The translations under genes and the position numbers were made by a program. Below, one piece after another: positions 1 to 64,000 of a stretch of DNA of 64,000 nt. The stretch's first letter is position 1; the number at the start of each line of letters is the position of its first letter. Below the pieces are notes generated by a model. That model did no database searches and was not told the DNA's origin. It was given only the letters and a program-made list of their open reading frames with translations. The stretch spans positions 4,440,120 to 4,504,119 of the forward strand of contig OY101115.1 of the NCBI GenBank assembly GCA_956465555.1, given 5' to 3'. This stretch comes from Nitzschia sp. pyKryTriq1 (Eukaryota > Bacillariophyta > Bacillariophyceae > Bacillariales > Bacillariaceae).

Positions 1-2216
1 GACTTCTTGACTGTTCCCTTGGATTCAACCGAGGTAGCGGCGGCCATAATATCTCCGCTTGTTGTTCCGCCAAGGTTGTGTCCCGAAGAAGTGAGCGATG
101 TACTGCCAATCTTGACCTTGGCCGGAGGTAGAACACGCTTGACAGCCACCTTCGTCCCTCGGTACTCCCCAAGAATGACAACACCGAAGCCCCCTTGTCC
201 GATAATCTCCGGAGGCTCGTTAAAGTGAAGTTCTTCAACGTTGATATGCCAGACAGAGTCACTTTGTTTCTTCTTGTATCCCAAATAGAAGAAGACCATA
301 ACTCCCACGACAATAAATACGGCGGCAAAGATGATAAGGAAGAAATATGTCGACTCCATGCATTTTGAGCCCATCTCAAACGTGTCGCCAGCACAGACGC
401 ACTCGCCCATCTCGTCGGGCACGCGATGACTTCCTTGGCCGTATACTGCTTCACATTCTTTGAAAAAAACAAGAGCAAAAGAAGTTGTTAGTTCCGCGAG
501 TGACGTAAACCCCATTCCATAATGACAGCAGAAATACTTACTTTTGTCCTCAACGATTACGCGAATGGGAGATTGTGAGATGGGTTTCCCGTTGACTTTG
601 ATGTCGATAACTTGAACTTGAACTTGGTCGTCAGACAAGGTGAACTCGTAGGCATAGGTGCCATTGAGATTCGTCACTTTCAGATTGGTTGTATAGTCTC
701 CGGCGTGTGAAACTACCTCGACTTCGACATCCTCCCGTTCCAAGTTGTCATAGATGCGAAGTGTAATACTTTCGCCTTGCTCGATGGTACCACAGATACT
801 CATTTTCTCGCATCCAGGAAGAGCATCGCCATAAAACAAGATGAGGTGGGGATCCTCCTCGTCTTCTTCAACATGATACACATCAACCTCGAAAGCCTTG
901 ACGCAAGGTTTGCAAAAGCAGTCATAGCCTTCCCCGTCATCGCAGTCTAATCCAATCTCACCGCACCCGCCAAAGAATTCTTTTTGGTGCCTCTTGAAGT
1001 ACCCTTCGGGACATGTAATGCCTTCCCAAAGATTGGAAGGGCGGGTACAGTACCAATCGTTTTTTTCATCCTGGACCAAGAACCCAGCTTCTTCCTGCAT
1101 GGTCCGAAGCTCAAAGTACGAGCGCGCAGGGCGAAAGCCTGCAATATGGCTGATTTCCGCCCCCTCTGCTGCCAATAGCGCAAGGACATTATTTGCACCA
1201 CACGGAGCGTTGGGTATCATGTCACGGATCGACAGGGAGTCACACGATTGAGTCTCATTAGTGGCAAGGCAATCGTCGAGCAAGCCACCCATCTCCGCAT
1301 GTTGGCCAAATTCCATCAAGGCGTCTTGAACAGCAAGCTGTACAGCACCGGGGACGGAAGGGAGGGCAGCAAAGGGCCACTCCGGGAAGATGTCAGTCGA
1401 GTGGAGGAAGGGGAAGAGTTCACCCGAGTCCATCACGAAGATCTTCGGATCGATAATCTTGAAGAGGTCGGGATCCACGTAGTCACCGTTCTCGTCCGTG
1501 GTAAGTTCGATTTGGTCTGTACGAATGAATCCAACATCAAAGCGTCCACTGAGAACGCCGTGCACGACATCGTTTTCATCGTTGGTGAAGATGAACTGTT
1601 TGGGGTCGTTGACATAGGACATGCCCGCCCTTTCCATCTCGTAGATTTGCATTTGACCTCCCATAAGATCAGTGATGCCTCCAGCTCCGATGATCTTGTC
1701 CTTGAGGTCAGCGATTGTGTTAATATCGTCGTTGTCATGGCGGACAGCGATGACACCGCCATACACATCAAGATCGAAGGTACGACCTCGGGTCTCGAGG
1801 CGACTGACGACCGTCGCGAGAGCAGTGGCTCCGACTTGAGTACCGATACAGGAGTAAACTCCAGGATTGGCATAGAGAAAGTCCAGTTCATCATTCTCGA
1901 TAGCCTCGAATATTCCATCGAAGTAGTAAGGTACCACTTTGAAGTCAATCGGAGGGTCGAATTTCTGGCCGGCCGTTGCCGTTAGAAAGTCAGCAAAAAC
2001 TTTATAGTTATTATCATATACAACTTCCAAAGCCATCGTCCCATGAATGCCAACTGTGTAGGAAGTTTTCTTCTGAACGAACGAGTCGAGCTTGATTTTG
2101 CTGAAACCGCACGCATCCACATTGGACGAGGACGACACTTCTCCGTCTTGTTGGGCAACGGCGATTCGCAAGAGAACCAGCAACAACGGCACATGGATCA
2201 TGTTGAGAGACTTCAT
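1..2216 (-). CDS. Receptor-like protein kinase with PhnD-type ligand-binding ectodomain (3' partial)
   Basis: Two exons on the minus strand: 2216-542 and 457 to beyond the left edge. The intron 541-458 has a GTAAGT donor and a CAAAG acceptor and keeps the frame (AAA|A + AA). The protein begins with a signal peptide (residues 1-21). About 52-330 resembles periplasmic phosphate/phosphonate-binding proteins (PhnD/PF12974 type): a YTVGIHG start, then a FLYANPGVYSCI stretch and a GRFDVGFIRTDQ stretch. A cysteine-rich EGF-like part (about 390-430), a beta-sandwich-like part (about 432-557) and a second Cys cluster follow. One membrane helix lies at about 597-617, followed by KKK. The kinase domain then starts, with the glycine loop GQGGFG (645-650) and VAVK (Lys 665). 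The catalytic loop lies outside the window. I infer a plasma-membrane receptor sensing a small, perhaps phosphorus-containing, ligand. The 1.7-kb exon 1 is fully open. Domain order is seen; the ligand is inference. Confidence 0.85.
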   Translation of the reverse strand, partial: MKSLNMIHVPLLLVLLRIAVAQQDGEVSSSSNVDACGFSKIKLDSFVQKKTSYTVGIHGTMALEVVYDNNYKVFADFLTATAGQKFDPPIDFKVVPYYFDGIFEAIENDELDFLYANPGVYSCIGTQVGATALATVVSRLETRGRTFDLDVYGGVIAVRHDNDDINTIADLKDKIIGAGGITDLMGGQMQIYEMERAGMSYVNDPKQFIFTNDENDVVHGVLSGRFDVGFIRTDQIELTTDENGDYVDPDLFKIIDPKIFVMDSGELFPFLHSTDIFPEWPFAALPSVPGAVQLAVQDALMEFGQHAEMGGLLDDCLATNETQSCDSLSIRDMIPNAPCGANNVLALLAAEGAEISHIAGFRPARSYFELRTMQEEAGFLVQDEKNDWYCTRPSNLWEGITCPEGYFKRHQKEFFGGCGEIGLDCDDGEGYDCFCKPCVKAFEVDVYHVEEDEEDPHLILFYGDALPGCEKMSICGTIEQGESITLRIYDNLEREDVEVEVVSHAGDYTTNLKVTNLNGTYAYEFTLSDDQVQVQVIDIKVNGKPISQSPIRVIVEDKSKYFCCHYGMGFTSLAELTTSFALVFFKECEAVYGQGSHRVPDEMGECVCAGDTFEMGSKCMESTYFFLIIFAAVFIVVGVMVFFYLGYKKKQSDSVWHINVEELHFNEPPEIIGQGGFGVVILGEYRGTKVAVKRVLPPAKVKIGSTSLTSSGHNLGGTTSGDIMAAATSVESKGTVKK

Positions 2217-3100
2217 TTTGAAAATATGAGATTGCTACAATACAATGCAGCTCTCGAATGGTGTCTGGTGTCGGAATTGAAATAATTTTGTGGGCTGAAG
2301 AAGATGATGTTTTCCGAGAAACGAAAGAAGGTTGACGCTAAAGTGCCAAATCGCCCAGAGTCAATTAAAAAATATTAATGCCCTTTTCCACTGACGTTGC
2401 AAGTATATTATTGCCCACCAAAGGATTCCTCTGACGTTGACATTTTCTTTCCTTTTCACAAACATAAATGACATTTTAACTTCAATTCAGGGCTATATAT
2501 AAGTGTCTGTGCCATCTGTTCCAGGCTTGGAGAATGGACAGAGTGTCCCCCCCTACCTAGCCTGCCTGCCTTTTGATGGGGAGAAGAACGACAAGTTTTA
2601 GTTGCACCACTAACACACTATTTTCTGGCCGGAAGAACCCCATCAACGACCAGGCCGCCGGCCTGCTGAAAATGTCCACATGGGAATTTGGCTTCCAAAA
2701 ATGACCGTGGAAGCAATAGACGGAAACATCAAGAAGGGCCATTCTTTATTCGGTCGCGGGTTGAGGAATCTCTACTTCACTACCGGTACGTACCGGTACC
2801 GGTAAAGGTACTGTACTGTAGTCCCTCTCTAATGCTACTACGCACGGAGAGAGCCAGTAGAGTAGAGATGTTTGTTGGGCGGGATATTTGGTCTCGATCT
2901 ACTCTCTACGAGTAGTACAGTACGGTACGAGTACTGTACTGCTAGTAGCAACTAGTACGAAGAGGGTGTTAGAGAGAGAAGGGCCCTACCGGTACCGCCG
3001 GTACGAATACGAGAATACTCGTGCTGTTGAAGCTTAAAAAGATCGTGGATATCATGCATAGCGATATTTCTTCGTTACTGTAGACTACGTACTAGAGCGT
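2217..3100. other. Intergenic: TATA-like site and CCGGTAC/GTAC-rich palindromic tract
   Basis: No supported gene. A TATATATAAG motif lies near 2494-2503; it could serve a transcript in either direction and is about 280 bp upstream of the receptor kinase start. From about 2780 to 3010 the DNA is packed with overlapping short palindromes (TACCGGTA, AGTACTGTACT, CTAGTAG). Confidence 0.4.
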
Positions 3101-3107
3101 AGTCTCA

Positions 3108-3275
3108 TCACTTCGTCGTACGAGAACATCAAGCAAACGACGTGATCTCTATCAAAAAGATCCCTTCGAAAGAAAACTACACCGACCCATTCACTAAAGG
3201 TCTCACTTCAACCAAACACAGCAGCCACTTAACACTGTCATTTTGTGAACAAATCTTCGTCGCCAAAGACTGAAA
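3108..3275 (+). mobile_element. Fossil fragment of a Copia-type retroelement (RNase H end)
   Basis: A short plus-strand stretch reads like the end of a Copia RNase H region: a REHQAN motif is followed by IPSKENYTDPFTKGL. The last part has the D-x-FTK-x-L pattern typical of this family. No LTRs or target duplication are recognisable around it. It is an old, broken and isolated fragment. The family assignment rests on this short motif only. Confidence 0.5.
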
Positions 3276-4020
3276 GAAATTGTTCCGTTGCATTGTGCAC
3301 ATCAGAGGCGCAGAATCGGCAGGATTGGCAGGATGTCCCCGATATTATTTAAGATTTTCTCTGGCGAATGCTCCTGCAATCCTGGCTGGCGGAGATCAAT
3401 TTTGCAGCATTTCACCCCGGCCTACCAGGATTGCCTACATTTTTTTCATGTAGAAAATATACCTTTGACGTGCGTCGACACAAAATTGAGACAAACGGCC
3501 GACGGACGAGCGTTGAATTACCATTCATGGATGAGATTTTATGACGCAGGAGTTAAAGTTGGATATGGCTTTGTTGGGTGGGAGAATTTTTTGTAGTCGG
3601 TCATCGTGGTACCACTTTTTGAGGCTAGATGGATGAGTTGATGATCCATAGTTATCACGGATATCCTCTAGAATAAATAATGTCGCGCGCCATGGATGGC
3701 CAGCGCGTTTGGCACAAATCGCGTACCAATCGTGCGCGTTTGTCACTGATTTTCTTGCGAGTACGGAAAACGGTGTACGAGAGTACAAGTACCGCTGTAG
3801 ATTGGCGAAGCCCAAAAGATCTCAACTGCCACGCGCGCGGCCCGCATCATTGAAACACCACAGCGCAGCGATCGCCGATCGAGGCGAGAACCCCGCCAAC
3901 ATATCTTACATCTTACCTGAAAGATTGATAGCGTAGTGTATCATATTATTGATTCTCTCCATCCCCGACCCTCAGCTTTGACTTGTCTTACTGTAGTATC
4001 ATATTATTTGCTTTTTTACA
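3276..4020. other. Intergenic without supported gene
   Basis: Short open frames on both strands show no recognisable motif. The 3' part is the upstream region of the Ysc84-type gene. Confidence 0.4.
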
Positions 4021-4978
4021 ATGGTTGGCTCTCGACCTAATCTAATTTCCATGGAAGGCATGATTTGGAATGGTAAGAAGAAGAAGACGAAACAGAAAAT
4101 CCACACCACATAATGGTGACATAAATACCCCTTCCGGTTCTCATAAGGCGACGATGACCCATTTTTGTTGTCACTAAATTGCTTTCCTTTCCTTTCCTTT
4201 CCTTTCTTCCAACACCTGCACTGCACATCCCACGAGTATAGCCAACCATGTGATGACGTACGCCTTGGATCCTGGACTTCGTGGTATTCCCAAGGGATAT
4301 TTCATGTCCTGCGCGGGAGTGGTCATTCTCCATTCCGTCCAGGCCGGATTCATGTTCTCGGGAAGTGTAGGTACGGGAATCTTCCTCCGACGCGGTCTGG
4401 ATGGAAAGTGGAGCAACCCCGTAGCTTGCGGTGTGGCAAGTATTGGCGCCGGATTTCAGATCGGGGCCGCCATGAAAGATGTCATCATTTTCTTGCCCGA
4501 CGATGAATCGGTCCAAACGTTATTCAGCAAGGGTGTCACGGTGGGCGCCCACTCGGATGTGACGATTGGAGTGGGAAGAGAGTTTGAAGGAGGCATGGGC
4601 GCTTCGGGAGCAGGTATGTCTGCGATTATTAGTATGGCTTATACCAAGGGAGCCTTTATGGGTGCCTCCATGGAGGGAGCCTTTGTTTCCCCTCGTCGCG
4701 GGGCCAACGAGGCCTTCTATGGTCCAGGCAACGGTAATCCAAAAGATATCATTGAAGGAAAGGTCCTATTTCCTTCCCACAAGGTTACCATGATGGAAGA
4801 ACTGACAGATAAACTCGAAAAAGCGTGCCAAGGTATCAGTGAGAAGATTGGCGATGCGGAAGCGAAGAAGGCGGAGCAAGCTGCCGCCGAAGCCGAAAAG
4901 GCAGCGGCAACTGTCAAAACGACTGCATCGGATATTGTCGAATTCGATGCCAAAGAAGCAGCCTCCGAACAGGCCTAA
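4021..4978 (+). CDS. Ysc84/SH3YL1-type lipid- and actin-binding domain protein
   Basis: Two exons, 4021-4072 and 4242-4978, give 262 aa. Exon 1 begins MVGSRPNLISMEGMIWN and ends at a GGTAAGA donor. The 169-nt intron ends after a CCTTT-repeat pyrimidine tract at TATAG, and the join (G + CC) restores the frame before NHVMTYALDPGLRGIPKGYF. The body matches the Ysc84/DUF500 fold (PF04366): a GVVILHSVQAGFMFSGSVGTG block, a glycine-rich core and DVTIGVGREFEGG. In yeast and animals this domain binds phosphoinositides and actin patches during endocytosis. No SH3 domain follows; the tail (about 190-262) is a charged Ala/Glu/Lys helix. A shorter start at 4253 is possible if the intron is wrong. Confidence 0.72.
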
Positions 4979-6043
4979 CTACAAAATAGATATAGTCCAT
5001 CGGATATGGTCGTGGAAATACTATATATCCTCGTTCGAAATGCTACCAGTATACTAATTGATTACTGATAGTAGGACGAAGTATTACTGCACGAACTTCG
5101 TACTCTCGTTAGCTAGCTCTAGAGCTAGCTCTAGCTAGAGAGAGAGAGAGAGAGCTTACTAGTACTCGCTACTAGAATAGCACTCGATAAGCGGCGCCCC
5201 GCTGTAATTTCTTTTCGTTGGTCGTTCTTGGCACTTCTTGGAAGAAGTGGTGGATCCCCCCAAGAACAATACCCCAAGAACAATAGTCTCCAAGAAGAAC
5301 GACAAAAAGTAGAATGCTGCAGTGCGCCGAGGACCACAACAAGAAGGAGGGATTTTTTACTCCAGTACTATGCCTGAGGTTCTTGGAGGATGAAATAGAT
5401 AACCTTGAGATAGTAGTACCAAGAACCAGCAGCACGACATGAAACTTATCAGAATGATAGTACTACTGCTCGTCCTACTTGGTAGTAGTAGTTACTACTG
5501 TACGTACGAGTACACTACGGCCGGCCAGTAGTACTATGAGATCTACCGTAACTAGTAGTAGAGAGTCTAGCTAGTAGAGAACAGAACTGGCGACTGCTTT
5601 CATGGAGTACCAGGTACAAGTACTGTGTCCCATTGTAGTCTACTGCTCTGCCCCTGGCTATTATTAGTCCTGTAGCTGGGCTGCACCACCGTATGTTGAC
5701 TGATGATGACGGGAGTGACGTTGTCTGTTCTCCCCCTTTTCTCGGAAGTACAATAATCACATCTTGATCTCCCCGTCCACCCCCCGTTTTTGACTTTATT
5801 GTACACCCCCCTTACTGTACCGGTACAGTAAACGTACCGCGGTGCCAAAATACCGGTACAGTATCTACCCGAAGCGCGTGCTAACGGTAATATCCAGAAC
5901 CCATAGAACATGTAGAGAAGACATCGCGACAGTTCACGCATGTCACATGGCACGCAATGCTACTTGTAGATCAACAAAACTATTCATATATTTCAGTCAA
6001 TACAACCATCTCTTCAAGCTGTAGATCGTTGAATCTCAAGAGC
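4979..6043. other. Intergenic: short palindromes and small internal repeats
   Basis: No gene recognised. Around 5110-5155 is a CTAG/AGAG simple-sequence tract. Around 5255-5300 the motif CCCAAGAACAATA recurs at short intervals. CCGGTAC-type palindromes cluster at 5815-5865. Open frames here look random. Confidence 0.4.
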
Positions 6044-7870
6044 ATGTCGAATGTGATTGAAAACGTCATCGTTCAAGTGAGTGTTTTGGCAGGCAAAGAT
6101 TTGGTCGCCAAGGATAAAAATTTACTCTGGCGCAAAACGACATCGAACCCGTATGTCGAAATTCGAAAGGGAACTACCGTTGGTGGTGCTTCTAGCGTTT
6201 CCAGCAAGATTTTTGGAACGACGAAGACTCAATACAAGACTCTCGATCCTACGTGGGGGGCGGCGGGCAACACCAACAATGAAACATTCGTTGTGGAGTT
6301 TTTCGATGAAGAATGTTTCCAGGAACCCTGTCTGGAGTTGAAAGTCTGGAGTAAACAGGATACCAAAAAGGAGGGGGGTCATGCTGCCATGGGTACCATC
6401 CAGATTCCCATCACGGTGGACAAGAGTCAAAAACAAATCACGACGACCGAGTGGTATGATATTCCACCCGACTCGGCCAAGGATGCCAAGGGACAACTTC
6501 ACGTCCAGCTCGATATTTCCTTGGTCTATGCCAAAAGTTTGATTCGAGGAAATCAATTTCCATTGCAGGGAGATTACATTCAAGTAGGATTGGCGTGGGA
6601 CATGTTGCCAGGACGTACGGCAGTCGATCTCGATGTATCCTGTGTCGCCATATCCAAAACGGGAGGTCAGGTCATTATGGGAGATACCGTGTATTATGGA
6701 AACGTCGCGAATTCCAATGAATCCGTCTTGCACAGCGGCGACGAACAAGTGGGAGACGAAGATGGCGATGATGAAAAGATTATTTTCGAATTGCATCGCG
6801 TTCCAGATCGAGTATTGTGCATGTATGTGGTTTTGACCGTGGCGACGCCGAATATGCGGATCGGCGACATTGAATCGACGACGCTACGTGTCTATGATAC
6901 CAAAAAAGGTACCACGCTCTGTAAATTCACCCCAGCGTCTGCAGCCATGAGTAAGAGTCATGACTCGACCGCCATGTTCATGGTACGAATCGCACGACAA
7001 AAGGGATCGAGTAAAAAGTGGATCTTGGCGACTATTGAAGATACGCATCCGACGGCTAGAGACTTTGGATCACTCATCCCCTACATGAAAAGTTATACGC
7101 GTGACTTGATTCCCGACATTAATGTGGATCCATCCGAACGAGTGGCGATTATGCGAAAGGGAGGAAACGTTCGATTGTCAGATTATACCAAGGGGGGGAC
7201 CCTTCCCGATCGATTGACGTTTGGGCTAGCCTGGGATGTCACCGATGGTGTCAATATCGACCTGGATGCCTCCGCTGTTTGTTTCGATTCGGATTTGAAT
7301 GTGACTGATATTGTCTGTGGAAAACAAACGCGCAGGGGTACGAATACTAATATCATCATGGCCGCAACACTACAGTCGGCCGATGGAGCCATTGTACATC
7401 AAGGGGATGAGCAAGAAGGAGATGAAGTTGGTGACGATGAAATGATCAACATTTCACTCAGCAAGGTCGATTCGAACATTCAATACATTGCCTTTGTCAT
7501 CAATTCCTACAGTGGACAAGAGCTGGATGATGTAGATCGAGCTGCATGCCATTTATTTGATCCAGAAACAGCCGCCGACATTGCCACGTATGCCATGACA
7601 AACTCGGCGTCTTTAGACGGTTTCACGGCCCTTCTGGTTGGGTGCTTGTATCGAGCTGGAACCACCAAGGGTGGACAAGAGTGGTGTTTGTGCATCATTT
7701 CCAATGCAGCCATGGGCATGGTGGTTCAGGATTGCATTCCCGACTTAAAGGACTTCCTAAAAGCATCACCACCGCAGACTCCACCTAAAGGCGAAAGCAA
7801 TCCAGAGATCAACACGGTCATGGAACGTCAAATGCCGGTGGTCGTTCCGATAGCCGAAGACGAGGAATGA
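6044..7870 (+). CDS. C2 domain protein with two TerD domains
   Basis: Single exon, 608 aa. An N-terminal C2-like beta-sandwich (about 5-135) begins VIENVIVQVSVLAGKDLVAKD and contains the usual NPYVEI and LDPTWG positions. Two TerD (tellurium-resistance type) domains follow. Each carries the acidic calcium-binding signature: HSGDEQVGDEDGDDE near residue 230 and HQGDEQEGDEVGDDE near 452. Each has a GLAWD strand with D-x-D just after it (AVDLDVS, NIDLDAS). TerD proteins bind Ca2+ and in bacteria belong to Ter stress operons; C2 domains bind membranes in a Ca2+-dependent way. I infer a Ca2+-responsive membrane-associated protein. I chose ATG 6044 because the C2 homology starts there; an in-frame ATG at 5957 would add 29 featureless residues. 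Confidence 0.85.
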   Translation: MSNVIENVIVQVSVLAGKDLVAKDKNLLWRKTTSNPYVEIRKGTTVGGASSVSSKIFGTTKTQYKTLDPTWGAAGNTNNETFVVEFFDEECFQEPCLELKVWSKQDTKKEGGHAAMGTIQIPITVDKSQKQITTTEWYDIPPDSAKDAKGQLHVQLDISLVYAKSLIRGNQFPLQGDYIQVGLAWDMLPGRTAVDLDVSCVAISKTGGQVIMGDTVYYGNVANSNESVLHSGDEQVGDEDGDDEKIIFELHRVPDRVLCMYVVLTVATPNMRIGDIESTTLRVYDTKKGTTLCKFTPASAAMSKSHDSTAMFMVRIARQKGSSKKWILATIEDTHPTARDFGSLIPYMKSYTRDLIPDINVDPSERVAIMRKGGNVRLSDYTKGGTLPDRLTFGLAWDVTDGVNIDLDASAVCFDSDLNVTDIVCGKQTRRGTNTNIIMAATLQSADGAIVHQGDEQEGDEVGDDEMINISLSKVDSNIQYIAFVINSYSGQELDDVDRAACHLFDPETAADIATYAMTNSASLDGFTALLVGCLYRAGTTKGGQEWCLCIISNAAMGMVVQDCIPDLKDFLKASPPQTPPKGESNPEINTVMERQMPVVVPIAEDEE

Positions 7871-7989
7871 GTAGAGCACGGCCGCTCAACCACTAGATCG
7901 AGGCCGAAGAATTGAAATGTATCCATCCTTTTTCACTTTTGAAAACAATTATTAGAACTATCAAAACATGATCCTTGGCGGCAACGAAC

Positions 7990-10900
7990 TCAAGTAGACT
8001 CATTTGCTACAGTATCCCCACCTGCAGCCGGGAAATTGCTTGCTGCAATATCCCCATCGGCAGATATGTCTCCAGATGCAGATATATCTCCAGTTACAGA
8101 AATGCCTCCAGAAGCCGATATGGCGGCCGCAGAGATAGCTCCAGTCGCAGTCATGCCTCCAGACGCAACTATATCTCCAGTCGCTGTTATGTCGTTCGCA
8201 GATACATCTCCACTCGCAGATACGTCGTTCGCAGATATGTCTCCAGCTACGGAAACTTTTCCACCTACTTCAAGGTCTGAACGAACGAAAGCACCGCCGT
8301 CATTTCCGGCTTCAAATGCCGTCACAGTTTGAAGCGATTCATTGGTGTATTCAAGCTTGATAAATTGGCTCGCCGTTAGGCTTTTCACCTTGATGTCCTG
8401 TCCATTGATAGCATTCAAAATGTCTTGGGCGCTCACATCGACCGAAAGCGGCGATTCTGTCGTGAGGCTTCCCACAGACAAAGACGCCCCGCTTAGAGCA
8501 GTCTGTACTGACGTGGTATCCAAGGGACCACTCAAACCCGACGTGGCGGTCACCGTGCCAGCCGTCAAGCTAGCGACCGAGAGGGTCGCACCAGCAAGAG
8601 CATTGACGACGCTATCACGATCAATGGTGCCCGGTGTCGTGCTGCCGCTCGTTTCGAGACCGATGATGTCGGTCGCATTCACCGGAGAGACCGATCCACC
8701 CGTGCTTACGATGTCTCCGCTCGCTTTTAGCGTTGCTACCTCGAGATTGGAGCCAGCGAGCGCATTCACCACGGCATCAGGGACCAAGGACGTGGCATTT
8801 ACCGTACCAGCCGTCAAGCTAGCGACCGAGAGGGTTGCACCAGCAAGAGCATTCACGATGCTATCACGATCAATGGTGCCCGGTGTCGTGCTGCCGCTCG
8901 TTTCGAGACCGATGATGTCGATCGCATTCACCGGAGAGACCGATCCACCCGTGCTTACGATGTCTCCGCTCGCCTTTAGAGTTGCTACCTCGAGGTTGGA
9001 GCCAGCGAGCGCATTCACCACGGCATCAGGGACCAAGGACGTGGCATTTACCGTACCAGCCGTCAAGCTAGCGACCGAGAGGGTCGCACCAGCAAGAGCA
9101 TTGACGACGCTATCACGATCAATGGTGCCCGGTGTCGTGCTGCCGCTCGTTTCGAGACCGATGATGTCGGTCGCATTCACCGGAGACACCGATCCACCCG
9201 TGCTTAGAATGTCTCCGCTCGCTTTTAGCGTTGCTACCTCGAGGTTGGAGCCAGCGAGCGCATTCACCACGGCATCAGGGACCAAGGACGTGGCATTTAC
9301 CGTACCAGCCGTCAAGCTAGCGACCGATAGATCGGTACCGTCAAGCGCAGCGATGACACTCGCCACGATACTAGCTGTATCGATAGCCACGGTTCCTGGC
9401 ACGCTGGTGCTCGTATCCAGGCCGATCACGCCACTTTCGCTTGTTATATTCCCTCCGGCGGTAACGGTAGTGCCGGCGATGATGGCGCTCTGGGTTGTGA
9501 TGTTGTCTGTTGCACTGATGGATGACGTGGAGACAAGACTTTTGACCGTGACGTCTTGACCACTCAAATCGAACCCATTTGAACCAAGGACGGTAGGGGT
9601 CCCGGCTTGATTTTCGATAGTAACGAGAGGAGTTTCAATGCCGTTTGCAGTGATAGTAGTTCCGTTGGTGGCTTGGAGTGCTCTTGAGTCGTCTTTGGCG
9701 TCATTGGTTCTTCTTCTGGTTGTTTGCGCTGGAACCAAATGTATGGTGCCTGCTACCACCAATCCTGCGAGCTCAAGCGTTTGGCCTGCGAGTGCTGCTG
9801 GGTTAAAAGAAGGAGAAATAGTCCCACCGGCAACGATATTACCACCAACGTACACGTTTTGGGTCGTGTTGATGTTCCCACCTGCTTCGATTGAGCCACC
9901 AGTGACTATTCCATCTCCGGTGATAGTCGTTGTCGTGGTTGTCTGGAGGGCTCTTTCTTCTTCAGCAGCTCTTCGCCTTGTAGATCCCCCCGTTGCGACT
10001 AGGGTCTCTGCTGTAATAGTTCCTTCAGCATCAATATCTCCACTCGACTTGAGTGAGGTTGCCTTGAGATGCCCACGGACGGTAACCTGATTAGAAGACA
10101 CCGGCGAAATCGTATTGACTTGAACTTCTCCATGGTCCAAAATAAGGTCCGATTCTCCAATGATATCCCCCTCCTGCGCAAAAATAACGGAATTCAATGG
10201 AAGGCGTTAGTGAGGCATCGTTCAAATACCAAAGTTCCAGTGACTGGGGGTCTCTAGTCGAAGAAAACAGCACACGCACCACAAATAGTTCAGGAATGGG
10301 GGGACGATGGTAGCAACCCCTTTCGCTTCCCTTTCCACCACCAGAACATGATTTTTGTTTGATGTGTACATCTTCGTAGAAGTAGGTCTCGGTATCAATG
10401 ATCATTTCGAGACGTTGCTTAAATTCAACATCGACGCGATCTTTGATGGTGAATCTAATCTTTCCACTGCGCCCGGGACCATCAATAGTGACTGAGCAAA
10501 TGTCAAAAAAGGGATGAGAACAGGATGCTATTGCACTGCACGATCAAGGGAATGTAGCGAATCAAAGCACCTACCATCGTCGTAAAAAGTCACTGTGCAG
10601 GGAAAAGGGAAGATGGGAACAATAAGATACAGTTATCGAATGATCACGCCAGGGTCTGAAACATAACCTGCTTACCGGTATCATGAAAGAACACATCCGC
10701 CGTGTCCTGGTACGTAACTGAAAGAAAGAGACAAACATATGTTAGATATGAGATAGACAAGAGGCCAAAGCAAAGAATCCCTTTCAAGATGAGCATACGA
10801 AAACTCACCATCATCGTAAAAGTCCACTTCCTCGTGGAACTCAACGTCTTCATTGAAGCGAGTAAACCTTTCAAATGTTGTCCTATTGTTGAACACCACG

Positions 10901-11514
10901 GGCCCATCGAATTTGGTTCCAGTGTTTCCCGAGAAGGTCACAACATTTGCTCCTCGTCCTGAAAAATCCACAGAATTGCGGAATGATGCCGTATGATTAA
11001 AGATCGTATCATTCTTGAACAGCACAGTATTGTTAAATATCGTCTCGTTCTTGAAGATCACACCTTCCTCAAACGTAGCATTTCCAAGCACATCAAGTCC
11101 ATGATCTGTCAAAAGCAAAGCGGCGATCACACGCAGCCATAGTGAGACTACAATAAAAACAAGCAGAACAAAGTACGCGACACATCAGGTTCTTGACGGG
11201 TAATCAATTTGCTTACCAGCCGTGAGATGATAGTTGACGCGGCAGGTTGGGGTTCCTGTTTCGTTGAAGAAGGTCAAATAGCATTCCTCGTCCGTGGCAA
11301 GGATTCGATTTGTACTAGCTACGCGAGTCTCGAGGCTCTCAATGAGCTCCTGTTGCCGTTCCACCTTGGTTTCAAGAGCTTCCATGCGTTTCAACAGGGC
11401 AGTGATATCATCGTCATGATTCTCAGGATGGCGGAAGGTCGATCCCAAGACGCCGCCCACGGGGCCGAAACTCAAGATGAGAAGCGCTAGCAGTAGTATG
11501 TTCCAAACAATCAT
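7990..11514 (-). CDS. Secreted beta-strand-repeat surface protein with tandem 83-aa repeats
   Basis: Six exons on the minus strand: 11514-11217, 11105-10809, 10717-10676, 10592-10575, 10491-10280 and 10173-7990, giving 1016 aa. All joins keep the frame. The first four introns are phase 1, with donors GTAAGC, GTGAGT, GTAAGC and GTAGGT; the last is phase 0 (GTGCGT) with a CTAAC branch-like site. Exon 4 is only 18 nt. Residues 1-25 form a signal peptide or signal anchor (WNILLLALLILSFGPVGGV). A short coiled coil (about 40-70) follows, then N-glycosylation-rich strands of the form F-x-N-x-T-x-F. The last exon encodes Gly/Ala/Ser/Thr/Val-rich strands and three nearly identical 83-aa units. The pattern suggests an extracellular beta-solenoid, perhaps an adhesin or wall protein. 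No named family was recognised. The C-terminus has no obvious anchor. Confidence 0.75.
8565..9330 (-). repeat. Tandem 249-bp coding repeat (about three units)
   Basis: The same sequence recurs at exactly 249-bp spacing; for example, the GCATTCACCACGGCATCAGG block starts at 8762, 9011 and 9260. Each unit encodes 83 residues of the surface protein and differs from the others at only a few positions. Copies this similar imply recent unequal crossing-over or gene conversion. Confidence 0.9.
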
Positions 11515-13440
11515 GATGATGAAATATCTGATTTCGCAATTGCCAGAAGGGATGCAGGCTGCTCTAACAACAGTTCCAGTACCGCAGTTTTGTAGGCACA
11601 CCAAGAGCCGATGACAATAATCTAGGTGCACCTGTGGCAGCAGCAGCAGTTGTTAACTTGTTTTGGAGACTTTTGAAGATATCAATGTCGGTGTAGTTTT
11701 CGTTGTATTTGTAACCGTAGGCGAGTGTAGATGTCGTTGTAGGTGCAAATGCAAATGGAGTAGACTTCTCTTTCGAAATATCGTTAGTCCTCACCGACCG
11801 ACGAAGCATGTGTTTGTACCTGTGTGATTCTGGAATTTTCTTTTCGCGGCAACAACATGAAAATGGCGTGTGGCTGCATAACTTTGATCAAGCTTTGATG
11901 AATCTTGTGGATTTTGAGATCTTGCCTCCGATACCTTATCCTGAACGTCGACTTTTAACCTTTGATAACGTTCCATTTTCAAAATGAAATTGCCCCGGAC
12001 ATGAATGTCACGCTCTGTCTGTCTAATTAGTGAGTCGTGACGATGTGTCAATATCTATGCCATGTTCAGCGTTATGTATAAAAATCATTATACCGCTACA
12101 TGACGCTGAACTCAACATCCATGATCTTATGCCGAATTACTGATTCCGAGCCCCGTGTAAGTTGCGTTCAACCATACTGTACATGGTACCGCGGTACCAG
12201 GTACTTGTACAGCAGTCAAGGCAGGTCGAAGAAAGTTCCTTCAGTTTGTTTCGCACGACAAGCGCGTTGTTCGCAAGTGCTGGTGCTTTATTATGTCCTC
12301 GGTCTGGGTTTTCCACCACATCAAGTCGCTAGTACCAGACCACCGTGATGATGATCGCCAACGAAGCAGCACGCACTTACTACTACTAGTAGTAGACTAC
12401 TTTGTTGAGGCATCATTCAAAAAGGAATGCGCCGAGGATCATGTACCGGTAGTAGTAGTACCGGTAGGGACCAGCACCACCACCAGCCAGCAGCACGCTT
12501 TCGGTAGATCCCTGAACGGATCGTGCTGCGATACCGATGAAGTTTGAATCTTGTTGTTCTTCGTCTGCTGTTGATCGTTCTCGTCTCAGGCAGCACTCTC
12601 CTCCTCGTCCTCCTCTCCTCCAGTCTCTACTACCAGCACTACACCAATACGTAGTAGGAGGAGAGGAGAGTACGTATACTAATGTACTATGAGTATGTAC
12701 TAGTAGGTAGTAGTAGTACCAGATCATAATAATATCATTAGTACCTGGTACTATCGATTTGACTAGACAGATAGAAACAACAACAACAACAACAACAACC
12801 TCTACTTGCACCGTATACCGTAGTAGTAGGACTCTACCTCTAGAGTACTACAGAGTAGTAGAGTACTATGTTGTGTTATTATCAAGAACCGCAGCGCCCA
12901 CAAGAAGACTGAACAGCATGCATGAATCAATCCATCATCACCATCATCATCATCATCATCATCGAACGAGTGGGGACGGCCACGCCTGAATATTGACCAC
13001 TTCGACTACTGACAGTCTGATCGTTGATAGACGGATGGAGGACAGGCGAGACCATCATCCATCAAGCAATCATCAATTATTATCACTGCACTGCTGGCGC
13101 GCGGAACCGCCGGCCTCGCTCGCATTCCATCCGTTGAGATCTTTTCACGTAGAACTTGTACTGTACTCGTACCGTATGTAGCAACACAGCAACGACCGAC
13201 CGGAGCAGGTGACAATGGCGGTACTGTAATTGTAGTCCGGAGGCAGACCGGAAGCAACGCGCAGCTTTGGAGTAGTATACTCGTACTCGTACTCGTACCT
13301 GGAACTTGTACATTGTTGCTGTCCTTGTTGCTCTTGCTCTTGCTCTTGGTATTGTTGTCGACTCTTGTCTCTCCAAAGCAAAACTACAACAACCACAACC
13401 ACGGCCACAGCAACGACATCCATCCATCCATCCATCCATC
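11515..13440. other. Divergent intergenic region with microsatellites
   Basis: This region lies between the surface-protein gene (-) and Sec6 (+) and probably holds both promoters. It contains an (ACA)n run near 12778-12800, a (CAT)n run near 12935-12963, CTCGTA repeats near 13276-13300 and a CCAT run just before the Sec6 start. No convincing gene was seen in any frame. Confidence 0.45.
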
Positions 13441-16400
13441 ATGGCAGACGCCAACAACAACAACAACAATGCCAACAATCCCTTTGATTTTGATGTCGAC
13501 TTTGACAAAGTCCAACGACGTCGCGATCAATATTTGGCCAAAAAGCAAGAAGCGGAACGCAAGAAGGAACTCTTGTTGAGTGGAATGGACGCAGATGACG
13601 ATATTTACAACAACAACAACAACAACAACAATAGTCATCTATATGCTCAACAGCAAAGAGGATTTCAAGGACTCAAGAACAACTGGTTTGGAGCCAATGC
13701 TCGAAATAATCAACAAGTAGGTGCCAACGGAGAACCCTTGGAGATTTTATATGGTGGCAAACGAGTCACGCAATGGCCATACGATGATTTCCATACCGTG
13801 CAACAACAATTCTATGTGCAACTCCACGATTTGGAAATGAAAAAACAACAGCAGCAGCAGCAGCAGCAGCAAAGCAATAGTAGTAGTCGTGGTGGTGGTA
13901 GTAGTAGTAATGAACGAAAGGACGATCATTATGAGGATGACAGCACTGCGGCTAACTCACGAGCAGCAACTACAGCAGCAGCAGCAGCCACGCAGCAGTT
14001 GCAACGACCTCCGGATCCACCGGATATTCCTACCGCGGTCCGGAATTTGGCCTTGACGGATTTTGAACGCAAAGCCGAAGAACGTGCGATTGGAATCGTC
14101 GGAACTTGGTTGTTTGATTGTGGATTGATTGATGAATTGTTGGTTCATGGTGGCATGACTAGCATGACTAACAATCTTGCGACTTCTACTAGAAAGAAGA
14201 ACCATGGCGATGATGATGATGATGATGACGACACGGAAGATGTCGTCACGATTGCCACCGTCTCGCAAGAAGGGATTGAAATTGGACCCATGGCAGGATT
14301 TCCCATTGAAGGACCATCCAAAATGGACAAGGAAATGGCCAAACTCAAGGCGACCAGTCAACGCACCTTGGCCTTGATCAATGCGAGATTGAACGATGGT
14401 GTCGCGGCATCCGGTGCCGAAGTCCAAGAATTGGTCAATGCCGTCAATTCGACCAAGGATGATCTAGGACGGTTGCGAGAACTCTCGACCTACATCTCCA
14501 ACATTAGTCATAACAACAGCAATAATAATAATAATGCTGGTGGTATTGGTGAAGATGGAGGCGCCTTCGCTTCGTCTTCTGGAGAACGACGTCAAAAATT
14601 CATGCTCACCCGGTATCCCAAATTGAAAAAGGCGATCAATGCTCGACGCAATTTGGCACGTTGTTTTCGAGAACTCGACTTTTATAGTCAAATTCCCATC
14701 ACATGCGATCGATTGCGAGATGATTTGCACAGCGCCGAATGGACCGAAGAGGAATGGAATTCCTTGCGAGATGTGTCACGAGAACATGTCGAATTGGAAA
14801 TTTTCTTGGTCGAAGCCGAAGCGGGAATGAAAAAACGAATCGATGAAGAAGCCAAAGATAACAACAGAACCAATGAACCACGTTCCAGAAATGAAGCAGC
14901 AGGAGCAGTGGAACCTTCCAAATCACGATCATCCTACATGCCCAGTGCCGGCAAATTGCCACACAACTACGAAGAAGTCGATCACTTTCTTCATGAACAT
15001 GTCAAGAATGTATGGGAATTGGGAGATGAAATTCGTTTGAGGATTCGAAGTGGCATTGGAACTGCCTTTGAATTGGCCATGAATAATCCTGCCGCCATGG
15101 TGGCACTCGTCGAAGCGGTCGAAGTATATGAGACCGCGGCGGAAGAATACAAGACGGTCCATGGAGAAGAAGCTGGGGGACATTCGTCCAATTCACTCAG
15201 GTTTACGGATATGAGAGCGTCGGCGTTGAAACAAATTTATCAAGATTTTGAATTGCGAGGATTGGAAGTCTTTCGGGAAGTTCATGAAAGTGTAAGTAGT
15301 TGACTAACTGGTCGTGGTGTCACTGACTGACTGACTGTGTGTTTGGAGGATGCGATTGTATCACCTGTATTGTATTCAACCCAACACATGGACGACAACT
15401 TACTCACTCATTCGCTCGCCCAATGCACTATATCCCACATGCTCGCGCATCGTATTATTGTTATTTTTATATAGGCTGGACTCGACGAAGAAGAAGACGA
15501 AGAGGCTGCGGCCAATGCCCACTTCTCGGCCGTCTTGAGGGCGTGTAATCATTTGACATCGGAAATTTCCTTTGTGCAAAATCAAATGAGTCCGTGCTTT
15601 CCATCCCATTGGGCTCTGGAAATGTTGTGGAGTACTTGTGTCGCTCATATTTCGAGCAAACAAATCTTGGAGCAAATTGGAGGCACCGAAGGACACAAGC
15701 TTCCAGATCTTACAGTCACGCAATTGTTGGATTTGGTCGCTTGGGTGGAAAACTTTCGAGAAACGATTGAAGAATCCTTTCCGAATATTGGACAACATAC
15801 GTCCCAAAAGACGTACTTTGATGAAAAGCCGGATTTGTTGCAAGAAGATAACAAACAAATCGATATGGATGTAGCCAAGGATTCCTTGGCGTGGGCCAAT
15901 AATATGCTGTGGGAAGTCCATGATTTGGCCAAGGATGAATTCTTGTTTCGCACCAAGGAACAAACGGATGAGTGGTTGGATAATGTGTACATGTACGTCG
16001 ATCGATTCTTTTTGTTGTTGGTGACTGGATCTTGTTTGCGGGATGCATCTTGTTTGCGGGATGCATGATCTGCGTGGAATGGATGCTGTCATTGATGGTA
16101 TTGCGTTGTATTGTACCCAAACACCCACTCACTCACTCTCTGACTCACTGACTCACCCGCTCTTGTTCTTCTACTCGTTTCGAAATGTCATAACGGTACA
16201 GTGCCGAGCATACCAAGAGTCAAACTTCCGAGGGACGTCTCATCACCTCCTTGTGCGAAGACGTATATTCGTTGGCAGGTGTGCAACTTCGTACCATTCG
16301 TGAACGTTTGACGCGTCGTTCGGAAGCTTTGGTTCAAGCTGTGGGTGTCATTTTCAAGAATCTCTACGAAAAGCAAATCAACTGTCGCAATACGTTCTTG

Positions 16401-17396
16401 CACGACTTTGAAACCTGCTGCGCTGCGGCCAATGACTTTATTCGCATGAGTGAAAAGTGCGAAGAGATCTTGTCGGATCTAGTGACGGAATGCAATCTCA
16501 CTCCGGAAGCATCGGACGTACTCGATGAGCAATCGGCCGTTCTTTTGGGTCTCTACAGCAACGATGCAGTCTTTGCGGCGCAAAAGGTGCATCTCTACAT
16601 CTTTGAACCCATTGAAGAAGCCATTGGCGAGGAATTATTTGGGGAAGAATGGCTGAATGAGCTGACCAACAATGAATTGGCCTTGACTTTAGTCCGCACA
16701 ATGGAAGATTTCATGGGCGATTTGGAGATATTCTTGGATGAACTCATGGTGGGAAAGACACTCGACGCCTTGGTCACTGCGACGGTGAACTTTTATCTCA
16801 AAACCATGTTGCTCCGAAGTCACAGCTTCAACAGTAACAAGAAGCCGTTCTGGTCCAACAACCAGCGGGCCTTGGATCGCATTCGTGGCGATATCAATGT
16901 CATGAAGGAGTACTTTGAAAGTTTGGCTCCCTCGTATCCGTCTTTGGGACGTTGTATCGAAAGCGAATTTGAAGTCCTCGATACCATCCATGAGCTCTTG
17001 TCGATTGCCGCGGAGGTCTCTCGATCGACGGATCGGGACTTTGTTATTTTCTTGCAAAAGCGAGTGAAAAATCTTGCCATTACCAAACTGGTGGTGGGAG
17101 ATTTGTGGCACTTGGTCAAGCCTCAAGATGAAAAGGCAATTTACGAGCTGGTCGAGTCCATGGAAGAAGAAATGGCCGCCGTGGCTCCGAACGACGAGAC
17201 AGCCGTCGATGTCGCACTTGCTCGGCAAACGGTTCCTGGTTTGCGTTTGGATCAAGAATTGGCCAAGTTGTGCGACATGAGCAAGCGCAGCCGTCCGGGC
17301 CTCAAGAGGAGTGCCATGGACCAAGGAGAGGCAGTATTGAGTCGATGGCGACAAACATTCGGCAATCTGGTCGAGGAAGTCAGAGGGGAGCAGTAG
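13441..17396 (+). CDS. SEC6: Exocyst complex subunit Sec6 (EXOC3)
   Basis: Three exons, 13441-15291, 15475-15992 and 16202-17396, give 1187 aa. Junctions: AGT|GTAAGT to ATATAG|GCT (phase 0), and AT|GTACGT to ACAG|T (phase 2). The second join gives WLDNVYIAEHTKSQTSEGRLITSLCEDV in pieces that fit the Sec6 core. Helical Sec6 segments are recognisable: a coiled-coil part near 280-340, LPDLTVTQLLDLVAWVENFRE, FLHDFETCCAAANDF and VRTMEDFMGDLEIFLDEL. The C-terminal DFVIFLQKRVKNLAITKLVVGDLWHL fits the family end. Sec6 tethers secretory vesicles to the plasma membrane as part of the octameric exocyst. The protein is about 400 residues longer than usual because of an N-terminal region rich in Asn, Gln, Ser and Asp runs. 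I chose ATG 13441 as the first good ATG. Confidence 0.82.
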
Positions 17397-17458
17397 ATAC
17401 AAAAATTACTCATAAAAGCTAACCCCAGCATTAATTTATGTCCCGAAATCTACATCCA

Positions 17459-18045
17459 CTACCAGAAGAACAGACTGGCAAGACCGAACGAAAGTAGGAT
17501 CGAGGAAACGTTGGGGCTACCTGCTGCCGAACTTTTGGGTACCGGTTTGGGGGGATCCACACAATTGTAATCGAAACCGATCAAGCCCTCGGTGAACATG
17601 ACCTTCTCAATGTTGCCATTCAAGGCACCGCATCCGCTACAAATGAGGCGGCGCCTGCGTTAGCAGCTTGGGCACCTTCAGCCGTCTCGAAGACATTGAA
17701 AAAGAAGATCTTGTCCGTTCCTGTGACAATGCTACCGCCATACTCCAGGAATCCATCTTTACTCTGGATGATGGGAGTGTAGCCATTCTCGAACTCGTCG
17801 GCAACAACCCGGATAGTGAAGTTCGAGTCGTCTGTAAGTTTCCACAAACGAGTCGTCGACAGATAGTTGCCTACATTGAAGCATTCACACACGGTAGTGT
17901 GCGCGGGGATTTTGCGCGATAATAATTTCAGCCGTACTCGTATGTTAGGGAGTTCGCGACTGCCGTGCGCCATATTTTTATGGCCGCATCTTTCGCCCCG
18001 CCGCTTCCCACAATCTACAATGATATGTTCCGTCATTGTTCTCAT
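17459..18045 (-). pseudogene. Possible broken gene for a secreted, GPI-anchored-like protein
   Basis: On the minus strand the frame ending at 17620 reads like real protein (FENGYTPIIQSKDGFLEYGG, then VFETAEGAQAANAGAA). Immediately downstream a different frame continues with LNGNIEKVMFTEGLIGFDYN and ends at 17459 in a Ser-rich stretch plus a hydrophobic tail (ILLSFGLASLFFW). That tail resembles a GPI-anchor signal. The two parts are in different frames, and I found no splice pair that joins them. Either a frameshift has broken the gene or an intron escaped me. No start codon is convincing. The family is unknown. Confidence 0.35.
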
Positions 18046-18353
18046 TCTTGAGATGCTCTACTGTACTTATATTGCCTTCTACCGGTACAAAATACGAAAC
18101 CTGGTATCATTGTCGGTTACTACTAAAGCTATGAGAGATAGTGAGGATGATGCATGAGGTGTCGGCGTTACTGTCTATGCACCCACCGTCCCCACATTCA
18201 TCAGTATTTGTGATGAATTCGCTGAGTGGTGGCACACGACGACTGGCGAAGTCCTTGACCGTACGCACGTTCTTCCTATCCTGCATGCTCTGCGGGGTCA
18301 TCCGGAAGCTGAACGCTTGCGGGAGATCCATATTACCATAATCCTTGCGACGG
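18046..18353. other. Intergenic, no supported gene
   Basis: A minus-strand open frame here is about 100 codons long but has no recognisable motif. It overlaps the start of the duplicated symporter segment. Confidence 0.35.
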
Positions 18354-21300
18354 TTAGCTGGTACTGTATTAGTGGAAGAAAAGTATACACGCCGAGACAA
18401 TCATTTTCAGACCATGAAATCCTATTGCATTATATAATTTTATACATCAGTAAACAATCGTACAGTAATATTCGTGGGAATATTGATCAAACCTTCGGAG
18501 ACAACAAATGTTCCTGTTCCTCTTCTTCCTCCTCTGACGCACGTCCGGATTCCTTTACCATGGGCATGGATAGTTCCAATCCGCTCAATCGACGAGACGA
18601 CTGCATGGCCAAGGCCGACAGCCTGCGCTGATTGGGCGTGGGAACAAACTCTTTCTTTTCCTGGGGTTTTTCCTCCAACAAGCCCAATTCCTGCATGGTT
18701 AGGGCAATGGATGAGCGACGACGAGTGATCAATTCGTTCGTCTCGTCGTACGAAGTACGCTTGTTCATTTCTTCTTTGGTCATTTCCACCAAATCAATAT
18801 CGATACCTTCCTTTGCAATCTTTTCTTCGTCGACCGGGAAGTCGTCGGGCATGCGGAAAATAGCCAACAACAACAAGAACGTCGGCACGAGAGAGAACAT
18901 GATCGCCTTGAAGGCCCACCAGGGCAGACCTCGAACTACCGCGGGGGGATACAAAAAGACATTGCCAGTAGTGTCTTGGGTATCCAGGGGCGGCTCAAGT
19001 CCGGCCGTCAAAGGAGTGATCATGGTCACAATAAAGAACATCATAAAGCACCACCATGGATTGGCGAGGGGCTCATTGACACCCTCCATGGACTTCCAGA
19101 CCAGTTGCGGAGTCAGAGAATGTTGTCCGAACCGAGAAAGTTTGGGGACGTCCCAAGAAGGACGACCGGCGTATAGGAGCTCCATCTCGGTAGAATCGTC
19201 CACCTTCTTCTTTGGGGCAAGGTCGCGAGTGGCCTCGGCTCCCACCACCAGACGGCGAATGCCTTCCAAGAGCCCCATTACGACGAATTGTAGAATGAAT
19301 CCCGTGACACCCGAATCGACGGGCAGCGAGTCGGGAGTGGGCTTGACGTATCCAAAATAGAAGGAAAAACAGTAGATGGTCGCGACGAAAGCACCACCGA
19401 CAATACACCAGGGATGAATGTCAGTCTTTTTGTTGTAGGCAAAGAGTCCCGTCAAAAAGGCGGGAACGGCTTGGGCCGACAGGGCAAACTGAATCGCTCC
19501 TAGATCAGTGATGCCTTGATCCCAAAAGATACCCACCAACAAAGCGATAATCACGGAGAAGAGCGAAACGGCCTTTCCGATAATGGTCACTTCTGTGGTG
19601 CTAGCCGAAGGACGCAAGGGATAAATGATCTCGACGGTTATCAATTGCGAAAGTGCAATGATGAGAGAGTCGGCCGTACTCATGATAGCGGCGAGCGAGG
19701 CCGTGACGGCAATGACTCCAGCACCTAGGGCAAAGCCTCCCAAGCTCATCATTTCTTCCAAAATGGCGGCAAACGGATTGGCAGGGCTGGTGGCATTGCC
19801 AGCCGAATCAGCCAACATCGCTACTCCGACAGTACCCATAAAAATACCCACAAAGGAAGTGAACCACGGGCCAGCGGTCATCACAGCTGTACGTAATTCA
19901 AATCCGGATTACATTGAATTACAATATAAAATCAGATACAAGAAATAAGCATGAGTACATCATACATAATGGCCCATCACAAACATCAAGCGCTTTAGCA
20001 AAAATACTTACCATATCCCCACTTGAGGGATTTGAGGTCCTTGGCAGCATAGGTCCTTTGCACTAGATGGGGAAGAGTAAAGAAGGAAAAGTTGACGACC
20101 GAGAACTGCCAAAACTTCCACTGACTCTCCTTGGACGGGGTTTGGTAAAATTGGGGCTTGGGAAACGTTTCAGGATCCAAGTCCGACCACCCGCCAAAAT
20201 TGCGGACGATGACCGAAGGTACGATGATAAACGATAGTACCATCACAACAGCTTGAATCGCATCGGTTAGAGCAACACTGTTGAGTCCTCCGAGCCACTC
20301 AAAGACGAGGATCAAAAACATAATGATAATGACCGGGTAGGTCGTGTCCGGATCCAATTCAAAGATGGAATTGAACGTTCCCTTGATGGCGATGACTTGC
20401 GCCGCCAGGTAGACGAGGGTGGGAAGGACTTGCAAGAAGAGAATGGTGTACCGCAAGAGCTGCGACTGGTAACGATCAGTGATAAAGTCGACTGGCGACT
20501 GGTGGTTCCGGATCAGAGAAGCTTTGCGAAGACGCATTCCGGTGCCGAAGTATCCAGTGACGATCGCCATAAGGGTGGGGATCCACCGAATCGAAACCCA
20601 TCCCAGTGCGTAGGCTTCGTTCGGGACACCGACCACCGTGTAGCCGGAAAAGAGAGAGGCAAACAGCGTCCCCGCAGTCAACAGAGGCCCAAAATCGCGG
20701 CCTCCTAAATAGTGCGCTGCGAGTTTGTCGCTGACTCCTTGATGCTTCATGTTTTCCATGCGCTTGTACGCCCAGTACGTGGCGCCTGCCAACAACAAAA
20801 AGTAGATGGGGACAGCCACATAGAGTCCTGGAAGGATGGAACGAAGGAAGGAAGGTGCGAGTGCGCCGTGTGTGAGTTCGCTGTTCAGCAGGAAGGACGA
20901 GTTTGCTGGTCATACTGAAGAATATTCTTCAGACACATCTTCGGCGCCGCCCTCTTCTTCTTTCATTTCAATTCACTTACCGGTTCGGTTTTCGGCGGAT
21001 ACCATGGTTGCTGTTGCTTATGTTGATCTCTGAAATAATAATGATGATGATGCTTGTTATTTCGCTTGACTTGTGCTGGTGCTGGGCCGAAAATGAAGTG
21101 GCTGATTGCAGGAAGGGCTGAAGGCAGTGGGGGTGGTGGGAATGCGGAGATTAGATACACTGGCTCAGGCATGTGTTGCAAGTTGTTGCAAGGCGATGTA
21201 TCAAGTTCGTACTACTTGTACGAGTATGGCCGAGAAGCGTGATGTTGGATTTTGGATACCTGCCAGGTGTCTAAGAACTCTGCTGGCTTCTGATGTCTTG

Positions 21301-21380
21301 GTTCGGCGGCGCTGCAGTTCGAATGCTGCATGCAATAAATAATACTGCAGGAATCTTTAGGACGTATTATATATGCCCCC
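18354..21380. repeat. Duplicated segment, copy A (symporter plus flanks)
   Basis: This segment matches 24576-27810 in the same orientation. Shared sequence starts at TAGCTGGTACTGTA on the left. It runs through the whole three-exon symporter gene and its introns, and fades beyond a GAATGCTGCATGCAAT block on the right. Coding parts are almost identical; introns and flanks carry more changes. Confidence 0.85.
18487..21005 (-). CDS. Sodium:solute symporter family transporter, copy A
   Basis: Three exons: 21005-20981, 20827-20012 and 19886-18487, giving 746 aa. Exon 1 is only 25 nt (MVSAENRT + G) with a GTAAGT donor; exon 2 ends in another GTAAGT donor. Both introns are phase 1. The protein has about 12-13 hydrophobic helices with the SSS/SLC5 layout (PF00474). 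Recognisable parts are AAHYLGGRDFGPLLTAGTLF, GLNSVALTDAIQAVVM and the STADSLIIALSQL region of helix 8, which normally forms part of the Na+ site. The long hydrophilic tail (from about residue 640) is Ser/Glu-rich with RRRSSIAL and RRLS phosphosite-like motifs. The substrate cannot be read from the sequence; urea, proline, sugar and other uptake all occur in this family. Confidence 0.85.
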
Positions 21381-22613
21381 TCCGCGAGATTGGAGCACTC
21401 TCTACCTATCGGCTGACGTACAGACTGATAAAGGGTTCCTTTCGGGAATTGGATGATGATTCTATGGATCTAGAGGGCGTAGATGTGGGTTTTCACGGAA
21501 GAAGTTTCTCCAGTGCTGTAGTTTGCGCTTTTTGTCCTCGTGGTGCTGTTTGGCATAGATAGGCAACCACACATTGTAGGTTGCCCAATACCTACCTCAG
21601 GACGCGGAGGGTACTAACCTCTCGTCGTGAGAAACATACCGGGACGCCCAATACCGACCTTGGGGCAAAAGGGGAGACCCTCTGCCACGAGAAACATACC
21701 GGGCCATCACGGGTCTACATCAGACCCCAAGTCCTGGAGTGGACAAACCTCATGTCCATGATCGACATGGCCCGGACTAGAAGCTTCCGGGACCTCAATT
21801 CAGGAACGCGACGGAAACCTCCACGGCCCGATTCCAGCTCCCTTAATCTCATTGGCAGACTGTAACTTGGCCGGAGCACCAGCAATTAAGCAGCTAAGCA
21901 CATGATTGAATACGTCATGCTTTTACGAATTGAACGATGTGATTGGCACTCGCAAGGATGACATCTACAAGCGTCTTTTGAGTTTCTAAAAGTCTTGAGT
22001 GATGACTACCATGTTGCTGTTTTGTGTGTTGCAGAAGATCTGATATGAACTTGTAGAGTGGAGTGAAGACGAAGATTTTAGTGTAGAAGAAGATTTTAGT
22101 AATGAGTAAAGAGAAATTTGCCACCGACAACCAACACCCCACAGACTCCCTAGGTACCGGACTAGACGTCTGTCCTCCCATCAGCATTCAGAAATAATCG
22201 GGCAAAGAAACTTCCGGAAACTTCCACCGGAGAACCTGCGGAGAACATCCTTGCAAGAAACTTCAGAACCCTACGGTAGTCTGAAGGGGTTGATTGTGTG
22301 TGTCGAAAGTACAGTACGTAAGATTGGGTCGTTTTTGTTGTCCGAAAACCAGTAAAACACTGGTAGGCAACGGGGCAAGTCTAACAGGACGCGGCGAGAG
22401 GGAGCAGCCAAACAGAGGTCGGAGCTTCAGCGTCGTCCATCCATCCATCCATCCATCCATCATCCTCATCAGATAGTAGGTTTCGCACTCTCTCTATCTA
22501 TCTACCCATATTGTTGGGTCCACCTCATTATTCGCCTTTTGCATGTAGTCTACTAGTGTCTCAATACGCACAGACTGTATGACGACTGTATTACGTTTCG
22601 AAAGATAAACGCA
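21006..22613. other. Intergenic with an imperfect direct repeat
   Basis: The first 370 bp are the duplicated upstream region of symporter A. Around 21570-21705 a 65-70-bp unit occurs twice: each copy starts CCCAATACC and ends in GAGAAACATACCGGG. No gene is recognisable. A CCAT microsatellite lies at 22437-22461, upstream of PUS10. Confidence 0.45.
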
Positions 22614-24578
22614 ATGTCCGACGATGCTTCTGATTCTGCTGTAAGCAACGACGACTTTATGTGCCCGAAATGTCAAAGCTATCTTTCCATCACGTCGTCC
22701 CCGCCGTCCACCGAGCCGAAACAAGGCCCCGCTGATAATCCTAATAGTAATGATAAATCAGCCAAAACTACAACGCCGATCTGCAGTGTTTGCCTGGGGT
22801 TATGGGACCCGACACTCTCCACCCAGTGGTTACAAGGTGCTTTACAACGAGCCTGTGAACCCTATGGTGGAATTGCAGCGAATCGCTTTTGCACGCTTGC
22901 CAATCATGGACCCACCTTGTCCATTTGTGGGGACGTCTATCTACGCTATCGAAATAAGCAACAACAACAACAACAACAACGACAAACCACGTCGTCATCT
23001 TCGTCATCGTCCACTCTCTACTCGATATATTTGCATGATCTCAAACAAGCATTGTATCAACGCATTCAAGAAATCATAAAGAATGATGCCGCAGAATCAT
23101 CATCATCGTCATCATCATCCAAACCTCCAATTCTTTCCAACTCGGAACAACAAGGCTATCTATCGATACATATTTCCTGTATTCCACCCAAGGGTCAATC
23201 GATTCTCGATCAGGCAGTAGCACACTCCTCGCACTACAACAGCAACAATAAGAAACGAAAGAGATCTCGACACAAAGGGCCCTTTACCACACAAGGAGGA
23301 GACCCGCGTGTGAGTCTGGAACGTCGTCTACAAGCGCAAGGATATCAATGGTGGACGCTGGCTGAAGCCGAAGAACAGTCATCCTCGATTTTAGCACCGG
23401 CCAATAATCATCTTCTTGGGATGATCATCACTTCGCCACTCATGATGGAATGCCATGTGGCCGTCTTTCGTAGACCCATTTTCTTATACGGGTATTATAC
23501 TAAATCACGAAGAGATGTGTCACAAACTCCCTTTGTCGTAATGGACAAAAAGGAGGATGGAAGAGGAGAAGGCGCAACGACAAACAAAGCCAATGCCAAT
23601 GGCGCTGCAATTGACAATAATGACAACGACAATACCAACAAGAACTCTACTACTACGGTCATGACGACATTGGGCGTCACATCCGTCGAAGAAGAAATTT
23701 GCAATCCCATTATTCAACTCTTGGGAGTATCGACCGAAAACAATCTTCCCGCATCATCCTCGTCTGAGTCCTCATCCAGTGCTGCTGCTGGTAGCGTTCA
23801 ATACGGCATGTGTAAATTCCATGCCTCGGGACGAGAAGACATGGATGTGCGCATGCTCTTACGACCCAGTATTATGTCTGCGACCAATCGGGGTCGTCCC
23901 TTTTGTGTTCAAATTGTGGATTCCTTGCGACCACTCCAATCGGCACATCAACTCAAAGAAATTGTCCGCCGAATCAATCATGAGAATGATAGTGATCAAG
24001 ATCAAGATCAAGATGGACCTGGTGGTGGTGGTGCTGCTGCTGCTGCTTCCAGCAGTCCTCTTTGGTATGGAAGTAATCCCATGGGAGTGGGAGTTGCTAG
24101 CTTGCAACTTGTATCCGCTTCTGCCTTTTCGGGCTTGCAAGCCGATACGGAAAGCAAGGTAAAACATTATGGCTGTCATTGCTGGTCCGAACAAGAGCTA
24201 CCCGACGATTGGACGTTTGATCTTGCTCATCATCATCCACAACTACAATCATCGCAACCACTTCCACTTCCACTTCCACTTCCACTGACCATTCAACAAC
24301 GTACTCCCTTGCGAGTCTTGCATCGCCGCGCCAATCTAGTCAGGGAGCGGCAAATTTTGGCAGCACAGGCACGACGAGTCGATGCTCATCATTTCCGACT
24401 GGAATTGACCACCCAAGCTGGAACCTACGTCAAGGAATTTGTGCATGGCGACTTGAGACGAACGACACCAAGCATGGCTACCTTGTTGGGTACAAAGACG
24501 AATATACTACTGTTGGATTGTGAGGGAATCGAAATCGATGAGGAATCCATTTCGCAAAAGAGTGAATCAGAGTCCTAG
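22614..24578 (+). CDS. PUS10: tRNA pseudouridine synthase Pus10
   Basis: Single exon, 654 aa. Two Cys pairs near the N-terminus (CPKC at about 17-20 and CSVCLG at about 57-62) form the zinc ribbon typical of Pus10. A THUMP-like accessory region follows. The catalytic signature GREDMDVRMLL at about 406 carries the active-site Asp, followed by RGRPFCVQIVDSLRP. The C-terminal GTYVKEFVHGDLRRT block near 602 matches the family's nucleotide-binding end. Pus10 converts U54/U55 of tRNA to pseudouridine in archaea and eukaryotes. Inserted runs of Gln, Ser, Asp/Gln and Ala make the protein longer than the human form (about 530 aa). Its stop codon TAG is the first three bases of the duplicated segment, copy B. 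Confidence 0.88.
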   Translation: MSDDASDSAVSNDDFMCPKCQSYLSITSSPPSTEPKQGPADNPNSNDKSAKTTTPICSVCLGLWDPTLSTQWLQGALQRACEPYGGIAANRFCTLANHGPTLSICGDVYLRYRNKQQQQQQQRQTTSSSSSSSTLYSIYLHDLKQALYQRIQEIIKNDAAESSSSSSSSKPPILSNSEQQGYLSIHISCIPPKGQSILDQAVAHSSHYNSNNKKRKRSRHKGPFTTQGGDPRVSLERRLQAQGYQWWTLAEAEEQSSSILAPANNHLLGMIITSPLMMECHVAVFRRPIFLYGYYTKSRRDVSQTPFVVMDKKEDGRGEGATTNKANANGAAIDNNDNDNTNKNSTTTVMTTLGVTSVEEEICNPIIQLLGVSTENNLPASSSSESSSSAAAGSVQYGMCKFHASGREDMDVRMLLRPSIMSATNRGRPFCVQIVDSLRPLQSAHQLKEIVRRINHENDSDQDQDQDGPGGGGAAAAASSSPLWYGSNPMGVGVASLQLVSASAFSGLQADTESKVKHYGCHCWSEQELPDDWTFDLAHHHPQLQSSQPLPLPLPLPLTIQQRTPLRVLHRRANLVRERQILAAQARRVDAHHFRLELTTQAGTYVKEFVHGDLRRTTPSMATLLGTKTNILLLDCEGIEIDEESISQKSESES

Positions 24579-27500
24579 CTGGTACTGTACTAGTGGAAGA
24601 AAAGTATAAACGCCGAGACGACCATTTTCGGACAATGAAATCATATTGCATTATATATATTGGTGATGAATTCCAACAAACCAGTAATCAATCGTACAGT
24701 AATATTCGTGGGAATATTGATCAAACCTTCGGAGACAACGAATGTTCCTGCTCCTTTTCTTTCTCCTCTGACGCACGTCCGGATTCCTTTACCATGGGCA
24801 TGGATGGTTCCAATCCGCTCAATCGACGAGACGACTGCATGGCCAACGCCGACAGCCTGCGCTGATTGGGCGTGGGAACAAACTCTTTCTTTTCCTGGGG
24901 TTTTTCCTCCAACAAGCCCAATTCCTGCATGGTTAGGGCAATGGATGAGCGACGACGAGTGATCAATTCGTTCGTCTCGTCGTACGAAGTACGCTTGTTC
25001 ATTTCTTCTTTGGTCATTTCCACCAAATCGATATCGATCCCTTCCTTTGCAATCTTTTCTTCATCGACCGGGAAGTTGTCGGGCATGCGGAAAATAGCCA
25101 ACAACAACAAGAACGTCGGCACGATAGACAACATGATTGTCTTGAAGGCCCACCAGGGCAGACCTCGAACTACCGCGGGGGGATACAAAAAGACATTACC
25201 AGTAGTGTCTTGGGTATCCAGGGGCGGCTCAAGGCCGGCCGTCAAAGGAGTGATCATGGTCACAATAAAGAACATCATAAAGCACCACCATGGATTGGCG
25301 AGGGGCTCATTGACACCCTCCATGGACTTCCAGACCAGTTGCGGAGTCAGAGAATGTTGTCCGAACCGAGAAAGTTTGGGGACGTCCCAAGAAGGACGAC
25401 CGGCGTACAGGAGCTCCATCTCGGTAGAATCGTCCACCTTCTTCTTTGGGGCAAGGTCGCGAGTGGCCTCGGCTCCTACCACCAGACGGCGAATGCCTTC
25501 CAAGAGCCCCATCACAAAGAATTGAAGAATGAATCCCGTGACACCCGAATCGACGGGCAGCGAGTCGGGCGTGGGCTTGACATATCCAAAATAAAGGGAA
25601 AAAACGTAGATAGTCGCGACGAAAGCACCACCGACAATACACCAGGGATGAATGTCGGTCTTTTTGTTGTAGGCAAAAAGTCCCGTCAAAAAGGCGGGAA
25701 CGGCTTGGGCCGACAGGGCAAACTGAATCTCTCCTAGATCACTGATGCCTTCGTCCCAAAAGATACCCACCAACAAAGCGATAATCACGGAGAAGAGCGA
25801 AACGGCCTTTCCGATAATGGTCACTTCTGTGGTGCTAGCCGAAGGACGCAAGGGATAAATGACCTCGACGGTAATCAATTGCGAAAGTGCAATGATGAGC
25901 GAGTCGGCCGTACTCATGATAGCGGCGAGCGAGGCCGTGACGGCAATGACTCCAGCACCTAGGGCAAAGCCTCCCAAGCTCATCATTTCTTCCAAAATGG
26001 CGGTAAACGGATTGGCAGGGCTGGTGGCATTTCCAGCCGAATCAGCCAACATAGTTACTCCGACAGTACCCATAAAAATACCCACAAAGGAAGTGAACCA
26101 CGGGCCAGCGGTCATGACAGCTGTAATGCAAAACACAGATTACATTGAATTACAATGTCAAATCAGATACAAGAAATAAGCATGAGTACATCACACATAA
26201 GGGCCCATCACAAACATCAAGCGCTTTAGCAAAAATACTTACCGTATCCCCACTTGAGGGATTTGAGGTCCTTGGCAGCATAGGTCCTTTGCACTAGATG
26301 GGGAAGAGTAAAGAAGGAAAAGTTGAGGAGCGAAAACTGCCAAAACATCCACTGATTTTCCTTGGACAGGGTTTGGTAAAATTGGGGCTTGGGAAATGTT
26401 TCAGGATCCAAGTCCGACCACCCGCCAAAATTATGGACAATCACAGAAGGTATCATGATAAACGACAGTACCATCACAACAGCTTGAATCGAATCGGTTA
26501 GAGCAACACTGTTGAGTCCTCCGAGCCACTCAAAGACGAGGATCAGGAACATAATGATAATGACCGGGTAGGTCGAGTCCGGATCCAATTCAAAGATGGA
26601 ATTAAACGTATCTTTGATGGCGATGACTTGCGCCGCCAGATAGATGAGGGTAGGAAGGACTTGCAAGAAGAGAATGGTGTACCGCAAGAGCTGCGACTGG
26701 TAACGATCAGTGATAAAGTCGACTGGCGACTGGTGGTTCCGGATCAGAGAAGCTTTGCGAAGACGCATTCCGGTGCCGAAGTATCCAGTGACGATCGCCA
26801 TAAGATTGGGGATCCACCGAATCGAAACCCATCCCGTTGCGTAGGCTTCGTTCGGGACACCGACCACCGTGTAGCCGGAAAAGAGAGAGGCAAACAACGT
26901 CCCCGCAGTCAACAGAGGCCCAAAATCGCGGCCTCCCAAATAGTGCGCTGCGAGTTGGTCGCTGACTCCTCCTTGATGCTTCATATTTTCCATGCGCTTG
27001 TACGCCCAGTACGTGGCGCCTACCAACAACAAAAAGTAGATGGGGACCGCCACATAGAGTCCTGGAAGGATGGAACGAAGGAAGGAAGGTGCGAGTGCGC
27101 CGTGTGTGAGTTCGCTGTTCAGCAGGAAGGACGAGTCTGCTGGTCATACTGAAGAATATTCTTCAGAAACATCTTCGGCGCCGCGGCCGCCGCCCTCTTC
27201 TTCTTTCATTGCAATCACGTACCGGTTCGGTTTTCTGCGGATACCATGGTTGCTGTTGCTGATTATGATCTCTGAAATGATGATGATGATGATGATGCTT
27301 GTTATTTCGCTCGACTTGTGGTGGGCCGAAAGGGAAGTGAATTGCGCTGAAGTAGACGCCATTGTTGGAGTTGGGAATGCCAGGGGCATATGGGGAATTA
27401 CGGGTTCGCTGCCGAAGATTTGTGAGCCCTAATTCTTTCCTGGCCCGTACGTCACTGGACCATTAAATAAAGTTTTCCGACGTCGACCAGTAGCGAAGAG

Positions 27501-27810
27501 TCGGATTTTTTGCTTGACCGACGTACCGTCCTGGTAGGTTTTTCTACAGAGGCATTTCTTGTTGGGGCATCGGGAAATCTCCGATTGGGGCGTACCAATA
27601 CATAGTGCATCTACATATATCGTTTGGGCCTCCCCATTCGATGTGGCCAGTGGCCATCACCTGATCGGAGAAATGTAGCGAGAAGCGCGATGTTCGAAGA
27701 ACTCTGCGGGCTTCTGATGCTCTCGGTTCGGCGGCAGCAGCGCTACTGAGCGCTGCAATAATTCGAATGCTGCATGCAATATCTTACTACGTATTTATGC
27801 CCCCTCCATG
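24576..27810. repeat. Duplicated segment, copy B (symporter plus flanks)
   Basis: Direct repeat of 18354-21380. The left limit of homology coincides with the PUS10 stop codon. The right limit lies in the GAATGCTGCATGCAAT block near 27768-27783, followed by a shared TATGCCCCCTCC. Confidence 0.85.
24721..27247 (-). CDS. Sodium:solute symporter family transporter, copy B
   Basis: Three exons: 27247-27223, 27061-26243 and 26120-24721, giving 747 aa. Exon 1 has the same 25-nt size as in copy A; its donor is GTACGT instead of GTAAGT. Exon 2 is one codon longer (an added Gly in KHQGGVSDQ). Exon 3 is exactly the same length, 1400 nt. Differences from copy A are scattered substitutions (for example IKGTF versus IKDTF and CFSFYFGY versus VFSLYFGY); the helix-8 STADSL region is unchanged. 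Both copies look intact, so both may be expressed. Role as for copy A: membrane Na+-coupled uptake, substrate unknown. Confidence 0.85.
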
Positions 27811-28578
27811 TGGAACGTAGTTACTTCGCCCCAGAGAACCATGGTTCGCTGATTCGCCCGACGTTTATTACCATGGGAGGAAATTTTTAAATGTTGTCGA
27901 CCAAAAGGACCAAACAGGGAAAGCCAGGTGGCGCAGGCGCCAACTAACCCTCAACTCTCTCGGACACTGTAGACCGATGATCTCTAGTAGATTGTACAGT
28001 AGATAATTCGCTGGCCTATGTCCCTGCATAAGACTCGTCAGATTGACTTTGATGTTGCGGGGGTGGGAAAAAGTGTGATATTTCTTCGGGGGAGAATGGA
28101 TTACCCCTTGCCTTCAACATGCGATCTTTTGGCGGTAGCATAGGAGTCAGCCCACATTTGTCGAGTTCCATGTACAGAGGCGATGATATGCAGAATAATA
28201 ATGACTGTTGAATGTTTTGGATATTCGTAGGGGTCATTCTAGGTACAAAATGTCTGTAGCCTCTACGGTGGTACTGATCCTACTGTAAAGTCTAAGCCGG
28301 AGACCGTGGTTGGGCCCTCACTCCGGGCATTTCTGGCGCGCGCACTGTGGGCCCATCCCCAGCGCGCGCATGGTCGTGTGGGTCACTCCTCCGGAGCGGC
28401 ACGACGGACCATTATCAAGCTGGCCGAGACTGGAGATTCTTGAGGAATGTACCTTGGCGATTTCGAAGCATGGGAATTCTAGGCGCGGGCACTGCAACTG
28501 TAGGTGCATCTAGGGGCCTGGCCACCGTCTTGTTTTTCACTGCCGTTAGAATCGCTTTATTGATAGAACCGGTCAACA
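27248..28578. other. Intergenic: upstream of symporter B, then a GC-rich patch
   Basis: To about 27810 this is the duplicated upstream flank. A GC-rich patch near 28310-28400 holds two GCGCGCGCA blocks about 30 nt apart. No gene was recognised. Confidence 0.35.
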
Positions 28579-28839
28579 TTAATCTGCTGTTCGCTCTGCA
28601 AGTCCCAAAATGCAGAGGAAGGTAAAAGTGTTATCAGAGGACGACATCCCAAGAATGTCCCCGATGTAGGGCTGACCATTGGCAAGTGGTTTGAGAGAGT
28701 ACCAGCATGCTTCGGCATCAACGATGGAGCGGAGAAAGGCAATGAAAGCCCCCTCAACTGTGTTGGTAGTTATATCTCCATCAGTTTTGGACTCTACCTG
28801 CCCATTCTTTCGCGCACTAATCCTTCGGGACGTCTTCAT
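28579..28839 (-). pseudogene. Possible gene fragment of unknown family
   Basis: An 86-codon frame includes a stretch that reads like real protein (FLRSIVDAEACWYSLKPLAN, then GQPYIGDILGMSSSDNTFTF). It ends abruptly and has no partner exons that I can find. It may be a gene remnant or a chance frame. I do not recognise the family. Confidence 0.22.
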
Positions 28840-29327
28840 TGTAAGTGAATATCAAGTCTGATATAACACTTTTTTGAAAGGACGATGAGATACCAATCAC
28901 TTTTGTATGAAACGAATGTGATTTTGTTGATCGTTGCAATGGCCGTCGGCGTGCAAAACTGCTGCCGAAAGCACATGGCCCCCGAGGATAATCTGACACA
29001 CGAGCTACGGAGAGCTCGAAACTTTATCTTTTCTTGTGTTTTGATTGGCTCTTGGCGGTTTGTACCAGAGTCTACAGTAACCGTCTACGGTGTACGTGAT
29101 CGAAGTGTCGTGAGTGATGTTCATGGTACATGGTATACCATCAGGTAGCGCGAGACAAAAGTCAAGTCTTGCTTTCAGCAAAAGCAAAACATCGTTCGGG
29201 TTTTTTCACTCATCAACTCGGAACACTCAATTTCATTTCATCCAACGGCCAAAAGTTCTTCCTCACAAAAACAAACCAAAAGCCAACATTCATCAAATCA
29301 TCCTAAAAGGAAACTCTCGACACCATC
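28840..29327. other. Intergenic, promoter side of the membrane-protein gene
   Basis: No gene seen. The last 150 bases before the ATG at 29328 are AC-rich and probably 5' untranslated. Confidence 0.35.
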
Positions 29328-30426
29328 ATGTCAGATCATCCAGAACAAAATGAAACGAACACTGCAGCTGACGACGTCGTCGTCGACGACAAGCCCGGCT
29401 GTGGGCAGTGGTATACTTCGGAAATCATTTGCCAGTGCTGTACCGAACGCCCGACGGCCACTTGGTTCGGCGCAGTGGACGTCGTCAATGGAAAGACGAT
29501 TGATTTCAATGCTAGCTTTCGGCTGGGTGCCTCGCGAATGGTGCTAGCCGTCAAATTTCTCTTGTGGGGATTTACGGTCGGCAGCTTTGCGTACGGATGG
29601 AGTGACTATCGTAAGTACTCGTACTGTACTGCCTGTAGTGATGACACAACCATGATCGACCAATGAATCACTTATGATACTTGCTCACTCACCCATCCTC
29701 TCTACAGAATACCCCTATTGGTTCATGGCGTACATTTCCTACTGGACTATGTTCTACTCGTGCGTCTACATGACTCTCAGCCTTGCGAGTAGCTATCTCG
29801 TCTGTCTACCCAACAATGAACCCAACTTTTTCATCAAGGCTACGTGGGTCATGTATCCCGTGGCGGTCGTTCATGGAATCTCGGTCGTCATTTTGTTTTG
29901 GGCTACCGAATACAATCCCGACACTTACAACATCAGCTATTTCATCGTTGTCAGTCACGGACTCTCCTTGGCGGCCTCATTGGTGGATGGTGTCCTCATC
30001 AACAAGGTTCCAGTCCGACTCGTCCACTATGCATTTTGTTTGACCTTTGGACTCTTGTTCATTGGATGGTCGATTATTCAAGGATTGATCCCGATCGATA
30101 ATCCCAATAAAACAGATGGGGATGATGAATCTCTCTATTCCATTTTGGACTGGGCTGAAGATCCCTTGCAGGCGGCGATTGTGGTCGTCTTGGTCATGTT
30201 TGTCGCCTTTCCTATCTTTACACTTGTGTTTTGGGGATTGTCGCTATGGGGCCGACGATATGTTGTTGAAGAGAAGGATGCCAAAAGTGCTGGTGCTGTT
30301 GAGGGAAAGACAATCACTAGTGGTGGTGCGGAAGAAGGGAAGGACCCTGCTGGTGCGGCCATCGCTTCTTCGGAGTCCGAAGACGTGGAGGCTCCGGAAG
30401 AAATGACCGAGGCAAAAGCCTACTAA
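29328..30426 (+). CDS. Six-helix membrane protein, rolling-stone/FAR-17a-like
   Basis: Two exons, 29328-29610 and 29708-30426, give 333 aa. The donor is TATC|GTAAGT, the acceptor is CTACAG|AA and the phase-1 join yields SDYQYPYWF. About six hydrophobic segments follow an N-terminal Cys-containing stretch (CGQWYTSEIICQCCTERP). The second half has YFIVVSHGLSLAASLVDGVL and LTFGLLFIGWSIIQGL, an arrangement that resembles FAR-17a/AIG1 and rolling-stone membrane proteins. The C-terminal tail is acidic (Ser/Glu-rich). Some members of these families hydrolyse fatty-acid esters; others act in cell fusion. The family call is tentative; the membrane topology is well supported. Confidence 0.6.
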
Positions 30427-30559
30427 AAGAGACTGGGTCCAATAGCAGGACTGGTAGTCGTTCGGTCGTTTCATTGTCTGTGACTCGTCGATTAGATGAT
30501 ATATTGTCCATATAATGTACCGAATCCAGTTCTATTCACTGCATAATACTGTGATGCTT

Positions 30560-32212
30560 TCATTCGTTGCTCCATTGTAGTTCGGGTCCCCATCCCAAAA
30601 GACGATATAGTCGTTGATTATAAGGTTCCAAGATTTGTTGGAGGCGATCACGGGTCGTGTTGGCAAGAGGCGGAGCATGATAGGTGGTTACCATTTGAGA
30701 ACGAAAATGTGTCGCGTTGTCGTTTTGTTGTTGGCCTCTCTTTCCGTGCTTCTTGATAACTGATGTGATCTTCTCGGCGGTGGATCGACTAGTGTCTCCC
30801 AATCCATCTCCCAACCATGCCAATATTTGATCGACGAGCCATTCGGGACGACTCTTCATGTCCTCGTTGCGGACTACCAATATTTGTTGCGTAGGATCAC
30901 GACCCAAAGCACGCAACGCTCCGTACCATTCTTCCAACTGCAACACGTACAAGGAACGGCCTAGGATACTGGACGCCCCGCCGGTACGAGCCAGCGTTTG
31001 TTGAAATCGATGCCACGCCATTCGCTCCTCTTCTTGTAAGAATGGTGATGTATCATTATCACCATCATCATTCGAATGAAAATGCGAATAGGCTAAAAAT
31101 ACTCCACTCTTGTTCAACCGATCCCAATCTTCTTGTAGGACAGTCTCAAAGTCCAATGGTGGTGGTGGTGGTGGTGGTGGTGTTGCTTCCAATCCCTGTT
31201 TTGTTGCTAATCTGCTCATCATCATCCTCATCCTCATTTGTTGATCAAAGTTGTGATTGGAAATGGTTCGATCCAGAGGATTCCGTAGAATGACCAAAAT
31301 CTTGACCCAAGGAAAGGTGCATAGAATAGGAATGCGACTCAATGTCGAAAACAACAAGTAGTCGGGTGTACCCTCGAACGTAATTTCTTGAGGATGAGTC
31401 TTCATCCATTCCGCCGAATAATAGGGAGGAACATCATGGATGGATGATTTTCTTCTTCTTCTTCCTGCTATTGGACCCTCATCACCATCCTCATGACCAT
31501 CATTGGTGTTGGTGGTGTTTACATTCCACAAGACTTGACGAATCGAATCGACTTGGACTTTTTGGGTGGAGGAATTCTTCCAATATTGAGGAGGAAATCG
31601 TTTGGGCATGAAATACAACAGCTCTTTTTTGCTGGCGGGCACAATGCTGGTGGTGGCAGTCGCAGGAGTCTTGCCAGCATTAGCATATTTATTGCTTGTA
31701 GTACGAGCGGTAGCAGTAGTAGTAGCAGCAGCAGTAGTAGTCCATGATTGGTCACGGAGCCAACTCCACAAGGTGGTCGTTCCAGCCTTTTTGGCTCCAA
31801 TGATCAAAAAGGAAGGAGTGCGTAGTTTCCAATTTGTTGCTTGTTGAGGCCACCAATCGGATGGATTCTTCATCTCACAGTGTTGCTCATAAAAGGCTCG
31901 AGCTTTGGGTGAGATGCTGCTGGTTGTTGTTGTTGGAGCTGTAGTACTAGTACGTGTAGTAGCATCAGCTGCCACGAAAATGAGCTCGTCCGTTGCCAAT
32001 ATTGTGAGAGCAATATTATCCTCCTGTGACCCAATAAAAATAATAATAATAATGGAGGCTATTATGGTTGCCAATGTCAAGAAAAAAAGAAAGGCGAGCA
32101 ACACTGGGGGATACTTCCGGTAATAATAGGATGGCACCATCATCAGCAATAATACGCGCTGATGCTGACCCGCCGCCCTATTATTTGTGTTGGGCCGTTC
32201 CATGAATTTCAT
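30560..32212 (-). CDS. Golgi-type sulfotransferase (type II membrane protein)
   Basis: Single exon, 550 aa. The N-terminus has one signal-anchor helix (about residues 35-60, LLAFLFFLTLATIIASIIII). PAPS-binding motifs are clear: the 5'-phosphosulfate loop GAKKAGTTTLWSWL at about 138-151, and the 3'-phosphate motif ILRNPLDRTISNHN near 305-318. A QLEEWY/NEDM stretch and a C-terminal RLYRLLGWG helix fit carbohydrate sulfotransferases (PF00685, heparan N-sulfotransferase/HSST type). It would transfer sulfate from PAPS to glycans in the Golgi lumen; diatoms make sulfated polysaccharides. The start is ATG 32212, since upstream frame codons are not ATG. Thr-, Asn- and Pro-runs are inserted in loops. 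Confidence 0.85.
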   Translation of the reverse strand: MKFMERPNTNNRAAGQHQRVLLLMMVPSYYYRKYPPVLLAFLFFLTLATIIASIIIIIFIGSQEDNIALTILATDELIFVAADATTRTSTTAPTTTTSSISPKARAFYEQHCEMKNPSDWWPQQATNWKLRTPSFLIIGAKKAGTTTLWSWLRDQSWTTTAAATTTATARTTSNKYANAGKTPATATTSIVPASKKELLYFMPKRFPPQYWKNSSTQKVQVDSIRQVLWNVNTTNTNDGHEDGDEGPIAGRRRRKSSIHDVPPYYSAEWMKTHPQEITFEGTPDYLLFSTLSRIPILCTFPWVKILVILRNPLDRTISNHNFDQQMRMRMMMSRLATKQGLEATPPPPPPPPLDFETVLQEDWDRLNKSGVFLAYSHFHSNDDGDNDTSPFLQEEERMAWHRFQQTLARTGGASSILGRSLYVLQLEEWYGALRALGRDPTQQILVVRNEDMKSRPEWLVDQILAWLGDGLGDTSRSTAEKITSVIKKHGKRGQQQNDNATHFRSQMVTTYHAPPLANTTRDRLQQILEPYNQRLYRLLGWGPELQWSNE

Positions 32213-32613
32213 CGGCTCTACAGTATATACCAAAAAAAGTTTAATTGGCTCGAGCTCTATACAGATGCAATCCGCTAATCATTGTTGTTTGCTGCATCAG
32301 ATGTTGCAGTCTCGGAGCTCGGAGTTAAATGGCAAATAAAAGCCGATAACAAATAATAATAGAGAGGGATCGTCAAAGGCGCCATCGTCGCGATATGCGA
32401 TCGATATGTGAAGAAATATATTATGCATGCAGCAGTACACGCGTATGTATGCTTCTCGAGTGTGAGTGAGTCACGATCGATGAGTCACCCGCGGAGAGTT
32501 GTTGGTCAAACTGGTCCACTTGATCCGCATCATCTTTACCGACTGTGACTACAGTAGGTCCCCTTGTCTGCTAGCATTTCGACCATCGACCATTGCCACC
32601 AATCGGGAATGCC

Positions 32614-32645
<32 letters not shown>

Positions 32646-32951
32646 TATTGATGTTAGACACTACCATATTCGTACTTGGTAGAGATCACTATTTTGTAAT
32701 CGATGATCCAGCATGTCGTGTACCACTACTACTAGTAAGAAAGAATAGGCAGCAAGTGGTGGTTGTGGTAGTGGTAGTAATTTTTCAGTCATTACTTCGT
32801 ATTATGCATAGTATATAATAGTACAACGAATTACAGCCCCGCCCGACGGCAAACAAGAACAAGAAACCCTGTTCCGCAGTAGCTGCTCCTTGAACAAAAA
32901 TGGCTACTATTCCATCCACTCCTTGTTAGGGTGGGGGAGGGCGGTGACCTT
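32213..32951. other. Intergenic with a CT microsatellite
   Basis: This is the upstream region of the sulfotransferase gene and the downstream region of the type I membrane-protein gene. A CT-rich run lies at about 32612-32646. No gene seen. Confidence 0.4.
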
Positions 32952-34193
32952 TTAGAGATCGTCCTCAACCTCAGTGGCGCTGCTGGAAGAGACAGATTGG
33001 CACTCCAAGAAGTCCTTCTTGCCAGTGGTAGCTGGCGAAAAGACAATAGTATTACTAGCACCGGCACCAGTTTCCTCTTCCACACCACCGGCATCACTTG
33101 ATGGGGTCGTGGTACTGTAGCAATAGCGAGCAATCGCTAGAGTGATCAGGCCAAGGAGGGCCAAAGTCGAAACGAGAACCAAACCAATCTTGATGATAGA
33201 GGACATGCCTCCAGCAGTTTCATTGAGCATTTCGCCGTTCTCCAAACCATCTTTTTGTTCTGGTGTTGTCGAGAAGATGTTGTCTCCTTCTTGTGCCTCC
33301 ATGTTCTTGCTATCGCCTTGAGATACCTCCTCGGTCGGCATGGGACAAGCCAATCCAAACTTGAGGCTCACAGTACCAAAATTGTCAGCGCTGGTGTCAT
33401 CATGGAGAAAGATGACTTGATTGGCCCATTCGACAAAGGCGTGGCTAGTGCCATCACCACCATTGCTGTTCTTGTTGATGGAATCGGTCATGGTCAAAGT
33501 GCAGCACTGATCGAGACCAATGCACTGTTCAAATTCGACACCACCACCTTCTTCTTGACCAGCAGTCGTCGTGAAATCCGACTGCTGAAAGATAGTCGAA
33601 CCATTGCACTCGATTTCGACAGAACTTTCTTCGGGATGGTCGTTGTCGGCTTGGAAGATAAGAAGGACGTTATCGCACTGGTCGTCGACTTCCTTGGCCG
33701 GGATGGGACAGTTGGGTCCAAAACAGTAGGCCTTTTCAAAAAACTCTTCGCCTTCTTCCGAGACAGCGACAGTAGTCGCTCCAAAGGTCAAATAGTAGTA
33801 TCCTGGAAAAAGCAACCCGTCTCCATACAAGTCTTCGAAAGTGAAGTGACAAGTATAGTCCACGGGGAGGCAAGCTTGCTCCTTGATAAAGGGAGTCGTC
33901 GTCGACACTTGATGGATGTAGCCCATTCCGTTGGCATTACTGGTTTGCATGTGCCCAACGGGAACATGCCAAATGGTGCCTTCCCCTCCCTCGCATGTCA
34001 AAGACCATCCGTTTTCATCGGTCGAGTCTTCGTCCAAAAAGAACATGAACTCAAGATTCTCTTCTCCCGCATTACAATCCTCATTGGCCGCTACTACCAC
34101 GCCAGAAGAAGATCCCAGCAGGAACCACCAGGCGGTGGTGGTGATGGTGGTCGCGGCCCAAGCAAGAGGAGAACAACGATTAGATAGTTTCAT
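32952..34193 (-). CDS. Type I membrane protein with two Cys-rich extracellular repeats
   Basis: Single exon, 413 aa. A signal peptide (to about residue 36, GVVVAANEDC) is followed by two related extracellular units. Each has a C-x-F/L-T-F/M-x-D core (CHFTFEDLYGDGLLFPGYYY and CCTLTMTDSINKN). Each unit ends in FGPNCPIP or FGLACPMP followed by a similar E-V stretch. The first core resembles the F-x-I-x-D-S-Y-G-D-G repeat I associate with diatom surface proteins. One membrane helix lies near 325-350 (IGLVLVSTLALLGLITLAIARYCY), followed by a Ser/Thr/Glu-rich cytoplasmic tail ending EVEDDL. The function is unknown; a cell-surface role is inferred. Confidence 0.7.
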   Translation of the reverse strand: MKLSNRCSPLAWAATTITTTAWWFLLGSSSGVVVAANEDCNAGEENLEFMFFLDEDSTDENGWSLTCEGGEGTIWHVPVGHMQTSNANGMGYIHQVSTTTPFIKEQACLPVDYTCHFTFEDLYGDGLLFPGYYYLTFGATTVAVSEEGEEFFEKAYCFGPNCPIPAKEVDDQCDNVLLIFQADNDHPEESSVEIECNGSTIFQQSDFTTTAGQEEGGGVEFEQCIGLDQCCTLTMTDSINKNSNGGDGTSHAFVEWANQVIFLHDDTSADNFGTVSLKFGLACPMPTEEVSQGDSKNMEAQEGDNIFSTTPEQKDGLENGEMLNETAGGMSSIIKIGLVLVSTLALLGLITLAIARYCYSTTTPSSDAGGVEEETGAGASNTIVFSPATTGKKDFLECQSVSSSSATEVEDDL

Positions 34194-34920
34194 GTGGCAG
34201 ACAGTAGATGATAAAGAAAGAACGACAAGGAAGTAGCAATTCTTTAAAAGCGTCGAATTCCGGTGCGGAAGAAGAATATGGCCAGAGAGGAGCGTGCTGT
34301 GCTATGTCTGGGCCGTAGTATGCAGAACAGTATCTTTTCGATCAAGCCGTTCTGCTTCACTTTTTTCGTGATGGCTTGACTTGGATCCACATCACATTTC
34401 ATAGCAAGATGTACCTTCAACAGTCGAGGAGTCAAAATTTCAAGAAGAATTGGGTTAGCTCATCCGTTTGGGAGACGTGACATATAGCATAATGAACGCT
34501 TTCGATGAAAAAATGTGACTTCGCGCACCTCTACCGGTACATAGTACACGTGCCTGGCACAGTACTGTCGTCGAGGTCGGCACGAACTCTGAAAAACCTC
34601 GCCTCTGATGATTGCGCCCATTAGGCGCGCGTCTCCTGCCTCCAAAATTATCGCGCTCGACGTCATCTGAATCATCGTGACGACTGGCTCGTGATTCGAT
34701 CGAATGGTCGTGTTGGTCAACTTTTCGCAGGATTCGGATTGGGATGATAGCGAAATAAGATAAAAAGCGAGATAGCGACGTCGAGAGATCGACGATGCGA
34801 TCGCAAGCTCAAAAATACGTACACTGACCGCACACACCACACGCCGCACACGACCACACACCAATCACTTTGCTCGTACCGGTATTTTATTTTTGAAACA
34901 AACATATTCGTATTCCAATA
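34194..34920. promoter_or_regulatory. Divergent intergenic region (shared promoter space)
   Basis: These 727 bp separate the starts of two divergently transcribed genes, so both promoters should lie here. No clear TATA box was found, and there is no supported gene inside. Confidence 0.4.
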
Positions 34921-35535
34921 ATGAAGAGAGTGGTAGCATCACGCGTGGTTCCATCTCTGTGGAGACGAGGAAGAATTCTCGCAGTAGTCCAGGAGCATCA
35001 GCAACTTACGGAAATGAAAGAGGCGGTTTCTTCTTCTCCTCGCAATTTGATGCCTTTCGTGGCTGCGGTTCCTTTTGGTCCCAACCTGTCCCTCAATCAA
35101 AGTCAAAATAGATGGTTCTCGGACGATTCCAAATCGAAAACTCCAGCCGCAAATGGATCGAATGTCACACTGGAGGATAGAGACGTGGAAGATATGGAAC
35201 CCAACGAGGAAGCTCACCCAGACTCCACTTTAAAAGGAAATCGAGATTTGTACACGGTTCCGGTAACGATCAAAATGCCAGATATGAGCGAAGGAGACGA
35301 CAATATGGTCGGGGAATGGTTCAAGAAACCGGGAGATGTGATCAAATACAATGATGTATTGTGCGATATCACCACACAGGATTTTACCTTTGGTATGGTC
35401 ACCGAAGATGAACACGATGCCATTATGGGCGACATTCTGGTCGAGGCGGGTCAGAAGGCTGCCGATGGAGCACCTATTTGTATTATTTATCATCCAGTGC
35501 AAGAAGAAAAGACAAAAGAAAAGGTTGAAGATTAG
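34921..35535 (+). CDS. Mitochondrial stand-alone lipoyl-like domain protein lacking the lipoyl lysine
   Basis: Single exon, 204 aa. The N-terminus is rich in Arg and Ser with no acids early on (MKRVVASRVVPSLWRRGRI) and a later RWFSDD, as in mitochondrial presequences. Residues about 118-195 match the lipoyl domain of 2-oxoacid dehydrogenase E2 subunits: VTIKMPDMSEGDDNMVGEWF, then KKPGDVIKYNDVLCDI. The exposed hairpin that normally reads (E)TDK(A) with the lipoylated Lys reads TTQDFTF here, so the Lys is Phe. No catalytic or peripheral-subunit-binding domain follows. It cannot carry lipoate at the usual position, so it is probably a structural or regulatory partner of a dehydrogenase complex. 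That role is inference. Confidence 0.75.
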   Translation: MKRVVASRVVPSLWRRGRILAVVQEHQQLTEMKEAVSSSPRNLMPFVAAVPFGPNLSLNQSQNRWFSDDSKSKTPAANGSNVTLEDRDVEDMEPNEEAHPDSTLKGNRDLYTVPVTIKMPDMSEGDDNMVGEWFKKPGDVIKYNDVLCDITTQDFTFGMVTEDEHDAIMGDILVEAGQKAADGAPICIIYHPVQEEKTKEKVED

Positions 35536-35643
35536 TTAGAGTTCTAATAACTTGGTAGACTGCAAATAATACTGTGTACTGTAGAAAAGAAAAAGCATAC
35601 ACTGCCACTTTTTGAGCTAGAGTAGAGAATATAGCTACTTTAG

Positions 35644-38289
35644 CTAGGACCATCTCAGATTCATCACGCTGCTTGTCACTGAATCCAAAGTCGATTTCCC
35701 ATCCTTGTCTAGCTGCTGCATCGCTTGTTGCTGCTCCTGTGGAGTGAGACACAAGACTGTCCCAATCACAGGCAACAAGGTCTTCTTTTCGAGTTGCGAC
35801 TTGGCATTCAAAAAGCTCAAAATCACATTCTTCAAGTACTCCAAATTCACTCGTTCCTCTTGGGGCGACTGTAACCGACTTAGTCGATCTAATTGCGATT
35901 GAACGTCCAGCAGATGCCGCCGCATTTCTTCCATGTCGTCAATGGCTTCTTGTTTCGAAGATTCCGAGTCGCCTACCAAAGCTGCCAGTCGAGCAATTTC
36001 GTTTCGAGCTTGAGTCAGTTCCGCTTGCTTTTCCATGGCGTAGAAGAGTGGCATACCACCCCCATTCGAGTCCGAATGATGGTGATGATTCCCACCGTTA
36101 GTTTGAGGAACCTGGTTTCGAGACTGCTCTTCGACAGTAGCTTTGAGAGTTTCCTTGAGTTCACGAATGGCTTGGTTGGCATCTTGAAGCTCCTGTTGGA
36201 GCATGGCAATGGTCGCTTCGGCCTCGACTGTGCGCTTGGCAGGAACCATTTCTGTGGAAGCTCCATTTTGGCTTTTTGCCGAAGGGGAGTCGCCTTGCTT
36301 CTTTTCGGCAGAAGCTCGCTTCAAGTCTTCTCTCAAGCGTTGTGCTTCTCGACGCAGTCGTTCGATTTCTTCCAACAACTCGTTGGACCGTTCATGCGCC
36401 TGCGATAGTTCCTTTCTCAAGTCCTCATTGGTAATTTGCTCGGCTTCGTATCGGCCTTGGAGACTCTGAAGTTCGCAACCAAGTTTCGCGCTTGACTCTT
36501 GAGCGGTGCTAGCATCGAATCGCACTCGTTCCAGTTCCGTCGTAGCCTCGTTGAGTTGTGACTTGATCTCATCCAACTTGGAGACTTCTTGTTTCATTTC
36601 CTCGACATAGGCCTTTGCCTCCGCCAAGGCTTCCTTGCCCATGCGTTGCGCTGCCTCGGCTTTTTGCATAGCCGAATCGGCCGTCGATCGCGCAGCACGA
36701 GCTTCCATTTCCGCTTCTTCCTTAGCCTGGACTGCCGATGCTGTACGAGCGTTTGCAATACTCAACGACTGCTGCGCTTTCTTTTTGTAAGCTGCCAAGG
36801 CATCGTCTCCCTTTTTACCTTCCATACCCATGGCATCTCGAGCTTCCTTCAACTCTTTCTCCATGTCCATCAATTGGCCTCGAAGAGAGCTCAATTCAGC
36901 TGTGGTTTCTTGACTCGACTTGTCCATATCCATCCCCTGCGCTTGCAAGTGCGTGATTTTGTCGGTCAGCGAATCATTCGAATCCTTCAACAAGACCACC
37001 TCCGATTGCAACGTTCGGCATTCGATACGCCGTTCCTTCAATTCTCCCGCCACCACTTTGACTCGATCTTTCAAGGTCGCATACTCATCACGAGATGCGT
37101 GTAACTCTCCCTTGACTTCCTCCAATTCTTTCTAAAAACAAAGTGGAGTGAAGTGAAGTGGAGTTGGTAATGAAAAAGCGTATCGAATAAGTGAGCTCAA
37201 AGAAAAATACGTACAACAAGCCTCGCCAGATCTTGCACCTTTCAATGGTTGGTTTCTTACCTCTTTTGTTTGCAGTTCTTTTCGCAATTCTTCATTGGCC
37301 TTTTCTTTTTGATTCATTTCTTTTTCCATCCCTCTCAACTGTTTCAAATGACTATCCTGTACTTTTCGTTCTTCTTTACTTCTTGCTTGCAACATTTCTT
37401 GTGTCCCCTCCAATTCATGTTTGAGCGAATCCAATTGCAAGGTCAATGATTCCTTTTGTCGATTCTTTTCCCCTTGCAACTTTTTGAATTCATGTTGCAG
37501 CATTTGCAATTTGGAGACTGCCGATTGTAGCTCTTGAGCATGTTGGTTTTGCAAGGCTTGTTGTTCCAATTGATGATTTTCCTCGAGTCGTTGGATTTGA
37601 GACGAGAACTGTTCCAATACATGTTCTGGAATATTAGTAGTAGTAGTAGAAGAAGAAGTATTGGGAAGTGTGGGTGGTTTGGCGGGAGTAATTCCAACTC
37701 GTTGCATCTGCTGAGGAGCTTGTTGTTGCTGGTGTAGTAATGTCTTGGACGTGGAAGTAGACGAGGCAGCGGTGGGTGTTTCGGGGGAGGAGAATGTTGT
37801 TTCCATGGCACTAATATTATTGCTCGTCGGATCCACTGCTTGGCGTGCACCAGTGTCAACAGTAGTAGAAGTTGCTTTCGGTATGGCATCGGCTGATAGT
37901 AAATCGACTGTGGGAATCGTCGTCGTCGTCTTTTCCTCGTCAGTATCGGCATTACTGGTGGTGGTGGTGGTGGTGGTGGGCATGGGCAATGATGTCATCG
38001 CCTCGGACGTGTCATTCGTGTATTCGATAGGTTCGGTAGTGGTGGTAGCCTCCGTGGTTTCATACGTGTAGTCATCCACCGCAGTAGAGTCTCCTCCTTC
38101 TTCTACTTCTACTACTTCTTCTTCCGATGAATTCGACACCTTGTCGTCTGGAACATCCTGAGTCTTTTCATCATCATGCACGGATGATGATGATGATGAT
38201 GACAGTGCTGCTGCCGTAGAAGGCTTTTTGTTGTCCGATAATTGAGGCAGTGCTTGAAAGGCGCCCGAGGAGGATGTCGGACTACTATC

Positions 38290-38324
<35 letters not shown>

Positions 38325-38920
38325 ATAAAGAAGAATTGATTTTGGAGTCCGAAAAAAAATCCGTCTGTTTGGGCGGTGGTAATGGAGTTTCAAACATCAT
38401 GAGGTTATTGCCTCCCCCTCCCCCTCCTCCTCCTACTCTTGCCTTGTTATTAATGGTCGATTGAGAGGATGGTGAAGACGGCTGCGGCTGCTGCGGCGGC
38501 ATTGCTTTGGATGCTTGAGGCACGACTAATTTTCCCTTGATACTATTGTCCGAGGGTGGTTTCGGAGGCGGATTTTGAGGAGGAGGATGATTCATTCCTT
38601 CTGTTTGCTGCTGCAACGCGTCCATGTTAAAAAAGGAAGCTCCTCCAAACGAACCCAAAGTGGATGGGGCCTTTTTATTATGAATAATAATAATAATGAT
38701 ATAGAAATTAAAACAGCGAGTGAGCGAGTGAGCGAGTGAGTGAGCGGTCAGTCAGTCAGTCATTCTACGTATTCATGTTTAGCATCACCATCATCATCAC
38801 CATCATCATCATCACCATCACCATCATCACAACACGTACCTTCATGGAAGTCGCCGCCTGCTCTTGCAATTCTTGTGCCGCCTTGGCCAGATTCGAAAAG
38901 TCACCTAAATTACCCCACAT
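35644..38920 (-). CDS. GRIP-domain golgin (coiled-coil trans-Golgi tether)
   Basis: Three exons: 38920-38840, 38670-37261 and 37131-35644, giving 992 aa. All junctions are phase 0: AAG|GTACGT to AAAAAG|GCC, and GAG|GTAAGA to TTTTTAG|AAA. The N-terminus MWGNLGDFSNLAKAAQELQE is followed by a Pro/Gln/Ser/Thr low-complexity region. Long coiled coil runs from about residue 330 to 920 (QIQRLEENHQLEQQALQNQH and many heptads). The C-terminus holds a GRIP domain near 924-985: NLEYLKNVILSFLNAKSQ, then LLPVIGTVLCLTPQEQ. GRIP domains bind Arl1-GTP and place golgins on the trans-Golgi, where they capture vesicles. Together with Sec6 this is the second trafficking gene in the window. Intron 1 carries a CAT/CAC microsatellite. 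Confidence 0.85.
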
Positions 38921-39346
38921 GCTGGTATGATACCGTACTTCAAAAAAATTGGATGGATGGATGGATGGATCGATCGATCGATCGAGAGTTTGCTTGCTTG
39001 CTTCCGTGTTTGCTTGCTTGCTTGCTCTCTAGGGAAGTATTGCTGTACGTACTGTATGTGCAATATATCGAAGTATCCACTGAACGTAGGACGAGTGCAA
39101 ACAACAACAAAAGGGGAGAAGTGATGATGCTGATTGATGATGGAAATGGAAGGAATATGACTACATAGTACTACATACCGCATGCATGATGCAGCGAAAC
39201 GTGATGATGCGGGCGCGGGTCATTGTAACGCGACGAAGCGGTTTTCGTTCGTACGGCGGTAAGGCGTTTTACGCTTGTTGCCGTGTTGACCTTTGACGCA
39301 TGCATTTTATTCCAAAACGCCTCGAATAATAAAAAAAGCAAAAAGA
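38921..39346. other. Intergenic with GGAT, GATC and TTGC simple repeats
   Basis: GGAT and CGAT tetranucleotide runs lie near 38948-38984, followed by TTGC runs near 38990-39025. This is the upstream region of the golgin gene. No gene seen. Confidence 0.4.
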
Positions 39347-39461
39347 GAACAACACTCGGGATTCCAACGTGGTCCCCCACCGTAGTACTAACCGAGCCCG
39401 AGCATGCTTAACTTCACAGAGCGGACGGGATGTGGTGCTGTCATGCTGGTATGGTCGTTCC
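39347..39461 (-). rRNA. 5S ribosomal RNA
   Basis: Read on the minus strand, the sequence follows the eukaryotic 5S rRNA pattern. It has GACCATACC near the 5' end, CATCCCGTCCG, the highly conserved GAAGTTAAGC, then GGTTAGTACTACGGTGGGGGACC and AATCCCGAGTG in separate blocks. The ends pair as helix I (GAACGAC with GTTGTTC). A TTTTT run follows directly, as expected for a Pol III terminator. Only one copy is present in the window and it lies far from other rRNA. A retroelement fossil starts about 250 bp away. An intact gene is likely, but a pseudogene cannot be ruled out without comparing other copies. Confidence 0.85.
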
Positions 39462-39699
39462 CAATACTGAAAGGCATCGTCAAAACTAAATAGTTGAAAT
39501 AATTGAAATTATCTTCTACCAGTAGTAGGGTAGAGGTAAAAAAGAGGGGGACACAAAAGAATAGAACCTCTTACAAAAGAATACAACCTCTTCCTACCAC
39601 GACACTATGTTTAAAATGAAACGACGCACAGGCAACACAGATCAATTGACGATCGTTCACCACGTCCATTCAGAACTTACCCTGTCCTGAGAGAATACT

Positions 39700-40230
39700 T
39701 CTCAATTTATGTCTGAGCAGTCATCCTACCTGTCCGAGACCGCCTCGAAGCCCATGCAACATGGGGGAACATTGACAACGACTCCGACATGATTGGACTC
39801 CTACAGCTGATTAGAACATCTCTTTATACTGGAGCAACAACAAGCCGACATACCATGCACTCCCTACAGGAGGCACAGGATAAGTTCATGTTGTTCCGAC
39901 AAGGCCCACGTATGACTAACGCCGGGTACTTTGAAAAATTTAAAGGATTATTGCACAACTTGCCAAAGACAACGATACTCTACGAGCATTCTTACTTGTG
40001 GCAATCCGAGACGAGAGTTTTGATACAGTCAGGGATGACATCATTATGCCTGTGGCAGAATATCTTCACCTCAATTTCAGTTGGTGGGGGGAGGACGACT
40101 GCAGGGTTGGAATGAAACAGGGCCATTACTAGTAGGGCTTTATTGCTTGGAGCAGCAAAAGGCCATGTCTGGACTTCTGGAGGAGCAAGCAAGTGAGTCT
40201 AATCACATTAGTCAAATGGGCAAAAAAGCA
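39700..40230 (+). mobile_element. Fossil of a Copia-type retroelement (gag-like part)
   Basis: A plus-strand stretch resembles the gag region of diatom Copia (CoDi-type) elements, with motifs such as LLQLIRTSLYTGATTSRH, LQEAQDKFMLFRQGPRM and EKFKGLL. No LTRs are recognisable around it. The copy is old, broken and isolated. Family identification is from recall of the gag motif, not from a search. Confidence 0.5.
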
Positions 40231-40651
40231 TGTGTACACATACAGTGGACATTCCATGACATTGTTTTAAAAAAAAATGGTTGGTAGGTATCATGGTAAC
40301 AGCATAACGGTACGTAGGTACGCATAAATACCTGGGTAAGTTGATATACGTACGTATGTACGTACAAAGTAGGGATGGGCGGGCGGGCGGGAGATTTTAA
40401 ACGCGTGTGCGGTCGGTGGAGTTTGAAAGAGCAGGACAGAAGGGATAGAAGATCGATCGCGATCTTTCGCGTGCAGCATTGTGAGCATTGTTCTAGCTCT
40501 CGCCGCACTCCGCACCTTGTACTTTTTGCACTTCTTTTTAATAAAAATAATAATATTCCATTCATTCAAGTACGGGAGTAGACTACCGTACATCAGTTCG
40601 TACATCAGTATTTGTATTTTGCGATCGACCATCATACCGGTACATAATATT
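40231..40651. other. Intergenic, upstream of the CPBP-like gene
   Basis: CGTACGTA-type palindromes lie near 40345-40366 and a GGGC run near 40377-40391. No gene seen. Confidence 0.35.
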
Positions 40652-42265
40652 ATGCTGATGAGGGTCCCCTTCTTGTTGGCTTATTATGTTTTGAGCCTTT
40701 CGCTCATTCTACAGATTACTTATTCTGATGAGTCGTCATCATCATCATCGTTATCATCATCATCATCATCATTACCATCATCATCGTCATCGCCGCCTTT
40801 GGACATTGGGTTGACGGATATTTTTACACCCGCTCGATCATCATCCGGCGATACCAGTACTATTGACGACGACGATGATCATGATCATGATGATGATCAT
40901 GATCATGATGATCATGCGTTATCATCATCACCATCATCATCATCATCGGATGTCGCAGCCACAGCCTCCGCCGCTCTTGAGCGAAGAATCATCGAAGACG
41001 CAGTCGTTGCCTCCTCCGAAACAAAAAGTCACCCCCCGCCAGATAATACTGCTGCTTCTACCGCTGCTGCTGCCGATGCTGCTGCTGCTAAAAAATCTCC
41101 TACTGGTACACTAGTATTACCAACACTCCGAAGTGGTGGGATTCTTCCGAGCTCAGCTACTTCCGGCAAAGTTACAAACGATGTGCCACGGGCAGCGTTG
41201 CAACCTTCGACAACGACGACGAGTACGACAACGACGACGACGACTCGTCTTTCACCCGCCTCCAGAATTCAAAGTAAAAGCGGCAGAGGCGGCGGTACAA
41301 CAGGAGGGGTAGTAGGGAGGATCATGGGGCATTGCTATAATTCTTATTCGTATTGTTTCAAGACCCAATTTTGGACCTGGGGCGTTTTACAGGTCCACAA
41401 CCACTACCTGAAACTATTTTGGGAAGTTACCAAGGGAGCCTTTAACGTCCTTGCTCCATTGACATTGCTGTTGACACTCGGAATGGCCTTGCGTCCGACG
41501 ACGGAAACAACCGTATTAGTGAAAGAGTTTCTCGAGATGTGGTTGGTGCAACTCCAGGCTGGGATAAGCAGAGCTATTACTAAACTACTACTACTGCTTC
41601 CACTCGCTGAAGAATCATTGCCATCATCATTGCCATCATCATCATGGCTAGCCATTCTGACTTGGCCCATCCTAGAAGGCATTATCTTTCGATGGGCCCT
41701 CAAGATGATTTGGGACCAAAGCGCCAAACTCAAGGAATCGTTATCATCATCATCATCATCATATTCACCATCATCATCACAAAAGGCGGGTCTACGTTGG
41801 AGCATCTTGAGTAGCATCTTGTATGGTCTATTTCACGCGACGGACAAGTCCTTATTATTGCTACCGCCACCTAATAAGCGTTCAGAGCTCCTTCAAGCGG
41901 CAGTCGACAAAGCCGTCCAATCGGGTGAATTGACGGTTTTCGGAATGACCCTGTACCGTCAAAACTGGAACGCGGCTTTTGTCGATGCCTTACTCAGCAC
42001 GCAACCCTTGTTGAAAGCATTGGGTCGCGGTGTGGTGCATGGAATGTTGTCTTGGGGCCTCCTCTGTCCCTTGTATCAACTCCACGGTCTTCTCGCGTCA
42101 ATTGGTGCTCAAATAGCATGGCTTGTCTTTGGTCTTGCTCGTGTCGATACCCAAATCCTCATTCGGCTCTTTTGGCTTATTTTCATGCCATGGTCGACGT
42201 CATCGCCGACGACGAGCAACGACGGCAGATCTTCCGGTAGTAGTAGAGGTACGCGCTCATTTTGA
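40652..42265 (+). CDS. Membrane protein, divergent CPBP/CAAX-protease-like
   Basis: Single exon, 537 aa. A signal peptide-like N-terminus (MLMRVPFLLAYYVLSLSLIL) is followed by about 180 residues of Ser, Asp/His and Ala runs coded by TCA, GAT and GCT repeats. The second half has several hydrophobic helices. Three short motifs recall the CPBP intramembrane protease family (PF02517): EGIIFR (usual form EExxFR, so the second Glu is Gly), YGLFHA (FxxxH type) and a later VVHGMLSWG. The acidic change leaves activity uncertain. Such proteins process prenylated or other membrane substrates. Family assignment is tentative. A donor-like GGTACGC close to the stop might extend the gene. Confidence 0.5.
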   Translation: MLMRVPFLLAYYVLSLSLILQITYSDESSSSSSLSSSSSSLPSSSSSPPLDIGLTDIFTPARSSSGDTSTIDDDDDHDHDDDHDHDDHALSSSPSSSSSDVAATASAALERRIIEDAVVASSETKSHPPPDNTAASTAAAADAAAAKKSPTGTLVLPTLRSGGILPSSATSGKVTNDVPRAALQPSTTTTSTTTTTTTRLSPASRIQSKSGRGGGTTGGVVGRIMGHCYNSYSYCFKTQFWTWGVLQVHNHYLKLFWEVTKGAFNVLAPLTLLLTLGMALRPTTETTVLVKEFLEMWLVQLQAGISRAITKLLLLLPLAEESLPSSLPSSSWLAILTWPILEGIIFRWALKMIWDQSAKLKESLSSSSSSYSPSSSQKAGLRWSILSSILYGLFHATDKSLLLLPPPNKRSELLQAAVDKAVQSGELTVFGMTLYRQNWNAAFVDALLSTQPLLKALGRGVVHGMLSWGLLCPLYQLHGLLASIGAQIAWLVFGLARVDTQILIRLFWLIFMPWSTSSPTTSNDGRSSGSSRGTRSF

Positions 42266-43557
42266 GGGACGAATGGATAACATGCCAAAGAATATGATGA
42301 TCATGTGTGGTATGACGATGAATACTGACGGCTCGTATCTCACTATTATAAGCTATTGCTGCGACGACGACGAAGACTACACATACTCGTACACGCACTC
42401 GTCGAAAGTCGTCGTCGATCCTTGCCGCATACTCTACTCCTACTCTTCCGATGGGACATCGAATTTCCTCCTTGGACGTGGCCGTCGCAAGCCTCGATAT
42501 CATACTACTACTATCATCAAGGCATCATCATCATCCTCGCATCACTTCCACAACAGCAGCACCAGCACCAGAAGCGGCACCGCCAGCGGAGACTTTTAAT
42601 AATAATGATACTATTATTATCCTCCCTTTCCGCCTGATGGACATGGAGTACATGCAAAAATATTCCATTCGACGACCCATCTGTGGATACTATCTCCCCA
42701 AGAGATGGCATGACTTTGTTGGGTATTGATGATCGCGAAGAACTACTATGTACTAGTACAGGAGCAGCAGCAGCACACTACTACTACTAATACTAATACT
42801 AATTAGACAGTGCACCACTTTTTCGCTGCTTTACGATATTTATACTACTGACTTGTACTAGTAGTAGTAGTTCGTCGTGGTGGTGGTCCAGTAGTACGCG
42901 TAGATAGCAAGAATAGCAATAGTACATCATAATATGAAAATCTACTGGTAGTAGTTTACGAAGTAGTAGTACTAGTAGTACTAGTAGTACTAGTAGTACT
43001 AGTAGTAGTAGTACTAGTAGTACTAGTAGTAGTAGGGGTAGTCCACACACCACAGGCCAATAGTAATAGAGACGCTGCCAGTCTCAGTGCGGACTATTCC
43101 ACCGTACTCTACTACTACCGGTAGAGAAACTCTAATAGCTAGTAGAGTAGCATACCTGGTACGGTACTTGTACTTGTACTACTGTGTAGTAAAAGAGCGA
43201 GTGAGTGATGTTGAGAACACAACCGACCACGTACAGACATTCAGTCAGTACTTCGTACGCGTTTCCACCACAACACTCCACGTGTCATCACACAGGGCTC
43301 TCGGATTTTTCTAGGCCGGCCGGCCGGCTTTTTCGAACGGTCAGAAAAAAATCCAACACACAATAGCATACATGCGTGCGTCCTGCCGAATCTCGTCCGT
43401 TTTCTCTTTTCTCTCCTCATTGATCATCATATCATATCCAAAATAACTCTCTTCGTAGACAACTTACTTCTGTTGTCTCTTTGCTCTGTCGCATAATACT
43501 CGTATCGACGTACTGTATCAGTATTGTATTGTATTGTATTGTATTGTTCGATCAAAG
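42266..43557. other. Intergenic with CTAG/GTAC repeats and a short dispersed repeat
   Basis: At 42801-42841 lies a copy of the dispersed repeat also seen at 50533 (reverse orientation here). At 42960-43034 a (AGTAGTACT)n tract forms perfect short palindromes. A GGCCGGCC pair lies near 43313-43328 and TATTG repeats just before the next ATG. No convincing gene. Confidence 0.45.
42960..43034. repeat. AGTAGTACT minisatellite
   Basis: The run is about 75 bp of near-perfect TAGTAGTAC/TAGTACTAG units. Each unit contains CTAG and GTAC palindromes, so the tract can fold on itself. Confidence 0.8.
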
Positions 43558-45393
43558 ATGGATTTATTGTGTTGTGGTCCTTCCGGTCGTCGTTCCTCTG
43601 GTGAGAATCAGCATCCAACCGATTCCGTAGTCATCACCACGGATGGTAATGCTGCGGCGGCATTTCTGGCCGCTCGTGCCAAAGCTCCCGACTTTTCCGT
43701 CAATCCTATTTATAAGGATTTCTTTACTCATCATGATGAAGAATACGTCCGCATCCATGTCCATCTAGTGGGACTTGTATCCACGCAAGAAGAAGAAGGA
43801 GGAGGAAGCGGAGGAAGCGGAGCCGCTCTTGGCAAACGTCGGAATCGATTCGGACGACCTCGTCTAGTCGATGCCATTGCCGATCCGTATGTGATTGTGG
43901 AAACTATCACTACAAGTACTGCTGGGGGTAGCAGCGCCAGTGGTAGTGGTGGTGGTAGTGGCAGTGAAGGATCAGCCGATTACTTTCCCATTGCGTCGCA
44001 CAGGTTCCCAACCATCCACAATTGTCAAACTCCTATATGGGATTCCAAATGTGTCTTGTTGGTCAAGAAGCAAGCCATCGAACAGGGCGAAAATTTCATT
44101 CTTCGATTGACTCTGGTCGATGAAAATGTGAAACGTGACGACGAAACTCTCTTTTCGGTACAACTTTCCAAAGACGATCTCCCACAACCGACGCCACTTC
44201 GTGACAGCGTTTGGAAGCGCTATCAGTTGTCGTCGGCAACCAAAACATCAAGAACTGCAAAAGAGGAGGGTGATGATGGTTCTTCTGATTCTCGCATTCA
44301 ACACGCAGCCATGGAATTTTCGCTCATGATCACGGAAGGTAGTGATCGTTTAGTGTCGAAAGAAGACTTGGAAGCTGCACTCGATACTACTACGAATGGT
44401 GGATACGAGTACGAAGAAGTCATCTTGGTCGATGAGTCGTCGGTGGAGGAGGAGGATGATAGGGTAGTCGGAGCAGACAATCATGCCGTCTTGCAATGTT
44501 GGACTCATCCAGATTCGACCAAGGCAGCCTTGTGGATCTTGGGACGCAATGATTGTTTCATGCATCCACACGTTGCCAAGGCCTTGTTTTGGAGTCAAGG
44601 ATACGATCTTTATGTCTTGAATTACAAAATGAATGGAATTTGTCGCAAGCATGGATTTGTCAGTGATCCACACTTTAATTCTCACAATCCATCTGGGAAT
44701 TTCAATACCTACATTCCGGATATCGAACAATCGTTGGAACGAATCAACAACAACAAAGAGTACGAACTTGTACTGGGATATGCGCATTCGACCGGTGGAC
44801 CCGTCTTGTTGAACTATATTATGGAAAAGGGAGATGACGCCTTTGATGGATTCTTGTTCAACAGTCCCTTTTTGGATTGGGGCTATGTCGCTCTGTCGGT
44901 CGAACTTCTCTTGGAAAATACCAACATTTTGGAAAAGTTGGGCGCCATGAATCCCGATACTAAAATGGGCACAGCGACTACTCCAGAAGGAACGACTCCT
45001 CTCAAGTATCTCGGTCAAGAAATTGTGGTGAGCGATTGGAGTGCTCGATTGTGGTCACTTTATTACTTTGATTGGGCATCGCGTCCTCTCTACAAAGTGC
45101 CCATGACGGTAGGATTTGCCAAGGGCGTATCCGACGTGCATCGCAAGATGCAGGCCTTCAAGGCCAAGAAACGACCCATTACGATCAAACCCTTCTTGTG
45201 CATTACCAGTCGGGGAGATGACGTACTCGAGTCGCCCGAGACTTTAGGTCGAGCCGATTGGATCGGGCCTGGTCGGTGGGAAGTGGAGCTCAATGACAAT
45301 GGCCATGATGTCTTTTTGAGCTACGACGCAAACGATACGGAAATGGCGATTCAAATGTGTCTGACATGGATGAAGAATCGAAAGTTTGCTTAG
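43558..45393 (+). CDS. C2-like plus alpha/beta hydrolase (lysophospholipase/monoglyceride lipase type)
   Basis: Single exon, 611 aa. MDLLCCGPSG offers two Cys residues for palmitoylation. A C2-like beta-sandwich follows (YVRIHVHLVGLV, ADPYVIVE, CQTPIWD, LTLVDENVKRDD). The C-terminal half from about residue 320 is a Hydrolase_4/serine aminopeptidase-type fold. The nucleophile elbow reads AHSTGG with Ser near 411. An acidic site lies in RGDDVLES near 553 and the His in NGHDVFLS near 583, giving a complete Ser-Asp-His triad. Homologues cleave acyl glycerols or lysophospholipids. The C2-like part suggests membrane targeting, possibly by Ca2+. Gly/Ser linkers are coded by repeats. I chose ATG 43558; the upstream frame has no good start. 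Confidence 0.75.
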   Translation: MDLLCCGPSGRRSSGENQHPTDSVVITTDGNAAAAFLAARAKAPDFSVNPIYKDFFTHHDEEYVRIHVHLVGLVSTQEEEGGGSGGSGAALGKRRNRFGRPRLVDAIADPYVIVETITTSTAGGSSASGSGGGSGSEGSADYFPIASHRFPTIHNCQTPIWDSKCVLLVKKQAIEQGENFILRLTLVDENVKRDDETLFSVQLSKDDLPQPTPLRDSVWKRYQLSSATKTSRTAKEEGDDGSSDSRIQHAAMEFSLMITEGSDRLVSKEDLEAALDTTTNGGYEYEEVILVDESSVEEEDDRVVGADNHAVLQCWTHPDSTKAALWILGRNDCFMHPHVAKALFWSQGYDLYVLNYKMNGICRKHGFVSDPHFNSHNPSGNFNTYIPDIEQSLERINNNKEYELVLGYAHSTGGPVLLNYIMEKGDDAFDGFLFNSPFLDWGYVALSVELLLENTNILEKLGAMNPDTKMGTATTPEGTTPLKYLGQEIVVSDWSARLWSLYYFDWASRPLYKVPMTVGFAKGVSDVHRKMQAFKAKKRPITIKPFLCITSRGDDVLESPETLGRADWIGPGRWEVELNDNGHDVFLSYDANDTEMAIQMCLTWMKNRKFA

Positions 45394-45536
45394 ATCTCTA
45401 GCTAGTAGTACAGTAGAGACTACTAGTTTAGTATTTTTGTACTGCAGTAAAGACAGCAGTCAAGATATTTTTTATAGACAAGATAATATATATATATATA
45501 CATATATAGCATCTATCTTCTAATACTATACCAGGA

Positions 45537-45965
45537 TTATGCAGTAGTAACAGTATTACTACTCGTACTACTTGTTCCGTTCGTGCGGATGATTCTAATG
45601 CCGCATCCGCCACTTGATGGATGGTGCACTCGAATACAGTCATCATCCTCGGTCACTGACCATCTGTTCCTAGCTAGAGGACCTTGTTGTTGTTGTTGTT
45701 GATGTTGTTGACCCTACATGATATCTGCAACAAAGGCAGCAATTTCATTCCCAAAGGCATGATAAAGTCGTTGCAGCAGTATTAGGAAGGAATAGGAATC
45801 GTTGCTATTTGGAATGGCGAAATAAATCCCTTGATTGGTGTTGATCGTACTCGTACATGGCCGATCGTCGACTCCAAAAGAGAGACTACAAGTACAGTCA
45901 CGACGGTCTCCTCACTGTATGATATGTCAACAGCAACGTGTCGTGGCAGATGCATTCTCGTGATG
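45537..45965 (-). pseudogene. Decayed partial duplicate of the adjacent oxidoreductase gene (3' part)
   Basis: Blocks of this stretch match the 3' end of the gene at 45982-47400 in the same order and orientation. The first block contains GTTCGTGCGGAT and CACTCGAATACA, the second ATTTCATTCCCAAAGGC, and the third ATGGCCGATCG and ACGACGGT. Small gaps and insertions break the frame throughout. It looks like a tandem duplication of about 430 bp that has decayed freely. It is a host-gene remnant, not a mobile element. Confidence 0.75.
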
Positions 45966-45981
45966 TCCCATATCGGTACAC

Positions 45982-46926
45982 TTAGTTTGTGGCAGTACCA
46001 GTAATGTATGGCCGCAGTGTCACCACCTGCCCTGTTCGTGCGGATTCTTGTGCGGCATCTGCCACTTGTTGCACTCGAATACAATCGTCCTTGGTCACAG
46101 GCCATTTCTTCCTACGACCATCATCATCATCATCATCTTCTTCTTCTTCTTCTTTTCCCAACAAGATATCTGCAAAGGCATCCATTTCATTCCCAAAGGC
46201 TTGATGAAATCGTTGCGGGAAGGAATGTTGATATTTAGAATGACAAATCCCTTGATTCGTAGACACGACCGTCGATGTTTCATGAATATTCCCCACTTGA
46301 ATGCGTCCCCCACGTCCAAAGAATTCGGCTCGTTGATCGTACCCATACGTGGCCGATCGACTTAGGAAGATCGTCACGACGGTTCCTCCACTGCAAGTCA
46401 GTAGTAATGTGGCATTGTCATGAACTCCGGCACGTTGCAAGGCGGTAGTCGAAGATGTTCCCGTCGCAAAGACAGATATGACCGATTGCTGCTTTCTCTT
46501 TTGTCGCTGGTTGCTATTGTTGTTATTCAAGGCTTGCAAGACGTAATCGACATCGTGGGCGGACAAATCCATAAAGATATCTCCTCCTCCTTGCAGCAAA
46601 AATTCCATGGGAGGAACAGGATGATCTCCAAAGAAAATGTTGGCGTATACCAATACCTCATCGTCATTCTCCGCATCCACAATAATATTGGGTAATTGCT
46701 CGAGTGCCGCCTGATACGAAGGATCAAACCGACGTTGAAAGCCGCAACATAATTCGACGTTGTGTTTCGACGCCAAGTCAAATAGAGCTTCAATCTTGGG
46801 TGCCGATTCTTCGACTGGTTTTTCCAAGAAAATATGAGAAATCGTAGGGTGATGTCGGATCGCTTGCTCGACAATGAGTCGATGGGTCGTCGTTGGACTG
46901 CAACAAATCAATCCCTTGATACTAGT

Positions 46927-46957
<31 letters not shown>

Positions 46958-47400
46958 ATAGCATTTTCTTCACGGCTCTTCTTCTTCTTCTTCTTCTTTT
47001 GTGTCGTCGTCGTCATTGTTGTCATTCTCGTTTTCTTGACTTCCTCGAGACTTTGAAAGGCAGGAACATGATAGGTTTGAGCCAAAGCTTGGGCGGCAGA
47101 CAAGTCCGAATCGACAATTCCGACGAGTTGTAACTTTGGATTGGCATGGATCAATTGGATCCGAATACGTCCCATCCTTCCCGATCCCACAACGACCACT
47201 TTGGCCCGTTTTGCTCCGATGGCTGTAGTAGTAGTGCGCGCGCTGCTGCTGCTGCTGCTGCTGGATAGCGACATCGAGGACGACGACGACGATGATGATC
47301 CGCCAGCAGCATCGGCAGCACTACCAATGGCATTCGAAAGTAACATCCATAAAACGATCACGAGGAGAGATGTTGCTTGTTCTTGCCTCCTCCTCATCAT
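45982..47400 (-). CDS. Secretory-pathway Gfo/Idh/MocA-family NAD(P)-dependent oxidoreductase
   Basis: Single exon, 472 aa. A signal peptide (LLVIVLWMLLSNAIGSAADA) and a Ser run precede a Rossmann fold, with VVVVGSGRMGRIRIQL near residue 66-80. IFLEKPVEES near 190 carries the family's EKP motif with its conserved Lys. A DHPVPPMEFLLQGGGDIFMD stretch and SAHDVDYVL follow; H-D here matches the catalytic region of inositol 2-dehydrogenase-like members. The family oxidises or reduces sugars and inositols. The substrate is unknown. Poly-Asp and Lys/Glu runs sit in loops. It is divergently arranged with the C1-domain gene (561 bp between starts), and a decayed copy of its tail lies just downstream. 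Confidence 0.8.
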
Positions 47401-47961
47401 CCTTTGCTACGAGTACTACAGTAGTAGAGTTCGGTATAAAGCCAAGAGATATTCGTACAATAGTCAGTCTGCTGTACTCGATATCTCTATTCGTCTCTGC
47501 GTTCTGCTGGTATATACTAGAGAGACTACGGTACTCGTACCGATCATCGATCTGCATCATCTGCCTGACACACCACCATGGTGATGGGTCATCATTGCCG
47601 CGATGAGATCGAACATCATATTCTCGAGATCCCCCCCCCGGATGGATGATCTAAAGCCATCATCGCGCACGGCGTGCGTGCATGGAATCTTTCGAATCAT
47701 TATTATTTTTTGACCCACCATCTGTCTGTCCTTCGCTTCTCACAAGATCCAACGCTTTTCACGTCACATTATTTCCCCGCCAATAACGTATTTTTTAATA
47801 ACGAGACACGAGCACACACTACACGACTGAGCGATGATGAGAACCATAACAAAAACTTTACGTGGCATTTTTTGCATTCCCATGGTTCCGCACAAATAAT
47901 CTACTCCTACTTTTTGATCACTACACGTACTCTTTCGAATGATATACATAGTCTTCTCATC
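47401..47961. promoter_or_regulatory. Divergent intergenic region (shared promoter space)
   Basis: The region separates the starts of two opposite genes. It contains a C-run near 47631-47640 and no recognisable gene. An in-frame extension of the downstream protein from 47674 has no ATG and no motif. Confidence 0.4.
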
Positions 47962-48119
47962 ATGTCCAAATACGACGATGATGAATTGATGGAAGAGACT
48001 ACTAGTAGTAGAGCAGTCGTCAGTGGCGGTGTGTTAACGTGCAATACAACAACATCCGAGACAACAGAAGCAGAAGTAGAAGCAGAAGTAGAAGCCGAAG
48101 CGACCTCATCCGAACAACA

Positions 48120-48152
<33 letters not shown>

Positions 48153-50193
48153 GACCGCCGGTAATACTGCAAAAAAGTCCAGAGAGTATAATTATTCTTT
48201 GTTCGAGGAAGAAAAAAAGGAGGAGGACTTTATAATGATCGATATGGATCCGCCTCCTCTTGTGGAAGAAGGTCATGATGGTGCTCCAGCAGCACCGGTG
48301 ATGGCCAGTAGTAGTAATACTTCTACTAGTAGCTCCAATGGCGGCGGCGATGCACATCAGGACGCATCAGCCACTGCTACTAAGGCTGCTGTTGCTGCTG
48401 ATGATGCCGATGCCGACGACGGCAACTTGAATCAGCCCAGCACCAGCACCAGCACCGAGCAAGTTGTGACTGAAAATGACAACAATACGAATACTACTAC
48501 TACTAATGCCCCATCAGAAAATAATACCCCAACCAAGGATGGCGACACTGAAGAGGCGCTTTTGGAAGAGCCCGCCAAGAGTCTACCACTAGACAAAGAA
48601 GGAGAGATAACAACAACAAAACAATTCGACACGATGACGAAGAAGGACGATGACGACGACAAAACGGAAACCACGATACGTCTTTTGGATGCGGCAGGAG
48701 ACGCTTTGGAAGAGTTGGAGCATCATTGTGGCGGGGTCGAGATTCATCCGCAGGATGACAACCACAAGAAAGATCCAGCATCTGCACCACCACTACCAAC
48801 AGACCATGAAACCACGACCGAGGCGACGATACTACCGACCGATAGTCCCATCAGTACCCATGGAATGCAACAAACAACGCCCGAGGTAATAGAAGTGTCC
48901 CCCGAACGAAAGTTGGATTTCCGTAGCATGTTTGGAATATTTACTGCTCAGCAGCACAAAACCACCACCACATCACCATCTTCTACTACTACTAGAGGAA
49001 GTACCCCAGGAACGATGATGAGTCCAATATCTCCCAATACTACAGAAGAAGAATCGAATATGCCCTTGGTGGAAAAACCACTGGTATCGGAACAACCAGC
49101 GACGCTGAATCTGCCATCGTTAGTCACCGCCTCTACCATTTCTACTACTGCCAAGTTGGACACTCCTCAGGATGATGACAATCAAAGTCAGAGCAGTTCT
49201 GGGTCGAGTAAAGGCTCTTCTACTGCTGCTGGCTTTCTTCGAGGATCAAGCTTGTTGAGAGACTATACTAACAATAATGGGCCCGAACTGGCGCACAAAT
49301 TCAAAGACCATACGTATCGAAAACCGACCAAGTGTGATATTTGTGAAGGTCTTTTGGTCGGTCTCTTCTCGCAAGGATTGCAGTGTGAATGCTGTGGGAT
49401 GAACGTTCACCGTGGTCAAGGAAAAGGAGAACATGACGATTGTCGGGCCGAGGCCATTCTAGCATGCTGCAAAGGACCGGACGCCAAGCGCGGCAAGGAA
49501 CACGAACAAGCTGTCCCATTGCAACAAGCACTCATGGAAGTCCGCGAGCTAGCCAAAAGTTCTCCCGGTTTCCTGAGAGAAGTGAGAGAACAAATGGACA
49601 GAGACTTGCGGTCGCATGCCAAAAAGATGGTCGTCAAGTCGGGAACCGAAGAACAACGATCCAAGAATCTACAGCGGCTACGAGAACGACTGGTGCCATT
49701 TCTAAAGAAAGTCAAGGCTATCGAGCAAAGGGGTACAGCCGCTGCAGTAGCTTCATTGCTATACTATCACGCAATCTTCGTGGCTATCATGGTGGCGTTC
49801 ACTACAATGGAATTTTCGTCAGCATTGTGGCTGACAAACGATGGATTGACTATACTCGCGGTGATGCTATACAGTGCCACCGTCCTCCGATCTCTCCATG
49901 TCATTCTACTTGCCTTGTCGATTGGTATCCGATGGGCGTCCTTTGTCTTTCAGCGAAAGCAAGTCATTTTCGATCAATTCCTGACTGACGTTGGCACTAT
50001 CAATGCGGAAGCTGATTTCGGAATCTCCGTCGCTGCTGCTGCTGCGACCTTTCGATATTGGAGTGATCGATTTGTTCTCTCTTCCTTGACCACATGCTGT
50101 GCGTTGGTATCGTTTTGGTACCTTGTGAGGTCGATGCAGACCGTAGTGGACGAATCGATCGTGCTGTCGTCGTACGAAGCATCATACGAGTAG
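47962..50193 (+). CDS. C1-domain (DAG-binding type) multi-pass membrane protein
   Basis: Single exon, 743 aa. About 430 N-terminal residues are disordered, rich in Thr, Glu, Ala and Asp runs. A zinc-binding C1 domain lies at about 443-505: HKFKDHTYRKPTKCDICEGL, then QCECCGMNVHRG and a final CCKG. It has the His/Cys spacing of protein kinase C C1 domains, which bind diacylglycerol or phospholipid. A helical linker (about 520-590) and then about four hydrophobic segments follow (592-657 and 690-727). The combination suggests a lipid-regulated membrane protein. The membrane part matches no family I know. I chose ATG 47962, just before MSKYDDDELMEE. Confidence 0.7.
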
Positions 50194-50532
50194 TAGCAAT
50201 AACACCGAATATGACTATCATAGAGACTAGTACAGCTCATAGAGAATACTACAGCTCATATAAAGTAGAGACTAGAGTACCTCTTCAAAATAATTATTGG
50301 TAGATCATTCATTCTATTTTAACTTCACCGTCTCTCCTTCATCGGCGGCGAAAGTGTTCTGCGCCCCGTCCGATGCCGGATGCGACGTTGTTTGAAGCCT
50401 CCGATTTACGATGACCCGAGTATGAGTAGATAACTAGAGTCTACAGTACTACTCCAAAAGCAGTACCAGTAGTCTACTCTAGCTCTACTAGTAGAGTAGT
50501 CGTAGTAGAGCTCTCTCTACTACTAGTAGAGT
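50194..50532. other. Intergenic, CTAG/GTAC-rich, no gene
   Basis: Nothing is recognisable apart from short CTACTAGTAG and GTACTG palindromes. Confidence 0.35.
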
Positions 50533-50794
50533 ATATCGTAAAGCAGCGAAAAAGTGCACTGTCTAATTTAGCTGCTACCTTGACGGTAGAGAGCAATGAA
50601 TCTCTCTTGCGCCGGAACGATGTCAGCGACACTACTAGACTGTCCGATTGATTGAGTAGTAGAATATCGTAAAGCAGCGTAGAGCTACCGGTAGTAGCTA
50701 TTCGTAGAGACGGATATCGTTCCGGCGGAAGAGAGATTAATTGCTCTCGACCGTCAAAGTAGTCTAGTAACTAAATTAGACGGTGCACTTTTTG
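50533..50794. repeat. MITE-like imperfect inverted repeat
   Basis: Two arms of roughly 75-80 nt face each other: about 50549-50622 and about 50714-50793. Matching blocks are AAAAAGTGCACTGTCTAATT with its near reverse complement, GACGGT-GAGAGCAAT, ATCTCTCTT and GCCGGAACGAT. Outside the left arm and again in the loop (50664-50680) the motif ATATCGTAAAGCAGCG occurs. The same motif plus GTGCACTGTCTAATT appears at 42801-42841. No transposase gene is present; it is a non-autonomous DNA-element-like hairpin. Confidence 0.65.
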
Positions 50795-51626
50795 GTACTG
50801 TAGTAGTAGTAGTAGTAGTAGTAGAGCTACATAGTCTACGACAGGGTACTGGTACCTTGCACCAGTAGTACTTGTGGTACTTGTATCTCATAATACCTCA
50901 TCGCAGACGGGCGAACTTCTTCCCAGTATAATTTTTTTAACAAGCATCTTCGTTGTTCCAGTTCTTCTATCTTTACGACTTGATGGTCGACTGAATGGAT
51001 CCGTGCGTCCGTGCGTGCGTTCGACGCATACCAGTACGTGTACAACATGGGTATTATTATTCCCTGTGTCTTGTTGAAGGGCTGTATTAAAACTCACTCA
51101 CACATCACTTATTGATTTCCAGCTTTCTCGTCTTGCTTGATCGTAGTTATATTTCTTCCCATAAGTGGGAGATATGCCGGGATTAATGTTCTCTTGGACA
51201 CTATTAATTGTACGGAGATTCAAGATTCGGTGGGGAAAGAATACAGAAACAACAAGAGCAGTAAGTAGTTAGTGATCTACCACACTGTACCACTAAAGCA
51301 CTACAAGTAACTGGTAGAACAAATAATAATAATATTCGTAGTAGTAGCGTTGTTCTTGAAGGTTCCAGCAGCTAGCGCATAGCGCGTAATAATATCGCGA
51401 ATCATCATCATCATAACGAAGGCGCATATCTTCTTCGCCATTTTTTTCTTCTCGCGTTTTTTTTTTGGACGAAGAAGAAAAAACGCCCCCAATATTTTGG
51501 TTCTCATTGTTGATGATGTGTTGTTGCGGTGCGTTTGTTGTTGACGCTAATACTTCTACCGGTACAAGTATAGTCGTCAAATAAAAGATAACAACAACAA
51601 CAACAACAATAACAACAACAGCAACC
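50795..51626. other. Intergenic, no gene
   Basis: A (GTA)n run lies near 50800-50822 and (ACA)n near 51589-51622, just upstream of the next start codon. No supported gene. Confidence 0.35.
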
Positions 51627-52547
51627 ATGGTGATCCTTAGCCATTATAATATTGAATCATCGGGAGATACTAACAGTCCTCATTTGACTGTTCGGAGGCC
51701 TCTGCGACCGAGACTTCATCACCACGCAACAGCCGCCTCTCCCTCCGATAGCGGCAGCAGCAGCAGCAGCAGCAGTACTGGTGCTTTTATTACTGTGCCT
51801 GCATCGCCTTCAACCAACTCCTCTTCTTCTCGTACTACCTGTAGGAGCATTCCACGAAAACGGACCGTCGGAAATGTGGTGATTAAACGAGTGGTGCATG
51901 ATTCTGCTGCTGCTGCTTCTTCTTCTGCTTCTGCTTCTGCTACTGCTACTGCTACTGCTACTGCTGCTGCTACTGCTGCTGCTCCTCCTCAAAAGTCAAC
52001 AATCGCCACATCATCAGCATTGGCAACTTCCAGTAATACTAGCAGCAGGAAGACCAACCACAAACAAACCGTCGTCTCTTTTGATTCGATTGTCCGAATC
52101 AAACTCATTCCGTCGTTGCAGGACTACACAAAAAAGCATTTGGTCGAACTGTATCATACGACCAAGGAATACAAGGCCATTCGAAAGCAGCTCTTTCAAC
52201 AACTCAAACTGATACGCGAACAAGACATTTTAGAAGGAGATCACGACGATGAAAATGAAAATGAAATTGCTGTGTGTGCTCGAGGCTTGGAGGCGGAAAC
52301 GGCCGAAGGAAAAGCCGAACGTCGGATGCGCCAAGAGACGGGACGGACCTGTGTCTTGCGAGAACAACAATATCAACGAGAACAACAGGGGTGTGTGATG
52401 GCGGGGGAACACGCTCATCGACGACTCGCGAAACTCTATTCGATTCAGGCCCGGGATGCCGTTCAAATGGCATTGGAAAAGGCCAAATACGACGCTTTGG
52501 ATGCCAAAGAATATCTTCTCTCCGTATATGATCATGATGATGATTAG
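51627..52547 (+). CDS. Conserved diatom-type protein with RGLE motif, function unknown
   Basis: Single exon, 306 aa. The first 140 residues are Ser/Ala/Thr runs (the Ala/Ser/Thr run near 92-115 is coded by GCT/TCT/ACT repeats). The conserved half begins VVSFDSIVRIKLIPSLQDYT, followed by a TTKEYKAIRKQL helix. It continues to CARGLEAETAEGKAERR, EQQYQREQQGC and a final ALEKAKYDALDAKEYL. I recall this pattern (order: strand, P-x-x-x-D-Y-T, helix, RGLE, R-rich helix, A-x-x-x-A-x-x-D-A) from many uncharacterised diatom proteins. Role unknown; the charged helices suggest a helical adaptor or nuclear protein. ATG 51627 has a good context (ACCATGG). Confidence 0.65.
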   Translation: MVILSHYNIESSGDTNSPHLTVRRPLRPRLHHHATAASPSDSGSSSSSSSTGAFITVPASPSTNSSSSRTTCRSIPRKRTVGNVVIKRVVHDSAAAASSSASASATATATATAAATAAAPPQKSTIATSSALATSSNTSSRKTNHKQTVVSFDSIVRIKLIPSLQDYTKKHLVELYHTTKEYKAIRKQLFQQLKLIREQDILEGDHDDENENEIAVCARGLEAETAEGKAERRMRQETGRTCVLREQQYQREQQGCVMAGEHAHRRLAKLYSIQARDAVQMALEKAKYDALDAKEYLLSVYDHDDD

Positions 52548-52572
52548 GATTAGGATTAGGATTAGGATTAGC
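52545..52572 (+). repeat. (GGATTA)n hexanucleotide repeat
   Basis: About 4.5 tandem units of GGATTA begin at the stop codon of the preceding gene. It is close to, but not, the TTAGGG telomere unit. Confidence 0.8.
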
Positions 52573-52952
52573 ATCGTTCATCATCATCATCATCATGCAA
52601 AAGAACAATGCAATAACACTTATTGCTTTTTGTTTCCGGGGTGGAGAGTAACAATTTTGAGGAGTCGATAGTACCAGTATATACAATAGAAAGGGATACA
52701 GTACTTGTACACTACTCGTATATAGTCTTTAGTGCTTTTAGTCCACCACCTCCTCGTGCCTTCGGCTGTACTGTACCGTATAGATAGGATTCTTTTGTTG
52801 GCATACATCTCGGGGCAGCTTAGAACACTACGGTACGATACCATGTACCATACTCCAATCTGCTACGCGGTGGTAGACAGTACAAGTACTCATACTTGCA
52901 CGAGCTCTCGAGCTAGTAGAGTATTAATAGGAAAACTATTGTCTGTCTACTA
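52573..52952. other. Intergenic between convergent genes
   Basis: Contains GTACTGTACCGT-type palindromes only; no gene. Confidence 0.35.
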
Positions 52953-55799
52953 TCAAAATGGAACACTGTCGTAGTCTTCTGGTTTGGGGACTTCGGCCCG
53001 TTTCGGTCGGAATCCAGAATTGCTCTTTCCACCACCATTACCACCACGCGGAGGAGAAGCAGTATTCGTATCGTAATAGGTGTATGGAAGGTTGTTGTTG
53101 GTGCGTGCAGTACTTTTCAACCGATCCATCAATCGTTGTTTGATAGTGACAAATCCCATTTCATCGTAGAATCGAAGGATCCGATCAGGATTCATGACTT
53201 GCATTCTCAAATCCGCAACTCGATCGGGAGGTGCCGCAAATTCTTCTTCCGACGAGGACGAAGGAGAATCAATGAGCATTGCCTCCCAATCCAATCCCCT
53301 TTCCAATCGTACCAGTGCTTGAGATAAAATGGCTTGGTCCCGATACATTTCCAATTTTTCTCTCCGTTTCGCTTGCTTCACTTGATCGAGATTGTCCAAC
53401 AATCCTTCCAAAGAACCAAACTCTTGCATCAATTGCGCCGCAATCTTGGGACCGATTCCGGGCACACCTGGAATATTATCGGCGGTATCCCCCGCCAACG
53501 CCAAGACATCGCCCAATTGATGGGCCGGAACACCCCATTTCTCCATGACACTGTCATGATCCCAATGCGTCGTCGTCATGGGATCAATCATTTCCACAAC
53601 TCCACCACCACGACCACCATGTAAGGATGATGATGATGATGATGATGTCGTCGTGGAGTTGGTCACGAGTTGCATCAGATCCTTATCTCCCGAATATATA
53701 TGAACCGTCAATCCTTCTTGTAAAGCCTTGTGAGAGATGGAAGCAATGACATCGTCTGCTTCATATCCCGGTGCTTCGACCCACAACATGCCGTAGGCTT
53801 GTGCAGCTTTGCGAAAGAAGGGGAACTGTGGAATCAAATCCATGGGAGCCTCTTGTCGATGCGCCTTGTATTGCGAATACATGTCATGACGCATCGTCTT
53901 GGGACCTCCCGAGAGGGGCGAAGGAGCATCGCAACACAAGACCAACCGGGGTTGTTTCCCAGCCAATAGTTGCGACATTACCATGCGATTGAGCATGTTG
54001 CAAAACCCCAAAACAGCACTGGTAGGCATTCCATCGGCTCGATGCATGGGTGGCATGGAATAGTAGGCACGGAAAATAAAACTGGAAGTGTCCACGAGCA
54101 TGAGTGGCTCACTATCATTATCTTGATACTGAGACGAGTTTTCGCCGGTGGATGATGATGGTATAGTGGATCGCTCTTGCTGCTGTTGCTGTTGTTGCTT
54201 CTGCTGCTTCAAAGTCTTTTGTTGGGACCGTTCTTCTTGTTTCGACAATCGACTATACAATTGTTTCGTTTGTCGATGTTGTAAAATAAGTTTGGCAAGA
54301 ATATTGGACATGGCCATCCCTTCGAGTACTGATTTGGACGTTGATTCATCCGGATTTCCAAACAAGACCATGGAAACTTGCTTGTAACTCGCCAAATTAA
54401 ACGACCTTCCATTGTTGGCCGTCACAATTTCTTTTTCGATACGTTGCAAATCAGTTTCGAGTTGATACAAAGTGTCGAGACGACGGGAAGATTCGACCAT
54501 GGGGACTGCTGCTGCTGCTGCTGCGGCTGCTGCTGACGCTTTAGTTTCATCATCCACCAGCATGGATGGAAAATTGATTTCTTGCTCCTGAAAACTGTAT
54601 TTGGCACGAAATGCTTCGGCAGATAGGTTAGAATCATCATCAGCGGATCGTTTCCACGAGTAGTCGTCATCTTGGACAGTACGTGATGTACTACCATTAT
54701 TGATATCATCGACCGGATCAGGATCGGGATCCGCGATTATGGAAAGGAAACTCAAAGGACTTCGAGGCTCTGCGATTTCTTCCTCCTCTTGTTCTTCTTT
54801 TCGTTTATTCTTTCTTTGTTGTTGTTGTTGGGGTTGAAAAGACGGTTTTGGAGTTACTTTTGGAGGAGATGATGATGATGATGATGAATATGGTAGTGAT
54901 GTTGGTGCTGGTGCCGGTGCTGGTGGGGAAGTCTTGGAGTAGCTCATCGGCGGCGGAGGCGACTGTGGTGTAGGTTGTGTCGAGCTTTTTCTTGATGTTG
55001 TTGTTGTTGATGGTGATGATGTTGTTCTTCTAGGAGAAGATCGGTCCATTGGATCTTGGTCAAAGCCCATCATCATCCTGCTCCCCAAAGAGCGGGTATC
55101 ACCATCACCATCATCACCACCACCACCACCATAACCTTGTTCATCTGCATTATCATCATCATCTTCCCAGTCTTGTGGATTGTAATTGGCGGCCATACCC
55201 TCCACATCATTTTCATATTCATCCATCATACCGGCCCCTAGCATTAGTGCTCCTGGTGACATCCTATTATTGGATGGATCATCATCAAAAGTATTATTGT
55301 TATTATCCAGATCGTCAAAGGTCAGAAACTTGGCGGGTCGGCCAGTTCCACCCTGATCATCATCATCGTCATCGTCATCCCCTGGTCCTCGGCGTCTGGC
55401 CGCCATGGACACCAAGGAAGAAGAATGTCGATACCGATGATGCTGATGATGATGATGATTCCGATGATGATTCCAATGATTGATCCATGGCGTAGTGATG
55501 GGTGGTGTCGTAATCAAGAATCCGTCCTTATGATCTTGGTGGTGGTGGTGGTGTGATGTTGCTGGTCTTCCTCGACGAGAAGAAGAAGAAGACAACGAGG
55601 ATGTGGAGAATCGCGAAACATCCCACGCCGAGGCACACGGAAAGAATACTAATGATAGTGCCCGTCTTGCTGTTGTTGTTGTTGTTCTTGTCGTAACAGC
55701 AGCAATATTATTATTAATAGTAGAATTGCTCCGGATCATTGCTAAAAGCAGAGGCATGATGATGGTACTGGCAATGAATAGTGCTTTCGCTTGGAGCAT
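52953..55799 (-). CDS. Organellar 5'-3' exonuclease (PolI N-terminal/FEN family)
   Basis: Single exon, 948 aa. The first 570 residues hold a hydrophobic leader (LFIASTIIMPLLLAM), then FFPCASAWDVSRF, followed by long His, Ser, Asp, Pro and Gln runs. CASA-W resembles the ASA-F/W junction of diatom plastid bipartite signals, although it lies about 57 residues in. The nuclease domain (about 570-870) starts EPLMLVDTSSFIFRAYYSMP and has GYEADDVIAS and IYSGDKDLMQLV, the acidic metal-binding residues. The helix-hairpin-helix part is GDTADNIPGVPGIGPKIAAQ. It matches the 5'-3' exonuclease of bacterial DNA polymerase I and plant organellar OEX proteins, which remove primers and flaps. No polymerase domain is attached. 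Plastid targeting is inference. Confidence 0.82.
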   Translation of the reverse strand: MLQAKALFIASTIIMPLLLAMIRSNSTINNNIAAVTTRTTTTTARRALSLVFFPCASAWDVSRFSTSSLSSSSSRRGRPATSHHHHHQDHKDGFLITTPPITTPWINHWNHHRNHHHHQHHRYRHSSSLVSMAARRRGPGDDDDDDDDQGGTGRPAKFLTFDDLDNNNNTFDDDPSNNRMSPGALMLGAGMMDEYENDVEGMAANYNPQDWEDDDDNADEQGYGGGGGDDGDGDTRSLGSRMMMGFDQDPMDRSSPRRTTSSPSTTTTSRKSSTQPTPQSPPPPMSYSKTSPPAPAPAPTSLPYSSSSSSSPPKVTPKPSFQPQQQQQRKNKRKEEQEEEEIAEPRSPLSFLSIIADPDPDPVDDINNGSTSRTVQDDDYSWKRSADDDSNLSAEAFRAKYSFQEQEINFPSMLVDDETKASAAAAAAAAAVPMVESSRRLDTLYQLETDLQRIEKEIVTANNGRSFNLASYKQVSMVLFGNPDESTSKSVLEGMAMSNILAKLILQHRQTKQLYSRLSKQEERSQQKTLKQQKQQQQQQQERSTIPSSSTGENSSQYQDNDSEPLMLVDTSSFIFRAYYSMPPMHRADGMPTSAVLGFCNMLNRMVMSQLLAGKQPRLVLCCDAPSPLSGGPKTMRHDMYSQYKAHRQEAPMDLIPQFPFFRKAAQAYGMLWVEAPGYEADDVIASISHKALQEGLTVHIYSGDKDLMQLVTNSTTTSSSSSSSLHGGRGGGVVEMIDPMTTTHWDHDSVMEKWGVPAHQLGDVLALAGDTADNIPGVPGIGPKIAAQLMQEFGSLEGLLDNLDQVKQAKRREKLEMYRDQAILSQALVRLERGLDWEAMLIDSPSSSSEEEFAAPPDRVADLRMQVMNPDRILRFYDEMGFVTIKQRLMDRLKSTARTNNNLPYTYYDTNTASPPRGGNGGGKSNSGFRPKRAEVPKPEDYDSVPF

Positions 55800-56533
55800 G
55801 ATCTTCTATATACGCAGACGTAACTTTACTGACTGTCTGTATATTAAAATTATACGCACAGGGACAGCAATGATTCTTAGCAACTACTACTCTCTCTACT
55901 CTCTAGTAGAGTTGAGTAGAGTATAGAGTAGCTCGTCAAGCAGTAACAGGTCTACCGGTATATATATATATCCAGAGAGGAGTGAGAAATAGTACCGGCA
56001 GAGTACTTGGTACGGGTTTCTGGTCCTGCTAATATGGTACTCGCGGTGCAAATGAAGCGAAGGATATGCATGCAATGCTGCGCATTCGTCGCCAGGTCTC
56101 ATCTCGTCGCGTCGTGGCTCGTGGCTACTTGTACTGTACTGGTACGCAATCTGTGTCGCGATCCACGCCCACACCATCACCCTCTTTTCTTTTCCACAGG
56201 CGAGACTACTACTACTGGTAGCTAGTACAAGTAGAGACTAAAATGGGGATTGCCTAAAACATAATTCCTAGAGTACAGTAATTACAATTGTTGGTTACAT
56301 CATACTACTTGTAGTCCTGTTAGACTGCTGTGATAGGAGTTAATAATATTTCAAGGGCAACACCCGGCCATCAGGTCTACTATACGTCATGCAATATAGT
56401 CGTCGTCGTATCTTCTCCTCCTTTTATCCGATTTCTTGTACTGTGTGTACAAAATCAGAAGTACCCAGTACCCACACGTACACCATATACTCCGAGCCGA
56501 GCAGCACGAAATCAGCAGCATGCGCAGCTGGTA
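55800..56533. other. Intergenic, no gene
   Basis: This is the upstream region of the exonuclease gene and the downstream region of the kinase gene. It holds CTCTACTAGTAG and TATATATATA tracts near 55890-55970. Confidence 0.35.
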
Positions 56534-58798
56534 CTATTGATCTATGGGTGAGTTGCTTGAGGAACCGCCCGAACTTCGATGCAAGGATGACCCTGGCGTT
56601 ATGGCCTTGAAGATCTTGGATATGGCTGAAGAAGCCTTTGTTGGAACAGCAGCACCATCCTCCCCACGATTTGCATCTTCAGCACCATCGCCGCCGCCGC
56701 CGCCGCTCTTCCTTTCCTTGCTCTTTCGTAAGAATCCAAATGGAGAGGACTTGGTGGGGGCGCCGGCGGCACTGGTAGGGTCTTCTTGTTTCTTTTCTTG
56801 TTGCTGGTCACCACTAGTAATACCCCTACCAGAGGATTCCATATCGGCAGGTGCTCCCGGCTCCGCGTAGGCGCCTGGAAACATACCAATACTACCTTCA
56901 GTGGTGGTGGGAAGTGCCACCTTCTTGATGACGGATGCGGTAGTAGAGGTTCGCTTATCACCAGCATCACCAGAGGTTGTTGTGGAATGGTTGGACTGAG
57001 AAAGCTGGAGTCGCGATCGAAAGTCTGCCAAGGACAGCGATGCGCTTGTACTAGCATCATCTTCTGGTTGTCGTTCTTGAATCATAATGGCCGAGTCAGA
57101 TGCGCCAAGTGACGGAAGTACGGGGTCTTGATTCCAAGGGGCGTTGGGAAAGGGATCATTCGCATTCGCATTCCGCGGGCTCTCGTTACTACTACTGTCT
57201 AGGTCCATGTAGAGCGAAGCATCTGCGGCTACTCGGGCAGCAGCCGCCGCCATGTTGCTGGAAGACTTGGACGAAGACTTGGAGGACGAAGACCTGTTGG
57301 AAGTTGCGGGGGCACCGCCACCACCACCACCACCACTACCACGGGCAAAGGCGCGAAGGAAGCTGTTTTTCCGTTTCGGATGTGCCACACGCTCCATAGA
57401 GGGCGAGGCAGTGATCGAAGGACGACGCCAAGAGGAGCGTCGCTCCTGTAGTTGGTGTCGCATGGTGATACTTTGTTCGAGTCGCCATTCCACTTGTTCA
57501 GCGTTAGGTCGGGCTTCTGGATCGGAGCACCAGCATTCTTGAATCAGCCTTCTGGTCTCGAGATCTGCAATGTCGGCGCAGTTGGGCCTCCAATAATTCA
57601 GAATAACTTCATTGGTAAATTTGGACTGGGCAAAAACTTCGTTCCTTTTTCGCGAGGAAGGAGGAGAGGACTTGTGATTTCTCGGCTCTGGTGTGAAAAA
57701 TGCATCGTAGGGGCGTTCCAAAGTGGCGAGTTCCCACAATATGACGGCAAAGCTGTAAATATCCCCCGGAAGCCCCGAAGGCTGACAGAGAATGATTTCA
57801 GGCGCCATGTATCGAAAGTTTCCTTCCAGTTGAATATCCAGACGACATTCTTGAGGCGATCGGGCCAGACCTAAATCAAAGAGTTTGACTTGGCCTGTCC
57901 GCGCATCAAAACCAATGGATTCGGGGCATAGGTCTCGAACCACAATATGATGTTGAGTGTGCAGATACGTAACTGCACTGGCAATGGCTGTAGCCACGGC
58001 AATGCGTTCCGCTAGTTCGCCTCGACTTTCGTTGGATTCTTCTTGTATTCGAGAAGTAGAGGCAGCAGGCGTCATGGAGAAAGGACCTTGTTTGGGAGGC
58101 GAAGGGGAAAGGGAGGATGAAGATGGTGACTTTTTGGTTTTGGAGAGCCGCCGGCCAAGTCTTCCGGCAATGCCTCGAGGCTGCTGGTACTCTCGCCATT
58201 TGGGTAGCCGTTCTTCCAGCGTCTCACTGATAAGATCCAGAACCAGGAAGTATCCATGTTCCCCTCGAGCGGACAACGGAAAGTCTGTAGTGCTAAAGCT
58301 GCCCACGAGCCCTTCCACGGCATGACCCCTTAGTTTGATAATGTGCGGGTGGTGGCACTCCGCCAGAATAACAGCTTCTCGGTAGAGTTCTTCCGCCGCA
58401 CTTGCAAGGATTGTAGAGGTATCCTTGTTATCTTTGGAAGCAGCCGCGCGTTGCTCTATCCTCGTTGGGTTCAACGACTTTAAAGCGTACTGAAACTGTG
58501 GTGGGTGCGTCGCCTTTTTTGAGGACGATGCCGCCGTTCCTCGATTGTCCCCCGTTTGAATATCGGACGGAAGAGTTACTTTAAACACCATACTGCATCT
58601 CCCACTTCCTATTATGGAGTCAAAGATGACATCCGCAAAGAAGACCTGCGTGGTTGCCATGTACAGCAGCGAGTCTAAATGCTTCGTCTCCAAATCTCTC
58701 ATGTGAGACATTACCGCTGGCGTCAGCATGCTGTGGAAGGACGTTAACGGCCGAGCCTGGCTCCGGTTGGACCGGACGGAAGATTGGCTATGATCCAT
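56534..58798 (-). CDS. Protein kinase (TKL-like) with altered catalytic loop
   Basis: Single exon, 754 aa. The kinase domain spans about 60-440. The glycine loop is IIGSGRCSMVFKV and the ATP-binding Lys is in YALKSL. Then come EELYREAVILAECHHPHIIK (helix C Glu, seen as two blocks), VVRDLCPESIGFD near 286, FDLGLARS near 308 and MAPEII near 333. A Ser/Pro-rich insert lies between the hinge and helix E. The HRDLKPEN loop is changed: His, Lys and the metal-binding Asn are Val, Cys and Ser, while Asp is kept. DFG is DLG, with the Asp kept. The C-terminal 300 residues are Ser/Gly-rich and disordered. Activity may be weak or absent. Position and layout suggest a cytoplasmic signalling kinase or pseudokinase. 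Confidence 0.8.
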   Translation of the reverse strand: MDHSQSSVRSNRSQARPLTSFHSMLTPAVMSHMRDLETKHLDSLLYMATTQVFFADVIFDSIIGSGRCSMVFKVTLPSDIQTGDNRGTAASSSKKATHPPQFQYALKSLNPTRIEQRAAASKDNKDTSTILASAAEELYREAVILAECHHPHIIKLRGHAVEGLVGSFSTTDFPLSARGEHGYFLVLDLISETLEERLPKWREYQQPRGIAGRLGRRLSKTKKSPSSSSLSPSPPKQGPFSMTPAASTSRIQEESNESRGELAERIAVATAIASAVTYLHTQHHIVVRDLCPESIGFDARTGQVKLFDLGLARSPQECRLDIQLEGNFRYMAPEIILCQPSGLPGDIYSFAVILWELATLERPYDAFFTPEPRNHKSSPPSSRKRNEVFAQSKFTNEVILNYWRPNCADIADLETRRLIQECWCSDPEARPNAEQVEWRLEQSITMRHQLQERRSSWRRPSITASPSMERVAHPKRKNSFLRAFARGSGGGGGGGAPATSNRSSSSKSSSKSSSNMAAAAARVAADASLYMDLDSSSNESPRNANANDPFPNAPWNQDPVLPSLGASDSAIMIQERQPEDDASTSASLSLADFRSRLQLSQSNHSTTTSGDAGDKRTSTTASVIKKVALPTTTEGSIGMFPGAYAEPGAPADMESSGRGITSGDQQQEKKQEDPTSAAGAPTKSSPFGFLRKSKERKSGGGGGDGAEDANRGEDGAAVPTKASSAISKIFKAITPGSSLHRSSGGSSSNSPIDQ

Positions 58799-59694
58799 CC
58801 TTATTTATCCGTATTTGTTTGCGTTGATAGCGAAACAGTTTCGAGCGCAAAGTGGATTACCCTCTCGCTATAAATTCGATCGGAATTCGTTACCCTTCTT
58901 TCGACGAGCTTCAAGAGGAAGACTGTGATAGATGAATTCAGTAAAGTCTCTCTCAAGTAGCTATTTTTAGAGGCAAGGGCTGAATGTCATGGTTCTTGCT
59001 TTTGCTTTGGTATTTGCTATGTTCACTTGTGCTGGTACGGTGACGGCACAATACTGCTGTCTTTCTCCTCTTCCTCCGGGTGTGCGTTGTGCACTTTTCG
59101 GCTTACAATGATTCTTTGGGAAGCAATAATCGTACTACCGGTCTGGTATTGGTTCGTAGAACCAGTACCAGGTCCGAAGTACCGGGTTAGGTTGTCGGCG
59201 TCGCCAACGCGCCAAGGCACGTACACACGAGTACAGAAGGGCGGCAACAGCCGAACTGATGCGCTGACGATAGAAAGCAGCTGGTTCGTTTTACCGGGTA
59301 CTATGAGAACCGGCTTTGAAGTTCCAACCTGCCAGACAATTATTATTTAGAAGGGCATAAAATAAATAATGCTGGAACAAATGCACATAAGGATGGCTGT
59401 TGGATCAAATACTTATTTCAAGAACTCATGCCGCAAGAGTGAAAGCACTTTCACGCTGACGCACAGTTAAAGTAGGATGCCACACAACACACAATGCATA
59501 ATTCGCCTTCGTCCTGCCTTTTCATTAAGAGTCTACTGTACAAGTACAAGTACCCGTACTGTAGGCGCGCGGCGGGCGTGTCGAGGTGGTGCGTGCGTGG
59601 CTACAGTACCATTACCTTTCGTGGCCAAGGTTGAGGTTGGCGTGCATATGTGCATGATGATGGATTGACTACGACGAAAAAGACATTGCAGAGA
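58799..59694. other. Intergenic up to the Copia insertion
   Basis: No supported gene. The sequence up to 59694 is the pre-insertion flank of the retroelement; CCGGT and GTAC palindromes recur. Confidence 0.35.
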
Positions 59695-59699
59695 GGAGC

Positions 59700-59996
59700 T
59701 GTTGAAGCAAGTGGCTATTTACAACTAATCTGGAATCCAATAAAGATACCCACTTGATTGTTGCAATAGTCCACTGCGATCTGATATTTCATGCAAATCG
59801 GATTATTAAATTTTTATGTTCCTATCCGATGATATCTTCCTTGTTTCACGTTTCACTTGTTTCTTCTCCAAATAATGGTTGGTCGATAGACAATATCTTT
59901 CTTTCTTACGTTGATGTCTCATACCACCATAGATCATATGTATGTATACTGCCTTCATACCTTGGTATGGTCGGTGTCCGACCAGTTTACTCAACA
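59700..59996 (-). repeat. Copia LTR (3' LTR in element orientation)
   Basis: 297-bp direct repeat of 61049-61345, bounded by TG...CA with TGTTGA/TCAACA terminal inverted repeats. Confidence 0.9.
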
Positions 59997-61048
59997 CACT
60001 CCTGTGGGATGGGCTTCAACATCTAGTCCTTCAGCCCCAGGATAGCCCTACGGAACTTGTGGAACGCAGCTCCTTGTAGAGGCTTAGTAAAAAAATCAGC
60101 AGTCATTTCAGTGGTGGGACAGTACTCCACAGTCACGTCCCCATTGGCGATCCTATCCGCCACGAAGTAGTACCTGATATCGATGTGTCGGGTTCTCTTA
60201 CTGCTTGATGCCAGCCCGTTCTTTTCCAGTAGCATGGCGCTCTGGTTGTCTTGATACACTGTGCTTGGGCCAACGTCATACCCTTGCAGCACTGTCGTAA
60301 TTTGGAATCCACGTTTCAGGTACACCTGGTGGATATGACGCACCGCGGTCGACAGCGTGGAGGCTTGCCGGTTGCCGATCCGTTCCGCCGTACCGAAACG
60401 GAGGTTTCTTGATATCGACATGAAGAAGGGTATTTTGTTCACAAACATAATGTCGATGGCGAGGATGATCGCACGGTACCGGTCCATGATCTCGATTGGT
60501 AGTGGGAGCAGGGGTGCCACGGTGACTGGTTCACCGGCGCGTCGGGGAGTTTTGCCCTTTAGGGATCCGAGGTTGGGGCCGAAAATGTCTTCCGCTGTCT
60601 TGATATCTTCGATGGTGACGGGACAGTTCGGTAGCGAATTGTTGGCGATGATGCGAATGAATTCGCGGACAGAGGGACGACCGATCATGTCTTGGGTCTT
60701 GCGAGCAAATCTGGCACGGGTCACATCTCTGTCGGAGTAGTTGTGTTCCTTCTCCTTCACGGTCGTCACGAGAGCGCCGTCTTTTACGTCCTTGCCCTCA
60801 GCCACCGCCTTGGTGGTTCGGAGGAATTGGTCGGCCTGGCGACTCTCGGAGGTATCGTAGACATCATTCTTAATGTCGTCAGTTTTGCCCTCGAACTTCT
60901 TGTTCGGTGGTACAGTTCGTTGTTTGTTCGGAGGTGTTACGGTTGGGCGTCTTTTATTCATACGACCGCCGCCGTACCCGCCGCCACCTTGGCTGCTGGG
61001 CGTTTGGGATGGTTGTTCTACCATATCCACGCGATAAAAATTTAATAA

Positions 61049-61345
61049 TGTTGAAGCAAGTGGCTATTTACAACTAATCTGGAATCCAATAAAGATACCC
61101 ACTTGATTGTTGCAATAGTCCACTGCGATCTGATATTTCATGCAAATCGGATTATTAAATTTTTATGTTCCTATCCGATGATATCTTCCTTGTTTCACGT
61201 TTCACTTGTTTCTTCTCCAAATAATGGTTGGTCGATAGACAATATCTTTCTTTCTTACGTTGATGTCTCATACCACCATAGATCATATGTATGTATACTG
61301 CCTTCATACCTTGGTATGGTCGGTGTCCGACCAGTTTACTCAACA
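61049..61345 (-). repeat. Copia LTR (5' LTR in element orientation)
   Basis: 297-bp direct repeat of 59700-59996 with the same ends. It is followed on the plus strand by the target duplication GGAGC. Confidence 0.9.
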
Positions 61346-61350
61346 GGAGC

Positions 61351-61666
61351 TGCACCGGTACAGCAGTACCGGTACCGGTACAGTCTACAAGTACAGTACC
61401 GGCACCGTAGTCTACTAGTTAAATTACTACTGTTTTATTTCGCTGGTTTACGATATGGTACTCTACTAGCTCTAGCTAGAGGGACTAGTCTATTAGTCTG
61501 CTCCTGCGACGCATCTCTAAAGCAATCCAATTTACAGTGTGCTATCCAATCTATATGAACTATGAGGAGCCACTACTACTCTAGCGTTTCTTCTTTGCTT
61601 CCCAGTGTGAAGCTAAAGAATCAACAACAGTTACTCCAAACAACAAAAAATAGCACAACTCTTGTG
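61351..61666. other. Intergenic, palindrome-rich
   Basis: Nested CCGGTAC palindromes lie at 61355-61410. A weak relative of the dispersed repeat (TTTCGCTGGTTTACGATAT) lies at 61438-61456. No gene. Confidence 0.4.
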
Positions 61667-64000
61667 TTACTTGCCACTTTTATATTCGACACCCTCTCCG
61701 CATCCTACAAACACCCATCTCACTCCCATCTTGAAGCGAGTACAATTCCTCTGGATGATACTTTCGACTATCGCTTTCTTATCGACCTTCCCCCATCCTC
61801 GCGTGCTACCAAGCATGGTACAGTCCGATATCATGGCCGACTCATCGGCTCGAGCTCGAACAAAGCAGATGTCATTGTTGGTGTTCACTGGATACCCCGA
61901 GGCTTCAATGGCTGGAAAGACGGTGGAATTCAAGAATCGTTCCGAGTGCATAACGTAGCCCGGTTCCTGTCGGGCCTTGGCGCGTTCTTCTATCAGTGAG
62001 AACCGATGGGTCGCCCATATTTTGACTCCTTCGATATTCCCATAGATCATTCGATCATTTACCGGTGCTTGAGCAAAACCAGCCACTACCACGTGGCGGT
62101 TCCGACTATCAATGACGCCTTCATCCAACATGGCAATATCAATCGGAGTCATGTATATGACATCCGAACGAAACATTCCCACCCGCGAGTACTGGACCCC
62201 CATCTGCCGACCAGTAACTTCCATAAGCCGATACGAAAACTCAATGGAATGCCACTGCCGTACGATATTGTCCACACTGGACTTTTGATACGTCTTGGCA
62301 AGGTACGGAAAATACATGGGAAGTCCGTCTTCTGGTTTCGTTGTGTTTTGGTACTTGGCAATGATGGGTCCTCGCTTCTTCCAAAAGTCAGCTTCCTTGT
62401 CGTAGGTAAAGGCAACCGTGGGTGTGCGATGGGTCCGGGCTCCTGGAGGTGGGCCGTATTTTGCTTGAACTTCCTTGACGGCCTTTTCCAACAACAAGAC
62501 TGCATGCGGGTCAACGGCTCCACCACGATTCTTTCGCCCCGCCGCTTCTTCATATTGTTCAAAGAAATGTACGTAGACATCGCAGTTGTGACGGGCATTG
62601 GGGATCAACAGATTCTTCACGATACTTGGCAACACCATGGATTGAAAGGCTCTCGGTAACCCGAAAAAGCAAAAGGCGCATCGCTCCTGGTTGGGATCAC
62701 CTTCGTAGGTAGTCCAAGATTTGGGTTGCAACTTCCCGACCCCGTCGAGTAACAGTAGGGAAGTAGTAGATGATCGGTTGTTGTTGTTGTTGTTGTTGTG
62801 TTTCTGTTGTTGAGTGATGGTAAGCCGTGGTATAGGAGGATTGTGATGGAATCCTTCGAGCCAGGGTCGAATTTCGTCGTCGTCGGTTTGTTGGGAGGCA
62901 CCTGCCGATTGCTTTTCAAATTGATCGCGGGATCGAACTTGATCTTCAATCCGTGCATCATTTTCTCGATACAAATATTGTTCCAAGCTACCCAAATAGT
63001 GATGAATCACTAGTAATGATTGTGATTTTCGCATGTGAAGTCGTTGTTGTTGACATATAGACCGAATGGGCAAATGGATACTATCGACAGGATGAATGTC
63101 ATCCAGTTCAATTCGGGAAAGATCCAAAAGGGCTTTCGAAATCTTGTTGAGCTTGTATTCGTGTGCCAATGTATGGTAACGCCAACGCAGGGTCAAGAAG
63201 TCACTTCCATTGTATCCCGATGGAACCCGTCGTTGGATGTCACTTGTGGGACTGCTCTCCTGGGCTCCAAACCGAATCCGGGGTACTTGTACACACGGCG
63301 AAGATTGCAAGTGGAACAATGGTGGATTGTCTTTCAAAAGTTCCGCATTCGGTTGTACCTCTGCTGCTGTTGATGCTGCTGTTGATGCTGTTGATGCTGC
63401 TGCTGACGCGGAAGGTCGCTGTGGCGCTGAAAAGAACGACATCATCCTCATGCCGGATCCATTATTATTATTACTTCTTGTGGTTGACGGAATCATCATG
63501 GTGGCATGTTCTTGAACAAAATGAGCCACATACCCGGGTTGGCTGGGAGGTTGCAAATACTGATGATCCGTCAGGTTGTATTCTCGCGCGATTTGATAGT
63601 TAATGGTCACGAATTCGTCTGTATCTGTCAAAAGCGTCCAGTGTTGGCCTTGTTGTTTGAGATTCTGAAGACATTTGTAGTAAAAGAGCCTTTGTCTCGC
63701 TCGATGTTGAGCTAACGTGGCGGAAATCGAAGGTCCAAAATAGGATTGGACTTGTCGCAATGCCTCTTGAAATTCCGCTGGATTTCCATAATCACTGTCT
63801 TTCCATTCGGTAATATCCATGTTATAGTCTCGCCACCGATCCAACACAAATCGTGGCGATGTTTGACTCTTGGGATCCACCGCAATGATCAAGTTCCTCA
63901 AATTCACGGCATGATAATGATACGCGATCCACTCCATCAAATAATGTGAATCGTCCATAACCAGCAAACAGGCTGCAAACTCGTCTTCCTTGTTATTCTT
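61667..64000 (-). CDS. Two-part glycosyltransferase (GT92/GT2-like plus second GT-like domain), 5' partial
   Basis: One exon open to the right edge, at least 777 aa; the frame continues upstream as KNNKEDEFAACLLVMDDSHY, so the true start is outside the window. The first part (to about 300) has VMDDSHYLMEWIAYHYHAVN, IIAVDPKSQTSPRF and LLTDTDEFVTIN, where the DxD-type site should bind metal and nucleotide sugar, as in GT92/DUF23-like enzymes. The middle holds Asn, Ala and Gln runs. The second part (from about 425) has ERCAFCFFGLPRAFQSMVLP, CDVYVHFFEQYE, a VGMFRSDVIYMTP stretch near 610 and NNDICFVRARAD. This resembles a second glycosyltransferase fold found in algal proteins. It is probably a Golgi enzyme working on surface glycans. 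The sugar is unknown. Confidence 0.7.
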   Translation of the reverse strand, partial: KNNKEDEFAACLLVMDDSHYLMEWIAYHYHAVNLRNLIIAVDPKSQTSPRFVLDRWRDYNMDITEWKDSDYGNPAEFQEALRQVQSYFGPSISATLAQHRARQRLFYYKCLQNLKQQGQHWTLLTDTDEFVTINYQIAREYNLTDHQYLQPPSQPGYVAHFVQEHATMMIPSTTRSNNNNGSGMRMMSFFSAPQRPSASAAASTASTAASTAAEVQPNAELLKDNPPLFHLQSSPCVQVPRIRFGAQESSPTSDIQRRVPSGYNGSDFLTLRWRYHTLAHEYKLNKISKALLDLSRIELDDIHPVDSIHLPIRSICQQQRLHMRKSQSLLVIHHYLGSLEQYLYRENDARIEDQVRSRDQFEKQSAGASQQTDDDEIRPWLEGFHHNPPIPRLTITQQQKHNNNNNNNRSSTTSLLLLDGVGKLQPKSWTTYEGDPNQERCAFCFFGLPRAFQSMVLPSIVKNLLIPNARHNCDVYVHFFEQYEEAAGRKNRGGAVDPHAVLLLEKAVKEVQAKYGPPPGARTHRTPTVAFTYDKEADFWKKRGPIIAKYQNTTKPEDGLPMYFPYLAKTYQKSSVDNIVRQWHSIEFSYRLMEVTGRQMGVQYSRVGMFRSDVIYMTPIDIAMLDEGVIDSRNRHVVVAGFAQAPVNDRMIYGNIEGVKIWATHRFSLIEERAKARQEPGYVMHSERFLNSTVFPAIEASGYPVNTNNDICFVRARADESAMISDCTMLGSTRGWGKVDKKAIVESIIQRNCTRFKMGVRWVFVGCGEGVEYKSGK

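Follow-up and report, generated by a model that had tools for sequence, protein, structure and literature searches.

Introduction

In bacteria, AioX and ArrX are the sensor partners of histidine kinases, and in animals, the natriuretic-peptide receptor NPR1 (GC-A) combines an ectodomain of binding-protein fold with a pseudokinase as its kinase-family domain and a class III cyclase, an enzyme class that works in dimers. The bacterial sensors ThsS and TtrS, which carry PhnD-like domains, answer thiosulfate and tetrathionate, according to the available part of the source (PMC5408782). In diatoms, many receptor-type guanylate cyclases are reported, with expression that shifts with bacterial compounds (available portion of PMC7296067). 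Besides, diatom guanylate cyclase genes respond to a sex pheromone (PMC8027222) and sexual cues change their expression (PMC8027222, PMC5485032), as far as the accessible text of these two papers goes. Within the open-licence full-text literature, accessible in part and a scope outside which subscription papers mostly fall, no diatom receptor with a substrate-binding head was found described. To our knowledge, the surface detection of external nutrients and bacterial chemicals by diatoms is largely open.

Here, we analysed a gene at the edge of a 64,000-nt stretch of the Nitzschia sp. pyKryTriq1 genome (hereafter, the window), which starts at position 4440120 of contig C1 in an assembly of 40.65 Mb and 20 contigs. 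A sequence-only reading of the window had proposed a receptor kinase with a phosphonate/phosphate-binding head, perhaps linking phosphorus supply to signalling. From the complete gene, the predicted product is a receptor guanylyl cyclase/kinase carrying a head of a bacterial sensor clade, and is larger than the window part showed.

Gene model and domain architecture

The coding sequence of the sensor-kinase-cyclase gene spans C1:4438055-4442335 (1398 codons), with 2216 bases inside the window and 2065 outside. Because the gene runs off the window edge, the sequence-only reading saw about half of it. In the gene model, the window copy is read from the minus strand, and a single intron interrupts its coding sequence (GTAAGT...CAAAG; Table 1). 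The predicted splicing of this intron is well supported because its borders are canonical, because a near-identical copy on contig C3 has a frame-breaking version with one extra base (85 nt), and because the junction is intron-free in the paralogues L013 and L014, with introns of 83 and 93 nt in L015 and L016. Unspliced, the frame of the C3 copy stops at 594 codons; spliced, it gives 1398 residues.

The encoded protein comprises, in this order, a signal peptide, the PF12974 domain, a Cys-rich stretch, a filamin-like beta-sandwich, an EGF-like module, a transmembrane helix, a kinase, a cyclase and a tail in which Asp, Glu and Ser abound. Beyond the window lie the remainder of the kinase (up to about residue 1022) and the cyclase (residues 1073-1260). 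The proposed fusion of a bacterial-type binding domain to a receptor kinase was borne out, as the profile search of the ectodomain matched PF12974 above its cut-off (Table 1) and a kinase with intact catalytic motifs stands in the same gene. Likewise, the Gly loop and the VAVK Lys are both present, and ahead of them lies a single strongly hydrophobic stretch (residues 590-621), where mean hydropathy reaches 3.17. Regarding the other ectodomain parts that had been proposed, the signal-peptide-like N-terminus and the PhnD-like domain stand, whereas the beta-sandwich reached PF00630 (filamin) only below its cut-off of 26.9 bits (19.8 with exon 1 alone, 18.4 with the full protein) and the EGF-like Cys module had no Pfam match in the full-protein scan. 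The description as a receptor kinase, correct for the fusion, was incomplete, the output side also having a cyclase past the window edge.

Among the fold matches, the PhnD-like binding proteins AioX and ArrX were among the top. When exon 1 by itself was searched against PDB sequences, nothing was matched but elongation factor 3A, twice and with E values around 0.5. An AF2 model built from six rows, without the bacterial ones, was poor (pLDDT 49.9) and was set aside.

Table 1. Features of the sensor-kinase-cyclase gene in the window (window positions)
Feature	Position	Strand	Basis and remarks
Exon 1	542..2216	-	Residues 1-558 and first base of codon 559; open frame, donor GTAAGT; signal peptide, PhnD-like sensor domain, Cys-rich stretch, filamin-like domain
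Intron, 84 nt, GT..AG	458..541	-	Comparison with the C3 copy and paralogues
Exon 2, in-window part	1..457	-	EGF-like module, transmembrane helix, kinase start; extends to C1:4438055 beyond the window
Signal peptide, residues about 1-21	2154..2216	-	Hydrophobic N-terminus then AVAQQ (sequence inspection)
Type II binding-protein (clamshell) fold, residues about 45-390	1047..2084	-	
PF12974 Phosphonate-bd, residues 66-315	1272..2021	-	1.8e-29, 103.3 bits, cut-off 27
Cys-rich stretch, residues 390-438, 7 Cys	903..1049	-	Sequence
Filamin/Ig-like beta-sandwich, residues 480-551	564..779	-	PF00630 19.8 bits; modelled beta strands, ten-residue mean pLDDT 53-81
EGF-like Cys module beside the membrane, residues 560-591	360..455	-	Four Cys, by eye
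Single transmembrane helix, residues about 594-617	282..353	-	Hydropathy
Kinase N-lobe start	1..215	-	Gly loop GQGGFG (residue 645), VAVK (662-665)

A family of six loci

PF12974 was found at ten places in the assembly. Four loci on C1 have C3 counterparts of equal or nearly equal score and one locus each lies on C15 and C16, so that the distinct loci number six. All six are fused to the same kinase and five end in the cyclase. The locus on C16, L017, is without the filamin-like part, and its kinase is followed by HisKA, HATPase and receiver domains; HisKA and HATPase_c were absent from the protein of the window gene in the Pfam scan. Searching with the kinase C-lobe returned 12 places at 1e-25 or better, namely the ten PF12974 places, a broken partial copy on C3 and C2:3726159, which belongs to the gene with a PstS-like head described below.

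At fourfold sites, the window copy and L013 are identical at 68/78 positions over residues 95-274, vs 3/14 before and 8/19 after this region. With L015, the identity is 43/44 over residues 155-274, then 5/16. Because this identity is patchy, we read it as recent gene conversion that would have homogenised much of the sensor binding region among the paralogues.

It is extremely improbable that the gene is a pseudogene, or an assembly or annotation artefact in which bacterial sequence was fused with a diatom kinase. C1 and C3 do share some duplicated sequence, and the broken partial copy lies at C3:3500112; however, the head-kinase architecture is found with open frames at six distinct loci on C1, C15 and C16 (four with C3 counterparts), an intron lies at the same junction in three of the five cyclase-type copies, and gene conversion appears to have acted between copies. 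Contamination or a chimera was ruled out by the six loci, by the intron-bearing copies and by the silicon transporters of the same assembly (eight places, PF03842, best 6.9e-266). Elsewhere in the genome, seven matches to ANF_receptor were observed.

Kinship with bacterial signalling sensors

The NCBIfam profiles ranked the sensor closest to TtrS (1e-9), followed by ABC SBP (1.1e-6) and PhnD (1.6e-5), all far under the curated cut-offs; the TtrS equivalog NF040750 reached 37.4 bits over the sensor part only, against a cut-off of 750 bits. The PDB sequence matches were transport proteins (PtxB), with no TtrS/ThsS-type structure among the matches listed. When plasmid records were searched by tblastn with the sensor domain, 24 records matched, and their proteins were annotated as sensor histidine kinase (8), ATP-binding protein (6), PhnD/SsuA/transferrin family substrate-binding protein (9) or hypothetical (1). 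The six plasmid proteins inspected for length and neighbours were all 589-1094 aa long, and five of them adjoin a response-regulator gene.

A profile made of the six diatom sensors only (A2) was then run on 15 bacterial genomes, chosen for holding such a locus. Its 21 matching stretches fall in 20 frames, which are 577-1217 aa long. Among the 40 PF12974 domains of at least 80 bits listed in the same genomes, A2 matched 20/20 of the long-frame type and 0/20 of the transport type, the unmatched domains lying in 281-351-aa frames except for one in a 722-aa frame. The scoring in this test is free of scan-motif bias, though the genomes were picked for holding such a locus. Both histidine-kinase boxes were present in 15 of the 20 long frames and the G-box only in one; two were PAS-GGDEF(-EAL) by eye and two were assigned by length alone. 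Because the long frames include histidine-kinase as well as PhnD-PAS-GGDEF(-EAL) types, the head is, judging from these frames, a sensor module already serving more than one output in bacteria.

Genome contigs were also scanned directly. With the diatom-only alignment A2, 190 stretches matched and none was a relative, whereas at least 574 relatives were obtained among at least 593 matched stretches once bacterial rows had been added. In the best 80 of these relatives, which were used further, a frame and motif scan found H-box and G-box in 73, the G-box only in two, the H-box only in two and neither in three; both H-box-only frames, and one of the three with neither, end at contig ends. Because the scan used the motif of this clade, its hits alone are no proof that the clade is restricted to signalling.

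In a tree of 63 rows, which includes 32 of the best 80 loci, the six diatom rows and 37 signalling rows grouped together at 100/100, apart from 20 transport rows. Two of the 37 signalling rows (L110 and L118) are one gene, end branches are long in 6/20 transport rows, and the make-up of five rows is odd. The six diatom rows form one clade (100/100), their closest bacterial relative being left open by the tree, and the direction of transfer can only be inferred because the tree is midpoint-rooted. In line with this grouping, Arg232 and Trp280 occur in 6/6 diatom, 37/37 signalling and 0/20 transport rows; 32 of the 37 signalling rows had been found by a scan pattern that included Trp280 but not Arg232. 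From these data, the predicted sensor belongs with the TtrS/ThsS-type sensors and apart from transport PhnD, where ThsS and TtrS, which are not among the tree rows, are linked to it through the NCBIfam TtrS match and the common PhnD-like sensor-kinase layout.

Ligand residues and candidate ligands

The suggested sensing of phosphonate or phosphate, and with it the link to phosphorus supply, did not hold for the window gene. The ligand motif of Ps_PtxB (S124, T125, S126, H155) is replaced by DLM at residues 183-185 and E at 214 in the window copy, and by DLM-Q or GLG-Q in the paralogues; two PtxB alignments differ by one in register at the STS site and neither register yields STS. Over the tree rows, the STS/SNS motif occurs in 0/6 diatom, 0/37 signalling and 14/20 transport rows, and the ligand-motif His in 0/6, 3/37 and 16/20, respectively. 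The capping Tyr (Te_PtxB Y208) aligns with Phe 268, Phe being present in 6/6 diatom rows; in the 20 transport rows, this column is a gap. According to the part of the source available, the Te_PtxB Y208F substitution essentially abolishes phosphate and methylphosphonate binding (PMC5700983). Together with these replaced residues, the profile, the tree and Arg232 place the domain with bacterial signalling sensors. In about 1.5 kb upstream of the gene there is one site of the pattern that we take to be P1BS-like (GNATATNC), an unremarkable count vs 17 across the 64-kb window, and this single site is, as a sequence motif, no sign of phosphorus control. Hence, phosphorus sensing by the window gene was ruled against on ligand residues, profile and tree, the promoter motif giving no support, and it is very improbable that the ectodomain signals phosphorus supply by binding phosphonate, phosphite or phosphate.

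Instead, a small anion appears the likeliest ligand class. One specific form of this would be a sulfur oxyanion or sulfonate, namely thiosulfate, tetrathionate or an organosulfonate exchanged with bacteria. The answer of ThsS and TtrS to such compounds through PhnD-like sensors (available part of PMC5408782) points this way, as do the dsrO/nrfD or cytochrome c genes beside four of the six plasmid loci inspected, and Arg232, common to the signalling clade, would suit an anion. However, the diatom sensors share only 19-31% identity with the 62 bacterial rows and have DLMGG in the lobe-2 loop vs mostly AFGG(F/Y/W) in bacteria, so that ligand specificity has probably shifted. Related folds also bind varied ligands, the solved structures of ArrX and AioX containing, among others, arsenate, arsenite, sulfate and phosphate. 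A sulfur ligand is rather unlikely.

We regard as unlikely, too, that the binding domain no longer holds a small solute and has become structural or protein-binding, with a peptide or pheromone for instance as ligand. Such a role would be consistent with the loss of the phosphonate ligand residues, with the extra Cys-rich, filamin-like and EGF-like modules, with the analogy to the type I binding-protein folds of natriuretic-peptide receptors and with the response of pennate diatom cGMP genes to sex cues (accessible text of PMC8027222 and PMC5485032). Nevertheless, D227, R232, S273 and W280, which are common with the bacterial sensors, are kept in 6/6 diatom rows, and among the paralogues no part of the ectodomain is better conserved than residues 95-274, gene conversion adding to this conservation.

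Kinase and cyclase outputs

In the full 1398-aa protein, Pfam recognised, besides PF12974, Pkinase at residues 808-1021 and Guanylate_cyc at residues 1073-1260 (2.7e-53). The kinase of the window copy has the Gly loop (645), VAVK (662), HGDLKAKN (894), DFG and APE. The Gly loop, VAVK Lys, alpha-C Glu, HxDLKxxN, DFG and APE are all found in 6/6 distinct PF12974 loci, with MSPEL for MAPEY in L017. With the long insert removed from the query, the top PDB match was plant CTR1 (1e-36). From these motifs and this match, the kinase looks active and of TKL type. The insert, which separates VAVK from the alpha-C helix by about 140 residues, might place the kinase under regulation or leave it inactive.

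The closest PDB match of the cyclase by sequence is atrial natriuretic peptide receptor 1 (2.1e-47), and the motifs FSDIVGF, FKVET(I/V)GD and NTASRME are present in 5/5 loci with a cyclase domain. At the purine-pocket positions, the window copy has Glu (FKVETIGD) and, instead of the Cys of NPR1, Gly in NPRYGLFGDTVN; this second position is Gly in the five PhnD-headed copies. We take Glu and Cys at these positions to be guanine-selecting residues; the window copy retains this Glu, together with the metal Asp and NTASR. The class III cyclase is predicted to make cGMP. Because Glu in KVET is the one residue that speaks for guanylyl specificity, with Gly at the second position, adenylyl or mixed activity is possible. 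The layout of a receptor guanylyl cyclase, i.e., ectodomain, one transmembrane helix, kinase-family domain and class III cyclase in that order, was found.

From its sequence, the window gene quite probably encodes a solute-gated receptor kinase/guanylyl cyclase that would cross the plasma membrane once, with a TtrS/ThsS-type head outside. In the proposed mechanism, a small, probably anionic solute would bind the outer clamshell, which would then close. This closure would be relayed via the filamin-like/EGF-like stalk and the transmembrane helix to the cytoplasmic TKL-type kinase; the kinase would respond, and the pair of cyclase domains aligned behind it would produce cGMP. Because such cyclases work as dimers, the likely switch would be a ligand-driven rearrangement of the receptor dimer, by analogy with natriuretic-peptide receptors.

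A PstS-headed sister receptor

A seventh gene, at C2:3724356-3727766, carries a PstS-like head on the same kinase-cyclase. This head matches PF12849 (8.4e-16) and TIGR00975 (PstS; 1e-34, 120 bits, below the cut-off of 205). When it was aligned to 2z22, presumably a Yersinia-type PstS entry, the positions Asp56, Arg135, Ser139 and Gly140 were kept and Thr141 was changed to Gln. The second purine-pocket position of this copy is Cys, and the alpha-C pattern had no match in this protein in the motif scan. By its head, phosphorus sensing would suit this receptor better than the window gene, which makes it a fair candidate for a phosphate sensor.

As a tentative proposal, on the doubtful side of even, diatoms may hold a class of solute receptors in which bacterial heads of PhnD and PstS type are set on a eukaryotic kinase, the second output being mostly a guanylyl cyclase and in one case a histidine-kinase/receiver phosphorelay. 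In such a class, the PstS-headed member would sense extracellular phosphate directly, as a receptor that makes cGMP, and the PhnD-headed set would have grown out of a bacterial sensor kinase, of which L017 would be a remnant. Phosphorus sensing and calcium in diatoms were reportedly the subject of a 2021 paper in Current Biology, and we know of no diatom with an upstream phosphate sensor of the PstS-headed cGMP kind. The PstS-headed sibling makes a diatom phosphate receptor a directly testable question.

Comparison with known systems

The family provides defined candidate receptors for nutrients or bacterial chemicals, and because the heads are soluble and expressible, direct ligand screening is possible. 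A sensor clade of bacterial signalling has apparently been placed on eukaryotic kinase and cyclase outputs. The likeness to TtrS and ThsS lies in the sensor clade, as indicated by profile, tree and signature residues, and in the arrangement of sensor outside, transmembrane segment and kinase inside. In contrast, the output of TtrS and ThsS is HisKA/HATPase, whereas in the diatom receptor a eukaryotic TKL kinase and a class III cyclase form the output, and stalk modules are added. The paralogue L017, whose TKL kinase precedes HisKA-HATPase-receiver, is nearer the TtrS/ThsS output. The PF12974 proteins PhnD, PtxB and HtxB are separate transport proteins; the diatom head is fused to a receptor, is without STS-H and the capping Tyr, and is split from the 20 transport-type rows by a 100/100 branch. 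AioX and ArrX, solved with arsenite or arsenate, are separate periplasmic proteins, unlike the diatom domain, which is part of the receptor.

Diatom GC/PDE fusions have a topology unlike that of the window receptor, in the available portion of PMC8027222. With NPR1/GC-A, the diatom receptor has in common the ectodomain, the single transmembrane helix, the kinase-family domain and the class III cyclase. Its architecture thus parallels that of animal natriuretic-peptide receptors through a different binding-protein fold, the ectodomain of NPR1 being of the type I ANF_receptor fold and that of the diatom a type II (PhnD-like) clamshell. Besides, the diatom kinase keeps its catalytic motifs, and the purine pocket of the cyclase has Gly where NPR1 has Cys.

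A block around the window gene that two contigs have in common

Near the ends of both C1, the contig of the window gene, and C3 of the same assembly, matching genes were found, namely four PF12974 loci and an ANF_receptor gene. Loci L011 and L012 are 96-98% identical across their aligned stretches, yet the five C1 silicon transporters are without counterpart on C3. This large common block is a duplication or a haplotype effect. A broken partial kinase-cyclase copy on C3 (locus L031) continues into sequence present a second time upstream in the same locus, and no counterpart on C1 was found among the matches listed. Gene-conversion-like tracts were observed between the window gene and its cyclase-type paralogues L013 and L015 in the sensor domain (residues 95-274), while L014 and L015 also share tracts within the stalk and the cyclase.

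Positions of the features described
Feature	Locus or window position	Contig position
C1/C3 common block, C1 side		C1 ~4.33-4.61 Mb (contig 4.74 Mb)
C1/C3 common block, C3 side		C3 ~3.19-3.46 Mb (contig 3.61 Mb)
Broken kinase-cyclase copy	L031:4736-5452	C3:3500112 region
Ysc84-domain protein (PF04366, 2.2e-23), divergent neighbour of window gene	window 4250-4975
Single protein, C2 domain and two TerD stretches (PF02342, 1e-49)	window 5957-7867
PstS-like (PF12849) genes, several frames	L033:1029-2915; L034:730-2723; L035:1354-3104
Receptor gene with PstS-like head	L020:2857-6267	C2:3724356-3727766
L017 receptor		C16:1112363 region

Other sensor heads and outputs

The L020 protein comprises a PstS-like head, a hydrophobic segment, a kinase and a cyclase whose purine pocket holds Cys; it is a candidate phosphate receptor. 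Three further PstS-like genes (L033, L034 and L035) present a hydrophobic segment close to the C-terminus, as judged by eye, and inspection by eye revealed no kinase behind them; the PstS-like gene of L033 is situated ~1 kb ahead of a separate cyclase/phosphodiesterase-like gene. Finally, the L017 paralogue carries the same PhnD-like head and TKL kinase as the window gene but differs in its output, which is a HisKA-HATPase-receiver module; a single receptor here unites a eukaryotic kinase with a hybrid histidine kinase.
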